In this document: positions 1 to 64,000 of the stretch, piece after piece | Numbering within the stretch: position 1 is the first letter of the stretch | How the letters are laid out: each line of letters opens with the position of its first letter | NCBI RefSeq assembly: GCF_014859505.1 | Contig: NZ_JACUUD010000001.1 | Span: forward strand, 26,110 to 90,109 | Direction: 5' to 3' | DNA length: 64,000 nucleotides | DNA from: Halomonas sp. | GTDB lineage: Bacteria; Pseudomonadota; Gammaproteobacteria; Pseudomonadales; Halomonadaceae | Notes under the pieces: model-generated | Databases searched by the model: none | Told to the model about the DNA's origin: nothing | What the model saw: the letters and a program-made list of their open reading frames with translations, nothing else | Program-made: the position numbers and the translations under genes

Positions 1-2
1 AC

Positions 3-527
3 ATGCAGATGCTCGACCGCGCCGTAGCGGCGATTCGCGCCGGCAAGACGCCCAACATCGAGGCCCCGCTGGACGAGGGGGTCGAGGTGAGCCTCAACCT
101 GCCTGCGCTGATCCCCGACGACTACCTGCATGACGTCCAGCAGCGCCTGGTGATGTACAAGCGCATCTCCAGCGCCGCCGACGAAGCGGCGCTCAAGGAG
201 CTGCGAGTGGAGATGATCGACCGCTTCGGCCTGCTGCCGGCACCGGTCAAGACCCTGCTGCGCCAGACGAAGCTGCGCCAGCGCGCCGAGCAGCTGGGCA
301 TCGTGAAGCTGGAGGCGGGCCCCGAGCGCGGCCGTGTGATCTTCGGCGGCCACACCCGGGTCGATCCGCTGACCCTGGTGGAACTGATCCAGCGCGAACC
401 CGCGCGCTATCGCCTCGACGGCGCCGACACCCTGCGCTTCGAGGCGACCATGGGCAACGAGGAGGCCCGCTTCCAGGCCCTGGAACAGCTGCTCGAGACT
501 CTCAACCGCAAGGCCGAAGCCGCCTGA
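3..527 (+). CDS. mfd: Transcription-repair coupling factor Mfd, C-terminal fragment (gene truncated by window edge)
   Basis: Translation matches the Mfd C-terminal region (DEGVEVSLNLPALIPDDYLHDVQQRLVMYKRISSA...LRVEMIDRFGLLPAPVKTLL); the ORF is open at the 5' window edge. Confidence 0.93.
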   Translation: MQMLDRAVAAIRAGKTPNIEAPLDEGVEVSLNLPALIPDDYLHDVQQRLVMYKRISSAADEAALKELRVEMIDRFGLLPAPVKTLLRQTKLRQRAEQLGIVKLEAGPERGRVIFGGHTRVDPLTLVELIQREPARYRLDGADTLRFEATMGNEEARFQALEQLLETLNRKAEAA

Positions 528-719
528 CCGTGCTGATGATCCCCGGGTCGCGATCCAGGGGTGCGCGCAGGGCTGGCGTACCGTGACGACTCGGGGCAAT
601 CTACACTGTCGGTTGAGCGTTTCATCGCACCCGATAACCGACGGCGACAGGCAGGGAGCGCCGGGCGCCCACGACGATGGTTGGCGTCGACCCCAGGGTC
701 GGCGCCCCACACGAGAAGA

Positions 720-1754
720 ATGACGTTGATGAACATCCCGATACTGGCAAGGCGCACGGTCCGCGGCGCCATTACTCTGGGCCTCTCCGCCCTGCTCACT
801 ACCGGCGCCCTGGCTGAGGAGCGCGACCGGCCCCGAGGCCATTTCCCGCTGCCGGAATCCGGCAATGTGATCGGCGAGAAATACACGATCACGGTCCAGG
901 AGGGGGACACCCTGGTCGATCTGGGCCGTACCCACAACGTGGGCTACGAGGCCATCCGCATGGCCAACCCGGACGTCAGCATCTGGGCGCCCTTCGAGGG
1001 CACCGAGGTCGTGATCCCCGACCAGCACATCCTCCCGGACGCCGAGCGTGAAGGCATCGTGATCAACCTCTCCGAGATGCGGCTCTACTATTATTCCGCT
1101 CCCGGGGTCGTGGAGACCTACCCGATCAGCGTGGGCCGCGACGGCTTCGGCACCCCGGTGGGCGTGACCCGCACCACCGTCAAGGTGAAGGACCCGGCCT
1201 GGTCGCCGCCCCGTTCCATGCGCGCCGAAGCCGCCGCCCGCGGAGAGCCGGTCCCCGCGGTGGTCCCCCCAGGCCCGGACAACCCGCTGGGCCGTCACGC
1301 CATCCTGCTGGGCATCCCCAGCTACCTGATCCACGGTACCAACCGTCCCGACGGCGTCGGCATGCGCGCCAGCCGCGGCTGCATCCGCATGTTCCCCGAG
1401 GACATCGAGTCGCTCTACGAGCGCGTGCCCAGCGGCACCCGGGTCAACATCATCGACCAGCCCTTCAAGGCCGGCTGGGCCCCGGATGGCACCCTCTATG
1501 CCCAGTCCTTCCCGCCGCTGGAGGAGAACGAGGGCAGCGTCGAACCGCTGCTCAACGCCATCGAGACCGTGGCCAGGGCCTTCGGCGACGAGAAGCCACC
1601 GGTGGACTACGCCCGGCTGCGCGAACTGGTGGAGCAGCCCGACGGGCTGATCGTCTCGCTGCTGCACACCGCCGACGAAGCCCCCACCCCCGCCACGCCC
1701 TCTCCCGAGGTGGAAAGCCTCTTCGGCGGCGAGCTGGAGCTCAGCGTGAGGTAA
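720..1754 (+). CDS. L,D-transpeptidase (YkuD/ErfK-YbiS type) with N-terminal signal and LysM-like segment
   Basis: Signal-like N-terminus MTLMNIPILARRTVRGAITLGLSALLTTGALA; LysM-like YTITVQEGDTLVDLGRTHNVGYEAIRMANPD; YkuD catalytic motif IHGTNRPDGVGMRASRGCIRM. The ATG at 720 is preferred over the upstream start at 561. Confidence 0.9.
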   Translation: MTLMNIPILARRTVRGAITLGLSALLTTGALAEERDRPRGHFPLPESGNVIGEKYTITVQEGDTLVDLGRTHNVGYEAIRMANPDVSIWAPFEGTEVVIPDQHILPDAEREGIVINLSEMRLYYYSAPGVVETYPISVGRDGFGTPVGVTRTTVKVKDPAWSPPRSMRAEAAARGEPVPAVVPPGPDNPLGRHAILLGIPSYLIHGTNRPDGVGMRASRGCIRMFPEDIESLYERVPSGTRVNIIDQPFKAGWAPDGTLYAQSFPPLEENEGSVEPLLNAIETVARAFGDEKPPVDYARLRELVEQPDGLIVSLLHTADEAPTPATPSPEVESLFGGELELSVR

Positions 1755-1790
1755 CGGCCGACCCGATACCTTAAACAAGAACCTCGAAAC

Positions 1791-1820
1791 AAGAAGACCC
1801 CGCCGAGGCGGGGTCTTCTT
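1791..1820. terminator. Bidirectional rho-independent-type terminator between convergent L,D-transpeptidase and lpp-like genes
   Basis: Inverted repeat aagaagaccccgcc-ga-ggcggggtcttctt between two convergent ORFs, with A-rich and T-rich flanks. Confidence 0.85.
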
Positions 1821-1870
1821 GTGGTGCAGAACCGCTATTGCCCGAGGGCAGCACCGGCACTCCGGCAGGA

Positions 1871-2134
1871 TTACTTCTGCATGGAGCGCTGGAACATGCG
1901 GTTCATTTCGTCGCGGTTCTGCTCGGACATCTGCAGGGCCGCCTGGGCGTCGCGCTGTGCCTGGTTGGCGGTGTTCTGAGCCTGGGTAGCGATGCTGCGA
2001 GCTTCTGCAGCGTCGGCCTGTGCGGACTCGGCGGTCTGGCGGACTTCTTCCAGGGCGCCACTAGAGGCACAGCCAGCCAGAATGGCCAGGGAGGCAGCGG
2101 CGGCGGTCAGCTTCAGGGTGGTCTTCAGAGTCAT
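1871..2134 (-). CDS. lpp: Major outer-membrane murein lipoprotein (Lpp/OprI family)
   Basis: 87 aa; lipobox LAILAGCASS, heptad-like coiled coil rich in A/Q/E, C-terminal Lys (MFQRSMQK) as needed for peptidoglycan attachment. Confidence 0.9.
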   Translation of the reverse strand: MTLKTTLKLTAAAASLAILAGCASSGALEEVRQTAESAQADAAEARSIATQAQNTANQAQRDAQAALQMSEQNRDEMNRMFQRSMQK

Positions 2135-2257
2135 GGTGTTCTCCTTGAGTCTTCCTTGGGTACTGCGTTGGTGATTGCCTGAGGTCAGGCTTCCTGCACG
2201 AGCAGGCCATCTTGCAGCGACTTGTGCTGCTTAGCACAGGAGTCAAACGCTGTTTTA

Positions 2258-2263
2258 TTATAG
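2258..2263 (-). promoter_or_regulatory. Putative sigma70 -10 box of lpp
   Basis: Minus strand reads TATAAT about 125 nt upstream of the lpp ATG; no convincing -35 seen. Confidence 0.45.
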
Positions 2264-2312
2264 ACAAACGCGCTTGTCCATAGCTTTGATCTTCCCTTAC
2301 GCAAGTAACAGC

Positions 2313-2927
2313 CTAGCGGATCACGACGCGGGTGCCAATGTCGATCAGCGCGGCGAGCCGTTCAATCTGTTCATCGGTCACCGCCACGCACCCCTGGGTC
2401 CAGTGGAACTGCTGGTGAATAGCGGGGTCGCCCTTGCCGATCCCGTGGATACCGATGAAGCCGCCCAGGGCAGTCTGCTGGGGTGGATACCCCTGGCGCC
2501 GGTAGTAGTCGTAGTAGTCGTCGTAATCCTGCTGGGTAAAGACCCCCTCCTCCAGTGCCATGCGCGCATGGGACGGCGTGGGGTAATCGATCCCGATGAA
2601 GATGTGCCAGTCGCTCTCGTGGTTGAAGCGATTGACCCGGAACTCACCCAGGGGCGTGACGTTGCTGCCACGCCGCCGCGCCGCGCTGGCGCCGCCACGG
2701 CCGAGCGAGATCGGGGCGAAACGGTCCAACTGGCGGTTGCCTCGGTAGAGGGTGAGAGTCGCCTCGCGGTCGTCTACCAGCACCCACACCTCGTCGTCAT
2801 GGCGGGGCACATGGGCACGAGACAGCACGGTCTCGATCAGGTTGGCGGAGGCCCCCTGGGTCCCGAGCAGCGCCACGGGTGCGCCCAGGGCCAGCAGGGT
2901 GAAACGGCGACGGGAAAGCGGAGTCAT
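2313..2927 (-). CDS. L,D-transpeptidase (YkuD family)
   Basis: Tat/Sec-like N-terminus MTPLSRRRFTLLALGAPVALLG; catalytic region IHGIGKGDPAIHQQFHWTQGCVAVTDEQ. Confidence 0.85.
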   Translation of the reverse strand: MTPLSRRRFTLLALGAPVALLGTQGASANLIETVLSRAHVPRHDDEVWVLVDDREATLTLYRGNRQLDRFAPISLGRGGASAARRRGSNVTPLGEFRVNRFNHESDWHIFIGIDYPTPSHARMALEEGVFTQQDYDDYYDYYRRQGYPPQQTALGGFIGIHGIGKGDPAIHQQFHWTQGCVAVTDEQIERLAALIDIGTRVVIR

Positions 2928-3065
2928 CGATAGGTCGCTCGAGCCGGGAAGGTGAGTGAATCTCCAATGTTTATAGCGCACCCAGCCCCCTTCTGTCAGG
3001 TCCCGTGCTCAACGCGGCCGGCGCTGATCCAGAGCATGGCCACCCGGCGCGGCGCCATCTAGGCT

Positions 3066-3076
3066 GGGGGGGGGGG
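3066..3076. repeat. Homopolymeric G tract (11 bp)
   Basis: gctGGGGGGGGGGGagac located about 60 bp upstream of the phosphoketolase-family ATG. Confidence 0.9.
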
Positions 3077-3135
3077 AGACGGCGGCTCGACCCGCCTCCC
3101 GCGTCAGGCCTCGCGTTAACCCACCAGGAGCCCCC

Positions 3136-5538
3136 ATGACCCGAGCGAACCGCCCCGCCCTTCCCGCCGCCTTCGCCGACGATCCCGACTTCGCCACCTG
3201 GGCCGCGGGACACGGCGTGATCCAGCACGACGCGGTGACCATCGAGCGCATCGGCCAGCTGCTGACGCACCATGCCGCCGAGCCGGCGCGCCGCCGGGCC
3301 TGGCTCAAGCGCCTCGCCGCCGCCGATCGCCTCGCCTGCATGGGCATGTGGCTGGTGGCCCACATGACCTACGCCCGCCGGGTGCGCCTGGACGGCGAGC
3401 CGCTCACCACCGAGGACTTCAAGCCCACCCCCGAGGGGCACACCGGCGGCGCGCTCAACATGGTGCCCGCCTACGTGGGCTATCTCGCCGCCAACGCCAT
3501 GGGCGAGCTGACGCGCAGCTGGCTGATGGGGCAGGGGCACTGCGTGGCGGCCATCGACGCCGTCAACCTGCTGGTGGACAACATGGGCCCCGCCCACACC
3601 GCTCGCTACGCCCTGACTGGGGCCGGCCTGACGCAGCTGGTCAACGATTTCTACCGCTGCACCGTGGATCCCGACGGGCATCCCGTCTCGCCGCTGGGCA
3701 GCCACGTCAACGCCCACACCGCCGGCGGTGTGGGCGAGGGGGGCTATCTCGGCTTCGCCGGGCTCCAGTACGTGCACATGCCGCTGCCTGGCCAGCATCT
3801 GGTGGCCTTCCTCAGCGACGGCGCCTTCGAGGAGCAGCGCGGCAGCGACTGGGCCTCGCGCTGGTGGCGCGCCGAGGACTCGGGCCCGGTGGTGCCGGTG
3901 ATGATCGCCAACGGCCGGCGCATCGACCAGCGCACTACCATGAGCCAGTCCGGCGGCACCGACTGGTTCGAGGACCATCTGGTACTCAACGGCTTCGCCC
4001 CGTTGACCATCGACGGCCGCGACCCCGCCGCCTTCGTCTGGGGAATCCTCACCGCCGAGGCGGAACTGGCCGACCAGGCCGGGCAGGCCCGAAACGGTCG
4101 TGGCCGCTACCCGCTGCGCCTGCCCTACGTGATCGCCGAGACGGTCAAGGGCTTCGGCTTTCCCGGGGCCGGCACCAACGCCGCCCACAACCTGCCGCTG
4201 GGCGGCAACCCCTCGGCGGACGAGGCCGCCCGCGCCGCCTTCAATGAGGGCGCTCGGGCACTGCACGTACCCGAGGAGGAGCTGCGCGCCGCCATCACCA
4301 CCCTCAACAATCATGCCGAGAGCGGCCGCGTGCGCGAGCGCGACCACCCCCTGGCCGACCCTCACCCGGCCCTTCCCGTTCCTCCCGAGCTTCCCCACTG
4401 GCCCCTGGGTGAGGCCGTCTCCCCCATGGCCGCCATCGACGAGGCCTTCGTGGCCCTGGTGGACACCAACCCCGAGCTGCGGGTGCGGGTCGGCAACCCC
4501 GACGAGATGCGTTCGAACCGCCTCAACCACACACTGGACCGCCTGCAGCATAGGGTCACCGAGCCCGAGAAGGGCGTGGCCGAGGCGCTGGACGGCTGCG
4601 TGATCACGGCGCTGAACGAGGAGGCGGTGGTCAGCGCGGCGCTGGCCAACAAGCAGGGGCTGAACCTGGTGGCCAGCTACGAGGCCTTCGCCGTCAAGAT
4701 GCTCGGCGCCATGCGACAGGAGGCGATCTTCGCCCGCCACTGCCGAGAGGCGGGTCGACCGCCCGGCTGGCTGTCGCTGCCGGTGCTGGCCAGCTCCCAC
4801 ACCTGGGAGAACGGCAAGAACGAACAGTCTCACCAGGACCCGACCCTGTGCGAGGCGTGGCTCGGCGAGATGGATGACGTGGCGCCCACGCTCTTCCCAA
4901 TCGACGCCCCCAGCGCCGTCGCCGCCCTGCTCGAGCTCTATGCCAGCCGCGGGCGCATCGCGGTGATGGTGGTGCCCAAGAGCCCAGTACCGGTGCGGCT
5001 GACACCCGAACAGGCCGTGCGGCTCACCGAGGATGGTCTGATCTGTCTGCACGAAGCCGACGCCCCGCGCGTCCAGCTGTTCGCCGTGGGCGCCTACCAA
5101 CTGATCGAGATGCGCCATTCCCTCGCCCGTCTGGAGGCCGCCGGCATCGCCACCAGCCTCTACGTGATCCACGCGCCAGGCAGGCTGCGCGAGGCCCGCG
5201 ACGAGAACGAGGCGACGGCGGTGCTCAGCCAGTGCCGGCTCAGCACCCTGGTACCGGAGGTGCCCGCCCGGGTGTTTCTCGCCCACTGCCGCCCAGAGCC
5301 CCTGGCCGGCGTGCTGCGTCCGCTGGATACCGGCACGCGAACCCGCTTCCTGGGCTATCGCAACCGTGGGGGTACTCTGGATACCTTCGGCATGCTGTTT
5401 GCCAACCGCGCCACCTGGGCTCACGTGCTGGAGGCGGCGAGCGAGGTGGCCGGACTCGACCTCGAGGCCCTGCTCGGCGAAGCCGAGCGCGACGCCCTGG
5501 CCGGCGAGGGCGACCCGGAGGTGCTGCGTCACCCGTGA
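3136..5538 (+). CDS. Phosphoketolase (Xfp) family protein, divergent subclass
   Basis: 800 aa; EGHTGGALNMVPAYVGY, SHQDPTLCEAWLGEMDDVAPTLFPIDAP and C-terminal FLGYRNRGGTLDTFGMLFANR align with the XFP layout. Confidence 0.85.
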   Translation: MTRANRPALPAAFADDPDFATWAAGHGVIQHDAVTIERIGQLLTHHAAEPARRRAWLKRLAAADRLACMGMWLVAHMTYARRVRLDGEPLTTEDFKPTPEGHTGGALNMVPAYVGYLAANAMGELTRSWLMGQGHCVAAIDAVNLLVDNMGPAHTARYALTGAGLTQLVNDFYRCTVDPDGHPVSPLGSHVNAHTAGGVGEGGYLGFAGLQYVHMPLPGQHLVAFLSDGAFEEQRGSDWASRWWRAEDSGPVVPVMIANGRRIDQRTTMSQSGGTDWFEDHLVLNGFAPLTIDGRDPAAFVWGILTAEAELADQAGQARNGRGRYPLRLPYVIAETVKGFGFPGAGTNAAHNLPLGGNPSADEAARAAFNEGARALHVPEEELRAAITTLNNHAESGRVRERDHPLADPHPALPVPPELPHWPLGEAVSPMAAIDEAFVALVDTNPELRVRVGNPDEMRSNRLNHTLDRLQHRVTEPEKGVAEALDGCVITALNEEAVVSAALANKQGLNLVASYEAFAVKMLGAMRQEAIFARHCREAGRPPGWLSLPVLASSHTWENGKNEQSHQDPTLCEAWLGEMDDVAPTLFPIDAPSAVAALLELYASRGRIAVMVVPKSPVPVRLTPEQAVRLTEDGLICLHEADAPRVQLFAVGAYQLIEMRHSLARLEAAGIATSLYVIHAPGRLREARDENEATAVLSQCRLSTLVPEVPARVFLAHCRPEPLAGVLRPLDTGTRTRFLGYRNRGGTLDTFGMLFANRATWAHVLEAASEVAGLDLEALLGEAERDALAGEGDPEVLRHP

Positions 5539-5602
5539 CGAGGAGCGAGGGAAGGACATCGATGAGGGCCTGTCCCGCAGCAACCCTTACCCCTTACCCC
5601 TT

Positions 5603-6856
5603 TCAAGCGGGCAGCAGAGCCCCCATGCGCAGCACCTCGCGCAGGCTGGTGATCCCCTGCTCGGCCTTGGTCAGGCCGTCCTTCAGCATCAGCGTCTCGC
5701 CGCGCTCCAGCAGGGCTCGGCGCAGCCGCGACTCATCGGCGTTGCGCAGGATCAGGCCGTGATCGGCGGCGGTGGGCTGCCACACCTCGAAGACCCCGGT
5801 CCGACCGCGAAAACCCAGGCCGTCGCAGCGATCGCAGCCGCCGGGCAGCCAGGCCTCCTCGGGCAGCGCCACCCCCATGGCCTCCAGCCACTCGGCCTCG
5901 CGCTCGGGCAGGGGCCCGCGCTCCCGGCAGTGCTCGCAGAGCCGGCGCACCAGGCGCTGGGCCACCACCAGCCCCAGGTTGGCACTGATCTCGGCGTCCC
6001 CCAGCCCCAGGTGGCGCAGGCTGGAGACCACCCCCACCGCATCGCGGCTGTGCAGGGTACCCATCAGCGAGCGGCCGCTGCCGGCCACGCTGAGGGCGGC
6101 CCGGGCGGAGTCGGGATCGCGGATCTCGCCGATCAGCACATAGTCCGGGTCGAGGCGCAGCAGCGAGCGGATACCGCTGGCGAAATCGAGGCCGCTGGCC
6201 TCGTCCACCTGGATCTGGTTGATCCCGGGGATCTCGTACTCCACGGGATCCTCCAGGGTGATCACGTGGCTATCGGTGAGGCGCAGCTGGTTGAGCAGCG
6301 TGTAGAGGGTCGTGGTCTTGCCCGAGCCGGTGGGGCCAGCCACCAGCAGCATGCCCCCGGTCGCGTCCATCCAGCGCAGGATCCCCCGGGCGCCCTGTTC
6401 GCCGATGCCCAGGGACAGGGTGTCCCGGAAGGTCTCAGGCGGCGCCAGGAAACGGATCGCCATCTTCTCGCCCGCCACGCAACTCACCGCGGTGACCCTC
6501 AGGAAGGTCTCCTCACTCCCCTCTTCGCCGGGTGGCCAGCTGAAGCTGCCCTCGGCAGCGGCCAGGGACGGCACCGGGTTGAGGCCCGCCAGCACCTTGA
6601 ACTGGTTGATGAGGCGAGCCCCCGTACCGGCATCGACGCGCAGCGCCTCGATGATCCGGCCATCGATGCGCAGGCGGATGCGCAGGTGCTCCTGGTGGGG
6701 GTCCAGATGGATATCGGTGGCCCTTGCATGCATGGCATCCTCGAGCAGGGCGTGGGCCTCCAGCACCTCGTCGCCGGCGGCAGGCGGAGTCTCCAGCAGC
6801 GGGCTCAGCCTGGGCAGCAGGCGGCGATTGGCGTGTCGGGTCGTCTCGTCGGCCAT
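5603..6856 (-). CDS. GspE/PilB-family secretion/pilus assembly ATPase lacking the usual N-terminal domain
   Basis: Walker A GPTGSGKTTTLYT, Walker B DPDYVLIGEIRD, tetracysteine Zn motif CEHC...CDRC; begins close to the N2 domain (RATDIHLDPHQEHLRIRLRIDGRI). Confidence 0.85.
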   Translation of the reverse strand: MADETTRHANRRLLPRLSPLLETPPAAGDEVLEAHALLEDAMHARATDIHLDPHQEHLRIRLRIDGRIIEALRVDAGTGARLINQFKVLAGLNPVPSLAAAEGSFSWPPGEEGSEETFLRVTAVSCVAGEKMAIRFLAPPETFRDTLSLGIGEQGARGILRWMDATGGMLLVAGPTGSGKTTTLYTLLNQLRLTDSHVITLEDPVEYEIPGINQIQVDEASGLDFASGIRSLLRLDPDYVLIGEIRDPDSARAALSVAGSGRSLMGTLHSRDAVGVVSSLRHLGLGDAEISANLGLVVAQRLVRRLCEHCRERGPLPEREAEWLEAMGVALPEEAWLPGGCDRCDGLGFRGRTGVFEVWQPTAADHGLILRNADESRLRRALLERGETLMLKDGLTKAEQGITSLREVLRMGALLPA

Positions 6857-6907
6857 TGGAATCCTCTTCGGTCGGAGGCACCCGTCGCGGGTGCGGGCTC
6901 TCTCAGC

Positions 6908-9244
6908 CTAGGCGCGATCCCCGGGGCCTGCCCGCCCGGGGCCAGACGAGGCGAGTCGAGGCATGGATCGAGGAGCGGGGGCTTCGGGAGACCCGCCCAG
7001 CCCCAACCGAGCGGCGTTGCCCACCACCGAGAGCGAGCTGGTCACCATGGCCAGCACCGCCACCTGGGGCGGAATCACCATCCAGGCGGCGAGCCCCAGG
7101 GCCAGGGCATTGTAGAGCGCCGAGAGCGCGAGATTCTGGTGCATCACCCGGCGGGTGGCGCGGGCGATGGCGATGGCAGCCGGCACGCCCTGCACGCCAC
7201 CCCCCAGCAGCTGGATTGCCGCGGCGTCCCTGGCGGCCGCACTGGCCTCCGCGGTGGCCACCCCCACCGTCGCCGCGGCCAGGGCCGGGGCGTCGTTGAT
7301 GCCATCCCCCACGTAGAGCACCGGACCCGGCAGCGCCGACACCAGGTGGCGCTTGGCCTCCGGCGAGCGCCCACCGAAGCAGGCCTCGGGTTCGAGCCCC
7401 AGGCGCCCGCCCAGGCGGCGCACCAGCGCCGGGCGGTCGCCGCTGATCAGCGCCAGCGCCAGGCCCTGGCGGCGCAGCGCCGTCAGGGTCGCCGGGGCCG
7501 ATGGGTCGGGCTCGTCCTCGAGCCACAGGGTGGCCAGCCACGCCCCGTCACGGGAGAGCACGACCTCGCTGGCCCAGGGAGGACCCGCCTCGCGCTCGGG
7601 CGACGCCGTTCCCTGGTCTATAGACCCGCCGACCAGCCAGCCAAAGGAACCGATACGCAGCGTCCTGCCGTCGGCGTCCCGGACCTCACGCCCCTGTCCG
7701 GGGTGCTCGACAATCGCCACAGGCGCCTGCCCCGGAGCAATCCCCGCCTCGGCGGCGGCGGCACGGATCGCCAGCCCCAGGGGGTGCTCGCTGCCCCACT
7801 CGGCCCGGGCCGCGAGGGCCAGCAGACGCTCGTTGCTCCGGTGCTCGTCACTCGTGGCCGCGGCCGGTTGCAGGGCGGCGAGGCGCAGGGTGCCACGGGT
7901 CAGGGTGCCGGTCTTGTCGAAAGCCACGGCGCGAGCCTGGCCGGCGAGTTCCAGGGCCGCCGGGTCGCGAAACACCACGCCGGCCTCCAGCGCTCGAGCC
8001 GTGCCCGCCAGGCTGGCCATCGGCACCGCCAGGCCCACCGCGCAGGGACAGGCCACCACCAGCACCGACAGCGCCCGCACGGCGGCCTCCTCCGGTGCTA
8101 CCCCGGCCAGCAGCAGTGCGGCCAGGGTGACCAGGGAGAGGGCCAGAGCGACGGGGCTGAGCCAGGCGGCGAAGCGCTCGGCCAGACGGCGCAGCTCGCC
8201 CTTCCCCGCCTGCAGGGCCTGCACCTGGCGGTAGAGCCCATCCAGGCGGCGTGCCCCCACCCCGGCGGTCACCCGCAGGGTGAAGGGCTCGCCCAGGTTG
8301 CGACACCCCGCCGAGAGCCGTGCCCCTCGGGTCAGGATGCGCGGGCGGCTCTCACCGGTGAGCAGGGCGAGATCCAGCCGCGCCTCGGCGTCGAGCAGTT
8401 CGCCATCCAGCGCCAGCGTCTCCCCCGTCGCCACGCGAATCCGTTCGCCGGGTGCCACCTCGGCGAGGGGCACCGTCTCGCCCTCACCACCCGCCGGGAG
8501 GCGACAGGCCTTTTCGGGGAGCGGGGCCAGCCCCTCCAGGGCGCGCAGCCCGCGATAGCGCGCCAGGGTCTCCACCCAGCGCCCCGCCAGCAGCAGCACC
8601 ACCAGCATCACCGCGGTATCGAAGTAGACCTCCGCCGAGCCTCGCCCCAGCAGCCACAGGGAGACCGTCAGCGCCCCGATGACGCCCAGCGAGACCAGAG
8701 CATCCATGCCGGGCCGCCCGGCGCGCAGGGTGCGCCAGGCAGCGCGGTAGAAGGGCCAGGCGGCCAGGGTCACCACCGGCAGCGCGAAGGCGCCGGAGAC
8801 CCAGGCCAACACCCGCTCCAGGCGTACCTCGGGCAGGGCGCCCGCGTAGATCAGGAGTGACGCCAGCATGGTCCACATGCCGAACGCCGCGGCAAGCATC
8901 AGCCGCTTCGCCAGGTCACGGCTCTCCACGTCCAGGCGAGTGCGGGCATCCGGCGCCGACTCGAGCGCGCAGAGCCGATAGCCGAGCCGCCCCACCGCCG
9001 CGCCGATACGCTCAGGCGTCACGGCCGATGCCGCCCCCTCCACCATCAGGGTGGCGGAGAGGTAGTCCACCCCCACACGATTCACTCCAGGCAGGCGGCG
9101 CAGGCGGTGCTCCATGGCCAGGGCGCAGCTGGTGCACCACATGCCCTCCACCGAGCGCAGCAGCTGGGCCTCACCGGCCCGGGCAAGGTCGGCCTCGGTC
9201 AGGGAATCTCGTTCGACATCGAGAGAGGCGTCAGGAGCGGCCAT
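6908..9244 (-). CDS. Heavy-metal (Cu) translocating P1B-type ATPase, CopA/CcoI-like
   Basis: HMA-like N-terminus MWCTSCALAMEHRLRRLPGV, TGES, CPC (VVACPCAVGLAVP), DKTGTLTRG, GDGINDAPALAAA; ATG at 9244. Confidence 0.9.
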   Translation of the reverse strand: MAAPDASLDVERDSLTEADLARAGEAQLLRSVEGMWCTSCALAMEHRLRRLPGVNRVGVDYLSATLMVEGAASAVTPERIGAAVGRLGYRLCALESAPDARTRLDVESRDLAKRLMLAAAFGMWTMLASLLIYAGALPEVRLERVLAWVSGAFALPVVTLAAWPFYRAAWRTLRAGRPGMDALVSLGVIGALTVSLWLLGRGSAEVYFDTAVMLVVLLLAGRWVETLARYRGLRALEGLAPLPEKACRLPAGGEGETVPLAEVAPGERIRVATGETLALDGELLDAEARLDLALLTGESRPRILTRGARLSAGCRNLGEPFTLRVTAGVGARRLDGLYRQVQALQAGKGELRRLAERFAAWLSPVALALSLVTLAALLLAGVAPEEAAVRALSVLVVACPCAVGLAVPMASLAGTARALEAGVVFRDPAALELAGQARAVAFDKTGTLTRGTLRLAALQPAAATSDEHRSNERLLALAARAEWGSEHPLGLAIRAAAAEAGIAPGQAPVAIVEHPGQGREVRDADGRTLRIGSFGWLVGGSIDQGTASPEREAGPPWASEVVLSRDGAWLATLWLEDEPDPSAPATLTALRRQGLALALISGDRPALVRRLGGRLGLEPEACFGGRSPEAKRHLVSALPGPVLYVGDGINDAPALAAATVGVATAEASAAARDAAAIQLLGGGVQGVPAAIAIARATRRVMHQNLALSALYNALALGLAAWMVIPPQVAVLAMVTSSLSVVGNAARLGLGGSPEAPAPRSMPRLASSGPGRAGPGDRA

Positions 9245-9254
9245 GGGCACTCCC

Positions 9255-9611
9255 CTACAGGCAGGGCGGCAGGGCCACCAGGGGCAGCCCCACGAAGGCC
9301 ACTCCTGCCGCCGAATAGAGATGCAGCCCGGCACCCACCAGGGCGATAAAGCGCGGCCTGCCCACGCTGGCCCGGCCGACCGCCAGCCCCCGCCAGGCCA
9401 GCCAGCCGAGCAGTGCCAGGATGGCCAGGGTCAGCACAGCTAGCCAGGCGTTGATGCCAGTGAGTGCGCCCTGCCCCGGCGACGGTGGCGCCAGTTCACA
9501 GGCCACCGAGAGGCCGGCGTAGAGCAACACGAACCACAGGCTCCAGAGGGTCAGGCCCAGCAGCAGCTGGACGGGATGGCTCGGTGCCAGCCATCGGCGC
9601 AACGGCGTCAT
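9255..9611 (-). CDS. Small membrane protein of the cytochrome oxidase operon
   Basis: About 118 aa with three predicted TM segments; start overlaps the end of the coxA-coxC fusion (9608-9611). Confidence 0.65.
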   Translation of the reverse strand: MTPLRRWLAPSHPVQLLLGLTLWSLWFVLLYAGLSVACELAPPSPGQGALTGINAWLAVLTLAILALLGWLAWRGLAVGRASVGRPRFIALVGAGLHLYSAAGVAFVGLPLVALPPCL

Positions 9612-12136
9612 GGGCCGGCTCCCGTCAGTCGCGGCAGCAGGGCGATGGCCGCCACCAGGATCCAGTAGACGCCCACCTGGTAGCGCCACAGCAGCGCCAC
9701 CACGCCGGGCTCGAAGGGCAGCCGGGCGCCGACCAGACCCAGCCCCGCGCGCCAGGCCTGCAGCGCGGCCAGCACGGTAGCCAACCCGCCGTGGGCGAGC
9801 AGGTAGGCAAGTCCCACCAGCAGGGTGGCGTCGTGGGCCGTGGCGGTGGGCGACAGTCCCGCGACCATGAGCACCAGGACCAGCAGCGCCACATGCAGCC
9901 CGCCCAGCGCCGCGATGCCGCCAAGCGCCAGGGTCAGCCCCACCTCACGGCCGCGCCTCAGCGCCGCCACCCGCCGCTCCAGCCACAGACTGCCCAGGGT
10001 GAGGGCCGCCCCGGAGGCCAGCAGCAGCGGCAGCGAGAGAGGCGAGCGCGCCGGCATCTGCCATTCGGGCGAGACCGTCCACAGATAGAACCAGCCGAAC
10101 AGCAGCGACAGGAAGAAGGCGCCGTCGGCTAGCAGCGCCACCCCCATGGTCCAGCGCCCGGGGCCGTCGGCGGTACGCGAGTGCAGCGGCGGGTCCTCGG
10201 GTTCATCATGCCGAAGGGGGGCGGCCCGGGAGTGGCCACCGTTCTCCCAGGACCAGCGCAGCAGCAGCACCCCGGCGCCGGCCAGGCCCAGCAGCGCCAG
10301 TGGATAGAGACGCGTGAGCAGGCTCACGCAGACCACCGCCAGGCAGAGCGCGGCGTAGAGGGGCAGCAGGCTGTTGCCAGGCAAGTGGATCACCTGGCGC
10401 ACCCGACCGGTCAGGGCCTCGCTGCCGAACAGCTCGCGGCGGCCGTGGGCGGCACCGGGCCGGGCATGCTCACCCCGGGCGATCTCCTCCCCCAGGGAGG
10501 GGCTTTCCCACAGCGGATGGCGGCTCTCCACCCGCGGAAGACTGGCGAAGTTGTAGCTGGCCGGCGGCATCGCCAGGCTCCACTCCAGGGTATCGGCCCC
10601 CCAGGGGTTGGGCGGTGCGCGGCGCCCGTAGCGGCCGTGGAGCACGAGGTCCACCAGCACCGCGGCGATGCCCGCCGCCATCATGAACCCGCCGATGGAG
10701 GAGATCAGGTTGTAGAGGTCCCAGCCCATGGCACTGTCGTAGGTGTAGACGCGCCGCGGCATGCCAAGCAGGCCGGTCCAGTGCATGATCAGAAAGGTGA
10801 GGTTGAAGCCCAGGAAGGTGAGCCAGAAGCCGAGGCGGCCGAGGGGTTCCGAGGGCATGCGCCCGGTGACCAGCGGCAGCCAGTAGTAGGCCCCGGCCAG
10901 CAGCGGGAAGAACATGCCGCCCACCAGCACATAGTGCAGGTGGGCCACCACGAAGTGAGTGTCGTGGACCTGCCAGTTGAAGGGCACCAGCGCCAGCATC
11001 ACGCCGGTGAGCCCGCCGCAGACGAAAATCACCAGAAAGCCCGTGACCCACAGCATCGGCAGGGTCATGCGCGGCCGGCCCAGCCACAGCGTGGCCAGCC
11101 ACACGAAGACCTGGATGGCGGTGGGAACCGCCACCAGCATGCTGGCCGCCGAGAAGAAGGCCTGGGCGAGCTGGGGGATGCCCACGGTGAACATGTGGTG
11201 CACCCAGAGCCCGAAGCTGATGAAGCCGGTGATGACGATGGCTGCCACCACCCAGCCGTAGCCGACGATGGGGCGTCCCGCGAACACGGGGATCAGGGTC
11301 GAGACGATGCCCGCCGCCGGCAGGAAGATGATGTAGACCTCGGGGTGGCCGAACAGCCAGAAGAGGTGCTGCCAGAGGATGGGATCGCCGCCGCCGGCCA
11401 CCGTGAAGAAGGGCATCCCGGCGGCGCGCTCCAGCTCCAGCAGCACGCTGCCGAGTATCAAGGGTGGGAAGCCCACCACGATCATCAGCGCCATGGCCAG
11501 GATGTACCAGGCAAACAGGGGCATGCGATGCAGCGCCATGCCCGGCGCCCGGGTGCGCAGGATCGATACCGTGAGCTCCACCCCGGCGGAGAGCGCCGAG
11601 ATCTCCACGAAGGTGATGCCCAGCAGCCAGAAGTCGGAGCCCGGGCCGGGGGCGTACTCGCTGCTGCTCAGCGGGGTATACATGAACCAGCCGCTGTCCG
11701 GGGCCATCTCCAGCAGCAGGCTGGCGAAGAGGATGATCCCGCCGAACAGATAGCACCAGTAGCCGAAGGCGGTGAGCCGCGGACAGGCCAGGTCCCGGGC
11801 GCCGATCATCTTGGGGATCAGGTAGATCGCCAGCCCCTCCAGCATGGGGATGGCGAACAGGAACATCATCACCGTGCCGTGCATGGTGGTGACCTGGGCA
11901 TAGATCTCCGGCGACATGAAGGCCTGGTCGGGCAGCGCCAGCTGGGTGCGAATGAGCATCGCCAGCACCCCGCCGAGCAGGAAGAAGACCAGCCCCGTAA
12001 ACATGAAGCGCAGCCCCAGGGTGCTGTGGTTGACCACGCTGAGCCTGCCGCGCCAGCCGGGCGAGTTGCCCCAGACCGCCGAAAGTTCCTGGTGCAGGTG
12101 CTCGGCCTCGGGGGTCGGCCGCATCGATTCGCTCAT
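9608..12136 (-). CDS. Cytochrome c oxidase subunit I/III fusion (CtaD-CtaE)
   Basis: Subunit I signatures (WQHLFWLFGHPEVYIIFLPAAGIVS, HDTHFVVAHLHYVLVGG) followed by a subunit III-like C-terminus (GVALLADGAFFLSLLFGWFYLW...LHVALLVLVLMVAGL). Confidence 0.92.
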   Translation of the reverse strand: MSESMRPTPEAEHLHQELSAVWGNSPGWRGRLSVVNHSTLGLRFMFTGLVFFLLGGVLAMLIRTQLALPDQAFMSPEIYAQVTTMHGTVMMFLFAIPMLEGLAIYLIPKMIGARDLACPRLTAFGYWCYLFGGIILFASLLLEMAPDSGWFMYTPLSSSEYAPGPGSDFWLLGITFVEISALSAGVELTVSILRTRAPGMALHRMPLFAWYILAMALMIVVGFPPLILGSVLLELERAAGMPFFTVAGGGDPILWQHLFWLFGHPEVYIIFLPAAGIVSTLIPVFAGRPIVGYGWVVAAIVITGFISFGLWVHHMFTVGIPQLAQAFFSAASMLVAVPTAIQVFVWLATLWLGRPRMTLPMLWVTGFLVIFVCGGLTGVMLALVPFNWQVHDTHFVVAHLHYVLVGGMFFPLLAGAYYWLPLVTGRMPSEPLGRLGFWLTFLGFNLTFLIMHWTGLLGMPRRVYTYDSAMGWDLYNLISSIGGFMMAAGIAAVLVDLVLHGRYGRRAPPNPWGADTLEWSLAMPPASYNFASLPRVESRHPLWESPSLGEEIARGEHARPGAAHGRRELFGSEALTGRVRQVIHLPGNSLLPLYAALCLAVVCVSLLTRLYPLALLGLAGAGVLLLRWSWENGGHSRAAPLRHDEPEDPPLHSRTADGPGRWTMGVALLADGAFFLSLLFGWFYLWTVSPEWQMPARSPLSLPLLLASGAALTLGSLWLERRVAALRRGREVGLTLALGGIAALGGLHVALLVLVLMVAGLSPTATAHDATLLVGLAYLLAHGGLATVLAALQAWRAGLGLVGARLPFEPGVVALLWRYQVGVYWILVAAIALLPRLTGAGP

Positions 12137-13206
12137 GGGCGCAGGGTCTCCAGCCAGGCGCCCAGGGCCTCGAGTGCCTCGGGCGCGAGATGGTCATGGG
12201 CGGGCATGCGATTGCCGGGCTTGAGGCGCTGGTGCTCGGCAAGCCAGCGGGCAATGGCGCCCTTCTCCATGGCCAGGGTGCCGGCGCCGAGGGTGGCGCG
12301 GGCGCCGATGTCCGTGAGATCCGGCCCCACGTCGCCCTGGCTGAGCCCCGCCACCCGGTGGCAGCTGGCGCACTGTTCAGTGAAGGTGTCACGTGCCAGG
12401 GCATGCTCGTCGGCAGGCGCCGGCGGAGGCCCACGCCGGGCCGCCAGCCAGGCCTCGAAGTCCTCCGGCGGCACGGCCTCCAGGTGGAGCTGCATATGGG
12501 CGTGCTGGACACCGCAGTACTCGGCACACTGGGCGCCGAACACCCCCGGGGCGTCGGCCTCCAGGCGGATGCGGTTGATGCGCCCGGGAATCATGTCGAT
12601 CTTGCCGCCCAGGCGCGGCACCCAGAAGGCATGGATGACATCGGCGCCGATGACGTGGAAGTCCACCGGCTCGCCCGCCGGCATCACCAGGTGGTTGGCG
12701 GTGACCACCTCGCCCGCCTCGTCCGGGTAGCGCACCTCCCACCACCACTGGTGGCCGGTGACCTCGATCACCCTGGGTGCCTCTCCCCCGGGCAGCGGCA
12801 GGGGCAGCAGGCGCTGCCCGGTGGGCACCCCGAAGGCCAGCAGCACCAGGATGCTCACCCCCGGCAGCAGGATGCCACCACCCAGGATCCAGCCCAGCCC
12901 CAGGCGGCGCTCCTGGCCGGGGCCGGGCTCGGCGCGGTCACGCGGGCGGAAGGCGGCCAGCCACAGGCCCACCACCGCCAGGAACACCAGGCCGAAGCCG
13001 ATCAGCATGCCCCACCACAGCCAGGCCACGTCCCGGGCCGCGGGCCCGGCCGGGGCGAGGATCGAGTGGCTACCGCTGCAGCCGGCCAACCCCATGGTGA
13101 GCGCCACTGCCAGCGCCCCGCCCGCCCCTTCGAGCCGCGCCCGGCGCGGCGGACCCGGGTTGACCCGTCGGCCGCCGCGTCCTTCACTGAGGGGGACGCC
13201 ACCCAT
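12133..13206 (-). CDS. Cytochrome c oxidase subunit II with C-terminal cytochrome c domain
   Basis: Lipobox LAGCSG; CuA region GQCAEYCGVQHAHM; heme-binding CASCH in the C-terminal domain. Start set at ATG 13206. Confidence 0.9.
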   Translation of the reverse strand: MGGVPLSEGRGGRRVNPGPPRRARLEGAGGALAVALTMGLAGCSGSHSILAPAGPAARDVAWLWWGMLIGFGLVFLAVVGLWLAAFRPRDRAEPGPGQERRLGLGWILGGGILLPGVSILVLLAFGVPTGQRLLPLPLPGGEAPRVIEVTGHQWWWEVRYPDEAGEVVTANHLVMPAGEPVDFHVIGADVIHAFWVPRLGGKIDMIPGRINRIRLEADAPGVFGAQCAEYCGVQHAHMQLHLEAVPPEDFEAWLAARRGPPPAPADEHALARDTFTEQCASCHRVAGLSQGDVGPDLTDIGARATLGAGTLAMEKGAIARWLAEHQRLKPGNRMPAHDHLAPEALEALGAWLETLRP

Positions 13207-13230
13207 GACGCCATCGACAGGGACGCCGCC

Positions 13231-13689
13231 ATGCCAACGCCCCCCCAGCGCTCCATCCACAGCCGCGCCGCCGTTGCGGGCCACCCGCTGCATCCCGTGA
13301 TGATTCACTTCCCGGTGGCCGCCCTGCTCGCCCTGGTCGCCAGCGACCTGGGCTATCTCTATACGGGGGACCCCTTCTGGACCCGCGCCTCGCTGTGGCT
13401 GGCCGGGGTGGGCGCCTTCGGCGGCTGGATCGCCAGCCTGGCCGGCCTCATCGATCTGGTGACGGTCAAGCGCATTCGCCGCCTGATCACCGCCTGGAGC
13501 CACGCCATGGTGGCGGTGGTGTTGCTCTCGCTGGCCTCCCTGAACTGGTTGTGGCGCTTCGCGGGGGAGGCCCTGCTGCCCTGGGGGCTGGTATTGAGCC
13601 TGGCCTCTGCGGCGCTTATCGCCCTGGCCGGTTTTCTTGGCGGACAGCTGGTCTACGAACACGCGGTGGGCGTGGATCTGGACGACTGA
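13231..13689 (+). CDS. DUF2231-like four-TM membrane protein
   Basis: RAAVAGHPLHPVMIHFPVAALLALVASDL... typical of DUF2231; ATG at 13231. Confidence 0.75.
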   Translation: MPTPPQRSIHSRAAVAGHPLHPVMIHFPVAALLALVASDLGYLYTGDPFWTRASLWLAGVGAFGGWIASLAGLIDLVTVKRIRRLITAWSHAMVAVVLLSLASLNWLWRFAGEALLPWGLVLSLASAALIALAGFLGGQLVYEHAVGVDLDD

Positions 13690-13724
13690 CGGCAGACGAC
13701 TCGACATTCGCTCTTCTCCCGGGC

Positions 13725-14147
13725 TCAGAGTTCCGGCTTGGCCAGCACCAGGCCGACTACCGCCAGCATGGCGAGCCCGGCAACGCCGCCAGTCAGCATG
13801 GCGCCGGCGGCCACCCACCTTGGCTGACCATGCTCCAGGCGCAGCAGCAGCCAGCCGCACAGCCCGTGAGCCAGCACCATGGCACTCACCGCCAGCAGCT
13901 TGAGCACCAGCCAGGGGCCGGCCAGGTCGTGGAGCAGGAACAGCAGGGTGCCTGAGGCAATGGTGAGCAGCGCGGCAGGGCTCGCCAGGCTGTTGTAGAG
14001 CAGGCGTGGCAGCGGCGGCGCGGCGGGCGAAAAGCCCTGGGCCACTCGCTCCGGCCGGGCCAGCTGACAGAGCAGCGCCGGCAGGTAGAGCAGCAGCCCG
14101 CACCAGCTCACCAGGGCGATGATATGCAGGAACTTGATCCAGGGCAT
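13725..14147 (-). CDS. CopD/HemJ-like small integral membrane protein
   Basis: MPWIKFLHIIALVSWCGLLLYLPALL with a conserved TM1 His; four TM segments. Confidence 0.65.
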   Translation of the reverse strand: MPWIKFLHIIALVSWCGLLLYLPALLCQLARPERVAQGFSPAAPPLPRLLYNSLASPAALLTIASGTLLFLLHDLAGPWLVLKLLAVSAMVLAHGLCGWLLLRLEHGQPRWVAAGAMLTGGVAGLAMLAVVGLVLAKPEL

Positions 14148-14245
14148 GGGCGTCCTTGCGACGACGCCGGCCCGCGGCCGGCAACACCCTCACCCTAGTC
14201 CAGCGGCGCCGAAGCCACCAAATGCCACCTCAACGCCGTGGCCGA

Positions 14246-15838
14246 TCAGCCGAACAGGCCCTGGCTTCTCAGGTAGTCATCGTAGCTGCCACTGAAGTCG
14301 GTGATCCCCGACTCGTTCATGTCGAGGATGCGGGTGGCCAGGGAGGCGACGAACTCGCGGTCGTGGCTGACGAAGATCAGGGTGCCCGGGTAATTCTCCA
14401 GGGCCAGGTTGAGCGCCTCGATGGACTCCATGTCCAGGTGGTTGGTGGGCTCGTCCATCAGCAGCACGTTGGGACGGGTCAGGATCAGCTTGCCGAACAG
14501 CATGCGCCCCTGCTCGCCGCCGGAGATCACCTTGACCGACTTGCCGATATCGTCGCTGGAGAAGAGCATCCGCCCCAGGGCGCCGCGGATCACCTGCTCC
14601 CCGCCGTCGGTCCACTGGGCCATCCACTCGAACAGGGTCGCGTCGTTGGCGAAGTCGTCGGCGTGGTCCTGGGCGAAGATGCCCAGGTCGGCGCTGTCGG
14701 TCCATTTCACGCTGCCGGACAGCGGCGCAAGCTCGCCGGCCAGGGTGCGCAGCAGCGTGGTCTTGCCGATGCCGTTGGGGCCGATGATGGCGATGCGCTC
14801 GCCGGCTTCCACGGTCATGCCGAAGCGCTCGATCAGCGGCGCCTCGCCGGGGTAACCCTGGGTGAGCCCCTCCACGTTGACCGCATTGCGATGGATCTTG
14901 CGCGCCTGCTCGAAGCGGATGAAGGGGCTGACACGGCTGGAGGGCTTGATCTCCTCGAGCTTGATCTTGTCGATCTGGCGCGCCCGGGAAGTGGCCTGCT
15001 TGGCCTTGGAGGCGTTGGCCGAGAAGCGGCTGACGAAGGCCTGCAGATCGGCGATCTGCGCCTTCTTCTTGGCGTTGTCGGCATGCTGGCGCTCGCGGGC
15101 GGCGGTGGCCGCGGTCATGTACTCGTCGTAGTTGCCCGGGAACAGACGGATCTCGCCGTAGTCCAGGTCTGCCATATGGGTACAGACGCTGTTGAGGAAG
15201 TGGCGGTCATGGGAAATGATGATCATGGTGCTGTTGCGCGCCTTCAGCATCCCTTCCAGCCAGCGAATGGTATTGATATCCAGGTGGTTGGTGGGTTCGT
15301 CGAGCAGCAGCACGTCGGGGTCGGCGAACAGCGCCTGGGCCAGCAGCACGCGCAGCTTCCAGCCCGGGGCCACCTCGCTCATGGGCCCCGTGTGCTGCTC
15401 GAGGGGAATGCCGAGCCCCAGCAGCAGCTCACCGGCCCGGGCCTCGGCGGTATAGCCGTCGAGTTCGGCGAAGCGAACCTCCAGGTCGGCCACCGCCATG
15501 CCGTCTTCCTCGCTCATTTCGGGCAGCGAGTAGATGCGCTCGCGCTCGGCGGCCACCCGGGAAAGCTCGGCATTGCCCATGATCACGGTGTCGATGACCC
15601 GCTCGTCCTCGTAGGCGAACTGGTCCTGACGCAGCTTGCCGAGCCGGGCGCCGTTCTCGACCATCACCTGGCCCGAGGAGGGCTCCAGGTCGCCACCGAG
15701 GATCTTCATGAAGGTGGACTTGCCGCAGCCGTTGGCCCCGATCAGGCCGTAGCGGTGGCCGTTGCCGAACTTGATGGAGACGTTCTCGAACAGGGGCTTG
15801 GCCCCGAACTGCATGGTGATGTTGGCGGTGGAGATCAA
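14246..15838 (-). CDS. ybiT: ABC-F family ATPase, YbiT-like
   Basis: Two ABC domains ([40 protein letters not shown]); sequence close to YbiT ([58 protein letters not shown]). Confidence 0.9.
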
Positions 15839-15948
15839 GGAGAGGGTCCGGTCGGTGCATGGAAGGGGCGCGATTGTACCGGTTCTAGGCGCGCGTCACA
15901 CCGTGGAGGGACCCGAAAGGGCCATTGAAGATGGCTGAATCGCTCGGG

Positions 15949-16059
15949 GCTGTTCCGGCGACAAGCCTGCGGGGAGGCGCTGTGAATACCTCCTTGTACG
16001 CTACCGACGCCATCCCTGGCGTAGGACCTCCCCTTCGGCTTGTCCCCGGCGCCCCTCGC
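15949..16059. repeat. Dispersed structured intergenic repeat, copy 1 (forward orientation)
   Basis: gctgttccggcgacaagcctgcggggaggcgctgtgaatacctcc...gctaccgacgccatccctggcgtaggacc...ggcttgtccccggcgcccctcg; shares its backbone with copies at 24331-24444 and 59723-59831. Confidence 0.9.
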
Positions 16060-16129
16060 TATAGATAACGGCGCTAGCCCTGGCCGGCCCGAAACGCCGG
16101 GGCCGCGCATCATGCCGCAGGAGGGTGAC

Positions 16130-16561
16130 TCAGTCCTGACGCTCCACGTTGAAGATGCTCTGCAGCTTGTGCTTCTTGCCGTAGATATGCACCGTGGTCT
16201 CGTCGAAGGGAAAGCGCTCCAGGTAGGGACTCTTGGCATTGAAGCGCGGCTTGTGGGCGTTGATCATCGCCGCGGCCAGGCGCTCGCGGTTGGCGCTGCC
16301 GCAGAGGCCCACGGCATACCAGATCTCCTCGTCGGGCTGCGGGAAGGCGTGCCACGTCTCCCGCATCTCGTCGTGCTGGATGCCGTACCGGGCGCTGCGA
16401 TGCTCGCCCACGTAGAGCAGCTCCTGAACGTCCATCTCCTCGGTCTCGGGGTCCTTCGCCGCACGGAACACGCAGTAGATGCCGGATTCGTCCGGCGCCT
16501 CCCCGAGGGTCTCCTCGGTCCAGTAGCCCAGCATCTTGGGGGATAGCATCTGATCGGTCAT
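16130..16561 (-). CDS. GIY-YIG-like small protein, probable catalytic Glu absent
   Basis: GIYCVFRAAKDP...LLYVGEHRSARYGIQHDEMRETWHAF...RERLAAAMINAHKPRFNAKSPY resembles the GIY-YIG fold layout (compare UvrC LLEHNYIKLYQPRYN). Confidence 0.6.
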   Translation of the reverse strand: MTDQMLSPKMLGYWTEETLGEAPDESGIYCVFRAAKDPETEEMDVQELLYVGEHRSARYGIQHDEMRETWHAFPQPDEEIWYAVGLCGSANRERLAAAMINAHKPRFNAKSPYLERFPFDETTVHIYGKKHKLQSIFNVERQD

Positions 16562-16571
16562 GATGGCCTCC

Positions 16572-17036
16572 TCAGTAGTCCTCGAGTCGTTGCATATCCC
16601 TGGCGATGCGACGCACCTCGGCCTCGTGCCCCTTGGAGAGCGCCTCGAAGAAGGCCGTCTCCTCGCTGCCGGCGGCCAGTTCGGCACGATGGGCATAGAG
16701 GTCCTGAAGGGTCCGATGAGCCGTCAGCGCCGTGGAGAGCACGCTCTGGACGGTCTCGCAGTCGATGCAGTCGGGCAGGCGTTCGAGCACCGGCGGGTGG
16801 GGGAAATCGGCGGGGTCGTCGAACCAGGTCTCCAGTACCTGGCTGTGGTCGGTGCCGTCCTCCAGATACCCGGTCAGGTCGTTCTCCATCTTGCGCTCAT
16901 GCTCCGCCAGATACTCCAGCGCCATGCGCACGCGCTCCTCCACGCCACCCCCGGCCAGCGCCGTGAACCGCTCGGCAAGTCGTCGATGGTAGCCGGCGGC
17001 CCAGGTGACCAACTCCTTTACCTGATGAAAACGCAT
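16572..17036 (-). CDS. Helical ferritin/hemerythrin-like hypothetical protein
   Basis: All-alpha 154 aa protein with E/H-rich helices (YLAEHERKMENDL, SKGHEAEVRRIARDMQRLEDY); stop-to-start gap of 10 bp to the next gene. Confidence 0.5.
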   Translation of the reverse strand: MRFHQVKELVTWAAGYHRRLAERFTALAGGGVEERVRMALEYLAEHERKMENDLTGYLEDGTDHSQVLETWFDDPADFPHPPVLERLPDCIDCETVQSVLSTALTAHRTLQDLYAHRAELAAGSEETAFFEALSKGHEAEVRRIARDMQRLEDY

Positions 17037-17180
17037 GACTGCTCCTCCTCATCGTTGTCGTCATCGCGGCCGCTCTGCCGCCCTGCTCCTGTCTTTATCC
17101 TAGCCAAGGCGGGCGGCGCCTGCTTGACGTATATCAACGACAGGCAATGAAGGGTGCTGATGTCGGAACTCATGGCTGCA

Positions 17181-17654
17181 CTAGCGCAGCAGGGAGGCCT
17201 CGACGGCCACGAAATCGTTGGCGGCGCGCACCAGGGAATCGGCGGTGAGACGCGCCACCCCGACCACAGTCACCCGGATGCCGAAGCGCTCGCGCAGGCG
17301 GTCCACCAGCAGGTCGAAGTCGCCGTCGCCGGAGACCAGTACCAGGTGGTCGACAAGCGGCCCCGCCTCCATGGCGTCCAGGGCGATGCCGACGTCCCAG
17401 TCACCCTTGGCGGAGCCGTCGCGGCGCTGGATGAAGGGCTTGAGCCTGACGTCGAAACCGATGCCGCGCAGGATATCCTGGAACTGTCGCTGGCGGGGGT
17501 CGCCGCGATCCACCGCGTAGGCGTTGGCCACCACCACCTCGCGACCGGCGGCGAAGCGCGCCCAGAAGGCGTGGTAGTCGAAGTGCCGGCCAAAGGCCTC
17601 GCGGGTGGTGTAGTAGACGTTCTGCACGTCGACGAAGAGGGCGACACGCTCCAT
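17181..17654 (-). CDS. NYN domain protein, LabA/DUF88 family
   Basis: VALFVDVQNVYYTTREAFGRHFDY...KGDWDVGIALDAM...LVLVSGDGDFDLLVDRLRERFGIRVTVVG; conserved acidic NYN residues present. Confidence 0.85.
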   Translation of the reverse strand: MERVALFVDVQNVYYTTREAFGRHFDYHAFWARFAAGREVVVANAYAVDRGDPRQRQFQDILRGIGFDVRLKPFIQRRDGSAKGDWDVGIALDAMEAGPLVDHLVLVSGDGDFDLLVDRLRERFGIRVTVVGVARLTADSLVRAANDFVAVEASLLR

Positions 17655-17728
17655 GGGGCTGGCCTCGACCGGGAAGGAGGCCCTCAGCGTGACACAGTCG
17701 CCGCCTCGCCGTCGCGATCCGCGTCCCG

Positions 17729-20700
17729 CTAGCGCCTCTCCGGCTCGGCGCCATCGAAGGGTATCCGCATCAGCAGCGAGTAGAGCACCGGCACCACGCA
17801 GAGGGTGATCAGCGCCGCGGCCAGCAGGCCGGAGATGATGGTGATCGCCATGGGCGCCCAGAGCAGCCCCCCGCCCATCCACAGCGGCAGCAGGCCGCCG
17901 CTGGTGGTCAGGGTCGACATCAGCACCGGGCGCAGGCGCCGCCGCCCCGCCTCGAGGATCGCCTCCCGGGGGGAGTGCTCCTCGCGCTCCAGATCGATGC
18001 GGTCGATCAGCACGATAGCATTGTTGATGACGATGCCGGCGAGCGACACCACGCCCAGGAAGGTCATGATGCCGAAGTGGGAGCCGGTGATGGTCAGGCC
18101 GAAGACCACCCCGATCAGCGACAGCGGGATGGTGGCCAGGATGATCAGCGGCCGGCGCAGGGAGTTGAACTGCACCACCAGCAGCAGCAGGATCGCCATG
18201 GCGCCGATGGGCAGCTTCTCGGCGATGGAGGCCGTGGCGATGCGCGACGACTCCACCTCGCCGCCGAACTCGAAGAAGACGCCGTCGGGCCAGGTCGCCT
18301 GCTCGGCTTCCAGCCAGGGACGCAGCTCGCCCGCCACCCCGGCGGCGGTGATCCCCGGCGCCAGCTCCGCCTCCACGGCGATGGTGCGGAAACGGTCCCG
18401 GCGCAGGATACGCGCCGGCCCCCAGTCGAGCTCGACCTCGGCCACCTGGGCCAGGGGCAATCCCACTCCGCCGCCGGCGGGCAGCACGGTGACGCCCTCC
18501 AGGTCGTCCGGCGTGCGCGCCTCGCCGCGCTCGTTGCGCAGCTGGATCGGCACCAGGGTGTCGCCGTCGCGGAAGGTGCCCACGGTCATGCCGGAGAGCG
18601 CCGTCTGCAGGCTCAGCGCCACGTCGCGCTCGGTGACGCCGGCGCGCAGCGCCCGGGCCGGGTCGACCTCGATGCGCAGGCGCTTGATCCACTCCCCCCA
18701 GTCGTCTCGCACGTTGCGGGTGCCGGGCTCCTCGGCTACCCGCTGGCGCACCTGTTCGGCGATGCGCCGCAGGGTCGCCTCGTCGTCACCGGAGATCCGC
18801 ACCGCCAGCGGCACCGTCACCGGCGGGCCGAAGCTGGTGGCGGCCACCGTCGCCTGCAGGTCCGGGAAGCGTTCGGTGAGCCAGGTATCGAGGCGTTCGA
18901 TCACCCCGTCCACCGCCTGCCAGCGGTTGGCCTGCAGCAGCAGGAAGGCGTACTCGGGGCTCGGCGGCTCCGGCGCATGGTTGATGATGTAGCGGTCGCC
19001 GCCGAAGCCGATGAAGCTGCCCCAGCGGTCGACCCCGTCGCGGACCCACTCGCCCGCCGCGTCGCGCTCGGCGGCCAGTTCCTCGGCCAGGAAGGCCTCG
19101 ACCTCCTCCACCACTGCCCGGGTGCGCTCGATGGGCGCCGAGAAGGGCAGGCGCAGCTCCACGGTCACGAGGGTGCGCTCCGCCTGGGGGAAGAAGATCT
19201 TGGGCAGCGGCCCGAAGCCCAGCCAGGCAAGCACAAGCAGGCCGCCCACCGCAGCCAGGGTCAGGGTGCGGTGGCGCAGCAGGGCCAGCAGCAGGCGGCG
19301 ATAGCCGGCGTAGACCCGCTCGGCCAGGCGCGCCGAGAGCCCCGGGCGCGACTCGCGCTCATCCTCGCCCTCCTTGCCTCCGTTCTCGTGGTCCTGGCGC
19401 GGGTTGTCCTCGTCCTTCGGCGTCACCTTGATAAAGGCCACGCAGAGCAGCGGGATCATGGTCAGCGACAGCAGCCAGGAGGAGAGCAGCGTGATGGTCA
19501 CCACCTGGAACAGCGAGCGGGTGTACTCCCCCACGTCGGAGACCGCCAGGAACTGGGGCAGGAAGGCCGCCGCCGTGGTCAGCGAGGCGGTAAGCAGCGG
19601 GAAGCGCAGCTGGCGAGCCGAGTCCAGCGCCGCCTCGCGCACGGTGCGCCCTTCCCTGGCCGACACCTGGATCGACTCCACCATGACGATGGCGTTGTCC
19701 ACCAGCATGCCCAGCGCGATGATCAATGCCCCGAGCGACACCTGGTCCAGGCCGATGTCGAACAGCCCCATGAAGGCCAGGCAGGCGAGAATCGCCGAGG
19801 GCACCAGGCTCGCCACGATCAGCCCGGTGCGCAGCCCCAGGAACAGCAGCATCACCAGGCAGACCAGGGCCACCGCCTGCAGCAGGTTGACCAGGAACTC
19901 GTTGATACGCTCCTCGACCCGGTCCGGCTGGTTTGCCAGCACCTCGAATTCCAGGCCCACCGGAAGCTCCCGCTCGAGGCGCTCGATGGCGCCCTGGACC
20001 TGCTCGCCCAGGTCGAGGATATTGCCCCCCTCGCGCATGGCGATGGCCATGGCCAGGCCCTGGACGCCGTTGGCGTGGTAGCGGGTCATGGGCGGCTCGG
20101 CATAGCCGTGGCGCACCTCCATCAGCAAGTCCAGGGGCACCAGGGTGCCATCGGGCAGCGGCAGCAGCGCCCGGCGTATGTCATCGATGTGGGTGAAGTT
20201 GCCGGTGGGCTCAAGGATCATGCGCTCGTCGCCGGTGCGGATCGCCCCGCCGGGCAGCACGATGTTGCGGGCCGCCAGCAGCTGGGCGAGGCCCTGGGGC
20301 GAGACGCCGAGATCCGCCAGGCGAGCCTCGCTGTATTCCAGGAAGATGCGCTCCTCGGCGTAGCCGTGGAGATTGACCTTGGCCACGTCGTCGAGCATCA
20401 GCAGCCGGTCGCGGACGTCGTCGGCCACCGCCTTGAGCTCCGCCTGCTCATAGCCCTCGCCGGTGAGCGAGAGCATGATGCCGAAGACGTCGCCGAACTC
20501 GTCGTTGATGATGGGCGGCAGGGCCTCGTCGGGCAGCCGGCCCCGGGCATCGCCCACCTTGCGGCGCAGCTTGTCCCAGCCGGCCCGGACATCACTGACG
20601 TCGGGGCGCAGCTCCACGCGGATGATGGAGACCCCGGCCCGGGAGGTGCTCTCCACGTGGTCGAGCTCCGGCATCTCCATGATAGCGGTCTCCAGCGGGT

Positions 20701-20893
20701 CGGTGACCAGCTGCTCGACCCGCTCCGGGGTGGCCCCGGGCAGGTAGGTGACCACCTGGGCCACGCGCACCGTCACCGCCGGGTCCTCGGCCTGGGAAAT
20801 GGAGAGGTAGCTGATCACCGCCCCCAGCAGGACGACCAGCAGCCCGGCGATGGTCACCCGGTTGTAGCGCAGCGCGGCCTCGGTGAGGGTCAC
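17729..20893 (-). CDS. RND-family efflux transporter permease (AcrB/CzcA-type)
   Basis: 1054 aa with RND TM motifs (GALIIALGMLVDNAIVMVE, GVVSLAGIVINNAIVLIDRIDLEREEHSPREAILEAGRRRLRPVLMSTLTT). Confidence 0.92.
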   Translation of the reverse strand: MTLTEAALRYNRVTIAGLLVVLLGAVISYLSISQAEDPAVTVRVAQVVTYLPGATPERVEQLVTDPLETAIMEMPELDHVESTSRAGVSIIRVELRPDVSDVRAGWDKLRRKVGDARGRLPDEALPPIINDEFGDVFGIMLSLTGEGYEQAELKAVADDVRDRLLMLDDVAKVNLHGYAEERIFLEYSEARLADLGVSPQGLAQLLAARNIVLPGGAIRTGDERMILEPTGNFTHIDDIRRALLPLPDGTLVPLDLLMEVRHGYAEPPMTRYHANGVQGLAMAIAMREGGNILDLGEQVQGAIERLERELPVGLEFEVLANQPDRVEERINEFLVNLLQAVALVCLVMLLFLGLRTGLIVASLVPSAILACLAFMGLFDIGLDQVSLGALIIALGMLVDNAIVMVESIQVSAREGRTVREAALDSARQLRFPLLTASLTTAAAFLPQFLAVSDVGEYTRSLFQVVTITLLSSWLLSLTMIPLLCVAFIKVTPKDEDNPRQDHENGGKEGEDERESRPGLSARLAERVYAGYRRLLLALLRHRTLTLAAVGGLLVLAWLGFGPLPKIFFPQAERTLVTVELRLPFSAPIERTRAVVEEVEAFLAEELAAERDAAGEWVRDGVDRWGSFIGFGGDRYIINHAPEPPSPEYAFLLLQANRWQAVDGVIERLDTWLTERFPDLQATVAATSFGPPVTVPLAVRISGDDEATLRRIAEQVRQRVAEEPGTRNVRDDWGEWIKRLRIEVDPARALRAGVTERDVALSLQTALSGMTVGTFRDGDTLVPIQLRNERGEARTPDDLEGVTVLPAGGGVGLPLAQVAEVELDWGPARILRRDRFRTIAVEAELAPGITAAGVAGELRPWLEAEQATWPDGVFFEFGGEVESSRIATASIAEKLPIGAMAILLLLVVQFNSLRRPLIILATIPLSLIGVVFGLTITGSHFGIMTFLGVVSLAGIVINNAIVLIDRIDLEREEHSPREAILEAGRRRLRPVLMSTLTTSGGLLPLWMGGGLLWAPMAITIISGLLAAALITLCVVPVLYSLLMRIPFDGAEPERR

Positions 20894-22023
20894 GGCGAGG
20901 CCTCCGCATCGACGCGATGGTCATCGATCAGCCGTGCCCGCATGCCGTCATGCAGCCGGCTCATGCCCGCCACGATCAGCGACTCGCCGGGGGCGAGGCC
21001 GGCCACCACCTCCAGGCGCTCGCCGTGGCGCCTGCCCAGGGTCACGTTGCGGCGCCGCACCGTCGCCTCGCGACCGTTATTGACAGCGTGACCCACCGAT
21101 TCATCGGACTCGGCGACGTAGACATAGTGGCCGTCGATGTCCTGCTGCACCGCCACCATGGGCACCCAGAGGCCGCTGCCGGGACCGCCCAGCGGCAGCG
21201 TCAGCTCCGCTGCCATGCCGGGACGCAGCCGCTCGCGCTCGTCATCGGAAAGGTTGATCAGCCTGACCCGCAGCGGCCAGGTGGCCTGGCGCGGGTCCAC
21301 CGGCAGGCCGATCTCGGTGACCTCGCCGGCCAGAGCGAGGTCGGCCAGGGGCAGGTGCACCCGCACCGGCGCCCCGACCACCAGCGCACCGAGCAGGTCC
21401 TCGGAAAGGGCAGCACGCACCTCCAGGTCATCGCCGCAGGCCAGCACCAGCACCGGCTGGCCCGCGGCGACGTTCTCGCCGGTCTCGGCCAGGCGGGTGG
21501 CCACCCGGCAGTCGCCGGGGGCCGCCAGCCGCGTGAAGGAGAGCTGGCGGTCCGCGAGGGCCAGGGCGTCGCGGGCGCCGTCGCGCTGGGCGCGGGCTGC
21601 CTCCACCTGGGCCTGGGCGGCGTCCAGGTCACGGGCCGGAGCGCTGCCGGCCTCATAGAGGCGCCTCGCGCGCTGCCACTCGGCCTCGGCGTTGGCCGCC
21701 GCCGCCTCGGCGCCGGCCAGGGCCGAGTGGGCGCGGTCGCGCTGCAGGCGCAGGTCGGTGGCCTCGAGGCTGGCCAGCGGCTGGCCGGTCTCGACGGCAT
21801 CACCCACGGACACCTCGTGCGACGCGAGTTGACCTGCCACCCGGAAGCTGAGGCGTCGGTTGGCGGCGGCCTCCAGGCGGCCCGGCAGCTCTCGCTCGGC
21901 CTCGACTCCGCTGGTCTCCAGGATCAGGGTGCGTACCGGACGCATCGGTGGCTCCTCCACCGCCTCCTCGGCGCAGCCGGCCAACAGCAGCAGTCCCGCC
22001 AGCAGGGTGGTACGGATGATCAT
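20890..22023 (-). CDS. RND efflux periplasmic adaptor (membrane fusion protein)
   Basis: Lipobox LLLAGCAEE; biotinyl-lipoyl-like LSFRVAGQLASHEVSVGDAVETGQPLASLEATDLRLQ; overlaps the RND gene start. Confidence 0.9.
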   Translation of the reverse strand: MIIRTTLLAGLLLLAGCAEEAVEEPPMRPVRTLILETSGVEAERELPGRLEAAANRRLSFRVAGQLASHEVSVGDAVETGQPLASLEATDLRLQRDRAHSALAGAEAAAANAEAEWQRARRLYEAGSAPARDLDAAQAQVEAARAQRDGARDALALADRQLSFTRLAAPGDCRVATRLAETGENVAAGQPVLVLACGDDLEVRAALSEDLLGALVVGAPVRVHLPLADLALAGEVTEIGLPVDPRQATWPLRVRLINLSDDERERLRPGMAAELTLPLGGPGSGLWVPMVAVQQDIDGHYVYVAESDESVGHAVNNGREATVRRRNVTLGRRHGERLEVVAGLAPGESLIVAGMSRLHDGMRARLIDDHRVDAEASP

Positions 22024-24251
22024 CGCCCCTCTCCTCTTTTCGTCCCTGCACGCGTCGCCCCATGAGCCCCCGCCAGCAGCCGGTCGCGCGCCTCGGCCGC
22101 CATGGGGCCGGGGGTCATCCCCAGCGCCCGCTGCAGATGCACCAGCGCCTGCAGCGCCTGCCAGCGCGCCTCGGCGGCGGCGAGACCCGTCTGGCGGGCG
22201 CTGGTGCGGGCGTCGATAAGCCCAACCTGGGGCAATGCCCCCTCGCGCCAGGCCACCTCGGCGAGCTTGAGCGCCTCCTCGGCATGGCCCTGGGCCTCCT
22301 CACGCAGCGTGATACGACGCCAGGCGGCCACCAGTTCGACGCTGGCCCCACGCAGGCGGGCCTCCAGTCCGAGGCGCGCGTCGGCGTCCTCCAGCGCCAC
22401 CCGCTCCAGGCGCGCCGCGGCCTGGTCACGCTGGATGCTGCGCCGACCACCGGCATAGAGCGGCAGCCGCGCCGAGACGCCGACGCTCCACTGGTCGCGA
22501 CCGGTCTCGGGCAGCGACACGCCCGCGCCCTCCAGGGCTCCGACGCCGGCCTGGACCAGCGGGTTCGGGGACTCCCAGGGGGCCCGCTCGCCCTCCCCGC
22601 TGCGGGAGAGCTCGATGGTATAGCGGGCTTCGAGGCCCACCTCGGGCAGCCAGAAGGCCCGGCGGCGGGAGGTCAGCTCGCGGCGTGCCGCCTCGCGCAG
22701 CTCGCCGATCGCCTCGAGTTCGGCCGAATCGCGCAGCGCCGCGGTCACCAGGCGGTCCTGCCAGGCGGCGAGGCTCGCCGGGGAATCGAGCACCGCCAGG
22801 AAGCGGCCATCGCCGCCGAGCCAGCCGGGGCGGGTGAGGTCCGGTTCGGTCGGGGACAGCGGCGCGGCCGAGTCGCGCCCGAGCCGGCGGTTGAGGGCGA
22901 TCCTCAGCCGCTCGCGATCGGCCACAGCCTGCTCCAGGCGCTCCCGGGCCTGGAGGAGCTCTGCCTCGAAGCGGGCCACCTCGCCTCGCCCCACGGCACC
23001 GGCGGCCTCGCCGCGCACCGCCCGGTCGCGCTGGGCGCGGGCCAGCTCGAGGTCGGCCTGGAGCACCTCGCGGCTGGCGTCGAGCCGCAGCAGGTCGAGG
23101 AACTCCCGCGCGACGTCCAGGGCCAGGTCGAGGCTCTCCACCTCGAGCTCGGCGCGCCGGGCGCGGTCGAGGCTGCCGGCGACGGCGATGGCAGCCAGCG
23201 CCGGCTCGGAGAAGAGCAGCTGCTCCAGCACCGCCCCGCCGCTGGCCAGGCGCTCGGGCTCCTGGCCCAGGGCCGCGCGGGCGCGGGTCTCGTCGATCAT
23301 TCGCCCGGTGGCCTCCAGGTAGAGACTGGGGCGATAGCGCGAGGCCGCCAGGTCGCGTTCGAAGGCTTCCACCTCGACGCCCTGGCGGGCGGCGGCCAGG
23401 CCCAGGTTGTCGACGAGCGCGAGGGCCACCGCCTGTCCGAGATCGAGCCGTTCACCGCCGGGGACGACTGCCTCGCCCACCAGACGCGCCTGGCTGAGCA
23501 GCCCGAAGCTGGGCGACCAGCCGAGGCGGTCGGCGGTCTCGAGGTTGAGCCAGGCACGCCCCAGGGCGGGACGCGAGTCGAGGGGTTCGGGTGGGCGGCC
23601 GGCAACGAGATCATCCAGGCGCAGCGCCACCCGGCGCAGCCAGGCATCGACATCCAGGGCCCCGGGCGAGGAGAGCAGCACGCCGCGCTCCACCTGGCGG
23701 GCATCGGTCAGCGCCACGCTGGGCACACCGGCCTCGGTCAATCTGGCGAAGAGCCGGCGCTCGTCGGCCTCATCGAGCTCGGGCAGGGCCAGCACCAGGG
23801 CGGCATCGGCGCCCTGGAGGTCGGCGTCAGAAGGAGATCCGGCGGGGGTGACGCCCAGGGGGGCCAGCGCGATGCCGCGGGCCCCGGCCTGGGCGGCCAG
23901 GGCCTCGCCGGCGGTCTCGATCGACCAGACAGGGCCAAGCAGCAGTACCCGGGAGGCGCCGTCGAGGGGCTCCAGGGCGAAGGGGTCCGTGGCGGTGAGA
24001 AACGCGGGGATTTCCAGGCGCGCAAGACCCGGCAGCCGAACGCCGGTGCCGGGCGCTGCCGGCACGACCACAGGTGTGGCGCGTCCGGCGGAGAGGCGAT
24101 CGAGCTCGCGCTGCAGGGCCGGCAGATCGGCATGGCCGCCCGGCAGCAGGCGCGGATCGAAGGCAGCGTCGGCCGCCGAGACGGCGACCGGCGCCAGCAG
24201 CGGCGCACACACCAGGGCAATGAACAGGCGCTTCCATGCGGTGACGTTCAT
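22020..24251 (-). CDS. TolC-family outer membrane efflux protein with N-terminal ABC_sub_bind-like domain
   Basis: Signal peptide MNVTAWKRLFIALVCAPLLAPVAVSAADA; N-terminal ~250 aa resemble a periplasmic binding fold (WLNLETADRLGWSPSFGLLSQARLVG); C-terminal OEP repeats (LARAQRDRAVRGEAAGAVGRGEVARFEAELLQARERLEQA). Confidence 0.85.
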   Translation of the reverse strand: MNVTAWKRLFIALVCAPLLAPVAVSAADAAFDPRLLPGGHADLPALQRELDRLSAGRATPVVVPAAPGTGVRLPGLARLEIPAFLTATDPFALEPLDGASRVLLLGPVWSIETAGEALAAQAGARGIALAPLGVTPAGSPSDADLQGADAALVLALPELDEADERRLFARLTEAGVPSVALTDARQVERGVLLSSPGALDVDAWLRRVALRLDDLVAGRPPEPLDSRPALGRAWLNLETADRLGWSPSFGLLSQARLVGEAVVPGGERLDLGQAVALALVDNLGLAAARQGVEVEAFERDLAASRYRPSLYLEATGRMIDETRARAALGQEPERLASGGAVLEQLLFSEPALAAIAVAGSLDRARRAELEVESLDLALDVAREFLDLLRLDASREVLQADLELARAQRDRAVRGEAAGAVGRGEVARFEAELLQARERLEQAVADRERLRIALNRRLGRDSAAPLSPTEPDLTRPGWLGGDGRFLAVLDSPASLAAWQDRLVTAALRDSAELEAIGELREAARRELTSRRRAFWLPEVGLEARYTIELSRSGEGERAPWESPNPLVQAGVGALEGAGVSLPETGRDQWSVGVSARLPLYAGGRRSIQRDQAAARLERVALEDADARLGLEARLRGASVELVAAWRRITLREEAQGHAEEALKLAEVAWREGALPQVGLIDARTSARQTGLAAAEARWQALQALVHLQRALGMTPGPMAAEARDRLLAGAHGATRAGTKRGEGR

Positions 24252-24330
24252 GTCGATCAGCCGGTGGGTGGGAGATGGCACCGAGTATAAACAACTGTTT
24301 GAAAGTTGCCAGGTTCAACGCTGACTCGGG

Positions 24331-24444
24331 CCAAGGGAGCGCCGGGGACAGGTCGTAGAGGGGGTCCTATGCCAGGGATGGCATCGGTAGCGCCCAGGGA
24401 GGGGTTTACAGCGCCCCCTCGCAGACCTGTTGCCGGATCAGCTC
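24331..24444. repeat. Dispersed structured intergenic repeat, copy 2 (reverse orientation)
   Basis: Reverse complement reads gagctgatccggcaacaggtctgcgagggggcgctgtaaacccctccctgggcgctaccgatgccatccctggcataggaccccctctacgacctgtccccggcgctcccttggc. Confidence 0.9.
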
Positions 24445-24503
24445 CCGACGAAGGAACTTGAAATTGGCAGATAGGGCAGACTGGGGGCCTTTGTCGCTCG
24501 CCC

Positions 24504-24968
24504 CTACCACTCCTGACTGGTTTCACGCAGGGCGGCGAGTTCAGCCTTGGCCTCGGCGAGGCACCAGCGCAGTTCGTCGCCCAGCGCCGCGCCGCTGCCC
24601 ACGGCGATCAGGCCGGCCGCGGCCCCGCTACGGCGGCGAGCCACGCCCTCGCTTGAGTGCAGCGTCTCGAGCCTGCCGACCAGCCAGGCTAGCCAGCTGT
24701 CGGGTCGCGCGGCCAGCTCGCGCAGGCGGTGCAGCTCGGCGATGCCGGCCCCCTCGGCCCCCAGCAGCTCGCGCCAGGCGTGGCGCTCGAGGCGAGCATG
24801 CTCGGTCACCTCGCGCAACAGCGACTCCAGGGCCAGCTCGGCCAGCGCCAGGGCGCCCTCCTCCGCCGCCATGCGTCGCGCCTCAGCGTGCTCGTCGCCG
24901 CCTTCGGGGGTGTCGAGCAGTAGCTCGGCCTGGTAGAGCAGCTGGTTGGTACGGGCTCTCGGGGTCAC
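24504..24968 (-). CDS. DUF6586-like helical protein
   Basis: GTG start overlaps the topA stop (GTGA, 24965-24968); helical sequence [23 protein letters not shown]... Confidence 0.6.
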
Positions 24969-27604
24969 TTGCGCTTGTCCTCCACCTGCCAGCGGTGGCC
25001 GTCGAAGGTGGCCTTCCATCCGGTGGTCTTGCCCTCCTCGTCGGTCATCACGAACTGCTCCTTGGCCTTGCGCGAGAAGCGGATCTGCGCCGGGCGGCCA
25101 TCCGGATCCTCGCTGGGCGCGTCGAGCAGGTAGCGATACTTCTCGGGAAGCTCCTCGGCGTGGGCCTTGAGCTCGCGGACCAGCGGCGGGCGGGTCTCGC
25201 GGTTCTTGGGGAACTTGCTCGCCGCCAGGAACAGGCCGCTGGCCCCGTCGCGCAGCACATAGTGGTCATCGACCTTCTGGCACTCGAGCTCCGGCATGTC
25301 GATGGGGTCCATCTTGGGCGGCGCCACCTCGCCGCTGCGCAGCAGCTTGCGGGTGTTCTTGCACTCGCTGCTGGTGCAGCCGAAGTACTTGCCGAAGCGC
25401 CCGGACTTGAGCTGCATCTCGCTGCCGCACTTGTCGCACTCGATGGTCGGGCCGTCATAGCCCTTGATGCGGAACCTGCCCTGCTCGATCTCGTAGCCGT
25501 CGCAGTCCGGGCTGTTGCCGCAGATATGCAGCTTGCGGGTCTCATCGATCAGGTAGCTGTCCATGGCGGTGCCGCACTTTGGGCAGCGGTGCTTGGCCCG
25601 CAGGGCATCGGTCTCGGCCTCCTCGTCGGCGTCGGCGGCCACCGCCTCCTCGCCGGGCAGCAGGTCGATGGTGGTCTTGCAGCGCTCCTTGGGCGGCAGG
25701 TTGTAGCCTGAGCAGCCCAGGAAGACCCCGGTGGAGGCGGTGCGGATCTGCATCTTGCGCCCGCAGCTGGGGCAGTCGATGTCGGTGGGCACCGGCTGGT
25801 TGGGGCGCATGCCCGCCTCGCTCTCGGCCTCCGCGAGCTCCTTCCTGAACTCGGCATAGAAGGCGTCGAGCAGCGCGCGCCAGTTGCGCTCGCCCTCCGC
25901 CACCTCGTCGAGGCCATCCTCCATGCGCGCCGTGAAGGAGTAGTCCATCAGGTCGGGGAAGGACTCCTTGAGGCGCTCGGTGACGATGTCGCCGAGCTTC
26001 TCGGCATAGAAGCGCCGGTTCTCCAGCTTGACGTAGCCGCGGTCCTGGATGGTGGAGATGATCGAGGCATAGGTGGAGGGCCGACCGATGCCGCGCTTCT
26101 CCAGCTCCTTGACCAGGCTCGCCTCGGTGTAGCGGGCCGGGGGCTTGGTGAAGTGCTGCAGCGGGTCAAGGGACGCCAGGGTCATGGGAGTGCCCTCGGC
26201 GAGATCCGGCAGCGACTGGTCCTCGTTCTTGCCGGCCGGCTTCATCACGCGGGTGTAGCCGTCGAACTTGAGCACGCGGCCCTTGGCCTTGAGCTCGTAG
26301 CCGTCCACCTCCACGGTCAGGGTACTGGAGAGATACTCGGCCGGGGTCATCTGGCAGGCCACGAACTGGCGCCAGATCAGCTCGTAGAGCCGCTCGGCGT
26401 CGCGCTCCATGCCGGCGAGCTCGGTGGCACGCCGCCCCACGTCGGAGGGACGGATCGCCTCGTGGGCCTCCTGGGCGCCCTCCTTGCTGGAGTAGCGGTT
26501 GGGCCCCTCCGGCAGGTAGCGCGGTCCGAACTCCTCGCCGATGAACTCGCGCACTGTCTCCACCGCATCCTTCGACAGGTTGGTGGAGTCGGTACGCATG
26601 TAGGTGATATAGCCCGCCTCGTAGAGGCGCTGGGCCAGGGTCATGGTCTTCTTCACCGAGAAGCCCAGCCGGCCGCTGGCGGCCTGCTGCAGGGTCGAGG
26701 TGATGAAGGGCGCGTTCGGCTTCGACCGCGTGGGCTTGTCTTCCCGCGCGCTGATGGCGAGTGACGCCTGCCTCAGCGCGGCGATGCGCTCCAGGGTCTC
26801 GGCCTCGGAGGTGGGCCGGAAGGCCTTGCCGTCCTGGCGCACCAGCTCGAAGCGCACCGGCTCGCCGTCGGCCCCCTCGGCCCGCGGGACCAGGTCGGCA
26901 TGGACGTCCCAGAACTCCTCGGGCACGAAGGCGCGGATCTCGCGCTCGCGCTCGACGATCAGACGCATGGCCACCGACTGGACGCGGCCGGCCGAGAGGC
27001 CCCGGGCGATCTTGGCCCACAGCAGCGGCGAGAGCATGAAGCCGACCACCCGGTCCAGGAAGCGCCGCGCCTGTTGGGCCTCGACCCGCGGGATGTTGAG
27101 GGTGCCGGGGTCCTTGAACGCCTCCTGGATGGCGTTCCTGGTGATCTCGTTGAAGACCACGCGCTTGTAGCGCGCGTCGTCGCCGCCGATGGTCTCGCGA
27201 AGGTGCCAGGCGATGGCCTCTCCCTCGCGGTCGAGATCGGTGGCGAGATAGACGGTGTCGGCCTTCTGGGCCAGTTTCTGGAGTTCGGCGACCACCTTCT
27301 CCTTGCCCGGCAGGATCTCGTAGTGGGCCTCCCAGCCGTGCTCGGGGTCGATGCCCATGCGCCGGATCAGTTGCTCCCGGGACTTGCGCTTCTTGTACTC
27401 GACTTTCTCGTCCGGCGACATCTTGCGGGTCAGCGCGGCCTGACGCGCGCGCTCCTTGGGATCCGAGGCCGCCTTGCCCGCGCCGCTGGTCGGCAGATCA
27501 CGGATGTGACCCACGCTCGACTTCACGATGAAGTCGTTGCCGAGATACTTGTTGATCGTCTTGGCCTTGGCGGGCGACTCGACGATGACCAGTGACTTTC
27601 CCAT
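24965..27604 (-). CDS. topA: DNA topoisomerase I
   Basis: [38 protein letters not shown]; active-site [14 protein letters not shown]-terminal Zn fingers. Confidence 0.97.
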
Positions 27605-27794
27605 AGTGCTCCACTGAAAGTGCACGGCGTGGACCTCGAGTCCTCGCCTGACAATGCCATACCGCCCTGATTCGGCGGGCGAAAAATGCGCCTACCCTAC
27701 CCCAGCGTCCCTTGTCGCGCCAGTGGGAGCCTCGGGTTGGCGCTTACTGACCCTAGACCGCACTCTTGCGACAGGGCAAGCCTGACGTCAATGA

Positions 27795-27828
27795 CAGCGC
27801 CCCCGCCACCGGAGTGGCAGGGGCGCTG
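27795..27828 (-). terminator. Hairpin terminator-like element downstream of DUF3141 gene
   Basis: cagcgcccccgccac-cgga-gtggcaggggcgctg, 14 of 15 pairs; no strong U tract. Confidence 0.55.
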
Positions 27829-27850
27829 CTGGGGTCGTGCCGGGCCTGGA

Positions 27851-30310
27851 TCAGCGCTTGCTGCCACCCGGCTTGCGACGCGGGGCCGGCGTCCGGCGGC
27901 GCGGTGCCGCGGCCTTGGCGGCAGGTTCCTCGGCCTTGGCGGCGGGCTGCTCGGCCTTGGCGACGGGTTCCTCGACCTTGGCGACGGGCGCCTCGGCATT
28001 CGCCGCCGGCTGGGACTCCATCAGGCCCTCCAGGTCGCTCAGGGCCAGGCGCTGGGCCTCGGCCTGGCTGCCGACCCATTCCTGGGCCTCGGCACGCGCC
28101 TGGGCCTCGAGGATCGGCGCCTGGTCGATGGCCTGCTCGAAGAGCCCCCGCACCCGGGCCAGGCGCTCGGTAGAGTGCTCGGAGAGCTCACCGCTGGCCG
28201 CCAGCACGTGCTCGATGTGCCAGAGGTGGCCAGCGATCTGCTCCGCCGTCTGCCCCTTGAGCAGTTCGGGCAGTGCCTCTACGGCCGCCTCCCGGTCGAG
28301 CTTGAGGATGAAGAACTGTTCGCGCATCAGCCGCTTGAAGTCCCCCACGGTGAGCTGAGGCTCCAGCTCGGCATGAGTGGCTCGCAGGCGCTTGAAGTTG
28401 CGCTCGTCGGTGGAGGGCGCCCCCCCCAGCACGAAGATCAGCGCACGGATCACCGCCTCGTGGCTGCCACCTTCGGCGACCTGCTCGCTCAGTTCGGCCT
28501 GGCGACGCGCGATGAAACGGCGATGCTCAGGCTCTGACCCCGGACGGCGACGATGCACGTGGGCATCACCGCCCAGGCCCACCAGGGACTGCAGGAGTGG
28601 CTGGCCGTAGACATCCAGGAAGAGCCGTTCGGTGGCACCGTCGCGCAGGTCACGCCAGGCGTTGAGGCTGCCGGTGACCTGGCTGGAGGCGATCGACTCC
28701 AGTACCCGGAAGAGGTTGTCCTCGTCCACCGGGTGACGATCGGCGCGAATCTTGTCGGCCAGCACCGGGATCGCATTCATCAGCGGGTTGCGGTCGGAGA
28801 AGAGGCGATAGCCCATCCGGTTGGGATGCATGCGACGCATCCAGTGAGCCGATTCGGGTGTGGCCATACCGCGCACCCAGGGCTGCAGGAAGAGCCGATA
28901 GAGGCCCAGGTTGATCTCGGACAGCCGCGCCACGGTGGCGAAGCGGGTATCGTCCTCGGGGCTGTGCTGCACCACCTGGTCGAGCTCCTCGATGCTGCGC
29001 GAGGTGAACTCCAGCAGGTAGTCCCGCTCGATCAGCTCGGCGTCATCGCGCTGGGCGGCATCGGACACGGTGGTCTCGTAGAGCCCCGGGGGCAGCACGT
29101 CGATATAGTCCATGTTGGCCGTGAACTCGGCGTGCTCCTTGCGGGAGACGCTGCCCGACACGAAGATGCCCAGATGCCCGGTGGTGTCATGCACGCAGTA
29201 GACGATGGTCTGCTCGCTGGCCACGATGTCATCGACGTCTTCATAGAGGTCGCGCACCCAGCCCAGCGCCTGGGGCGGCGGGGTGATGTCATCGCCCTTG
29301 GAGCAGAACACCACTACCGGCGAGCGCAGGTTGCGCAGGTCGATGCGCCGACCATCGGAAGTCACCAGCTGGGCGGTGGAGAGACGGTTGCCGACGAAGA
29401 GGTTGTCGACGATGTACTGGATCTCGTTGCCGCCGAGCACCACGTGGCCGCCCCACCAGCGCTCGAACTCCAGGTAGCGGCTGGCCTCGGTGTCGATGTT
29501 GGCATAGAGGCGATACTGCTTGGTCCAGAAGGTGTTGGCCGGATTGAGGTTCTCGAAATTCTGCACCAGCCAGGCGCCGTCGAACTGACCATCTCCCAGG
29601 TCGCTGAACAGGGAGGTCATCCAGCTGCCGCCGCTCATGCCCCCGGCGTAGCGCATCGGGGCATTGCCGCGCTGGCCGGCCCAGTAGGAGAGCGGCGCAC
29701 CGGCGATCAGGATCGGCCCGAACAGGTCGGGCTCCAGTGACGCCGCCATCATGATCTGCCAGCCGGCCTGGCAATTGCCCACCACCATGGGTTTCTCGGC
29801 CCCGCGCTCGCTGTGGAGGCGATTCACATGGCGCAGGAAGGCGATCTCCGCCTCCACCACGTCTTCCACGCTCTGACCCGGCTCCGGGTAGGGCAGAAAG
29901 CCGATGAAGTAGCAGGGGTGGCCGGCACGCAGGGCCACGCCCAGCTCGCTGTCGGGTTTGAAGCCGCCGATGCCCGGGCCATGACCGGCGCGGGGATCGA
30001 CCACCACGAAGGGGCGCATCTGCGGGTCGGTGGGGTATCCCGCGGGAGGCAGGATACGCAGCAGTTCATAGTTGACCGGACGCGACAGGTCGCGGCCGTC
30101 GATCAATACCTCGGCATCGAAGCCCAGCACGCTGGGCTTGGTCTGCTCGATGTGTTCGAGGTACTGGTTGCCACGCTGGCGCATCACATCCATGTAGAGC
30201 ACGCTGCGCTCGAAGGCATCCAACCAGTAGCGGCCCGCCGCGCGTCCGAACCCGAAGGGGTCGAGCAGCGTCACCACGGGGGCCGGGGGAGTCGGCATCG
30301 GAAGATTCAT
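27851..30310 (-). CDS. DUF3141 protein, PhaC-like alpha/beta-hydrolase with K/A/P-rich tail
   Basis: 819 aa; MVVGNCQAGWQIMMAASLEPDLFGPILIAGAPLSYWAGQRGN, CSKGDDITPPPQALGW and HDTTGHLGIFVSG; tail AEAPVAKVEEPVAKAEQPAAKAEEPAAKAAAPRRRTPAPRRKPGGSKR. Confidence 0.8.
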   Translation of the reverse strand: MNLPMPTPPAPVVTLLDPFGFGRAAGRYWLDAFERSVLYMDVMRQRGNQYLEHIEQTKPSVLGFDAEVLIDGRDLSRPVNYELLRILPPAGYPTDPQMRPFVVVDPRAGHGPGIGGFKPDSELGVALRAGHPCYFIGFLPYPEPGQSVEDVVEAEIAFLRHVNRLHSERGAEKPMVVGNCQAGWQIMMAASLEPDLFGPILIAGAPLSYWAGQRGNAPMRYAGGMSGGSWMTSLFSDLGDGQFDGAWLVQNFENLNPANTFWTKQYRLYANIDTEASRYLEFERWWGGHVVLGGNEIQYIVDNLFVGNRLSTAQLVTSDGRRIDLRNLRSPVVVFCSKGDDITPPPQALGWVRDLYEDVDDIVASEQTIVYCVHDTTGHLGIFVSGSVSRKEHAEFTANMDYIDVLPPGLYETTVSDAAQRDDAELIERDYLLEFTSRSIEELDQVVQHSPEDDTRFATVARLSEINLGLYRLFLQPWVRGMATPESAHWMRRMHPNRMGYRLFSDRNPLMNAIPVLADKIRADRHPVDEDNLFRVLESIASSQVTGSLNAWRDLRDGATERLFLDVYGQPLLQSLVGLGGDAHVHRRRPGSEPEHRRFIARRQAELSEQVAEGGSHEAVIRALIFVLGGAPSTDERNFKRLRATHAELEPQLTVGDFKRLMREQFFILKLDREAAVEALPELLKGQTAEQIAGHLWHIEHVLAASGELSEHSTERLARVRGLFEQAIDQAPILEAQARAEAQEWVGSQAEAQRLALSDLEGLMESQPAANAEAPVAKVEEPVAKAEQPAAKAEEPAAKAAAPRRRTPAPRRKPGGSKR

Positions 30311-30437
30311 CGCGAGCTCCTGGCATTGCGGTCAGAGGAAAGGGGACATCAGGCCGTGGAAAATCCACGGCTTTTGCTGCATCGCAATATAACGCAATTT
30401 CGACACCTCTGCGAGTGAAAACTCCGTGACAGGGGCG

Positions 30438-31385
30438 CTATTCGTCGCTCGGCGGACCCATCAGCGAGACGGCTTTTTCCACGCCGAGCAGTTCCTCCAG
30501 GCCCCGCCGGCCCCGCCGCCAGGCCTCCTCGGGGGTGCGCCCCCAGGCCGTGAGTCGCACCTCGCCCCCCGTCTCGGGAGCGCGATCCAGGCGCAGGCCG
30601 GGCCCGCCGCTGATGCCGGCCGCCGTCTCGGGAACGCAGCGCCACTGCAGGGCATGCCCGCGGGGGGCCAGGGCCGCCTGGCGATCCCGCAGCCGGTCGC
30701 CGGCGGCCAAGCGCAGCTGGACCACCACCGGATCCAGGCCGGTGAGCACTTCGTCAAGCGACTCGCGACCGGTCAGCCCGGGGCGCATCTCGCAGAATCC
30801 CAGTTGATTCTCCTGCAGCGCAAATCGCAGGGTCACAAGCCCGATCAGCTCAAGCCCGGCCAGCCCCTGCACCGCGAGCTGGCCGAGGTAGGCGCGCCGC
30901 TCGGGCGTCAGCCAGGTTACCGGGGCTCGCACCTGAGCGCTGCCGAGTGGCTCCCTTACCGCCAGCCAGCGCACCCGGGCGAGCCGGTCGCCGAGCACCG
31001 CCAGCTCGACCTGCCGCCCGGGCACGCCCTCCTCGGCCAGGGGGACACCCGCCTCGCGCAGCAGGGCCCGGGCCGCGGCACCATCCTGCATGGCCTCGAT
31101 CAGCGCCAGCCGAGGCCCCACGAAGGGAAGCCCGCCGGCCAGGCAGGCCCTGGCCAGGGCGAGCTGACGCCGGGTGTCGGCTTCACCGGGATGCAGCGCC
31201 GTGCAGCCGGCACTCAGAGCGCGCGCCACCAGGGCCTCGGCGGGCTCGTCGGGGGTGGTGGCGCCCAGGCAGGCCAGACCCAGCTCGGCGGCGGCCTGGC
31301 GTACCCGCAGGCCGGCCAGCCCCACGGCGGCCAGGGCGATCCGCGGCGGCGGCTGGCCCGCCCCGGGAAGGGTGAAGGTGCTCAT
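30438..31385 (-). CDS. Biotin-carboxylase-like protein (probable pseudoenzyme)
   Basis: CTALHPGEADTRRQLALARACLAGGLPFVGPRLALIEAMQDGAAARALLREAGVPLAEEG aligns with the AccC N-terminal domain; ATP-grasp lid and [14 protein letters not shown] motif are missing or degraded. Confidence 0.7.
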   Translation of the reverse strand: MSTFTLPGAGQPPPRIALAAVGLAGLRVRQAAAELGLACLGATTPDEPAEALVARALSAGCTALHPGEADTRRQLALARACLAGGLPFVGPRLALIEAMQDGAAARALLREAGVPLAEEGVPGRQVELAVLGDRLARVRWLAVREPLGSAQVRAPVTWLTPERRAYLGQLAVQGLAGLELIGLVTLRFALQENQLGFCEMRPGLTGRESLDEVLTGLDPVVVQLRLAAGDRLRDRQAALAPRGHALQWRCVPETAAGISGGPGLRLDRAPETGGEVRLTAWGRTPEEAWRRGRRGLEELLGVEKAVSLMGPPSDE

Positions 31386-31479
31386 GGCACGGTTGCCTCC
31401 TTGGCGATGGCCCCGGCGGGGCCGGCAGTGCTAGCATGGATCACAGACCGACAGGAGGCCGACGGCGCCCATCCGGCAA

Positions 31480-32469
31480 GTGATCATGACCACTCCCAAG
31501 CTGCTCAACAAGCTGACCTTTCGCCAGCTGCAGGTGTTTCAGGCGGTACACGACCAGCACTCCTACTCCCGGGCGGCCGAACAGCTGGGCCTGACCCAGC
31601 CCGCAGTCAGCGCCCAGGTCCGCCAGCTGGAACAGGCGCTGGGCCAGCCGCTGTTCAAGTATGCCGGCAAGACCCTCCACGTGCTGCCGGCAGCGGATGC
31701 CCTGGCGGCCTCGGTCCGCGCCATCTTCGGCCAGGTCTCGCGGTTGCAGATGGCGCTCTCGGACATGTCCGGCACCATCCGCGGCGAGCTCAACCTGGCG
31801 GCGGTCTCCACCGCCCAGTACGTCGTGCCCCACCTGCTGGCGCGCTTCCGCGCCCACTACCCCAACGTCCAGGTTCGGCTCAAGGTGTGCAACCGCAGCC
31901 AGGCGCTGGAGCGCCTGGCCGAGTGCCGCGACGACCTGGTGATCATGGCCCGGGTGCCGGAGGATCGCGACCTGGTCTTCATGCCGATCCTCGACAACGA
32001 GATGATCCCGCTGGTGTGGCCCGGTCACCCGCTGCTCCAGGCGAGCTCGCCCACCCTGGAGGACTTCGCCCGCCACTACGTGCTGATGCGCGAGCCCGGC
32101 TCCGGCGTGCGCAGCGCCTTCGAGGAGCTGGCCGCCGCCCAGGACGTGAGCCTGGCCCACCGCATCGAGCTGGGCACCAACGAGGCCGTCAAGCAGGGGG
32201 TGATGGCCCAGCTGGGGGTGGCCGTGCTGCCGCGCCTGGCGGTGCGCCTGGAGCTTGCGGCCGGGCTGCTGGAGGAGCTCGCCCTGCCCGGGTTTCCGCT
32301 GCGCCACTCCTGGTGCACCGTCTATCCACGGGAGCGCTTCCCCACCCCGGTCACCGAGCTGTTCCTGCGCTTCGTGCGCGAGCACCTGGCGGAGTTCCAC
32401 GCCCACTTCCAGGCCCCGCCCCGCCCGCTGCCCAACCACGATGTGGTCTGCCTGCCGCTGTCGAACTGA
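31480..32469 (+). CDS. LysR-family transcriptional regulator (CbbR-like N-terminus)
   Basis: HTH LTFRQLQVFQAVHDQHSYSRAAEQLGLTQPAVSAQVRQLEQALGQPLF; GTG at 31480 or ATG at 31486. Confidence 0.9.
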   Translation: MIMTTPKLLNKLTFRQLQVFQAVHDQHSYSRAAEQLGLTQPAVSAQVRQLEQALGQPLFKYAGKTLHVLPAADALAASVRAIFGQVSRLQMALSDMSGTIRGELNLAAVSTAQYVVPHLLARFRAHYPNVQVRLKVCNRSQALERLAECRDDLVIMARVPEDRDLVFMPILDNEMIPLVWPGHPLLQASSPTLEDFARHYVLMREPGSGVRSAFEELAAAQDVSLAHRIELGTNEAVKQGVMAQLGVAVLPRLAVRLELAAGLLEELALPGFPLRHSWCTVYPRERFPTPVTELFLRFVREHLAEFHAHFQAPPRPLPNHDVVCLPLSN

Positions 32470-32667
32470 ACACGACCTTCTCCCGGGTCATGGCGGAAGC
32501 CGGCATCACCCACGCGGCGATGCCCAGGCTCCGCAACTATGGTAAATTATCGGGCCGATACCCAGTAACCATCAGCGCGCCCCGCGGCTCTGACCCCTTG
32601 CCGGCAAGCCTGTCTGCAAGGAGCGTACAGGATCTCCGAGGCGGGCCGAGCGAAGGGGCTCACACCC

Positions 32668-33723
32668 ATGAGCGACAGCACCTCGAAACACGTCCCCAGC
32701 GGCGAGAAGTTCCGCACCCAGCACGGCTTTGCCGCCATCAAGGACGGCATCAAACAGCGCCGAGAACCGGAGGAGCAGGCCGCCGACCCGGGCCGCAAGC
32801 CCAGGTGGCTGCGCGCCCAGATTCCTGGCGGCGAGCGCTTCGAGGCCGTCAAGCGCAACGTCAGCGAGCATCGCCTGAGCACCGTGTGCGCCGAGTCACA
32901 CTGCCCCAACATGGGCGAGTGCTGGAGCAACGGCACCGCCACCATCATGCTGATGGGCTCGGTGTGTACCCGCGCCTGCCGCTTCTGCGCCGTGGACACC
33001 GGCAACCCCGGCGGCTGGCTGGACGCCGAGGAGCCGGCCAACACCGCCAGGTCGGTGGAGCTGATGGGGCTGCGCTACGTAGTGCTCACCTCGGTGGACC
33101 GCGACGACCTGGACGACGGCGGCGCCGCCCACTACGCGGCCTGCATCCGCGCCATCAAGGCCAACACCCCCGAGGTGGTGGTGGAGGCGCTGACCCCGGA
33201 CTTCGACGGCGTCCACGCCGCCATCGAGCAGGTGGTGGACTCCGGCCTGGAGGTGTTCGCCCAGAACGTCGAGACCGTGGAGCGCCTCACCCGTCGGGTG
33301 CGCGACCCCCGCGCCGGCTACCGCAAGACCCTGGACGTGCTGGCCCACGCCAAGCGGCACAAGCCGGGAGTGCTCACCAAGACCAGCCTGATGCTGGGCC
33401 TCGGCGAGAGCGATGAGGAGATACTCGCCACCTTCGACGACCTGCGCGAGATCGGCGTGGATATCGTCACCCTGGGTCAGTACCTGCGCCCCACCCGCAA
33501 CCACCTTGCGGTGGAGCGCTGGGTCTCCCCCGAGGAGTTCGAGCGCTACCGCCAGATCGGCCTGGAGAAGGGCTTCATGGAGGTGGCCGCCGGGCCGCTG
33601 GTGCGCTCCAGCTACCGCGCCGACCGGGTGTTCGAGAAGAACAACCTGGGCCTGGCCGCACCGGCCGCGGTGCCCGGCCAGGCGCACGACCCGGACCGCA
33701 TCGATGCAGTCAACGTGGGATAA
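32668..33723 (+). CDS. lipA: Lipoyl synthase
   Basis: Radical [20 protein letters not shown] and N-terminal cluster [13 protein letters not shown]. Confidence 0.97.
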
Positions 33724-33735
33724 CAGGCACAAGGG

Positions 33736-33780
33736 GCGAGGAAGCGAGGAAACCCTAGTCCCTCGTTCCTCGCGCCTCGT
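33736..33780. terminator. Heptad-periodic hairpin between convergent lipA and lipB
   Basis: gcgaggaagcgagg ... cctcgttcctcgcgcctcgtt; right arm reads CCTCGTT CCTCGCG CCTCGTT. Confidence 0.6.
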
Positions 33781-34453
33781 TACTGACTATTTCGCGCCCC
33801 AACTCCCATGCCAGGCATTCGGCCAGGCGCTCCCCCACCACCACCACGTCCGGGCACTCCTCCACCAGGTCCGCCAGGCGAGTCATCGCCATGCCGGCAT
33901 AGCCGCAGGGGTTGATGCGCTGGAAGGGTGAGAGGTCGCCGTCTACGTTGAGCGCCACCCCGTGGAAGCTGCCGCCCCGACGGATGCGCAGCCCCAGCGA
34001 GGCGATCTTGGCCTCGCCCATACCCGTCTTCACGTAGACACCTGGCGCATCGGGGCGCGCCCGGGCCGCGACGCCATACTCCGCCAGCAGCGCGATCACC
34101 GCGTTCTCGAGCCCGCTCACCAGGTCACGCACGCCGAGGCGCGCACGGCGCACGTCGATCAGCGGATAGAGCACCACCTGGCCGGGCCCATGGTAGGTCA
34201 CCTGGCCGCCGCGGTCGGTCTGCACCACCGGGATATCACCGGGCATCAGCAGGTGCTCGGGCTTGCCCGCCTGCCCCTGGGTGAAGACCGGGTCGTGCTC
34301 CACCAGCCAGAACTGATCCGGCGTGTCGGCATCGCGAGTGTCGGTGAGCTCCCGCATCGCCTGCCAGACGGGGCTATAGGGACGACGCCCCAGGCGGTGC
34401 AGTTCGATGGGTGGCAGCGGCGCAGGCAGCTCGGAGGGGGCGGTGGCCATCAC
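33755..34453 (-). CDS. lipB: Octanoyltransferase
   Basis: [24 protein letters not shown]...[39 protein letters not shown]. Confidence 0.96.
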
Positions 34454-34761
34454 ACCACCATGTGCACGCGGCCGGTGGCCTTGAGCTCCACGAACAGTGC
34501 CCGGAGCTGGGCCTCGCCGGTGGCGCGGATGGTCAGGCGTACCGACTGGAAGCGGGCGTTGCGGCTCTCCACTACCCGCAGGTCGATGGCGTCGAAGTGC
34601 GGATCGTGGCGACTCACCACCTGACAGACCATGGCGGCGAAATCCTCGGCGGCGTCACCCACCACCTTGAGGGAGTAGCGGCAGGGAAAGGTGATCCTGG
34701 GGGGCTTGCCGGCGACCGGCCGGCTCGGCACGCGCAGGTCGCGCAGGGAGTTGTCGTTCAT
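34450..34761 (-). CDS. YbeD/DUF493 family protein (UPF0250)
   Basis: [78 protein letters not shown]; sits beside lipB as in many gammaproteobacteria. Confidence 0.9.
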
Positions 34762-34822
34762 GGAGGTTCCAGCGGGTCGTGGATATGCCAGCATTTTACG
34801 CAACCCGCCGGAGAGAGACCAC

Positions 34823-36031
34823 CTAGCCGAACCAGCCGCCAACCAGGTTGGAGAAGAAGCGTCGGACCTGATCGACCAGCTTCTTGACGAGGCCGCCCTC
34901 CTCCACCGACTCCAGGGCCAGCAGCGGCTGCTCGCCTACCACCTCCTCGCCCAGGCGCACCTCCAGGGTGCCGACGCGCTGGCCTGCCTCGATGGGGGCG
35001 GCCAGGTCGCCCTGGATGTCCAGGCGGGCGGTCAGCTCCTCGTTGCGGGCACGCGGCACCGTCATCATCACGTCGCTGTCGATGCCCACTGGCAGCTCGT
35101 TGCTCTCCCCGCCCCACACCCGCGAGGTGTTGAGCACCGAGCCGGCGTCGTAGAGCTTGACGGTCTCGAAGTAGCGGAAACCGTAGCTGAGCAGCTTCTG
35201 GGTCTCCTGGGCCCGGGACTCCTCGGAGCTGGTGCCCATCACCACGGAGATCAGCCGCATGTCGTCACGCTTGGCGGAGGCCACCAGGCCATAGCCCGCC
35301 TCGGTGGTCCAGCCGGTCTTCAGGCCGTCCACGGTGGGATCGCGCCACAGCAGCCGATTGCGGTTGGGCTGGCGGATGTCGTTGAAGGTGAAGTACTTCT
35401 CGGCGTAGATCGCGTAGTGCTCGGGGTAGTCGTTGATGATGTACTGGGAGAGCAGCGCCATGTCGCGGGCCGAGGAGTACTGCTCCGGATGCGGCAGGCC
35501 GGTGGCGTTGGCGAAGCTGGTGTTGTGCAGGCCCAGGCGGGTGGCGTGCTGGTTCATCAGGTCGGCGAAGGGCACCTCGCCGCCGGCCAGGTGCTCGGCC
35601 ACCGCCACGCTGGCGTCGTTACCGGAGGCGATGATGATGCCGTAGAGCAGGTCGCGGATGGAGACCTGGGTGTCCACCTCGATGAACATCTTGGAGCCCC
35701 CGGTGCGCCAGGCATTCTCGCTGACCCTCACCATGTCGTTCATGGTGATGTTGCCGCGGTCCAGTTCGCGCTCCACCAGGTAGGCGGTCATCAACTTGGT
35801 CAGGCTCGCCGGCGGCAGGCGCTCGTCGGCATTGTGCTCCACCAGCACCCGGCCGCTGTCGGCATCCATCAGGAACCACGACTTGGCAGCGAGCTGGGGC
35901 GGCGAGGGAATCATGACCTGCGGCTGGGGCACCGGCACGCTCTGGGCCGAAGCCAGTGTCGATACCATCAGCAGACAGGCCAGAAGCGCCGGGATCAGCC
36001 GGAGGCGGCGAAGGGATAACAACTCTCTCAT
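34823..36031 (-). CDS. dacA: D-alanyl-D-alanine carboxypeptidase (PBP5/6 type)
   Basis: SLTKLMTAYLVE, SGNDASVAVAEHLAG, DGLKTGWTTEAGYGLVASA; C-terminal amphipathic helix. Confidence 0.95.
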   Translation of the reverse strand: MRELLSLRRLRLIPALLACLLMVSTLASAQSVPVPQPQVMIPSPPQLAAKSWFLMDADSGRVLVEHNADERLPPASLTKLMTAYLVERELDRGNITMNDMVRVSENAWRTGGSKMFIEVDTQVSIRDLLYGIIIASGNDASVAVAEHLAGGEVPFADLMNQHATRLGLHNTSFANATGLPHPEQYSSARDMALLSQYIINDYPEHYAIYAEKYFTFNDIRQPNRNRLLWRDPTVDGLKTGWTTEAGYGLVASAKRDDMRLISVVMGTSSEESRAQETQKLLSYGFRYFETVKLYDAGSVLNTSRVWGGESNELPVGIDSDVMMTVPRARNEELTARLDIQGDLAAPIEAGQRVGTLEVRLGEEVVGEQPLLALESVEEGGLVKKLVDQVRRFFSNLVGGWFG

Positions 36032-36079
36032 GGGGTCAAGTCTCATGGAACACTCAGGGGGAAGGGAGTGGGGCGCCGG

Positions 36080-37063
36080 TCAGTCGGCGCCGTTGACGAT
36101 AAAGCTCTGATCGAAACCGGCACGGCGCAGCTCGCCGCGCACTGGCTCCACCTGGTCGGCGCTGGCCAGCGGACCGACCTGCACCCGATGTACGCCCGTC
36201 GAGACGGCCACCCGCACCGGGCGAGAAAGCTCGGCCTGGAGCCTGGCCTGCAGCGCCTGGGCGCTCTCGGCGGAACCCAGGGCGGCAATCTGCAGGAAGA
36301 TGGGGGGCTCGGTGGAACCCCGGCTGGCGCTGCTGGCGACCGTCGACGAGGTATCGGCCGCCGGAGCGGGGGCGGACGCCACCTGGCGGCCGGGGGGCGC
36401 GACCGCGCCGGCGCCGTTGCGCGTGCTGCCCCCGGGCGTCCCGCCACCGTTATCGGCCAGCCACTGCTCCACGTCGATGGCCTCCACCTTCACCCGGCCG
36501 GTGCCACGATCCAGGATCTCCAGCCGCGCCGCGGCGGCGTAGGAGAGATCGATCTCGCGGTCGTTGTGGAAGGGGCCACGGTCGTTGACCCGCACGATGG
36601 CCGAGCGGCCATTGTCCTGGTTGGTGACCCGCACGTAGCTGGGCAGCGGCAGCGAGCGGTGGGCGGCGCTCATCTTGTACATGTCATAGATTTCGCCGTT
36701 GGAGGTGGCGTAGCCGTGGAACTTCTCGCCATACCAAGACGCCGTGCCCTGGCGGGCATAGCCTCGAGCATCGGGCAGCACCCGATAGGTCTTGCCCCAC
36801 ACATCATAGGTCGACCGATTGCCGCCCCGGGAGGGCGCCTCGAGGCGCGGCACCGCATCGGGGATGCGGCTGACGTCCGGGGGATCCATGGGATAGGCGT
36901 CGCCGGACATAGCGTAGCGCTCGCCCCCACCGGACGGCGCCGCCGAGGAGACAGTCCGAGACTCGCCGGGCTCCGAAGACGGCGCCTGACCGCCGCCCCC
37001 GGCACAGCCCGCCAGCGCCATGGACGCCGCGGCCACCGCCAGCCACCACCGCCGGGCGCTCAT
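36080..37063 (-). CDS. rlpA: Septal ring lytic transglycosylase RlpA (DPBB plus SPOR domain)
   Basis: Lipobox ALAGCAGG; GTASWYGEKFHGYATSNGEIYDMYKMSAAHRSLPLPSYVRVTN; C-terminal SPOR-like domain. Confidence 0.95.
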   Translation of the reverse strand: MSARRWWLAVAAASMALAGCAGGGGQAPSSEPGESRTVSSAAPSGGGERYAMSGDAYPMDPPDVSRIPDAVPRLEAPSRGGNRSTYDVWGKTYRVLPDARGYARQGTASWYGEKFHGYATSNGEIYDMYKMSAAHRSLPLPSYVRVTNQDNGRSAIVRVNDRGPFHNDREIDLSYAAAARLEILDRGTGRVKVEAIDVEQWLADNGGGTPGGSTRNGAGAVAPPGRQVASAPAPAADTSSTVASSASRGSTEPPIFLQIAALGSAESAQALQARLQAELSRPVRVAVSTGVHRVQVGPLASADQVEPVRGELRRAGFDQSFIVNGAD

Positions 37064-38118
37064 GGGCGCTCCTCCCCGTCGGCATGCACGGCATCCAGCC
37101 AGTGGGCATCCAGCGCCCGGGCCGCGGCGATGGCCTCGGCCAGCTCGGTGACCGCCATGGCGTATAGATGGCTGTGGTTGTAGCGGGTGATCACGTAGAA
37201 GTTGTGGTCGCCCAGCACGAAGCGCCAGTGGCCCTCGCCGTCCTCCAGGGAGACCGGCAGCAGCGACCGATCCGCGTCGATGTCGTCGGGCACCGTGATG
37301 CCGGCCTCGGCAACGCTACTCGCCGGGACGGCCGGCGGGCGCGCCGCACGGTTGAAGTCGATGCCCTCCGGCGGCGTCGCGGGCCCCTCGGCGTCGTGAT
37401 AGATCACCTCGCCGGCGCGCCAGCCATGCTCGGCAAAGTAGTTGCCCACGCTGCCGATGGCGTCCACCGGGTTGGTCCAGAGATCGCGAAGGCCGTCATC
37501 GTCGAAGTCCACGGCGTAGGCGCGATAGCTGGTGGGAATGAACTGCGGGTAGCCCATGGCGCCGGCGTAGGAGCCGGTGAGCTCGCCGGGGTCGACGCCC
37601 TGCTCGTGGGTGATCTCGAGGAAGGCGGCCAGCTCGCCGCGGAAGAAGCCGCCGCGGGTCGGGTGGTGGAAGGCCAGGGTGGCCAGGGAGTCGATCACCC
37701 GGTGACGGCCAGTGAAACGGCCATAGCTGGTCTCGACACCGATGATGGCGGCGACCACTTCGGGGGGCACGCCATACAGCGACTCGGCGCGCTCGAAGGC
37801 ATCGCGATGCACCTCGAGAAAGGTGACACCGCGGTGGATGCGCTCCGGCTGCAGGAAGATGGCGCGGTATTCGTCCCAGCGCAGGCGACGCTCGGCGGCA
37901 CCGGCCATGGCATCCAGCACGCCCTGCTGGAAGTCGGCGGAGGCCATGGCGGCCTCGAGCCAGTCGCGCTCGATCCCCTTGGCGGCCAGTTCCTCGACCA
38001 GTTCGCGCGTCTCGGCGTGGCGGCGCGGATCGAAGTCCGCCGCCAGGGGACTCATCGACACGCCCAGGGCGGCCATCGCGACCAGCGCCCTCACGCCATG
38101 GTTTCGAATCCGTAACAT
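37060..38118 (-). CDS. mltB: Lytic murein transglycosylase B
   Basis: IIGVETSYGRFTGRHRVIDSLATLAFHHPTRGGFFRGEL...GSYAGAMGYPQFIPTSYRAYAVDFDDDGLRDLW. Confidence 0.94.
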   Translation of the reverse strand: MLRIRNHGVRALVAMAALGVSMSPLAADFDPRRHAETRELVEELAAKGIERDWLEAAMASADFQQGVLDAMAGAAERRLRWDEYRAIFLQPERIHRGVTFLEVHRDAFERAESLYGVPPEVVAAIIGVETSYGRFTGRHRVIDSLATLAFHHPTRGGFFRGELAAFLEITHEQGVDPGELTGSYAGAMGYPQFIPTSYRAYAVDFDDDGLRDLWTNPVDAIGSVGNYFAEHGWRAGEVIYHDAEGPATPPEGIDFNRAARPPAVPASSVAEAGITVPDDIDADRSLLPVSLEDGEGHWRFVLGDHNFYVITRYNHSHLYAMAVTELAEAIAAARALDAHWLDAVHADGEERP

Positions 38119-38161
38119 GCAGCTCTCTCCCTGATTCGGCACCCTGATACCCGCAGCGGCC

Positions 38162-39322
38162 CTAGCGCGGGAGCAGGCGGCGATGCGCGTGAATGGCCAT
38201 GAGAATACCGAAACCCGCCATCAAGGTCACGCTGGAGGTGCCGCCGTAGCTGACCAGTGGCAGCGGCACGCCGACCACCGGCAGAATGCCGCTGACCATG
38301 CCCACGTTGACGAAGACATAAATGAAGAAGGTCAGGATGATGCTGCCCGCCACCAGGCGCCCGAAAGTGTCCTGGGCGCCGGCAGCCAGCCACAGGCCAC
38401 GGCTGATGATCAGCAGGTAGAGCAGCAGGATGGCGACGATGCCCACCAGGCCGAACTCCTCGCCGAGCACGGCGACGATGAAGTCGGTATGGCGCTCGGG
38501 CAGGAACTCCAGCTGGGACTGGGTGCCCTGCAGCCAGCCCTTGCCGAACACCCCGCCGCTGCCGATGGCGGTGGTGGACTGAATGATGTTCCAGCCCGAC
38601 CCCAGGGGGTCGCTGTTGGGATCGAGGAAGGTCAGCACCCGCTGGCGCTGGTAGTTGTGCAGGTTCATCCACAGCAGCGGCAGCGCCGCGGCGGCGATCA
38701 CCGCCAGGGCGGCGATGAAACGCCAGGAGAGCCCTGCCAGCAGCACCACGAAGACCGCCGCCGACGTCACCAGCAGCGAGGTGCCCAGATCGGGCTGCCT
38801 GGCGATCAGCACCACCGGTACGGCGATCAATACCACGCACACCGCGATATCACGCAGGCGCGGGGGAAGCTCCTGGCGGCTCAGGTAGGCGGCCACCATC
38901 AGCGGCACCGCCAGCTTCATCATCTCCGACGGCTGGAAGCGAATGACCCCCGGGATCACCAGCCAGCGCTGGGCGCCCATGCCGACGTCGCCGAAGAGTT
39001 CCACGGCCACCAGCAGCAGCACGCCGAGCAGATAGACCGCCAGCGCCCAGCGCAGCAGGGTCGACGGCGTCAGCTGGGCGAGAAAAAACATCACCGCAAG
39101 CGCCACCCCGAAGCGGATGCCCTGGGCGATCACTGCCTCGAGGCGCTGACCGCTGGCGCTGTAGAGCACCACCAGGCCCGACGCCATCAGCAGCAACAGC
39201 ATGCCCAGCAGCCAGGGGTCCAGATGGATTCGCTCCCAGAGGCTGCGGCGCCGGGAGATCCCGCTGGCCGGGGCGCGTACCGGGTGGGGTCGCAGCACCC
39301 GGGTGAGGTCGATCATGCCCAT
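38162..39322 (-). CDS. rodA: Rod shape-determining protein RodA (SEDS glycosyltransferase)
   Basis: Polytopic SEDS protein; QSQLEFLPERHTDFIVAVLGEEFGLVG and PLPLVSYGGTSSVTLMAGFG. Confidence 0.96.
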   Translation of the reverse strand: MGMIDLTRVLRPHPVRAPASGISRRRSLWERIHLDPWLLGMLLLLMASGLVVLYSASGQRLEAVIAQGIRFGVALAVMFFLAQLTPSTLLRWALAVYLLGVLLLVAVELFGDVGMGAQRWLVIPGVIRFQPSEMMKLAVPLMVAAYLSRQELPPRLRDIAVCVVLIAVPVVLIARQPDLGTSLLVTSAAVFVVLLAGLSWRFIAALAVIAAAALPLLWMNLHNYQRQRVLTFLDPNSDPLGSGWNIIQSTTAIGSGGVFGKGWLQGTQSQLEFLPERHTDFIVAVLGEEFGLVGIVAILLLYLLIISRGLWLAAGAQDTFGRLVAGSIILTFFIYVFVNVGMVSGILPVVGVPLPLVSYGGTSSVTLMAGFGILMAIHAHRRLLPR

Positions 39323-39325
39323 GGG

Positions 39326-41233
39326 TCAGTTCCCCGCGACTCGGCCATCGTCATCCTCCATTGCCTCGCGCAGCTCCTCCACGTCGGGTTCGCGATCCCT
39401 TAGCAGCCACGCGTCGGTCATGGCCCGGGCCAGGTGGGCAGCGTGGGTACTGCCACCGCCGGCGTTCTCGACGATCACCGATACCGCGATCTGGGGGTCA
39501 TCGGTGGGGGCGAAGGCCATGAACAGCGCGTGGTCGCGCAGCCGCTCGGCCAGCTCCTCGGCGTTGTAACGCTGGTCCTGGCCCAGCGAAAAGACCTGGG
39601 CGGTGCCGGACTTGCCGGCCATGCGGTACTCGAGCCCCACCCCGGTGCGCCGCGCCGTGCCCTCGTGGCCGGTCATCACCTTCTCCATGCCGGAGAAGAT
39701 CCGGTCCCACCAGGCGTCATTGGGAATCTCGATGTCCGGCGGGGTCTCGGGTACCCGCTCGGGCACCGGCGAGTCACCGATGCGGCTGGCCAGGCGCGGC
39801 TTGACCCACTGGCCTCGGTTGGCCAGCACCGCCGTGGCGGTGGCCAGCTGAAGCGGCGTGACCTGCCAGTAGCCCTGGCCGATGCCCACCGAGAGGGTCT
39901 CACCCGGGTACCAGGGCTGGTTGAAGCGACCCCGTTTCCAATCCCGCGACGGCATCAGGGCCGTGCTCTCGCCAAAGATGTCGTGGCCCACCCGTTGCCC
40001 GAAACCGAAGGCACTCATGTTGTCGTGGAGCCGGTCGATGCCCAGTTCGTGGGCCAGTGAGTAATAGTAGGTGTTATTGGAGACGGCGATGGAGCGCTCC
40101 ATGTCCACTCGGCCGTGTCCCCAGCGCAGCCAGTTACGGTAACGCCGGGAGTCGTTGGGCAGCTGGTAGAAGCCGGGGTCGTGGATCGCCCGGTCCGGGG
40201 TGATCACCCCTTCCGCCAGGCCGGCGAATGCCAGGAAAGGCTTGATGGTGGAGCCAGGCGGGTAGTGGCCGCGAATCGCCCGGTTGTAGAGCGGCAGGTC
40301 GAGGTTCTCCTGCAGCGCCCGGTAGGAGGCTACGTCGATGCCGGTGACGAACTGGTTGCTGTCGAACCCCGGCGCCGAGACCATCGCCAGGATCTCGCCG
40401 GTCTGTGGCGCGACGGCCACGATGGAGCCGCGGCGGCCATCCATGAGCTCGTAGGCCAGCTTCTGCATCTTACGGTCTATAGTCAGGGTCAGGTGCTGGC
40501 CCGGCACCGGGTCGGTACGCCCCAGTTCGCGCAGCACCCGTCCACGAGCGTTGGTCTCCACCTTGCGCAACCCCGCCTGCCCGTGCAGCTCGTCCTCGTA
40601 GAAGCGCTCGACGCCGGTCTTACCCATGAAGTGGGTGCCGGCGTAGCGGCCAGTATCCAGGGTCGCCAGCTCCTCGGCGTTGATACGGCCCACATAGCCC
40701 AGGGCGTGGGCCATGACCTCGGCATCCGGGTAGAAGCGCAGCAGCTGCGCCTCCACCTCGACGCCGGGCAGCAGGTGACGGTTCACCGACACCCGAGCGA
40801 TCTGATCCTCGTCGAGGTCGCTCATCAGCAGCGCCGGCTGGAAGGGACGCTGGCGCTGGCGGGAGCGCAGCCGGAACGCCTCGGCCTCCTCGTCGGAGAG
40901 CTCGAGCAGCTCCACCAGCAGCGCCAGGGTGGCGTCCAGGTCGTCGACCCGCTCGCGCACCAGGGTGAGGTTGTAGGTGGGTCGGTTCTCGGCCAGCAGC
41001 ACGCCGTTGCGGTCGTAGATCAGCCCGCGAGTAGGCGGCAGCGGCTCGACCCGCACGCGATTCTTCTCGGAGCGGGTGCTGTAGACCTCGTGCTGGACCA
41101 CCTGCAGGTAGGCCAGCCGCCCCATCAGCAGGCCGGTCATGGCGAACACCAGCACGACGGCTAGCAGCGCCCGCACCCGGAAGATGCGCAGCGCCTGCTC
41201 GGGGCTCTTGAGGTTGTCGCGATTCTTGCGCAT
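39326..41233 (-). CDS. mrdA: Penicillin-binding protein 2
   Basis: GSTIKPFLAFAGL, SNNTYYYSLA, AGKSGTAQVFSL; adjacent to rodA. Confidence 0.96.
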   Translation of the reverse strand: MRKNRDNLKSPEQALRIFRVRALLAVVLVFAMTGLLMGRLAYLQVVQHEVYSTRSEKNRVRVEPLPPTRGLIYDRNGVLLAENRPTYNLTLVRERVDDLDATLALLVELLELSDEEAEAFRLRSRQRQRPFQPALLMSDLDEDQIARVSVNRHLLPGVEVEAQLLRFYPDAEVMAHALGYVGRINAEELATLDTGRYAGTHFMGKTGVERFYEDELHGQAGLRKVETNARGRVLRELGRTDPVPGQHLTLTIDRKMQKLAYELMDGRRGSIVAVAPQTGEILAMVSAPGFDSNQFVTGIDVASYRALQENLDLPLYNRAIRGHYPPGSTIKPFLAFAGLAEGVITPDRAIHDPGFYQLPNDSRRYRNWLRWGHGRVDMERSIAVSNNTYYYSLAHELGIDRLHDNMSAFGFGQRVGHDIFGESTALMPSRDWKRGRFNQPWYPGETLSVGIGQGYWQVTPLQLATATAVLANRGQWVKPRLASRIGDSPVPERVPETPPDIEIPNDAWWDRIFSGMEKVMTGHEGTARRTGVGLEYRMAGKSGTAQVFSLGQDQRYNAEELAERLRDHALFMAFAPTDDPQIAVSVIVENAGGGSTHAAHLARAMTDAWLLRDREPDVEELREAMEDDDGRVAGN

Positions 41234-41257
41234 CGCACTCTCGGCCGGGCGGCTCGG

Positions 41258-41725
41258 TCAGCGGTGGTAGGGGTGCCCCACCATCAGGGTCCAGGCGCGG
41301 TAAAGCTGCTCGGCGAGCAGGATCCGCACCAGCGGGTGGGGCAGGGTCAGCGGCGACAGCGACCAACGCTGGTCGGCGGCGGCGGAGAGTCCCGGCTCGA
41401 GGCCGTCGGGACCGCCCACCAGCAGCGCCACGTCGCGCCCGGCGAGGCGCCAGGCATCGGCCTGGGCGGCGAGCTGCTCGGTGCTCCAGGGCTTTCCCCC
41501 CACCTCCAGGACCACCACATGCTCGTCACCGCGCAAGCGGGAGCGCAGGCGCTCTGCCTCCATAGCCATGGCGCGGGGAATGTCGGCATTCTTGCCGCGC
41601 TGGCCGGGGGCGATCTCCTCCACCTCGAGGCTGAAGTCCCGCGGCAGGCGCTTTCGGTACTCCTCGACGCCCTCGTTGACCCAGGCGGGCATGCGGGTGC
41701 CCACCGCCAGCAGGCGGACCTTCAT
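41258..41725 (-). CDS. rlmH: 23S rRNA (pseudouridine1915-N3)-methyltransferase
   Basis: [38 protein letters not shown]...[13 protein letters not shown]...[30 protein letters not shown]. Confidence 0.96.
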
Positions 41726-42087
41726 GCGCCGGAGGCCTCGCCCTCGCTGCGCTCGGCGTCGCTGGGCAGATCGGCCCACAGGCGCTCGAGGTCGTAGAGC
41801 TGGCGGGTTTCCGGCAGCATCACGTGAACCACCACGTCCCCCAGGTCCACCAGCACCCAGTCGGCGCCGTTCTCGCCCTCGACGCCCAACGGCTGGAGGC
41901 CGGCCTCCTTGGCCTTCTGAACCACATTATTGGCCAGGGCCGAGACGTGACGGGTGGAGGTGCCGCTGGCGATGACCATCAGGTCCGTCACGCTGGTCAG
42001 GTGCGAGACATCCAGCAGGGCGATGTCCTTGGCCTTGAGGTCCTCCAGCGCGTCAATCGCCAGAGTCTTGAGTGCGTCAGTATGCAT
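41722..42087 (-). CDS. rsfS: Ribosomal silencing factor RsfS
   Basis: [44 protein letters not shown]...[29 protein letters not shown]. Confidence 0.96.
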
Positions 42088-42161
42088 AGGGTCTTCTGTC
42101 TGAATGTCGTTGATCGACCATTGTACCGGGTTGACCGCACGCTGGCAGCGCCCGTTCCCGG

Positions 42162-42857
42162 TCAGTGCCGATAGAGGCCGTGCTCGAGCAGGTGGCGCTC
42201 CACCGCCTCGGGGAGCAGATAGCGAACGCTTCTGCCCTCGGCCAGGCGGCGGCGCACCTCGGTGGCCGAGATCGCCATGCGCGAGGGCAGCGCCAGGCGC
42301 AGCAGGCCACCGGCGGGGCTCGCCATCAGCGCCTCCACCCCGTCCACCTCGCGGCCCCCGATCAGCGCGGTCAGGGCCGCCGGCAGCGGCGCCTCGAAGT
42401 CGGGGCGGTCGATCACCACCAGGTGGGCCAGGGCGAAGAGCCGCTCGGGCTCGTGCCAGTCGGCCAGGCGCAGGAAGGCGTCATGGCCCAGCGCCATCAC
42501 CAGGCGCGCCCCGGGGCCGACCTCCTCGCGCAGCGAGGCCAGGGTATCGGCGCTGAAGGAGGGGCCTGCACGATACAGCTCCCGGGGATCGGCCACCAGA
42601 CCGGGAGTGTCGCCGATGCCGAGGCGCAGCAGCGCCAGGCGCTGCTGCGGGGCGACCCGCGGCTCGCCGCGCAGCGGGGGCACGCTGGCCGGGATCATGT
42701 GGACCCGGTCCAGCTCGAGCGCCTCGCGGAGCTCCACGGCGCTGCGCAGGTGGCCCAGGTGCACCGGGTCGAAGGTGCCGCCGAGCATGGCGAGGCGCGC
42801 CGGCCTGGGCGGGTCGACCTCCCCCGCCGGCAGCGGCAGGTGTGCACCCTGGCTCAC
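42162..42857 (-). CDS. nadD: Nicotinate-nucleotide adenylyltransferase (GTG start overlapping proA stop)
   Basis: [26 protein letters not shown]...[44 protein letters not shown] overlap 42854-42857. Confidence 0.94.
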
Positions 42858-44146
42858 TGGCGGATCTGGCCGTCGCCCAGCACCACGTACTTGCGGGTGG
42901 TGAGCCCCTCGAGGCCCACCGGCCCACGGGCGTGCAACTTGTCGGTGGAGATGCCGATCTCGGCACCCAGGCCATACTCGAAGCCATCGGCAAAGCGGGT
43001 GGAGGCATTGACCATCACCGAGCTGGAGTCCACCTCGGCCAGGAAGCGCCGGGCCAGGCCGTAGTCGCTGGTGACGATGGCATCGGTGTGATGGGAACCG
43101 TGGCGCTCGATGTGCTCGATGGCGGCCTCGATGCCGTCCATCACGCGCACCGCCAGCACTGGCGCCAGGTACTCCGTGTCCCAGTCCGCTTCGCTGGCGG
43201 CGGCGGCCTGGGGCAGGATCGCCCGGGTGCGTTCGCAGCCGCGCAACTCCACCCCATGCTCGGCATAGGCCGCGGCGAGACGGGGCAGCAGGGTCGCGGC
43301 CACCGGCGCATCCACCAGCAGGGTCTCCATGGTGTTGCAGGTGCCGTAGCGGTGGGTCTTGGCGTTGACGGCGATGGCGAAGGCCTTGTCGAGGTCCGCC
43401 GTGGCGTCCACGTAGACATGACAGATGCCATCGAGATGCTTGATCACAGGCACCCGGGCCTCGCGGGAGATCCGCTCGATCAGCGACTTGCCGCCGCGGG
43501 GGATGATCACGTCGACATACTCGGGCATGGCGATCAGGCGACCCACGGCAGCGCGGTCGGTGGTGGCCACCACCTGAACGGCGCCCTCGGGCAGGCCGGC
43601 GTCGGCCAGGCCATCGCGCAGGCACTCGGCGATGGCAGTGTTAGAGTCACGCGCTTCGCTGCCGCCGCGCAGGATCGCCGCGTTGCCCGACTTGAGGCAC
43701 AGGCTGGCCGCCTCGACGGTGACGTTGGGCCGTGACTCGTAGATGATGCCGATCACCCCCAGCGGCACGCGCATCTGCCCCACCTGGATGCCGCTCGGCC
43801 GAAAACGCAGGCCGTCGATCTCGCCGACCGGATCGGGCAGGGCCGCCACCTGGTGGAGCCCCTCGATCATGGCGTCGATGCGCGCCGGAGTGAGTTCCAG
43901 ACGGTCGAGCAGCGCGGCATCGAGCCCCCCGGCCCGGCCGCGGGCCATGTCATCGGCGTTGGCCGCGGCAATCGCCTCGCGGCGTGCCTCCAGGCGCGCC
44001 GCAATGGCCAGCAGGGCGGCGTTCTTGGCACCGCTGGAGGCGCGGCGCATGGCCGCCGCGGCCTGGCGGGCCGCCTGGCCGAGGCCGGTCATGTAGGCTT
44101 CGACGTCCCGGATCGCCTCGTCCGTGGAGATGACTTGTGCTGACAT
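42854..44146 (-). CDS. proA: Glutamate-5-semialdehyde dehydrogenase
   Basis: [39 protein letters not shown]...[12 protein letters not shown]...[20 protein letters not shown]. Confidence 0.96.
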
Positions 44147-44251
44147 GCCGAAAGGGGTCTCCTGTGGGCGTGGCCAGACGGACCGGCCACGGCGTTATAC
44201 TGGCGCGGCCAGGCCACGCGAATTCGGGAAAGGGAGACATAGTAAGTCACC

Positions 44252-45121
44252 ATGCAGAGCAAGTACAAAGTCGGCCTGCTGCGCCTCAACCTGGTGCTGG
44301 CGGCCCTGCTGCCGGCGCTGATGGCGCCGGCCTCGACGAATGTGACCGAGGCCCTGCTGCTGTGGATGGCCGCCGGCTGGCTGGCCGTCTCGGCCGCGCT
44401 GGTGGAATTCAGCCACCGCCGCCCGGCCCTGGTGCCCTGGCAGCTGCTGCCCAGCCTGCTGCTGACCGCCCTGCTGTTTACCGCCCCCGAGCGCTTCCCG
44501 CTATGGCTGTGGGCCTGGGGGGCGCTGGTCATGCTACCCCAGCCGGCCTGGATGTCGGGACTCAACCTGCTGCTGGCCACGCTCTCCTGGGGGGGGCTCG
44601 CCCGCGCCATGCCGCCGGAACAGGCGGCATTCGCCGGCGCCGTGCTGGCGGCACTGCTGCTGCTGGGACTCTCCCGCTCCCGGGATCTGGCGCCGCTGCG
44701 CGGCGTGGCCCGCCAACGCGCTCACCTGGCGCCGGGTCTGCGTCTTTGGCCCCGCGCCCAGCTGAGCCGCGACCTCACCCGGGAGCGGGCCCGGGTGCAC
44801 CGCGACGGGGTCCATGGCGAACTCCTGCTGCTGCGCACCGGACGGCCGCGCTTCTGGTCCCAGGCCCAGCGGCTCTGCGCCCTGACCCGCAGCTTCGAGC
44901 ACTGCTACCGACTCGATGGTCATACCCTGGCCGCCCTGCTGCTCTCTCCAGATGCCGAACAGGCCGAACGACGTCGTGCCGATCTGCTGGCCCAGTTGGG
45001 GCCCATCCAGCGACTTCGCGCCACGCCACTGGCCCGTGTCGTCTCGCTGGCGGAAGAGTGTCGAGCGCTGGAACGCCAGACCGGCGCGGCGGACGTGAAC
45101 AAGGGAGCGGGACATGGCTGA
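44252..45121 (+). CDS. Polytopic membrane protein with C-terminal degenerate GGDEF-like domain
   Basis: N-terminal TM helices; C-terminal soluble region (LWPRAQLSRDLTRERARVHRDGVHGELLLLRTGR...CYRLDGHTLAALLLSPDAEQAERRRADLLAQL); overlaps the next gene. Confidence 0.55.
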   Translation: MQSKYKVGLLRLNLVLAALLPALMAPASTNVTEALLLWMAAGWLAVSAALVEFSHRRPALVPWQLLPSLLLTALLFTAPERFPLWLWAWGALVMLPQPAWMSGLNLLLATLSWGGLARAMPPEQAAFAGAVLAALLLLGLSRSRDLAPLRGVARQRAHLAPGLRLWPRAQLSRDLTRERARVHRDGVHGELLLLRTGRPRFWSQAQRLCALTRSFEHCYRLDGHTLAALLLSPDAEQAERRRADLLAQLGPIQRLRATPLARVVSLAEECRALERQTGAADVNKGAGHG

Positions 45122-46040
45122 ACTCCAGCACGCCAGGCTCCACGCCAGCCTCTACGCCCTCACCGCCCTTCTGCTGGCCGGCCAGGCCGCCTGGTTCTAT
45201 CTGGTCGGCGACTACGGCCGCATCCTGCTGCCGGCACTGCTCGCCCCGCTGCTGATCACGGCCGCCCTGATGCGCCTGGGCCAGCCCGAGACCGCCCGGC
45301 TATCGGCCTACCTGGTGCTGGTGTGCGGCTACCTGCTGGTCGCCATGGAGCTGCCTGTGCAGTCGTCCCTGGCACCCTTCTGGCTGGGCCTGCCACCCGT
45401 GCTGACCCTGCTGCTGTTGCCGCTGGGGCCGGCCATGCTGCTCAACCTCACCCTGACGCCGGTCTGGCTGCTGCTGGGCGAGAGCCTGCTCGACCTTGAC
45501 CTGGCGCTCGGCTACCTGAGCCTGGTGATGGTGGCCGGCCTGGCCCCCTGGGAGATCCTCCATCAGCGGGCCCTGCTGCAGGCGACTGACCCCCTCGACG
45601 AGGAATGCGATGCTATACGGCGCAGCGCCCTCCACGAGCGCCTGCACAGCGAATGCGAGCGCGCCGAGCTGCTCGACCAGCGCCTGGCGGTGATGGTCAT
45701 CCACCTGCCTCAGCTGGAGATGGCAGGCGAGCAGTTCGGCCCCGGGGCCAGAAGAGCCCTGCTCAAGTCCCTGTGCGACACGGTGGTCGGCTGCAGCCGC
45801 GACCACGACCTGCTCGGGCGCGAGGGGGATGCCGACTTCTGGCTGGTGCTGCCGGACACCTCCGAGAACGGCGCCCTGCTGGTTCGCCAGCGCCTCGAGG
45901 AGGCGCTGCATCGCAAGGTGCTGCTGGACACCGGCCCGGTGGAGTCACGCCTGACCGATTGCCATCTGGGCCGGGGCGAGTCGCCGCTACGCTTCATCCA
46001 GCGACTGCAGGCCACCGCCCAGCGACACGCCGAGTCCTGA
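45114..46040 (+). CDS. Polytopic membrane protein with degenerate GGDEF domain
   Basis: TDPLDEECDAIRRSALHERLHSECERAELLDQRLAVMVIHLPQLE...HDLLGREGDADFWLVLPDTSENGALLVRQRLEEAL follows the GGDEF layout, with REGDADF in place of RYGGDEF. Confidence 0.7.
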   Translation: MAELQHARLHASLYALTALLLAGQAAWFYLVGDYGRILLPALLAPLLITAALMRLGQPETARLSAYLVLVCGYLLVAMELPVQSSLAPFWLGLPPVLTLLLLPLGPAMLLNLTLTPVWLLLGESLLDLDLALGYLSLVMVAGLAPWEILHQRALLQATDPLDEECDAIRRSALHERLHSECERAELLDQRLAVMVIHLPQLEMAGEQFGPGARRALLKSLCDTVVGCSRDHDLLGREGDADFWLVLPDTSENGALLVRQRLEEALHRKVLLDTGPVESRLTDCHLGRGESPLRFIQRLQATAQRHAES

Positions 46041-46076
46041 TCCCGACCCCCAGGCCAGACCGACACGGAGTCTTAC

Positions 46077-47486
46077 TTGTACCTTGCCGACGCCCTCTAC
46101 CAGCTGACGCCTTCTCCTACCCTGCTGCTGCTGATCATCGCTGCCATCGCACTGGTCGAATCCCTGGCGCTGGTCGGCCTGCTGGTGCCCGGAGTGGTGC
46201 TGATCACCGCCGCTGCTTCCCTGGCGGGCCACCAGGAGCTGGCGCTGCCCGCCATCATGCTGGCCGCCTTCATCGGGGCGGTCCTCGGCGACTGGGCCAG
46301 CTTCTGGCTGGGCTATACCCAGCATCAGCGGGTGACACGGCTGTGGCCGTTGTCACGCCACCCGGAATGGCTGGCCCGGGGGGCGCGCTTCTTCCAGCGC
46401 TACGGCACCCTGTCGGTCTTCTTCGGGCGTTTCGTCGGCCCGGTGCGCCCGATGGTGCCGCTGATCGCCGGCATGCTCAGGATGTCACCGCGAGCCTTCA
46501 CCTGGGCCAACCTCGCCTCGGCGGCGCTGTGGGCACCCGCCTACGTGCTTCCGGGCTATCTGCTGGGGCGCACCTGGCAGCAGCTGCTCGACATCCCCGA
46601 GGGCGCTCGGCCGCTGCTGGTGGCCATGGCCGCCATCCTGGTAGCGCTGGCGGTGGTGTTCTCCTGGCTGCGCCAGCAGGTCGGCCGTAGCGGACGGCTC
46701 TACCGGCTGCTCGCCGTCGGCGCCCGTCGCCACCCGGTGATGCGCCGGCTGTGGCTGTCACAGAGCGCCCGCTCCAGGGGCGAGGTACCCCTGGCCAGCT
46801 GGCTGCTGCTGATCCTGTCGGTGGGCGGCGTCTCGGGTTGGACGCTGATGGTGATGCACCACGGTGCCGATGGCCCGCTGGTGATGGATGCGCGCCTGAA
46901 CGCCCTCTTCGCCTACCTGGCCACCCCCTGGCTGGAGACGGCAAGCCAGGCCCTGGCGCGGGTGGGCGACACCTATGGCGTGCTGGCCCTGGTGCTGCCC
47001 TGGGGGGGCTGGCTGCTGTGGCGACGGCGCCTGGACGCCTTCGCGCACATCGCCGGCGGGCTCGGCCTGATCGCCCTGCTCAACACCTGGGGCAAGGCCT
47101 TCTTCGACCGCCCGCGCCCGGGCACGCCGGACTACCTGACCGGCTCCATGGCCTACCCCAGCGCCCACACCTCCACGGCAGTGGTGCTGGCCGGGCTCGC
47201 CGCTGCCTTCATCGCCCGGGAGCTGCCCCACCACCTGCGCCACTGGGTCTACTGGGGCGCCCTGCTGTTCGCCGTGGTCATGGCGCTGTCGCGGCTCGCG
47301 ATCGGCGTGCACTGGTTCAGCGACCTGGTGGGCGGCGCCCTGCTGGGCCTGGTGGTCTGTGCGCTGGTCCAGCTCGCCTGGCAGGCCCGACCCCGCGCCC
47401 CGCTCGCCCCCTGCCCCTGGGCGTGGCTGGGCGTGGGGTCGCTGGCGCTGGTGGCGGCGCGCATCGCCTGGCTACCGCCGATCTAG
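46077..47486 (+). CDS. DedA-family / PAP2 phosphatase fusion membrane protein
   Basis: N-terminal DedA (FFGRFVGPVRPMVPLIAGMLRM); C-terminal PAP2 motifs KAFFDRPRPG, YPSAHTS, SRLAIGVHWFSDLVGG. TTG start in the ORF track. Confidence 0.88.
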   Translation: MYLADALYQLTPSPTLLLLIIAAIALVESLALVGLLVPGVVLITAAASLAGHQELALPAIMLAAFIGAVLGDWASFWLGYTQHQRVTRLWPLSRHPEWLARGARFFQRYGTLSVFFGRFVGPVRPMVPLIAGMLRMSPRAFTWANLASAALWAPAYVLPGYLLGRTWQQLLDIPEGARPLLVAMAAILVALAVVFSWLRQQVGRSGRLYRLLAVGARRHPVMRRLWLSQSARSRGEVPLASWLLLILSVGGVSGWTLMVMHHGADGPLVMDARLNALFAYLATPWLETASQALARVGDTYGVLALVLPWGGWLLWRRRLDAFAHIAGGLGLIALLNTWGKAFFDRPRPGTPDYLTGSMAYPSAHTSTAVVLAGLAAAFIARELPHHLRHWVYWGALLFAVVMALSRLAIGVHWFSDLVGGALLGLVVCALVQLAWQARPRAPLAPCPWAWLGVGSLALVAARIAWLPPI

Positions 47487-47496
47487 GCCCGTGGCG

Positions 47497-48120
47497 TCAG
47501 CCCAGCGCGAGCCACAGGCCGACGCCCACCATCAGCGCGCCGGCGATACGGTTGAGCAGACGCACATTGCCATCCTGACCAAGCAGACGCCGCAGCCGGC
47601 TGCCGCCGGCCGCATAGAGGGTCAGGCAGGCGAACTCGATGATGAGGATCATGGCGATCAATACGACGAGCTGACCGCCCAGCGGGCGCGAGGCATCGAG
47701 GAACGGCGGCAGCAGGGCCACGAAGAAGGCCCAGCCCTTGGGATTGGCCACCGCCGTCACGAACCCCTGAAGGGCCAGCTGGCCGCGGCTCGCCGGCGCG
47801 AGCTCGAGCTCCTCCAGCGGAATCGCCATGCGCCCCCGGGAGCGCCACATCATCACCCCCAGGTAGACCAGGTAGGCGCCGCCCAGCCACTTGAAGAGCG
47901 CGAAGAGCTCCGGCTGGCGAAGCATCAGGGCGGCCACCCCGGCCCCGGCGGCGGCGGCCACCAGGCCCACCCCCACCAGCTCCCCGGCCATCATCCACAG
48001 GGTGCGCCGTACCCCCTGGGTCATGCCCAGCACCATGGCCAGGGTCATGCACATGCCCGGAGTGATGGAGACGAACAGGAAGGTCGGCACGAACACCGAC
48101 AGCAGCTTGAGGCTGATCAC
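47497..48120 (-). CDS. LysE-family amino acid exporter
   Basis: [46 protein letters not shown]..., six-TM LysE/RhtB pattern. Confidence 0.88.
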
Positions 48121-48746
48121 GGCTCTCCCCAGCGCGGCATCAGGTGGTGCTCGATGCCGAGCTGGTTGAGGATCCGCGCCACGATGAAGTCGACCAGGTC
48201 ATCGATGGTGGTGGGCTGATGATAGAAGCCCGGCGCCGCGGGCAGCATCACCGCGCCGAGCCGGGTGAGATTCAGCATGTGCTCCAGATGAATGGCCGAG
48301 AGGGGCGTCTCGCGCAGCACCAGCACCAGCTGGCGGCGCTCCTTGAGGGCCACATCGGCGGCGCGCTCGATCAGGTTGTTGCTGGCCCCCGTGGCCACCG
48401 CCGAGAGGGTGCCGGTGGAGCAGGGACAGATCACCATGGAAGACGGGGCCCCGGAGCCCGAGGCCACCGGGGCCATCCAGTCCTCGCGACCGAAGCAGCG
48501 GATCTGCCCGGACCGGGCGCCGCTGCGCGCGACGAGCACCTCGGCCAGCCGCTCGGGCCGCGCCGGCAGCTCGATATCGGTCTCGGTGGCGATCACCAGA
48601 TGCGCCGCCTTGGAGATCATCACCCACACCTCGCGCTCGGCGGCCACAAGCGCCTCGATCAGCCGCAGGCCGTACTGGGCGCCGGAGGCGCCGGTCAGCG
48701 CCACCGTCACCGGCGGGCCGAAGGTGCCCTGCTGCCGCTCACCCAT
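48117..48746 (-). CDS. ubiX: Flavin prenyltransferase UbiX
   Basis: [19 protein letters not shown]...[56 protein letters not shown]. Confidence 0.95.
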
Positions 48747-50130
48747 GAGCCACCTCCAGCGCGGCCAGCAGCTTCTCGTGGATGCCACCGAAGCCGCCGT
48801 TGGACATCACCACGATGCGATCGTAGGGCCGCGCCTCGGCCACCAGTGCCGCCACCAGGGCATCGATGTCCTCTTCCAGATGCGCCGGCACCGGGCTCGC
48901 CGCGAGCACTGGGGCAAGCGACCAGTCCAGCCCCGAGGGCTGGTACCAGAAGGCCGCATCGGCGGCGGCCACGCAGTCCGCCAGGCGGTCGCGCAGGTTG
49001 CCCAGGCGCATGGTGTTGGAACGCGGCTCGATCACCGCCAGCAGCCGCCCCCGGGCGGTGGCGGCACGCAGCCCCACGAGGGTAGCGGCAATGGCCGTGG
49101 GGTGATGGGCGAAGTCATCGATCACCTGGATGCCGCCCACCTCGCCGCGCAGCTCCTGCCGCCGCCGCGGGGTCTCGAAACGCGCCAGGGCCGCCGCCCC
49201 CCGGGCGAGATCGACCCCGCAGGCATGCACGGCGGCCAGCGCCGCCAGGGCGTTGCGGGCGTTGTAGGCGCCGGTAAGCGGCCAGTCCACCACGGCGTCC
49301 TCGTCGATCCTGTCGCCGCCCTCCCCCTGCTGGTGGATCACCCGGAAGCGCGAGGCGTCCTCGCGCTCGAGCTCGTAGCGCCAGGGGCTCTCGGCGGCGC
49401 TGCCGAAGCGCGCCACCGGTGTCCAGGCCCCCATCGCGAGCACACGGTCGAGCGCCGGCTCGCCGTCGGCCACCAGCAGCCGTCCCCGACCAGGCACGGT
49501 GCGTACCAGATGGTGGAACTGCCGCTCGATGGCGGCGAGGTCCTCGAAGATGTCAGCGTGGTCGAACTCCAAGTTGCCCAGCACCGCAATCTCGGGGCGG
49601 TAGTGGACGAACTTGGAGCGCTTGTCGAAGAAGGCGGTGTCGTACTCATCGGCCTCCACCACGAAGGGGGCGTCATGGGCACCGAGGCGCGCCGAGAGGC
49701 CGAAGTTGCGGGGCACCCCGCCGATCAGAAAGCCCGGTGAAAGCCCCGCGGACTCCAGCAGCCAGGCGACGAGGCTCGCCGTGGTGGTCTTGCCGTGGGT
49801 GCCGGCCACGGCGATCACCCGCCGCCCGGGCAGCACCTGCTCGGCCAGCCACTGGGGGCCGGAGACGTAGGGCAGGCCCTGGTCGAGCACCGCCTCCACC
49901 TCGGGGTTGCCCCGGGAGAGCGCGTTGCCGATCACCACCAGATCGGGGCGCGGCGCGAGGTTGGCCGGGGCATAGCCCTCGCGCAGCGCGATGCCCGCCT
50001 CCTCGAGCTGGGTGCTCATGGGTGGATAGACCCCCGCATCCGAGCCGCTGACCGTATGGCCCAGTTCCCGGGCCAACAGCGCCAGGCTGCCCATGAAGGT
50101 GCCGCAGATACCGAGGATATGGACGTGCAT
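48739..50130 (-). CDS. mpl: UDP-N-acetylmuramate:L-alanyl-gamma-D-glutamyl-meso-diaminopimelate ligase
   Basis: [47 protein letters not shown]...[17 protein letters not shown]. Confidence 0.96.
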
Positions 50131-50347
50131 GCGCTCTCCTGACTGCCGGCTTGCGCCGCGGCATCCCACCGCGGCAAGGTGAGGCGAGACTAGCATGGCG
50201 CCAGGTGCCCCTCCAGCGCCCAACATGAGGCAATCAGGCCAACCAATGGCGAGGGGGCCGGATGCAGCCTCGGCCGCTTTCGGCTAGAATCCTCCGACTT
50301 TCGTCACCCATCCACGAACAGCAGCGACCAGGAGCAGGAACAGCCCC

Positions 50348-51604
50348 ATGGCCCACAATGCCTTCTACGCCCAGTCCGGCGGCGTCACCGCCGTGATCAA
50401 TGCCAGCGCCTGCGGCGTGATCGAGGCCTGCCGCCGTCACCCGGACCGGATCGGCAAGGTCTTCGCTGGCCACAACGGCATCATCGGCGCCCTCACCGAG
50501 GACCTGATCGACGTGAGCCGGGAATCCGACGAGGCGATCGCCGCGCTGCGCCACACCCCGGGCGGCGCCTTCGGCTCCTGCCGCTACAAGCTCAAGGACA
50601 TCGAGAGCCACCGCGCCCAGTACGAGCGGCTGATCGAGGTGTTCCGCGCCCACGACATCCGCTACTTCTTCTACAACGGCGGCGGCGACAGCGCCGACAC
50701 CTGCCTCAAGGTCTCCCAGCTCTCCGAGAAGCTCGGCTACCCGCTCACCGCCATCCACGTGCCCAAGACCGTGGACAACGACCTGCCGATCACCGACAAC
50801 TCCCCCGGCTTCGGTAGCGTGGCCAAGTACATCGCCACCTCCACCCTGGAGGCCTCGCTGGATATCGCCTCCATGTGCGCCACCTCCACCAAGGTGTTCG
50901 TGCTCGAGGTGATGGGCCGCCACGCCGGCTGGATCGCCGCCGCCGGGGGACTCGCCGGGCAGGGCGAGAGCGAGCCACCCCACTTGATCATCTTCCCCGA
51001 GGTAGCCTTCAACCGCGAAGCGGTGATGGCCAGGGTCGACGAAGCGGTCAAGACCTACGGCTACTGCGTGATCGTGGTGTCCGAGGGCGCCCGCTACCAG
51101 GACGGCACCTTCCTGGCCGACTCCGGCAACACCGATGCCTTCGGCCATCGACAGCTCGGCGGCGTGGCCCCGACGCTCGCCGGCATGGTCAAGCAGGACC
51201 TGGGCTACAAGTACCACTGGGCGGTGGCCGACTACCTGCAGCGCGCCGCCCGCCACCTGGCCTCCAGGACCGACGTGGAGCAGGCCTACGCGGTGGGCGA
51301 GAAGGCAGTGGAGCTGGCGCTGGCCGGCAAGAACTCGATGATGCCGGCCATCAGGCGGGTATCCGAGACCCCCTACGCCTGGACCATCGAGCCCGCCCCG
51401 CTGGCGGAGGTCGCCAATCGCGAGAAGTTCATGCCCAGGGAGTACATCCGCGAGGACGGTTTCGGTATCACCGAGGCGTGCCGCCAGTACCTGTCGCCGC
51501 TGATCCAGGGAGAGGACTTCCCGCCCTTCGAGAACGGCCTGCCCAAGGTCGCGAAGCTTGCCCTCCACCGGGTCGAGCGCAAGCTGCCGACGTTCACGAT
51601 CTAG
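50348..51604 (+). CDS. pfp: 6-phosphofructokinase, probably pyrophosphate-dependent
   Basis: NGGGDSADTCLKVSQL and PKTVDNDLPITDNSPGFGS; Lys in PKTVDND is characteristic of PPi-dependent PFKs (ATP-PFKs carry PGTIDND). Confidence 0.88.
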   Translation: MAHNAFYAQSGGVTAVINASACGVIEACRRHPDRIGKVFAGHNGIIGALTEDLIDVSRESDEAIAALRHTPGGAFGSCRYKLKDIESHRAQYERLIEVFRAHDIRYFFYNGGGDSADTCLKVSQLSEKLGYPLTAIHVPKTVDNDLPITDNSPGFGSVAKYIATSTLEASLDIASMCATSTKVFVLEVMGRHAGWIAAAGGLAGQGESEPPHLIIFPEVAFNREAVMARVDEAVKTYGYCVIVVSEGARYQDGTFLADSGNTDAFGHRQLGGVAPTLAGMVKQDLGYKYHWAVADYLQRAARHLASRTDVEQAYAVGEKAVELALAGKNSMMPAIRRVSETPYAWTIEPAPLAEVANREKFMPREYIREDGFGITEACRQYLSPLIQGEDFPPFENGLPKVAKLALHRVERKLPTFTI

Positions 51605-51627
51605 GCGGCAAGCCTCCCTCATCAACC

Positions 51628-51674
51628 ACAAGACGCAAGCCAAGGGTTCCCCTGGTGGCTTGCGCCTTGTCGCT
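51628..51674. terminator. Heptad-periodic hairpin between convergent pfp and kinase/phosphatase genes
   Basis: acaagacgcaagcca-agggttcccctgg-tggcttgcgccttgt, 14 of 15 pairs; right side continues GCTTGCG CCTTGTC GCTTGTG CCTTGTT. Confidence 0.6.
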
Positions 51675-51706
51675 TGTGCCTTGTTATTGATCGCTAGCCG
51701 AAGGGC

Positions 51707-53440
51707 CTACTTCAACAGCCAGGTGAGGATCAGCAACAGCAGCAGGATGCCCGCCACGCCCTGCCAGAAGTGGCCAGGGTCGCGGAAGAATCGCCGGCCG
51801 CTGGGCGGAGAGGCGTCACGGCGATCCGAGGCAAGGGGCAGACGCAGCTCGCGCCGGAACTCCGACATGCGCCGGTAGCGCAGCGAGCGCTGGGGATCCA
51901 GCGCACGCCGCAGCGCCTCGTCCAGCGCCGGCGGCACCTCGGGGTTGCGGGTCCGCGCGCTGCGATAGGCCAGCTGTTCCAGGTCGGTGTGGCTACGCAG
52001 CCGGTTGGGCGCGAGCTCGTAGGGCAGCTCCCCGGTGAGCAACCAGTAGACGGTGGAGGCGCAGGAGTACTGGTCGCTGCGCCGGCCGACCGTGTCGTCC
52101 AGGGCATACTCGGGGGCGCTGTGCTCGGTCAACCCCACCTGGCGCAACAGCTCCCGGGCTTCTCGGTGCCTGCCTCCCTCACGGGCCCGGCAGGCGCTGA
52201 GGTCAGTCAGCACCACCTGGCCGTGGCGGTCGATCATCACGTTACCGGGGTGCACCTGCTGGTGCAGGATGTCGCGGTGGTGCAGCGCCTGAATCGCCTT
52301 GCCGAGCTGGTTGGCGATATCCAGGCGCTGCATCAGGCTCGCCTGGGGATGGCGCCGGGCCCACTCGGTCAAGGTCTCCCCGTCCACATAGGCCATCAGG
52401 TAGTAGAGGTAGCGACGCGGCCGCGAGGACTCCATGATCCGCACCACGAAGGGCGACTTGACCCGTTCCACCACCCACTGCTGAAGCAGGAAATGCTCCA
52501 GGTAGACATTACGGTTGGAGAGTTCCGGGCTGGGTGCCTTCATCACCATGTCCCGCTCGGTACTAATATCGCGGACCCGATAGACCCGCGACTGGGCGGT
52601 TCGCGACAGCACCGCCTTGATCTCCAGGCCGTCCAGGCGATCCCCCGGCGAGAGCTCGGGGGGGATCGGCAGATCGCCATAGGCACGGCCTGGGTGGTCC
52701 GGCTGCTCGTCGGGCAGATCATCGATGCGCACCAGCTGGAAGCAAAACTGCTCGGCGCCGTAGCCTCGGGCCTGGGCCCGCTGCACCGCCGCCTCGGCCA
52801 GGCGATCGCAGGCGGCGTTGAGGTCACTGGCATCCTGGCGAATCAGCTGAACATACTCCGACGGCATCAGGGTGCCCAGCACCGCCTGGGTGGTGAAAAG
52901 GAAGATGTCACCCTGCTTGATGGGAAACTGGGCGTAGTCGATGTCGATGCTGCCATCCATGCCGAGCGCCCGGGAGGGATAGCGGTAGCCGCCCAGGTCG
53001 GTGACGTGGTCGCGGCTGAGCTGCTCGAACTCGGCGCCGCGCAGACGAAACACCAGGGTATCGCCAAGGTGGAACAGGTGGGCGGTGCGGCCACGGTAAA
53101 TCATGGCAGACAGCGACGAGACATAGCTGCCCTCGGTGACGCACTGGCTCTGGCTGTAGCACCAGCCGTTGAGGGCGCGCAGCACCCGGGTGGCGGAGGT
53201 CTTGACGTCCCAGTGATCCGGTGTGGAATAGTAGTCGGCCAGGAAGCCGCGCACGCTGAGATCGCCGGCCTGCTTGGCCATGGAGTTGCGCTGGGTGGAG
53301 TCGCTGATCACCGCACAGGCGCCCTTGGCATTGAGCTGCCCGATCTGGGGCAGGCGCATCGACATGGAGCTGCGGTGGTGGCGCCGGTCCGGCGCCACAA
53401 AGGCCTGGCCATAACTCAATGACAGCTGCGCAGATCCCAA
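51707..53440 (-). CDS. Bifunctional PP2C-like phosphatase / Ser-Thr protein kinase with C-terminal TM anchor
   Basis: N-terminal PP2C-like region; kinase motifs DMVMKAPSPELSNRN, RDILHQQVHPGNVMIDRHGQVVLTDLSACR, SAPEYAL, DQYSCASTVYWLLTGELPY; C-terminal TM helix. Probable TTG start at 53440 after aggaga. Confidence 0.8.
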   Translation of the reverse strand: MGSAQLSLSYGQAFVAPDRRHHRSSMSMRLPQIGQLNAKGACAVISDSTQRNSMAKQAGDLSVRGFLADYYSTPDHWDVKTSATRVLRALNGWCYSQSQCVTEGSYVSSLSAMIYRGRTAHLFHLGDTLVFRLRGAEFEQLSRDHVTDLGGYRYPSRALGMDGSIDIDYAQFPIKQGDIFLFTTQAVLGTLMPSEYVQLIRQDASDLNAACDRLAEAAVQRAQARGYGAEQFCFQLVRIDDLPDEQPDHPGRAYGDLPIPPELSPGDRLDGLEIKAVLSRTAQSRVYRVRDISTERDMVMKAPSPELSNRNVYLEHFLLQQWVVERVKSPFVVRIMESSRPRRYLYYLMAYVDGETLTEWARRHPQASLMQRLDIANQLGKAIQALHHRDILHQQVHPGNVMIDRHGQVVLTDLSACRAREGGRHREARELLRQVGLTEHSAPEYALDDTVGRRSDQYSCASTVYWLLTGELPYELAPNRLRSHTDLEQLAYRSARTRNPEVPPALDEALRRALDPQRSLRYRRMSEFRRELRLPLASDRRDASPPSGRRFFRDPGHFWQGVAGILLLLLILTWLLK

Positions 53441-53704
53441 GAGGCTTCTCCTTGACCGCCGGGTCGATCTTACTTGGGGTCGCCGGCCACCCTGGTTGGC
53501 AGCCGGCGAACCCCGCCGGGGCCCATGATACACTTCCGTCGTCTCCGCGTGGTGTCAACCAAAGCCGCAGCGCTTTCCCGGGGGTAGGCACCCAGGTCGC
53601 GACACCTATGTCGCATTGGTAATCCCTGCGCCCGCTCCGTATACTTCCGCAGATTTTTTCGCTCAGCGATGTGCCAAGCTGATTTCCAACCCAAGGAAGC
53701 GACG

Positions 53705-54235
53705 ATGAACTTCGACAACATCCCCGCCGGCAAGGACCTCCCCAACGACGTCTACGTGGCGATCGAGATACCGGCCAACCATGCCCCGATCAAGTACGAG
53801 ATCGACAAGGACATGGGGACCCTGCTGGTCGACCGCTTCATGGCCACGCCGATGTTCTATCCGGCCAACTACGGCTTCATCCCGCACACCCTGGCCGACG
53901 ATGGCGACGCCCTGGACGCCCTGGTGGTGACCCCCTACCCGGTCCAGCCTGGCTGCATCATCCGTGCCCGTCCGGTCGGCATCCTCAACATGACCGATGA
54001 GGCAGGCGAAGACGCCAAGCTGGTCTGCGTGCCCCACGCCAAGCTCACCAGCCTGTACGACGACGTCCAGGAAGTCACCGATCTGCCCGAACTGCTGCGC
54101 CAGCAGATCGCCCACTTCTTCGAGAACTACAAGGATCTCGAGAAGGGGAAATGGGTCAAGGTCGAGTCCTGGGAAGGCGTCGAGGCCGCCCGCAAGGCCA
54201 TCGAGAAGGCCGTGGTCGCCTACGAGAAGGCTTGA
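53705..54235 (+). CDS. ppa: Inorganic pyrophosphatase (family I)
   Basis: [45 protein letters not shown]. Confidence 0.97.
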
Positions 54236-54291
54236 CCCTCTCGCCGGCCACAATCAGTTGGCCGGCATGCCATACCCCGGCATAACAGACA

Positions 54292-54329
54292 ACACAGCAG
54301 GGCCGCCCCATGGGGCGGCCCTGCTGTGT
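54292..54329. terminator. Perfect 38-bp palindrome, bidirectional terminator candidate between ppa and DUF2333 gene
   Basis: acacagcagggccgcccca|tggggcggccctgctgtgt; 19-bp arms with no spacer between convergent genes. Confidence 0.8.
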
Positions 54330-54359
54330 GGAAGAGACATGCCGGGAGAGCGGTGGCGG

Positions 54360-55523
54360 CTACTCGGGCTGACCCGCTTCCGCCGGCTCCATGTCCTCTT
54401 CCGGCTCGGGAGCGGCCAGCACCTCGGGGGCCGGCGGCGCCGGCGCCTCCTCGATCGTCTCGACCTCGACCACCGGGGGCTCCACGGGGGCCTCGGCGGG
54501 AGGATGCGGTGACGCCAGCCCCAGTGGCGGCTCGACGAGGCGCTCGGCCAGGAGGGCGGCGAGATCTCGCGCCCGGGTCATGTGCAGCGCCATTACCAGT
54601 GAGTGGTTCGCGAAGAGCCCGAACCCGGAACCGTTGAGGACTACCGGGCTCCACAGCCGGCGCTGAGTCATCCCCAGTTCCGCCAGCAGGCGCTCCCACT
54701 CGGCGACAACACCCGCCTCGTGCAGCACATCGGCCTGGTCGCGCTGCACGCCCTGGAGCAGCTGCGACAATGCCCAGCCGGTACCACGGGCCTCGAAGAA
54801 GATGTCATCGACTTGGTGCCAGGGGGTGCGCGGCGGCAGAGACTCGGCATCCACCGCAAGCTCGATCAGCGCCTCGTGGCTACCGACGCTCGCCGCCAGC
54901 CGCAGGGCGAGGTCATCCAGCCGGACGACCAGCGAATGCAGCCAGGCGGACAGGCCCTGCCCGGGCACGAAGCCCGCCTCCTCATCACCCAGGGCGGCAA
55001 GCTGACGGTCGAGGGCCTCCAGCGCCTCGGCCAGACGCTGCTCGGTGGCGGGATAGAACCAGTCGCGGTCATCTCCCAGCAGCGCCTCGCGGGCCTCCTC
55101 GAGATCCGCACTATCGCCGCCGGCCATCTGAGGCAGCGCCCGGGCCAGGTCCCGGGAGGATGCCAGCACCCCAAGTTCCCAGTTGGGCATGTTATCGAGC
55201 CACACGCCCGGCGGGGCGATGTCGTTGCGCAGGTAGCCTCCCGGTTTCTCCAGCAGCGTGGCCACACTGGTGGCCAGGGTCGCCACGGTCACCGTGCCCC
55301 GCGCGCCCGGCGTGTAGGCGGCCTCGCCACGCCTCTCGAGGGTCGCCTGCTCCACGTCGAAGGGCGCCGGCGGCTGACTCCACCAGATGCCCAGGGCGAC
55401 GCTGACCAGCAGGTAGAGCCCTGCCAGCGCCAGGAGAGGCTTCCAGATCCAGCCATACTGGGGGCGCTCCAGCGCCTCCTCCTTCCTGCGACGCCGGGAG
55501 GCGCGCCAGCTTTTCCAGGCCAT
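54360..55523 (-). CDS. DUF2333 family membrane-anchored protein
   Basis: Single TM N-terminus (YGWIWKPLLALAGLYLLVSVALGIWWSQPPAPFDVEQA) and long helical body; ATG at 55523. Confidence 0.75.
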   Translation of the reverse strand: MAWKSWRASRRRRKEEALERPQYGWIWKPLLALAGLYLLVSVALGIWWSQPPAPFDVEQATLERRGEAAYTPGARGTVTVATLATSVATLLEKPGGYLRNDIAPPGVWLDNMPNWELGVLASSRDLARALPQMAGGDSADLEEAREALLGDDRDWFYPATEQRLAEALEALDRQLAALGDEEAGFVPGQGLSAWLHSLVVRLDDLALRLAASVGSHEALIELAVDAESLPPRTPWHQVDDIFFEARGTGWALSQLLQGVQRDQADVLHEAGVVAEWERLLAELGMTQRRLWSPVVLNGSGFGLFANHSLVMALHMTRARDLAALLAERLVEPPLGLASPHPPAEAPVEPPVVEVETIEEAPAPPAPEVLAAPEPEEDMEPAEAGQPE

Positions 55524-55733
55524 GTCGTGATAATCCCTGAGTGATGAACTTGAACCGCTGCGATGCGACAATGGGGCGCAGCGCAGAGGGACGCGGCAGG
55601 CTAACAACCGACTGCTTCTGCGATATCCTAGCATCGACCGCAGGCTCCAGCGCCCTGGCAGCCAGACGGGGAACCGCGCCTCCGGCCACGGGTCTGATGT
55701 CCGAGCCCGCCCTGACCACCCGCAAGGATTAGG

Positions 55734-57584
55734 ATGCCCAACTTGATCGCCCGACGCCTGCCCCTGCTGCTTGTGCTGATGCTGCTGCCGCTTGCCACCC
55801 AGGCGCAATGGTTCTCGTCATCCAACTCCCGGGATTTCCTGCCGGTCCTCGAGGCCTTCCAGCCCCAGGCCTGGCACGATGGTGAGACACTCTACGTCGG
55901 GATGGAGGTCACGCCCGAACATTATCTCTATCGCCACCAGTTCGCGGTGGAATCCGACGCAGTGACCCTCGGCGAGCCCGAGGTTCCCGGGGGGGAATTC
56001 ACCAGCGACGAATTCCTGGGCGACGTCTATGTCTTCCGCGACGACATGGTATTCGAGGTACCCCTCGAGGAGCGCGCCAGCGGCGTCTTTCCGCTTACCG
56101 TCACCTTCCAGGGCTGCGCCGACGCCGGTCTATGCTATCCGCCGGAGCGGGTTGACCTGGAGGCGCCGGAACGCGAAGCGCCGCGGGCCTTCGCCGCCCT
56201 GGTCGGTGGCAACGGCAACACCTCGGCCGGTTCGGGCGATGGGGGCAGCACCGCGGCGGCACCCGCCGCTCTTCAGAGTGACGACGGCCGTTTCCAGCGC
56301 CTGATGAGTGATGCCAGCTTACCGTTTGTGCTGGGGCTGTTCTTCCTGGCCGGTCTGGGGCTGACCTTCACGCCCTGCGTGCTGCCCATGGTGCCGATCC
56401 TCTCCTCGATCATCGTCGGCCAGAATCCCGGCCGCCGCCGGGCCTTCGCGCTCTCCGCCAGCTACGTGGCCGGCATGGCGCTGACCTATGCGGCAGTGGG
56501 CGTGCTGATGGGCCTGTTCGGCGCCGGACTCAATCTCCAGGCACGACTGCAGTCGACGCCGGTGCTGATCACCTTCGCCGTGCTCTTCGCCCTCTTCGCC
56601 CTGGCCATGTTCGGCGCCTTCCAACTGCGCCTGTCGCCGGGCCTGGCCGGGCGCATCGATGGCTGGCAGACCCGGGCCCAGCAGAGCGGTCCGGCCGGGC
56701 TGGCGATGGCCGGGTCGCTGTCGGTGCTGGTGGTCTCGCCCTGCGTCTCCGCCCCCCTGGCCGGCGCTCTGGTGTTCATCTCCACCACCGGCGATGCCCT
56801 CATGGGCGGCGCCGCCCTGCTCGCCCTCGGGCTCGGCATGGGCGTACCGCTGCTGCTGGTGGGTACCTTCGGCACCACCCTGCTGCCGCGCAGCGGCGCC
56901 TGGATGAACGGGGTGAAGATCGCCTTCGGCATTCTGCTGCTCGGGGTGGCCATCTGGCTGGTAGAGCGCCTGCTGCCCTCGGCGGTGGCACTGCTGATGT
57001 GGGCGGCACTCGCCATTGGCAGCGCCCTGGCGCTGGGTGCCATGTCGGTCAATCTGCCCCAGGGCTGGCCCCGGGCTCGCCAGGCCGCCGGCCTGCTGCT
57101 GCTGGCGTGGGGCCTGGCCCTGACGCTGGGGGCCGCCAGCGGCGCCCACGACCCCCTGCGTCCACTGGCCAATCTTGGCGGCAGCGCTGCTGGCGGGGTG
57201 GTGCCCGCCGAGGTTACCACCGTCGAAGGACTCGACGAGTTGCAGCGGGCGCTGGCCGCGGTGGACGATGGCCGCCCCGCCTTCGTCCACTTCACCGCCG
57301 ACTGGTGCATCTCCTGCAAGCAGATGGAGCGCCAGGTCTATCCCGACCCGCGGGTGGCCGCCCCCCTCTCGGCCTTCGCTCGCATCAACGTGGATGTGAC
57401 CGACACGGGCGGCGCCAGCCGCGAACTGCTCGACCACTTCGGCCTGTTCGGGCCGCCCAGCCTGCTCTTCTTCCATGGCGAGGAGGAACTCCGCGAGGCA
57501 CGCATCCAGGGCGAGGTGCGCGCCCCGGGGCTGGCCACCCATCTCGAGGGGGTGCTCGACTGGCTGAACGGCCAGGCGAGCTGA
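55734..57584 (+). CDS. dsbD: Thiol:disulfide interchange protein DsbD
   Basis: N-terminal nDsbD with CADAGLCYPP, 8-TM core (FTPCVLPMVPILSSIIVGQ, VVSPCVSAPLAGAL), C-terminal thioredoxin DWCISCKQMERQVY. Confidence 0.96.
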   Translation: MPNLIARRLPLLLVLMLLPLATQAQWFSSSNSRDFLPVLEAFQPQAWHDGETLYVGMEVTPEHYLYRHQFAVESDAVTLGEPEVPGGEFTSDEFLGDVYVFRDDMVFEVPLEERASGVFPLTVTFQGCADAGLCYPPERVDLEAPEREAPRAFAALVGGNGNTSAGSGDGGSTAAAPAALQSDDGRFQRLMSDASLPFVLGLFFLAGLGLTFTPCVLPMVPILSSIIVGQNPGRRRAFALSASYVAGMALTYAAVGVLMGLFGAGLNLQARLQSTPVLITFAVLFALFALAMFGAFQLRLSPGLAGRIDGWQTRAQQSGPAGLAMAGSLSVLVVSPCVSAPLAGALVFISTTGDALMGGAALLALGLGMGVPLLLVGTFGTTLLPRSGAWMNGVKIAFGILLLGVAIWLVERLLPSAVALLMWAALAIGSALALGAMSVNLPQGWPRARQAAGLLLLAWGLALTLGAASGAHDPLRPLANLGGSAAGGVVPAEVTTVEGLDELQRALAAVDDGRPAFVHFTADWCISCKQMERQVYPDPRVAAPLSAFARINVDVTDTGGASRELLDHFGLFGPPSLLFFHGEEELREARIQGEVRAPGLATHLEGVLDWLNGQAS

Positions 57585-57724
57585 ACCCCACCGCCAGCGG
57601 CGCGGGCGCGAACGTCGTCAAACAGTCGTTTAAACCCCCGCTTCGAACGGTGTTCTGCGCCCTACTGGACTTCCCTGCGGATTTTGGGCAAACTCCGACG
57701 TTATCCTTTTTTCACTGCCATTAG

Positions 57725-57751
57725 AGCGGCAAGAGGCGCCATCTTGCCGCT
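57725..57751 (+). promoter_or_regulatory. Perfect 10-bp stem hairpin in the accBC leader
   Basis: agcggcaaga-ggcgcca-tcttgccgct about 80 nt upstream of the accB ATG. Confidence 0.5.
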
Positions 57752-57829
57752 ATCTAGGGCAAGTTGGTCCGAGTTGACAGCGCCGCCGGGCCAGCCTTAT
57801 TCACTGCACCAAGCGATCGAGACAACGTC

Positions 57830-58288
57830 ATGGATATCCGCAAGGTCAAGAAGCTGATCGAGCTGCTCGAAGAGTCCAACATCAGCGAAATCGAGATCCA
57901 GGAGGGCGAGGAGTCGGTGCGCATCAGCCGCCATCCCAACGGCGCGAGCTGGCAGCCCGTCATGCCCCAGGGCTATGCCCCCCCGACCCAGCCCGCCCCC
58001 CAGGCACCGGCACCCCCCGCCCACACCGAGGCCGATGAGGGCCCGACCTACCAGGGCCAGGCCGTGACTTCGCCCATGGTGGGAACCTTCTATCGCAGCC
58101 CGGCACCCGGCGGCAAGCCCTTCATCGAGGTGGGCTCCAGCGTCAAGAAGGGCGACACCGTGTGCATCGTCGAGGCCATGAAGATGATGAACCAGATCGA
58201 GGCCGACCGCGACGGTGTAGTCGAGGCGATCCTTGTCGAAGACGGCGAACCGGTGGAATTCGATCAGCCGCTTCTCGTGCTCGGCTGA
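57830..58288 (+). CDS. accB: Acetyl-CoA carboxylase biotin carboxyl carrier protein
   Basis: [34 protein letters not shown]...[41 protein letters not shown]. Confidence 0.97.
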
Positions 58289-58331
58289 CAGCGCAGCGCT
58301 TCTTCATTCACCTGACACTGGCGGATTCCTC

Positions 58332-59675
58332 ATGCTGGACAAGGTACTCATCGCCAATCGTGGCGAGATAGCCCTGCGCATACTGCGCGCCTGCAAGGAA
58401 CTGGGCATCAAGACGGTGGCGGTCCACTCCAAGGCCGACCGTGAGCTGATGCACGTGCGTCTGGCCGACGAGGCCGTCTGCATCGGCCCGGCCTCCTCGG
58501 CCCAGTCCTACCTCAATATTCCGGCGCTGATCAGCGCCGCGGAGGTCACCGATTCCAGCGCCATCCACCCCGGCTACGGTTTCCTCTCCGAGAACGCCAA
58601 CTTCGCCGAGCAGGTCGAGCGCTCCGGTTTCACCTTCATCGGTCCGCGGGCGGAGACCATTCGCCTGATGGGCGACAAGGTCTGTGCCATCGAATCGATG
58701 AAGAAGGCCGGCGTGCCCACAGTCCCCGGCTCCGACGGCCCACTGCCCGAGGACGACGAGGGCGGGATCATGGCCACCGCCCGGCGCATCGGCTACCCGG
58801 TGATCATCAAGGCGGCGGCCGGCGGCGGCGGTCGCGGCATGCGCGTGGTGCATACCGAGGCGCACCTGCTCTCCGCGGTCAACGTGACCCGCACCGAGGC
58901 CCTCTCGGCCTTTGGCGACGGCACCGTCTACATGGAGAAGTTCCTCGAGAACCCCCGTCACGTGGAGGTGCAGGTGCTGGCCGACGGCCAGGGCAACGCC
59001 ATCCACCTCTATGACCGGGACTGCTCCCTGCAGCGCCGCCACCAGAAGGTGATCGAGGAGGCGCCCGCACCGGGCATCGACGAGGCCGCCCGCGCAGAAG
59101 TGCTCGAGGCGTGTCGCCAGGCGTGCATCACCATCAATTATCGTGGCGCCGGCACCTTCGAGTTTCTCTATGAGGACGGCAAGTTCTTCTTCATCGAGAT
59201 GAACACCCGCGTTCAGGTGGAGCACCCGGTCACCGAGATGGTGACCGGCGTGGATATCGTCCGTGAACAACTGCGCATCGCCTCCGGCCTGCCGCTGTCG
59301 ATCTCCCAGGAGGAGGTCAAGCTCACCGGCCACGCCTTCGAGTGCCGCATCAACGCCGAGGACGCGCGTACCTTCATGCCCTCCCCCGGCAAGGTGACCC
59401 TCTACCATCCGCCGGGTGGCCTCGGGGTCCGCGTGGACTCGCACATCTACACCGGTTACACGGTGCCGCCCCACTACGACTCCCTGATCGGCAAGCTGAT
59501 CACCTGGGGTGCCGACCGCGAGACCGCGCTGACTCGCATGCGCGTGGCTCTGGACGAACTGCTGGTGGAGGGCATCAAGACCAACACCGACCTGCACAAG
59601 GACCTGGTGCGCGACGGCTACTTCCGACAGGGTGGGGTCAATATCCACTACCTGGAGAAGAAGCTGGGGCTGTAG
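58332..59675 (+). CDS. accC: Acetyl-CoA carboxylase biotin carboxylase subunit
   Basis: [29 protein letters not shown]...[14 protein letters not shown]...[22 protein letters not shown]. Confidence 0.98.
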
Positions 59676-59722
59676 CCCGCGATCGCCGGTACTGGTCGGC
59701 CCGGAGTGCCGCATGGCTCGTG

Positions 59723-59831
59723 GCTGATCCGGCGGCAGGCTTGTTCGGGGGCGCTGTGAACCCCTCCCTGGGCGCTACCGACGCCATCCCTGGCGTAGGA
59801 CCCCCTCCAAGCCTGCCCCCGGCGCCCCTCG
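59723..59831. repeat. Dispersed structured intergenic repeat, copy 3 (forward orientation)
   Basis: gctgatccggcggcaggcttgttcgggggcgctgtgaacccctccctgggcgctaccgacgccatccctggcgtaggaccccctccaagcctgcccccggcgcccctcg. Confidence 0.9.
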
Positions 59832-59912
59832 CCGCCGAACCGAGCCATTATTCCAGGCCGTATCGACACCGCCGTGCGGCCTTTTCATTCCTGAGCCACC
59901 ACGGGAACCCTT

Positions 59913-60833
59913 ATGCCCTGGCTGCAACTCAAGGCCCGAATCGCCCCGGAACAGGCCGAAACCCTCGAGGAGCTGCTGCTCGCCGAGGGCGCCACCGCCA
60001 TCACCCTGCAGGACGCCCACGACGACCCGGTGTTCGAACCGGAGCGCGGCAGCACCCCGCTGTGGAACGAAACGGTACTTACCGGCCTCTACGATGACCT
60101 GGAAGGCGTCGATGCCATGCTCGAGCGGGTCCGACAGGCCTGGGCCGCCGAACTGCCGGGCGATCCCTGCCCCGAGATCGAGGTGGAACTGCTGGCCGAC
60201 CGCGACTGGGAACGCGAGTGGATGGACGACTTCCACCCCATGCAGATGGGCGAGCGGCTATGGATCGTGCCGAGCTGGCACGAGCCGCCGGAACCCGGCG
60301 CCGTCAACCTGCACCTGGACCCGGGCCTGGCCTTCGGCACCGGTACCCACCCCACCACGGCCCTCTGCCTGGCCTGGCTCGACGGTCTGGCAGTGACCGA
60401 GACCCTCGACAATGAACCGGTTCTCGACATCGGCACCGGTTCCGGCATCCTGGCCATCGCCGCCCTGAAGCTCGGTGCCGCCCGCGCCGTGGGCACCGAC
60501 ATCGACCCCCAGGCGCTGCAGGCCAGCCGCGACAACGCCGAGCGCAACGGCATCCGTGAGCCCGACCTTCGGCTCTGCTACCCCGAGCAGCTCGACGATG
60601 CCGAGACCTTCCCCATCGTGGTGGCCAACATCCTCGCCGGACCGCTGGTCGAGCTGGCGCCCATGATCGCCGGCCACCTCGCCCCCGGCGGGCGCCTGGC
60701 GCTCTCCGGCATCCTCGCCGCCCAGGCCGAGGAGGTGCTCGACGCCTACCGCAACCAGGGGCTTGCCATGGATGAGCCGGTGGCAAGTGAAGGCTGGGTG
60801 CGCCTTACCGGGCGGCGTTCCGTCGGCCGATAA
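59913..60833 (+). CDS. prmA: Ribosomal protein L11 methyltransferase
   Basis: MPWLQLKARIAPEQAETLEELLLAEGATAITLQDA...LDPGLAFGTGTHPTTALCLAWLD...VLDIGTGSGILAIAALKLGA. Confidence 0.96.
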   Translation: MPWLQLKARIAPEQAETLEELLLAEGATAITLQDAHDDPVFEPERGSTPLWNETVLTGLYDDLEGVDAMLERVRQAWAAELPGDPCPEIEVELLADRDWEREWMDDFHPMQMGERLWIVPSWHEPPEPGAVNLHLDPGLAFGTGTHPTTALCLAWLDGLAVTETLDNEPVLDIGTGSGILAIAALKLGAARAVGTDIDPQALQASRDNAERNGIREPDLRLCYPEQLDDAETFPIVVANILAGPLVELAPMIAGHLAPGGRLALSGILAAQAEEVLDAYRNQGLAMDEPVASEGWVRLTGRRSVGR

Positions 60834-60864
60834 CCACCCCCGGCCAGGGCGCGAAGCTGGCCAC

Positions 60865-60893
60865 TTCACCCCACCCGGCCGGGGGCGTATAAT
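60865..60893 (+). promoter_or_regulatory. Putative dusB-fis promoter
   Basis: TTCACC - 17 bp - TATAAT followed by a C-rich discriminator (atgtcccccc) just upstream of dusB. Confidence 0.55.
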
Positions 60894-60925
60894 ATGTCCC
60901 CCCATTGCCACCACCGTGCGCCATC

Positions 60926-61987
60926 ATGCCCGAGACCCGCTCACCCCTGCCTCGAATCGGTGACCACCAGTTGCCCAACCGGGTGATCCTGGCGCCGATG
61001 GCCGGCGTTACCGATCGCCCCTTCCGCCAGCTCTGCCGGCGGCTGGGTGCGGGCCTGGTGGTGGGCGAGATGGTCACCTCGGACCCCAGCCTATGGCATA
61101 CCCGCAAGTCGCGGCTGCGCATGGACCACCGGGGCGAGCCCGGCCCCCGGGCGGTGCAGATCGCCGGCGGCGACGCGGAGATGCTCGCCGAGGCGGCACG
61201 CCTCAATGCGGCCCAGGGCGCCGAGATCATCGATATCAACATGGGCTGCCCGGCCAAGAAGGTGTGCAACAAGGCCGCGGGCTCCGCGCTGCTTCGCGAC
61301 GAGGCCCTGGTGGCCGAGATACTCGAGGCGGTGGTGGCCGCGGTGAAGGTACCGGTGACGCTCAAGATCCGCACCGGCTGGTGCGCGGACAGCAACAACG
61401 GCGTGCGCATCGCCCGCCTGGCCGAGGGCGCCGGCATCCGGGCCCTGGCGGTGCACGGCCGCCACCGCCAGCAGCGCTACACCGGCCAGGCCGAATACGA
61501 CACCATCGCCGCGATCAAGGCCGCAGTGGGCATCCCGGTGTTCGCCAACGGCGATATCGACTCGCCGGAGAAGGCCGCTGCCGTACTCGACTATACTGGG
61601 GCAGATGCGGTGATGGTGGGCCGCGGCGCCCAGGGCAACCCCTGGATCTTCCGCGAGATCGACCACTACCTGCGTCACGGGGAACGCCTGGCGCCCCCGG
61701 CCGACGAGGAGCGCGCCGCCGTGCTGCGCGATCACCTCGGGGCCCTTCATGACTTTTATGGCGAGCACATGGGCGTGCGCATCGCGCGCAAGCACCTCGG
61801 CTGGTACCTGGCCGGCGACAGCCGCCTGTCGGCGAAGAGACAGCACGAGTTCAAGGCCACCTTCAACGGCCTGGAGGACGCTGCCGCCCAGCACCGCTTC
61901 ATCGACGACTGCTGTCGTCACGCCTCCCAGCCGGCCGCCGCGCCGCCTCAGGAGCACGTGACGTCTCAAGGAACACGAGCCGCATGA
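60926..61987 (+). CDS. dusB: tRNA-dihydrouridine synthase B
   Basis: [39 protein letters not shown]...[27 protein letters not shown] at 60926 preferred over 60905 because of promoter position. Confidence 0.95.
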
Positions 61988-62316
61988 CCAGCCAAGCCTT
62001 TCCCCCGAACCCCGAGCTGTCTGGAGATCGCCAGGAACTCGCCGGGCTGGACGGCGAACGCCCCCAGGCGCTCGACGAATCCGTCGGCCAGCGCCCCCTG
62101 CGCGAGGCGGTGGACCTCGCCATGCGCCGCTACTTCGCCCACCTGGACGGCGGCGAGGTCACCGGGCTCTTCAACATGGTGATGGCCGAGGTCGAGGCAC
62201 CGCTGCTCGCCGCCGTGCTCGACCACACCCAGGGCAACCAGACCCGCGCCGCCGAGATGCTCGGCCTCAACCGCGGCACCCTGCGCAAGAAGCTCAAGCA
62301 GTACGACCTGATCTGA
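61984..62316 (+). CDS. fis: DNA-binding protein Fis
   Basis: C-terminal [43 protein letters not shown]; overlaps the dusB stop. Confidence 0.97.
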
Positions 62317-62323
62317 ACGCTCA

Positions 62324-62350
62324 AGAGGGGAGCCCCCGGGCTCCCTTCGG
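62324..62350 (+). terminator. Hairpin downstream of fis
   Basis: gaggggagcccccgggctcccttcgg immediately after the fis stop. Confidence 0.6.
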
Positions 62351-62412
62351 CATGTCAGTCATGCGCATGCCAACCCGATTCTTCGTCCCACCCGTCAGCA
62401 GAGAGTGACCCC

Positions 62413-63993
62413 ATGGCCCAAGCCTCCCCCACTCCGGTCCGCCGCGCCCTGATCAGCGTCTCGGACAAGACCGGCATCGTCGACTTCGCCCGCGGCCTGT
62501 CCGAGCGCGGCGTCGAGCTGCTCTCCACCGGCGGCACCTTCCGCCTGCTCCAGGAGAACGGCATTGCCGTCACCGAGGTGTCCGAGCACACCGGCTTCCC
62601 CGAGATCATGGACGGCCGGGTCAAGACCCTGCACCCGAAGATCCACGGCGGCATCCTCGGTCGCCGCGGCCAGGACGATGCGGTGATGGCCGAACACGAC
62701 ATCACGCCCATCGACATGGTGGTGGTCAACCTCTACCCCTTCGCCCAGACCGTGGCCAGGCCGGACTGCACCCTCACGGATGCCATCGAGAACATCGATA
62801 TCGGTGGCCCCACCATGGTGCGTGCCTGCGCCAAGAACCACGCCCACACCACCATCGTGGTGGACGCCGGCGACTACGCCCGGGTGCTGGCCGAGATCGC
62901 CTCCCAGGACGGCGCGGTGAGTGATGCCACCCGCTTCGACCTGGCCGTGAAGGCCTTCGAGCACACCGCCGGCTACGACGCCGCCATCGCCGACTACCTG
63001 GGCAGCCGGGTGCCCGGCGGCGAGGATGGCTTCCCGCGCACCTACAACCTGCAGTTCGAGAAGAAGCAGGCCATGCGCTACGGCGAGAACCCGCACCAGA
63101 ATGCGGCCTTCTACGTCGAGGCCGGCGCCAGCGAGGCCAGCGTGGCCACCGCTACCCAGTTGCAGGGCAAGGCGCTCTCCTTCAACAACGTCGCCGATAC
63201 CGATGCGGCCTTCGAGTGCGTCAAGGCCTTCACCGACACCGCTTGCGTGATCGTCAAGCACGCCAACCCCTGCGGCGTGGCAGTAGGCGCCACGGCAATG
63301 GAGGCCTACGACAAGGCCTTCGCCACCGACCCCACCAGCGCCTTCGGCGGCATCATTGCCTTCAACGTGCCGCTGGACGCCGAGACCGCTCGCGCCATCA
63401 TCGACCGCCAGTTCGTCGAGGTGATCATCGCCCCCGGGGTCGCCGAGGATGCCCTGCCGATCATCGCCGAGAAGCAGAACGTGCGCCTGCTCGACGTCGG
63501 CGCCCACTGGCCCGGCGAGCGCCAGCACGCCCACGACTTCAAGCGCGTCACCGGCGGCCTGCTGGTGCAGGATCGCGACCTGGGCATGGTCGGTCGCGAC
63601 GAGCTCACCGTCGTCAGCGAGCGGGTCCCCACCGAACAGGAGCTGCGCGACCTGGCCTTCGCCTGGAAGGTGGCCAAGTACGTCAAGTCCAACGCCATCG
63701 TCTACGCCAAGGATGGCCAGACCATCGGCGTAGGCGCCGGCCAGATGAGCCGCGTCTACTCGGCGAAGATCGCCGGCATCAAGGCCGCCGACGAAGGCCT
63801 CTCGGTGCCCGGCTCGGTGATGGCCAGTGACGCCTTCTTCCCCTTCCGTGACGGCATCGACGCCGCCGCCGCCGCCGGCATCGCCGCGGTGATCCAGCCC
63901 GGCGGCTCCATGCGCGACCAGGAGGTGATCGACGCCGCCAACGAGGCCGGCATCGCCATGGTCTTTACCGGCATGCGCCACTTCCGCCACTGA
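62413..63993 (+). CDS. purH: Bifunctional AICAR formyltransferase / IMP cyclohydrolase
   Basis: [42 protein letters not shown]...[15 protein letters not shown]...[13 protein letters not shown]. Confidence 0.97.
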
Positions 63994-64000
63994 CGCCTGC

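Follow-up and report, generated by a model that had tools for sequence, protein, structure and literature searches.

In the analysed window, a stretch of 64,000 nucleotides from a draft genome of Halomonas sp., three intergenic gaps contain copies of the same structured repeat (Table 1). Copy 1 has as neighbours an ORF of 188 amino acids without Pfam match and a gene for an ABC-F type ATPase, both on the minus strand; copy 2 is accompanied by a DUF6586 gene and a gene for an outer-membrane efflux protein, also both on the minus strand, and copy 3 by accC and prmA, both on the plus strand. The gene calls used for this context are crude ORF picks. In their alignment the three copies show a mean identity of 81%.

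The initial annotation had described three intergenic copies of about 110 bp with a long outer stem and one inner hairpin. Every string quoted there was found in its place and the copies are highly significant, but the unit comprises about 118 bp, since conservation among 40 same-genus copies sets in abruptly at GCGAGGGGC, stops as abruptly at GCCCCGAGC and is at background level directly outside. The outer stem is present but had been drawn too short, as GGGGC/GCCCC adds to it outward (15946-15950 with 16051-16055 in copy 1) and is covarying too. The acgcca/tggcgt hairpin exists but is joined by a second one that reads (TAC or CCC)-NTCCCT-(GTA or GGG) on the strand used there. The variable orientation towards the genes was borne out as well, but with the folding strand as reference copy 1 runs in the same direction as its neighbours, and copies 2 and 3 run against the genes beside them.

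Table 1. Positions of the three repeat copies and of their structural parts in the window, with the strand that folds and bears the GGA loops
Feature	Position	Strand	Remarks
Copy 1, whole element	15942..16059	minus	covariance model E 2.6e-26
Copy 1, long stem, first arm	15955..15967	minus	partner 16037-16049
Copy 1, long stem, second arm	16037..16049	minus	partner 15955..15967
Copy 1, apical hairpin A	16007..16022	minus	loop AGGGAU at 16012-16017
Copy 1, apical hairpin B	15987..15998	minus	loop AAGGAG at 15990-15995
Copy 2, whole element	24331..24446	plus	covariance model E 1.8e-24
Copy 2, long stem, first arm	24342..24354	plus	partner 24424-24436
Copy 2, long stem, second arm	24424..24436	plus	partner 24342..24354
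Copy 2, apical hairpin A	24369..24384	plus	loop AGGGAU
Copy 2, apical hairpin B	24393..24404	plus	CCC-AGGGAG-GGG
Copy 3, whole element	59717..59833	minus	covariance model E 1.6e-21
Copy 3, long stem, first arm	59729..59742	minus	partner 59809-59822
Copy 3, long stem, second arm	59809..59822	minus	partner 59729..59742
Copy 3, apical hairpin A	59781..59796	minus	loop AGGGAU
Copy 3, apical hairpin B	59761..59772	minus	CCC-AGGGAG-GGG

Fold, covariation and the folding strand

A single fold was obtained from RNAalifold and hand-checked alignment columns. Its outer helix GGGGC/GCCCC is followed inward by a helix of 12-13 bp (CCGG.GACAGGCC / GGCCTGTC.CCGG) and then by GAGGAGG/CCTCC as the middle helix. 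The fold is completed by two apical hairpins, of which hairpin A has a variable stem around ANGGAN and hairpin B consists of TAC or CCC, the loop ANGGAN and GTA or GGG. Among 42 same-genus copies 96.2% of the pair cells hold standard pairs and two-sided changes occur at 21 of the 37 pairs (133 cells compared with 30 in shuffles), so the compensatory changes initially reported for the outer stem are real. Sliding the partner by 1-3 columns abolishes this same-genus covariation (2-6 pairs left). In 104 copies taken class-wide all 37 pairs covary, with 1416 cells against 395 after shuffling and at most 298 in the slid-partner controls, the slid controls being the fairer yardstick because the structure had guided the alignment.

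In the long stem the sequence is free and the pairing is kept. In genome G039 the core is near-identical among copies and every pair of arms of about 30 bp is distinct and almost perfectly paired. Elsewhere in G039 the arms match nothing above chance level, for which reason a guide-like role was rejected. Some of the arm pairs are recognisably related (L101/L106/L108 and L097/L102); an inverted target duplication is therefore disfavoured as the origin of the unique arms and fast compensated divergence fits better. Two further copies of the Halomonas genome, L008 (G000:C119) and L011 (G000:C190), represent a subfamily with a common extra run of about 15 nt (CCCCGGGG.GCCGGACC), which lies in one arm of a stem and has no equivalent in the opposite arm.

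Covariation had been taken initially as an argument for selection on structure, but by itself it is no proof, because template switching can yield compensatory changes (PMC8794818). Support for selection comes from a strand-specific excess of G.U pairs. A palindrome without preferred strand is expected to contain G.T and A.C mismatches in equal numbers. On the strand opposite to that written in the initial annotation, the long arms contain 186 G.T (G.U) and 57 A.C mismatches (P=4e-17), and outside the own genus 178 and 39, respectively. Within the genus free local alignment put the arms out of register, so fixed structure columns were used, giving 12 G.U versus 4 A.C over all stems and 12 versus 2 in the outer stem. 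In all three window copies the GGA strand is predicted to fold more stably than its complement by 6.6-10 kcal/mol. From the mismatch asymmetry it therefore follows with high confidence that selection for single-strand folding acts on one strand, namely the complement of that initially written.

This polarity by itself does not tell RNA from single-stranded DNA. The G.U:A.C bias is independent of the direction of the flanking genes (SS 51:8, OO 58:13) and perhaps stronger where the upstream gene reads into the element (111:15 for reading into the GGA strand, 86:22 for the other direction; P=0.105). Both the divergence of the arms and their kept pairing agree with template switching (PMC8794818) in combination with selection on one strand.

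Distribution, mobility and known relatives

A covariance model search detected 11 full copies in the Halomonas draft genome (3.36 Mb; E 1e-21 to 1e-26), together with partial matches, mostly at contig ends, with up to three copies truncated by the latter. A relaxed core pattern was found at 12 places of this genome and its reversed control pattern at none. The element is present in 34 of 36 genomes of same-genus relatives (1-60 copies apiece) and in five further families of the order (16-55 copies). In a sample of the class 38 of 274 genomes carry it under a strict filter, and in a sample of the phylum the broader model gave 32 carriers among 399 genomes, every one of them Gammaproteobacteria; counts of absence are soft because the first pass of the covariance model misses weak matches. 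Named carriers include Marinobacter, Microbulbifer, Rheinheimera, Shewanella and Alteromonas as well as Xanthomonas, Stenotrophomonas, Methylotuvimicrobium, Yersinia and Sodalis. There are many more copies than three, and the suspected genus-level family turned out to be distributed class-wide. Transport as phage or plasmid cargo was rejected: the 58-nt consensus core gave no BLAST match in plasmids, phages or E. coli (short query, strict limits) and among 2.9 million viral contigs the pattern occurred in just 7.

Orthologous sites differ in both presence and orientation of the element. The accC-prmA gap, occupied by copy 3 in the Halomonas genome, is short and devoid of the element in the close relatives G002, G004, G007 and G027, and several close relatives have a terminator-like hairpin instead. 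In G011 the copy in this gap is degenerate and points the other way (L263, G011:C1:110130-110500), with hairpin A kept and hairpin B deleted. The site of copy 1 is empty in G007, G027 and G004 and occupied in opposite direction in G013; the relative G031 has another long palindrome there, imperfect and lacking the core (L268, G031:C240:12120-12580). Because of these differences, the sharp ends and the failure to find a conserved promoter or terminator block outside the element in 40 same-genus copies, we are confident that the element is mobile, and we regard it as non-autonomous. An autonomous sRNA gene of CsrB type was rejected on account of the same lack of a promoter block. Mobility is also indicated by direct repeats that flank the element in part of the family; those of at least 8 nt amount to 14.6% versus 2.3% in the named set, with no excess in the own genus. 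A Sodalis copy has the palindromic GATGAGTGAACTCATC on each flank, in agreement with YPAL target duplications, which are described as 3-26 bp long and located at dyads (PMC2229807).

In gaps between co-directional genes 44 copies have the direction of the genes and 56 the opposite one; with no orientation bias, a cis-regulatory UTR element of fixed direction was rejected. Inverted pairs are frequent (L093, L095, L097, L101, L113, L115, L124, L185, L233), the 5' ends facing each other at a distance of tens to about 100 bp and each copy having unique arms; the pairs in Xanthomonas (L174, L200) are turned in the reverse sense. One copy (L089, G146:C3) and the gene for RNase P RNA are on the same strand, about 65 bp apart, and in Stenotrophomonas (L173, L220, L244) short REP-like palindromes (e.g., GTCGACC..GGTCGAC) adjoin the 5' side of the element.

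Whether the repeat had been formally described was left open initially. In part it has, since the published 168-nt sequence of YPAL/RU-2 from Y. pestis (PMC2759123 Table 1b) holds the core gcgccAAGGAtggcgc...gagcctacATGGAtgtatttacggcgt; the family is thus known in one corner only and named only there, in Yersinia. When this core was compared with the window copies and with the Yersinia/Sodalis loci L139, L240 and L243, the twin-hairpin core proved common to YPAL/RU-2 and the window copies in sequence, order and strand, comprising an ANGGA-loop hairpin, gagcc, the hairpin tacAUGGAUgta, tttacggcgt and a long outer stem. Both are dispersed, mobile and intergenic. YPAL/RU-2 differs by its 168 bp, its longer ends and its restriction to Yersinia/Erwinia as far as known, whereas the window copies have about 118 bp and their own stem sequence; the Yersinia subfamily ends with CTGACAAA...TTTGTC, the window copies with GCGAGGGGC...GCCCCGAGC. 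The element almost certainly belongs to the YPAL/RU-2 superfamily, within which the window copies are placed, on their length and ends, outside the Yersinia subfamily. In the open-licence literature we found no description of CsrA-like loops or strand polarity of YPAL.

No Rfam family reaches its gathering threshold on the window. Ysr224 (RF02770), which Rfam built from the Yersinia form of the repeat, hits many copies in the correct position, but below the cut-off, with all window copies under the gathering score, and it models the complementary strand. TwoAYGGAY RNA (RF01731) also has two hairpins with loops of A-N-GGA-N type and was suggested to bind CsrA (PMC4333381), but its covariance model gave no match at E<=1; its listed sources are human gut, gammaproteobacteria and Clostridiales, and no report of it as a mobile repeat was found in the open-licence literature. 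The suspected REP/MITE-like repeat or structured RNA is indeed a structured dispersed intergenic repeat but not a REP in the strict sense. REP/REPIN sequences with RAYT are dispersed intergenic palindromes, too, but they measure 20-40 bp, bear a GTAG tag and go together with a Y1 transposase, whereas the element has about 118 bp, GTAG is found in the own genus only (other genera have GAGC in place of GTAGC) and a search for the TnpA-REP transposase revealed no Y1 transposase (Y1_Tnp, PF01797) anywhere in the Halomonas genome. On these grounds a classical REP/RAYT system was rejected.

A candidate CsrA/RsmA site and competing explanations

On the folding strand both apical loops represent A(N)GGA, the CsrA/RsmA motif. 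Although hairpin A lay outside the search pattern, its loop has GGA in 240 of 255 copies, A(N)GGA in 199 of 226 and the octamer CANGGANG in 145 of 226. The loop position that varies corresponds to the N of the general CsrA site (RsmE/CsrA motif ANGGA). The distance from GGA to GGA is 22-24 nt in 243 of 249 copies. Hairpin B agrees with the CsrA SELEX consensus RUACARGGAUGU, in which AC/GU are paired around a hexaloop (PMC7652899), at 12 of 12 positions in 14 copies and at 11 of 12 in 32; the stems of hairpin A exceed the length favoured by SELEX. Pairs of CsrA motifs were previously remarked in TwoAYGGAY and Bacillaceae-1 RNAs (PMC4333381). Taken together, motif, loop geometry and spacing give the predicted binding of CsrA about an even chance. 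CsrA is encoded in the Halomonas genome and was not found in one carrier that is 98% complete (G252). Its presence is not associated with that of the element (34 of 38 carriers and 201 of 236 others, tallied by eye; P=0.62), and co-occurrence was dropped as uninformative.

The sponge RNAs CsrB, RsmY and RsmZ likewise expose GGA hairpin loops at a spacing suited to dimeric CsrA, but they are single genes with own promoter, own terminator and many sites, whereas the element consists of 10-60 dispersed two-site copies without promoter block. One array, L286 (G508:C1:94417-95666), has six head-to-tail copies with a period of about 228 bp and twelve GGA loops in a CsrB-like layout; each of its units contains also a GTAG-type REP (GTAGGAGCGGCTTCAGCCGCGATAAG).

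With evenly divided confidence, we favour the explanation that the repeat is a small mobile element of the YPAL/RU-2 superfamily which is not autonomous and offers a twin CsrA site on its folded strand. The GGA strand (minus in copies 1 and 3, plus in copy 2) would fold into a long stem capped by two hairpins, would be transcribed by read-through from any promoter lying upstream and a single CsrA/RsmA dimer would clamp its twin hairpin. In this way each copy could act as a portable CsrA site, altering how stable the host transcript is and titrating CsrA, with mobilisation probably occurring in trans. For many copies transcription of the GGA strand is not obvious, because they have no promoter block and face the genes at random.

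Since the element carries no promoter and is oriented randomly towards genes, a function in transposition only is nearly as good an explanation, to be held tentatively. The GGA strand would fold as single-stranded DNA or RNA intermediate, a putative trans-acting transposase would read the loops and host genes would be bystanders. This agrees with a strand polarity that is independent of the neighbours, with the presence/absence polymorphism at orthologous sites, with the single-strand hairpin recognition used by REP/RAYT systems (PMC3733652) and with Y1 transposase genes being commoner in carriers (32 of 38 versus 153 of 236, again tallied by eye; P=0.024). The G.U excess with the upstream gene opposed (86:22) can be explained by a transposition intermediate no less well than by a CsrA site, and the modelling of Ysr224 on the complementary strand counts against the CsrA reading of the GGA strand. 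However, at least five carriers besides the Halomonas genome, some of them near-complete (G258, G295), are without Y1_Tnp match, a transposase need not give rise to exactly A(N)GGA with variable N, and direct repeats and palindromic targets, as reported for YPAL (PMC2229807), are unlike IS200/IS605.

We consider it improbable that the copies are stabilisers of mRNA 3' ends which, located near gene ends or terminators, would protect or destabilise the upstream mRNA with the loops being unimportant. Such a role was proposed for YPAL (literature summarised in PMC2229807) and relatives have terminator-like hairpins in the gaps of copies 1 and 3, but the loop sequence is strongly conserved and the G.U excess does not switch sides with transcription of the opposite strand, as this reading would require. 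That the covariation is just a template-switching artefact between inverted arms (quasipalindrome correction) without selection on the fold is very improbable, for although the arms are near-perfect with quick turnover around a fixed core and compensatory changes can arise so (PMC8794818), it predicts G.T equal to A.C, against 178:39 outside the own genus, and every stem of the three-way structure covaries.

These results unite a repeat so far named in Yersinia only with its counterparts from dozens of gammaproteobacterial genera, and the family is given a defined strand and a structure with heavy covariation; elements of this kind occur in numerous genomes and are for the most part not annotated. 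From the twin CsrA site favoured here comes a concrete prediction for the role of such repeats, namely that CsrA binds the element. If this binding holds, the copies would be portable regulatory RNAs. Mobile “portable CsrB” elements occurring class-wide in Gammaproteobacteria, with tens of twin-CsrA-site copies per genome, are a possible but rather doubtful extension; if true, transposition would rewire and buffer the CsrA/RsmA network.
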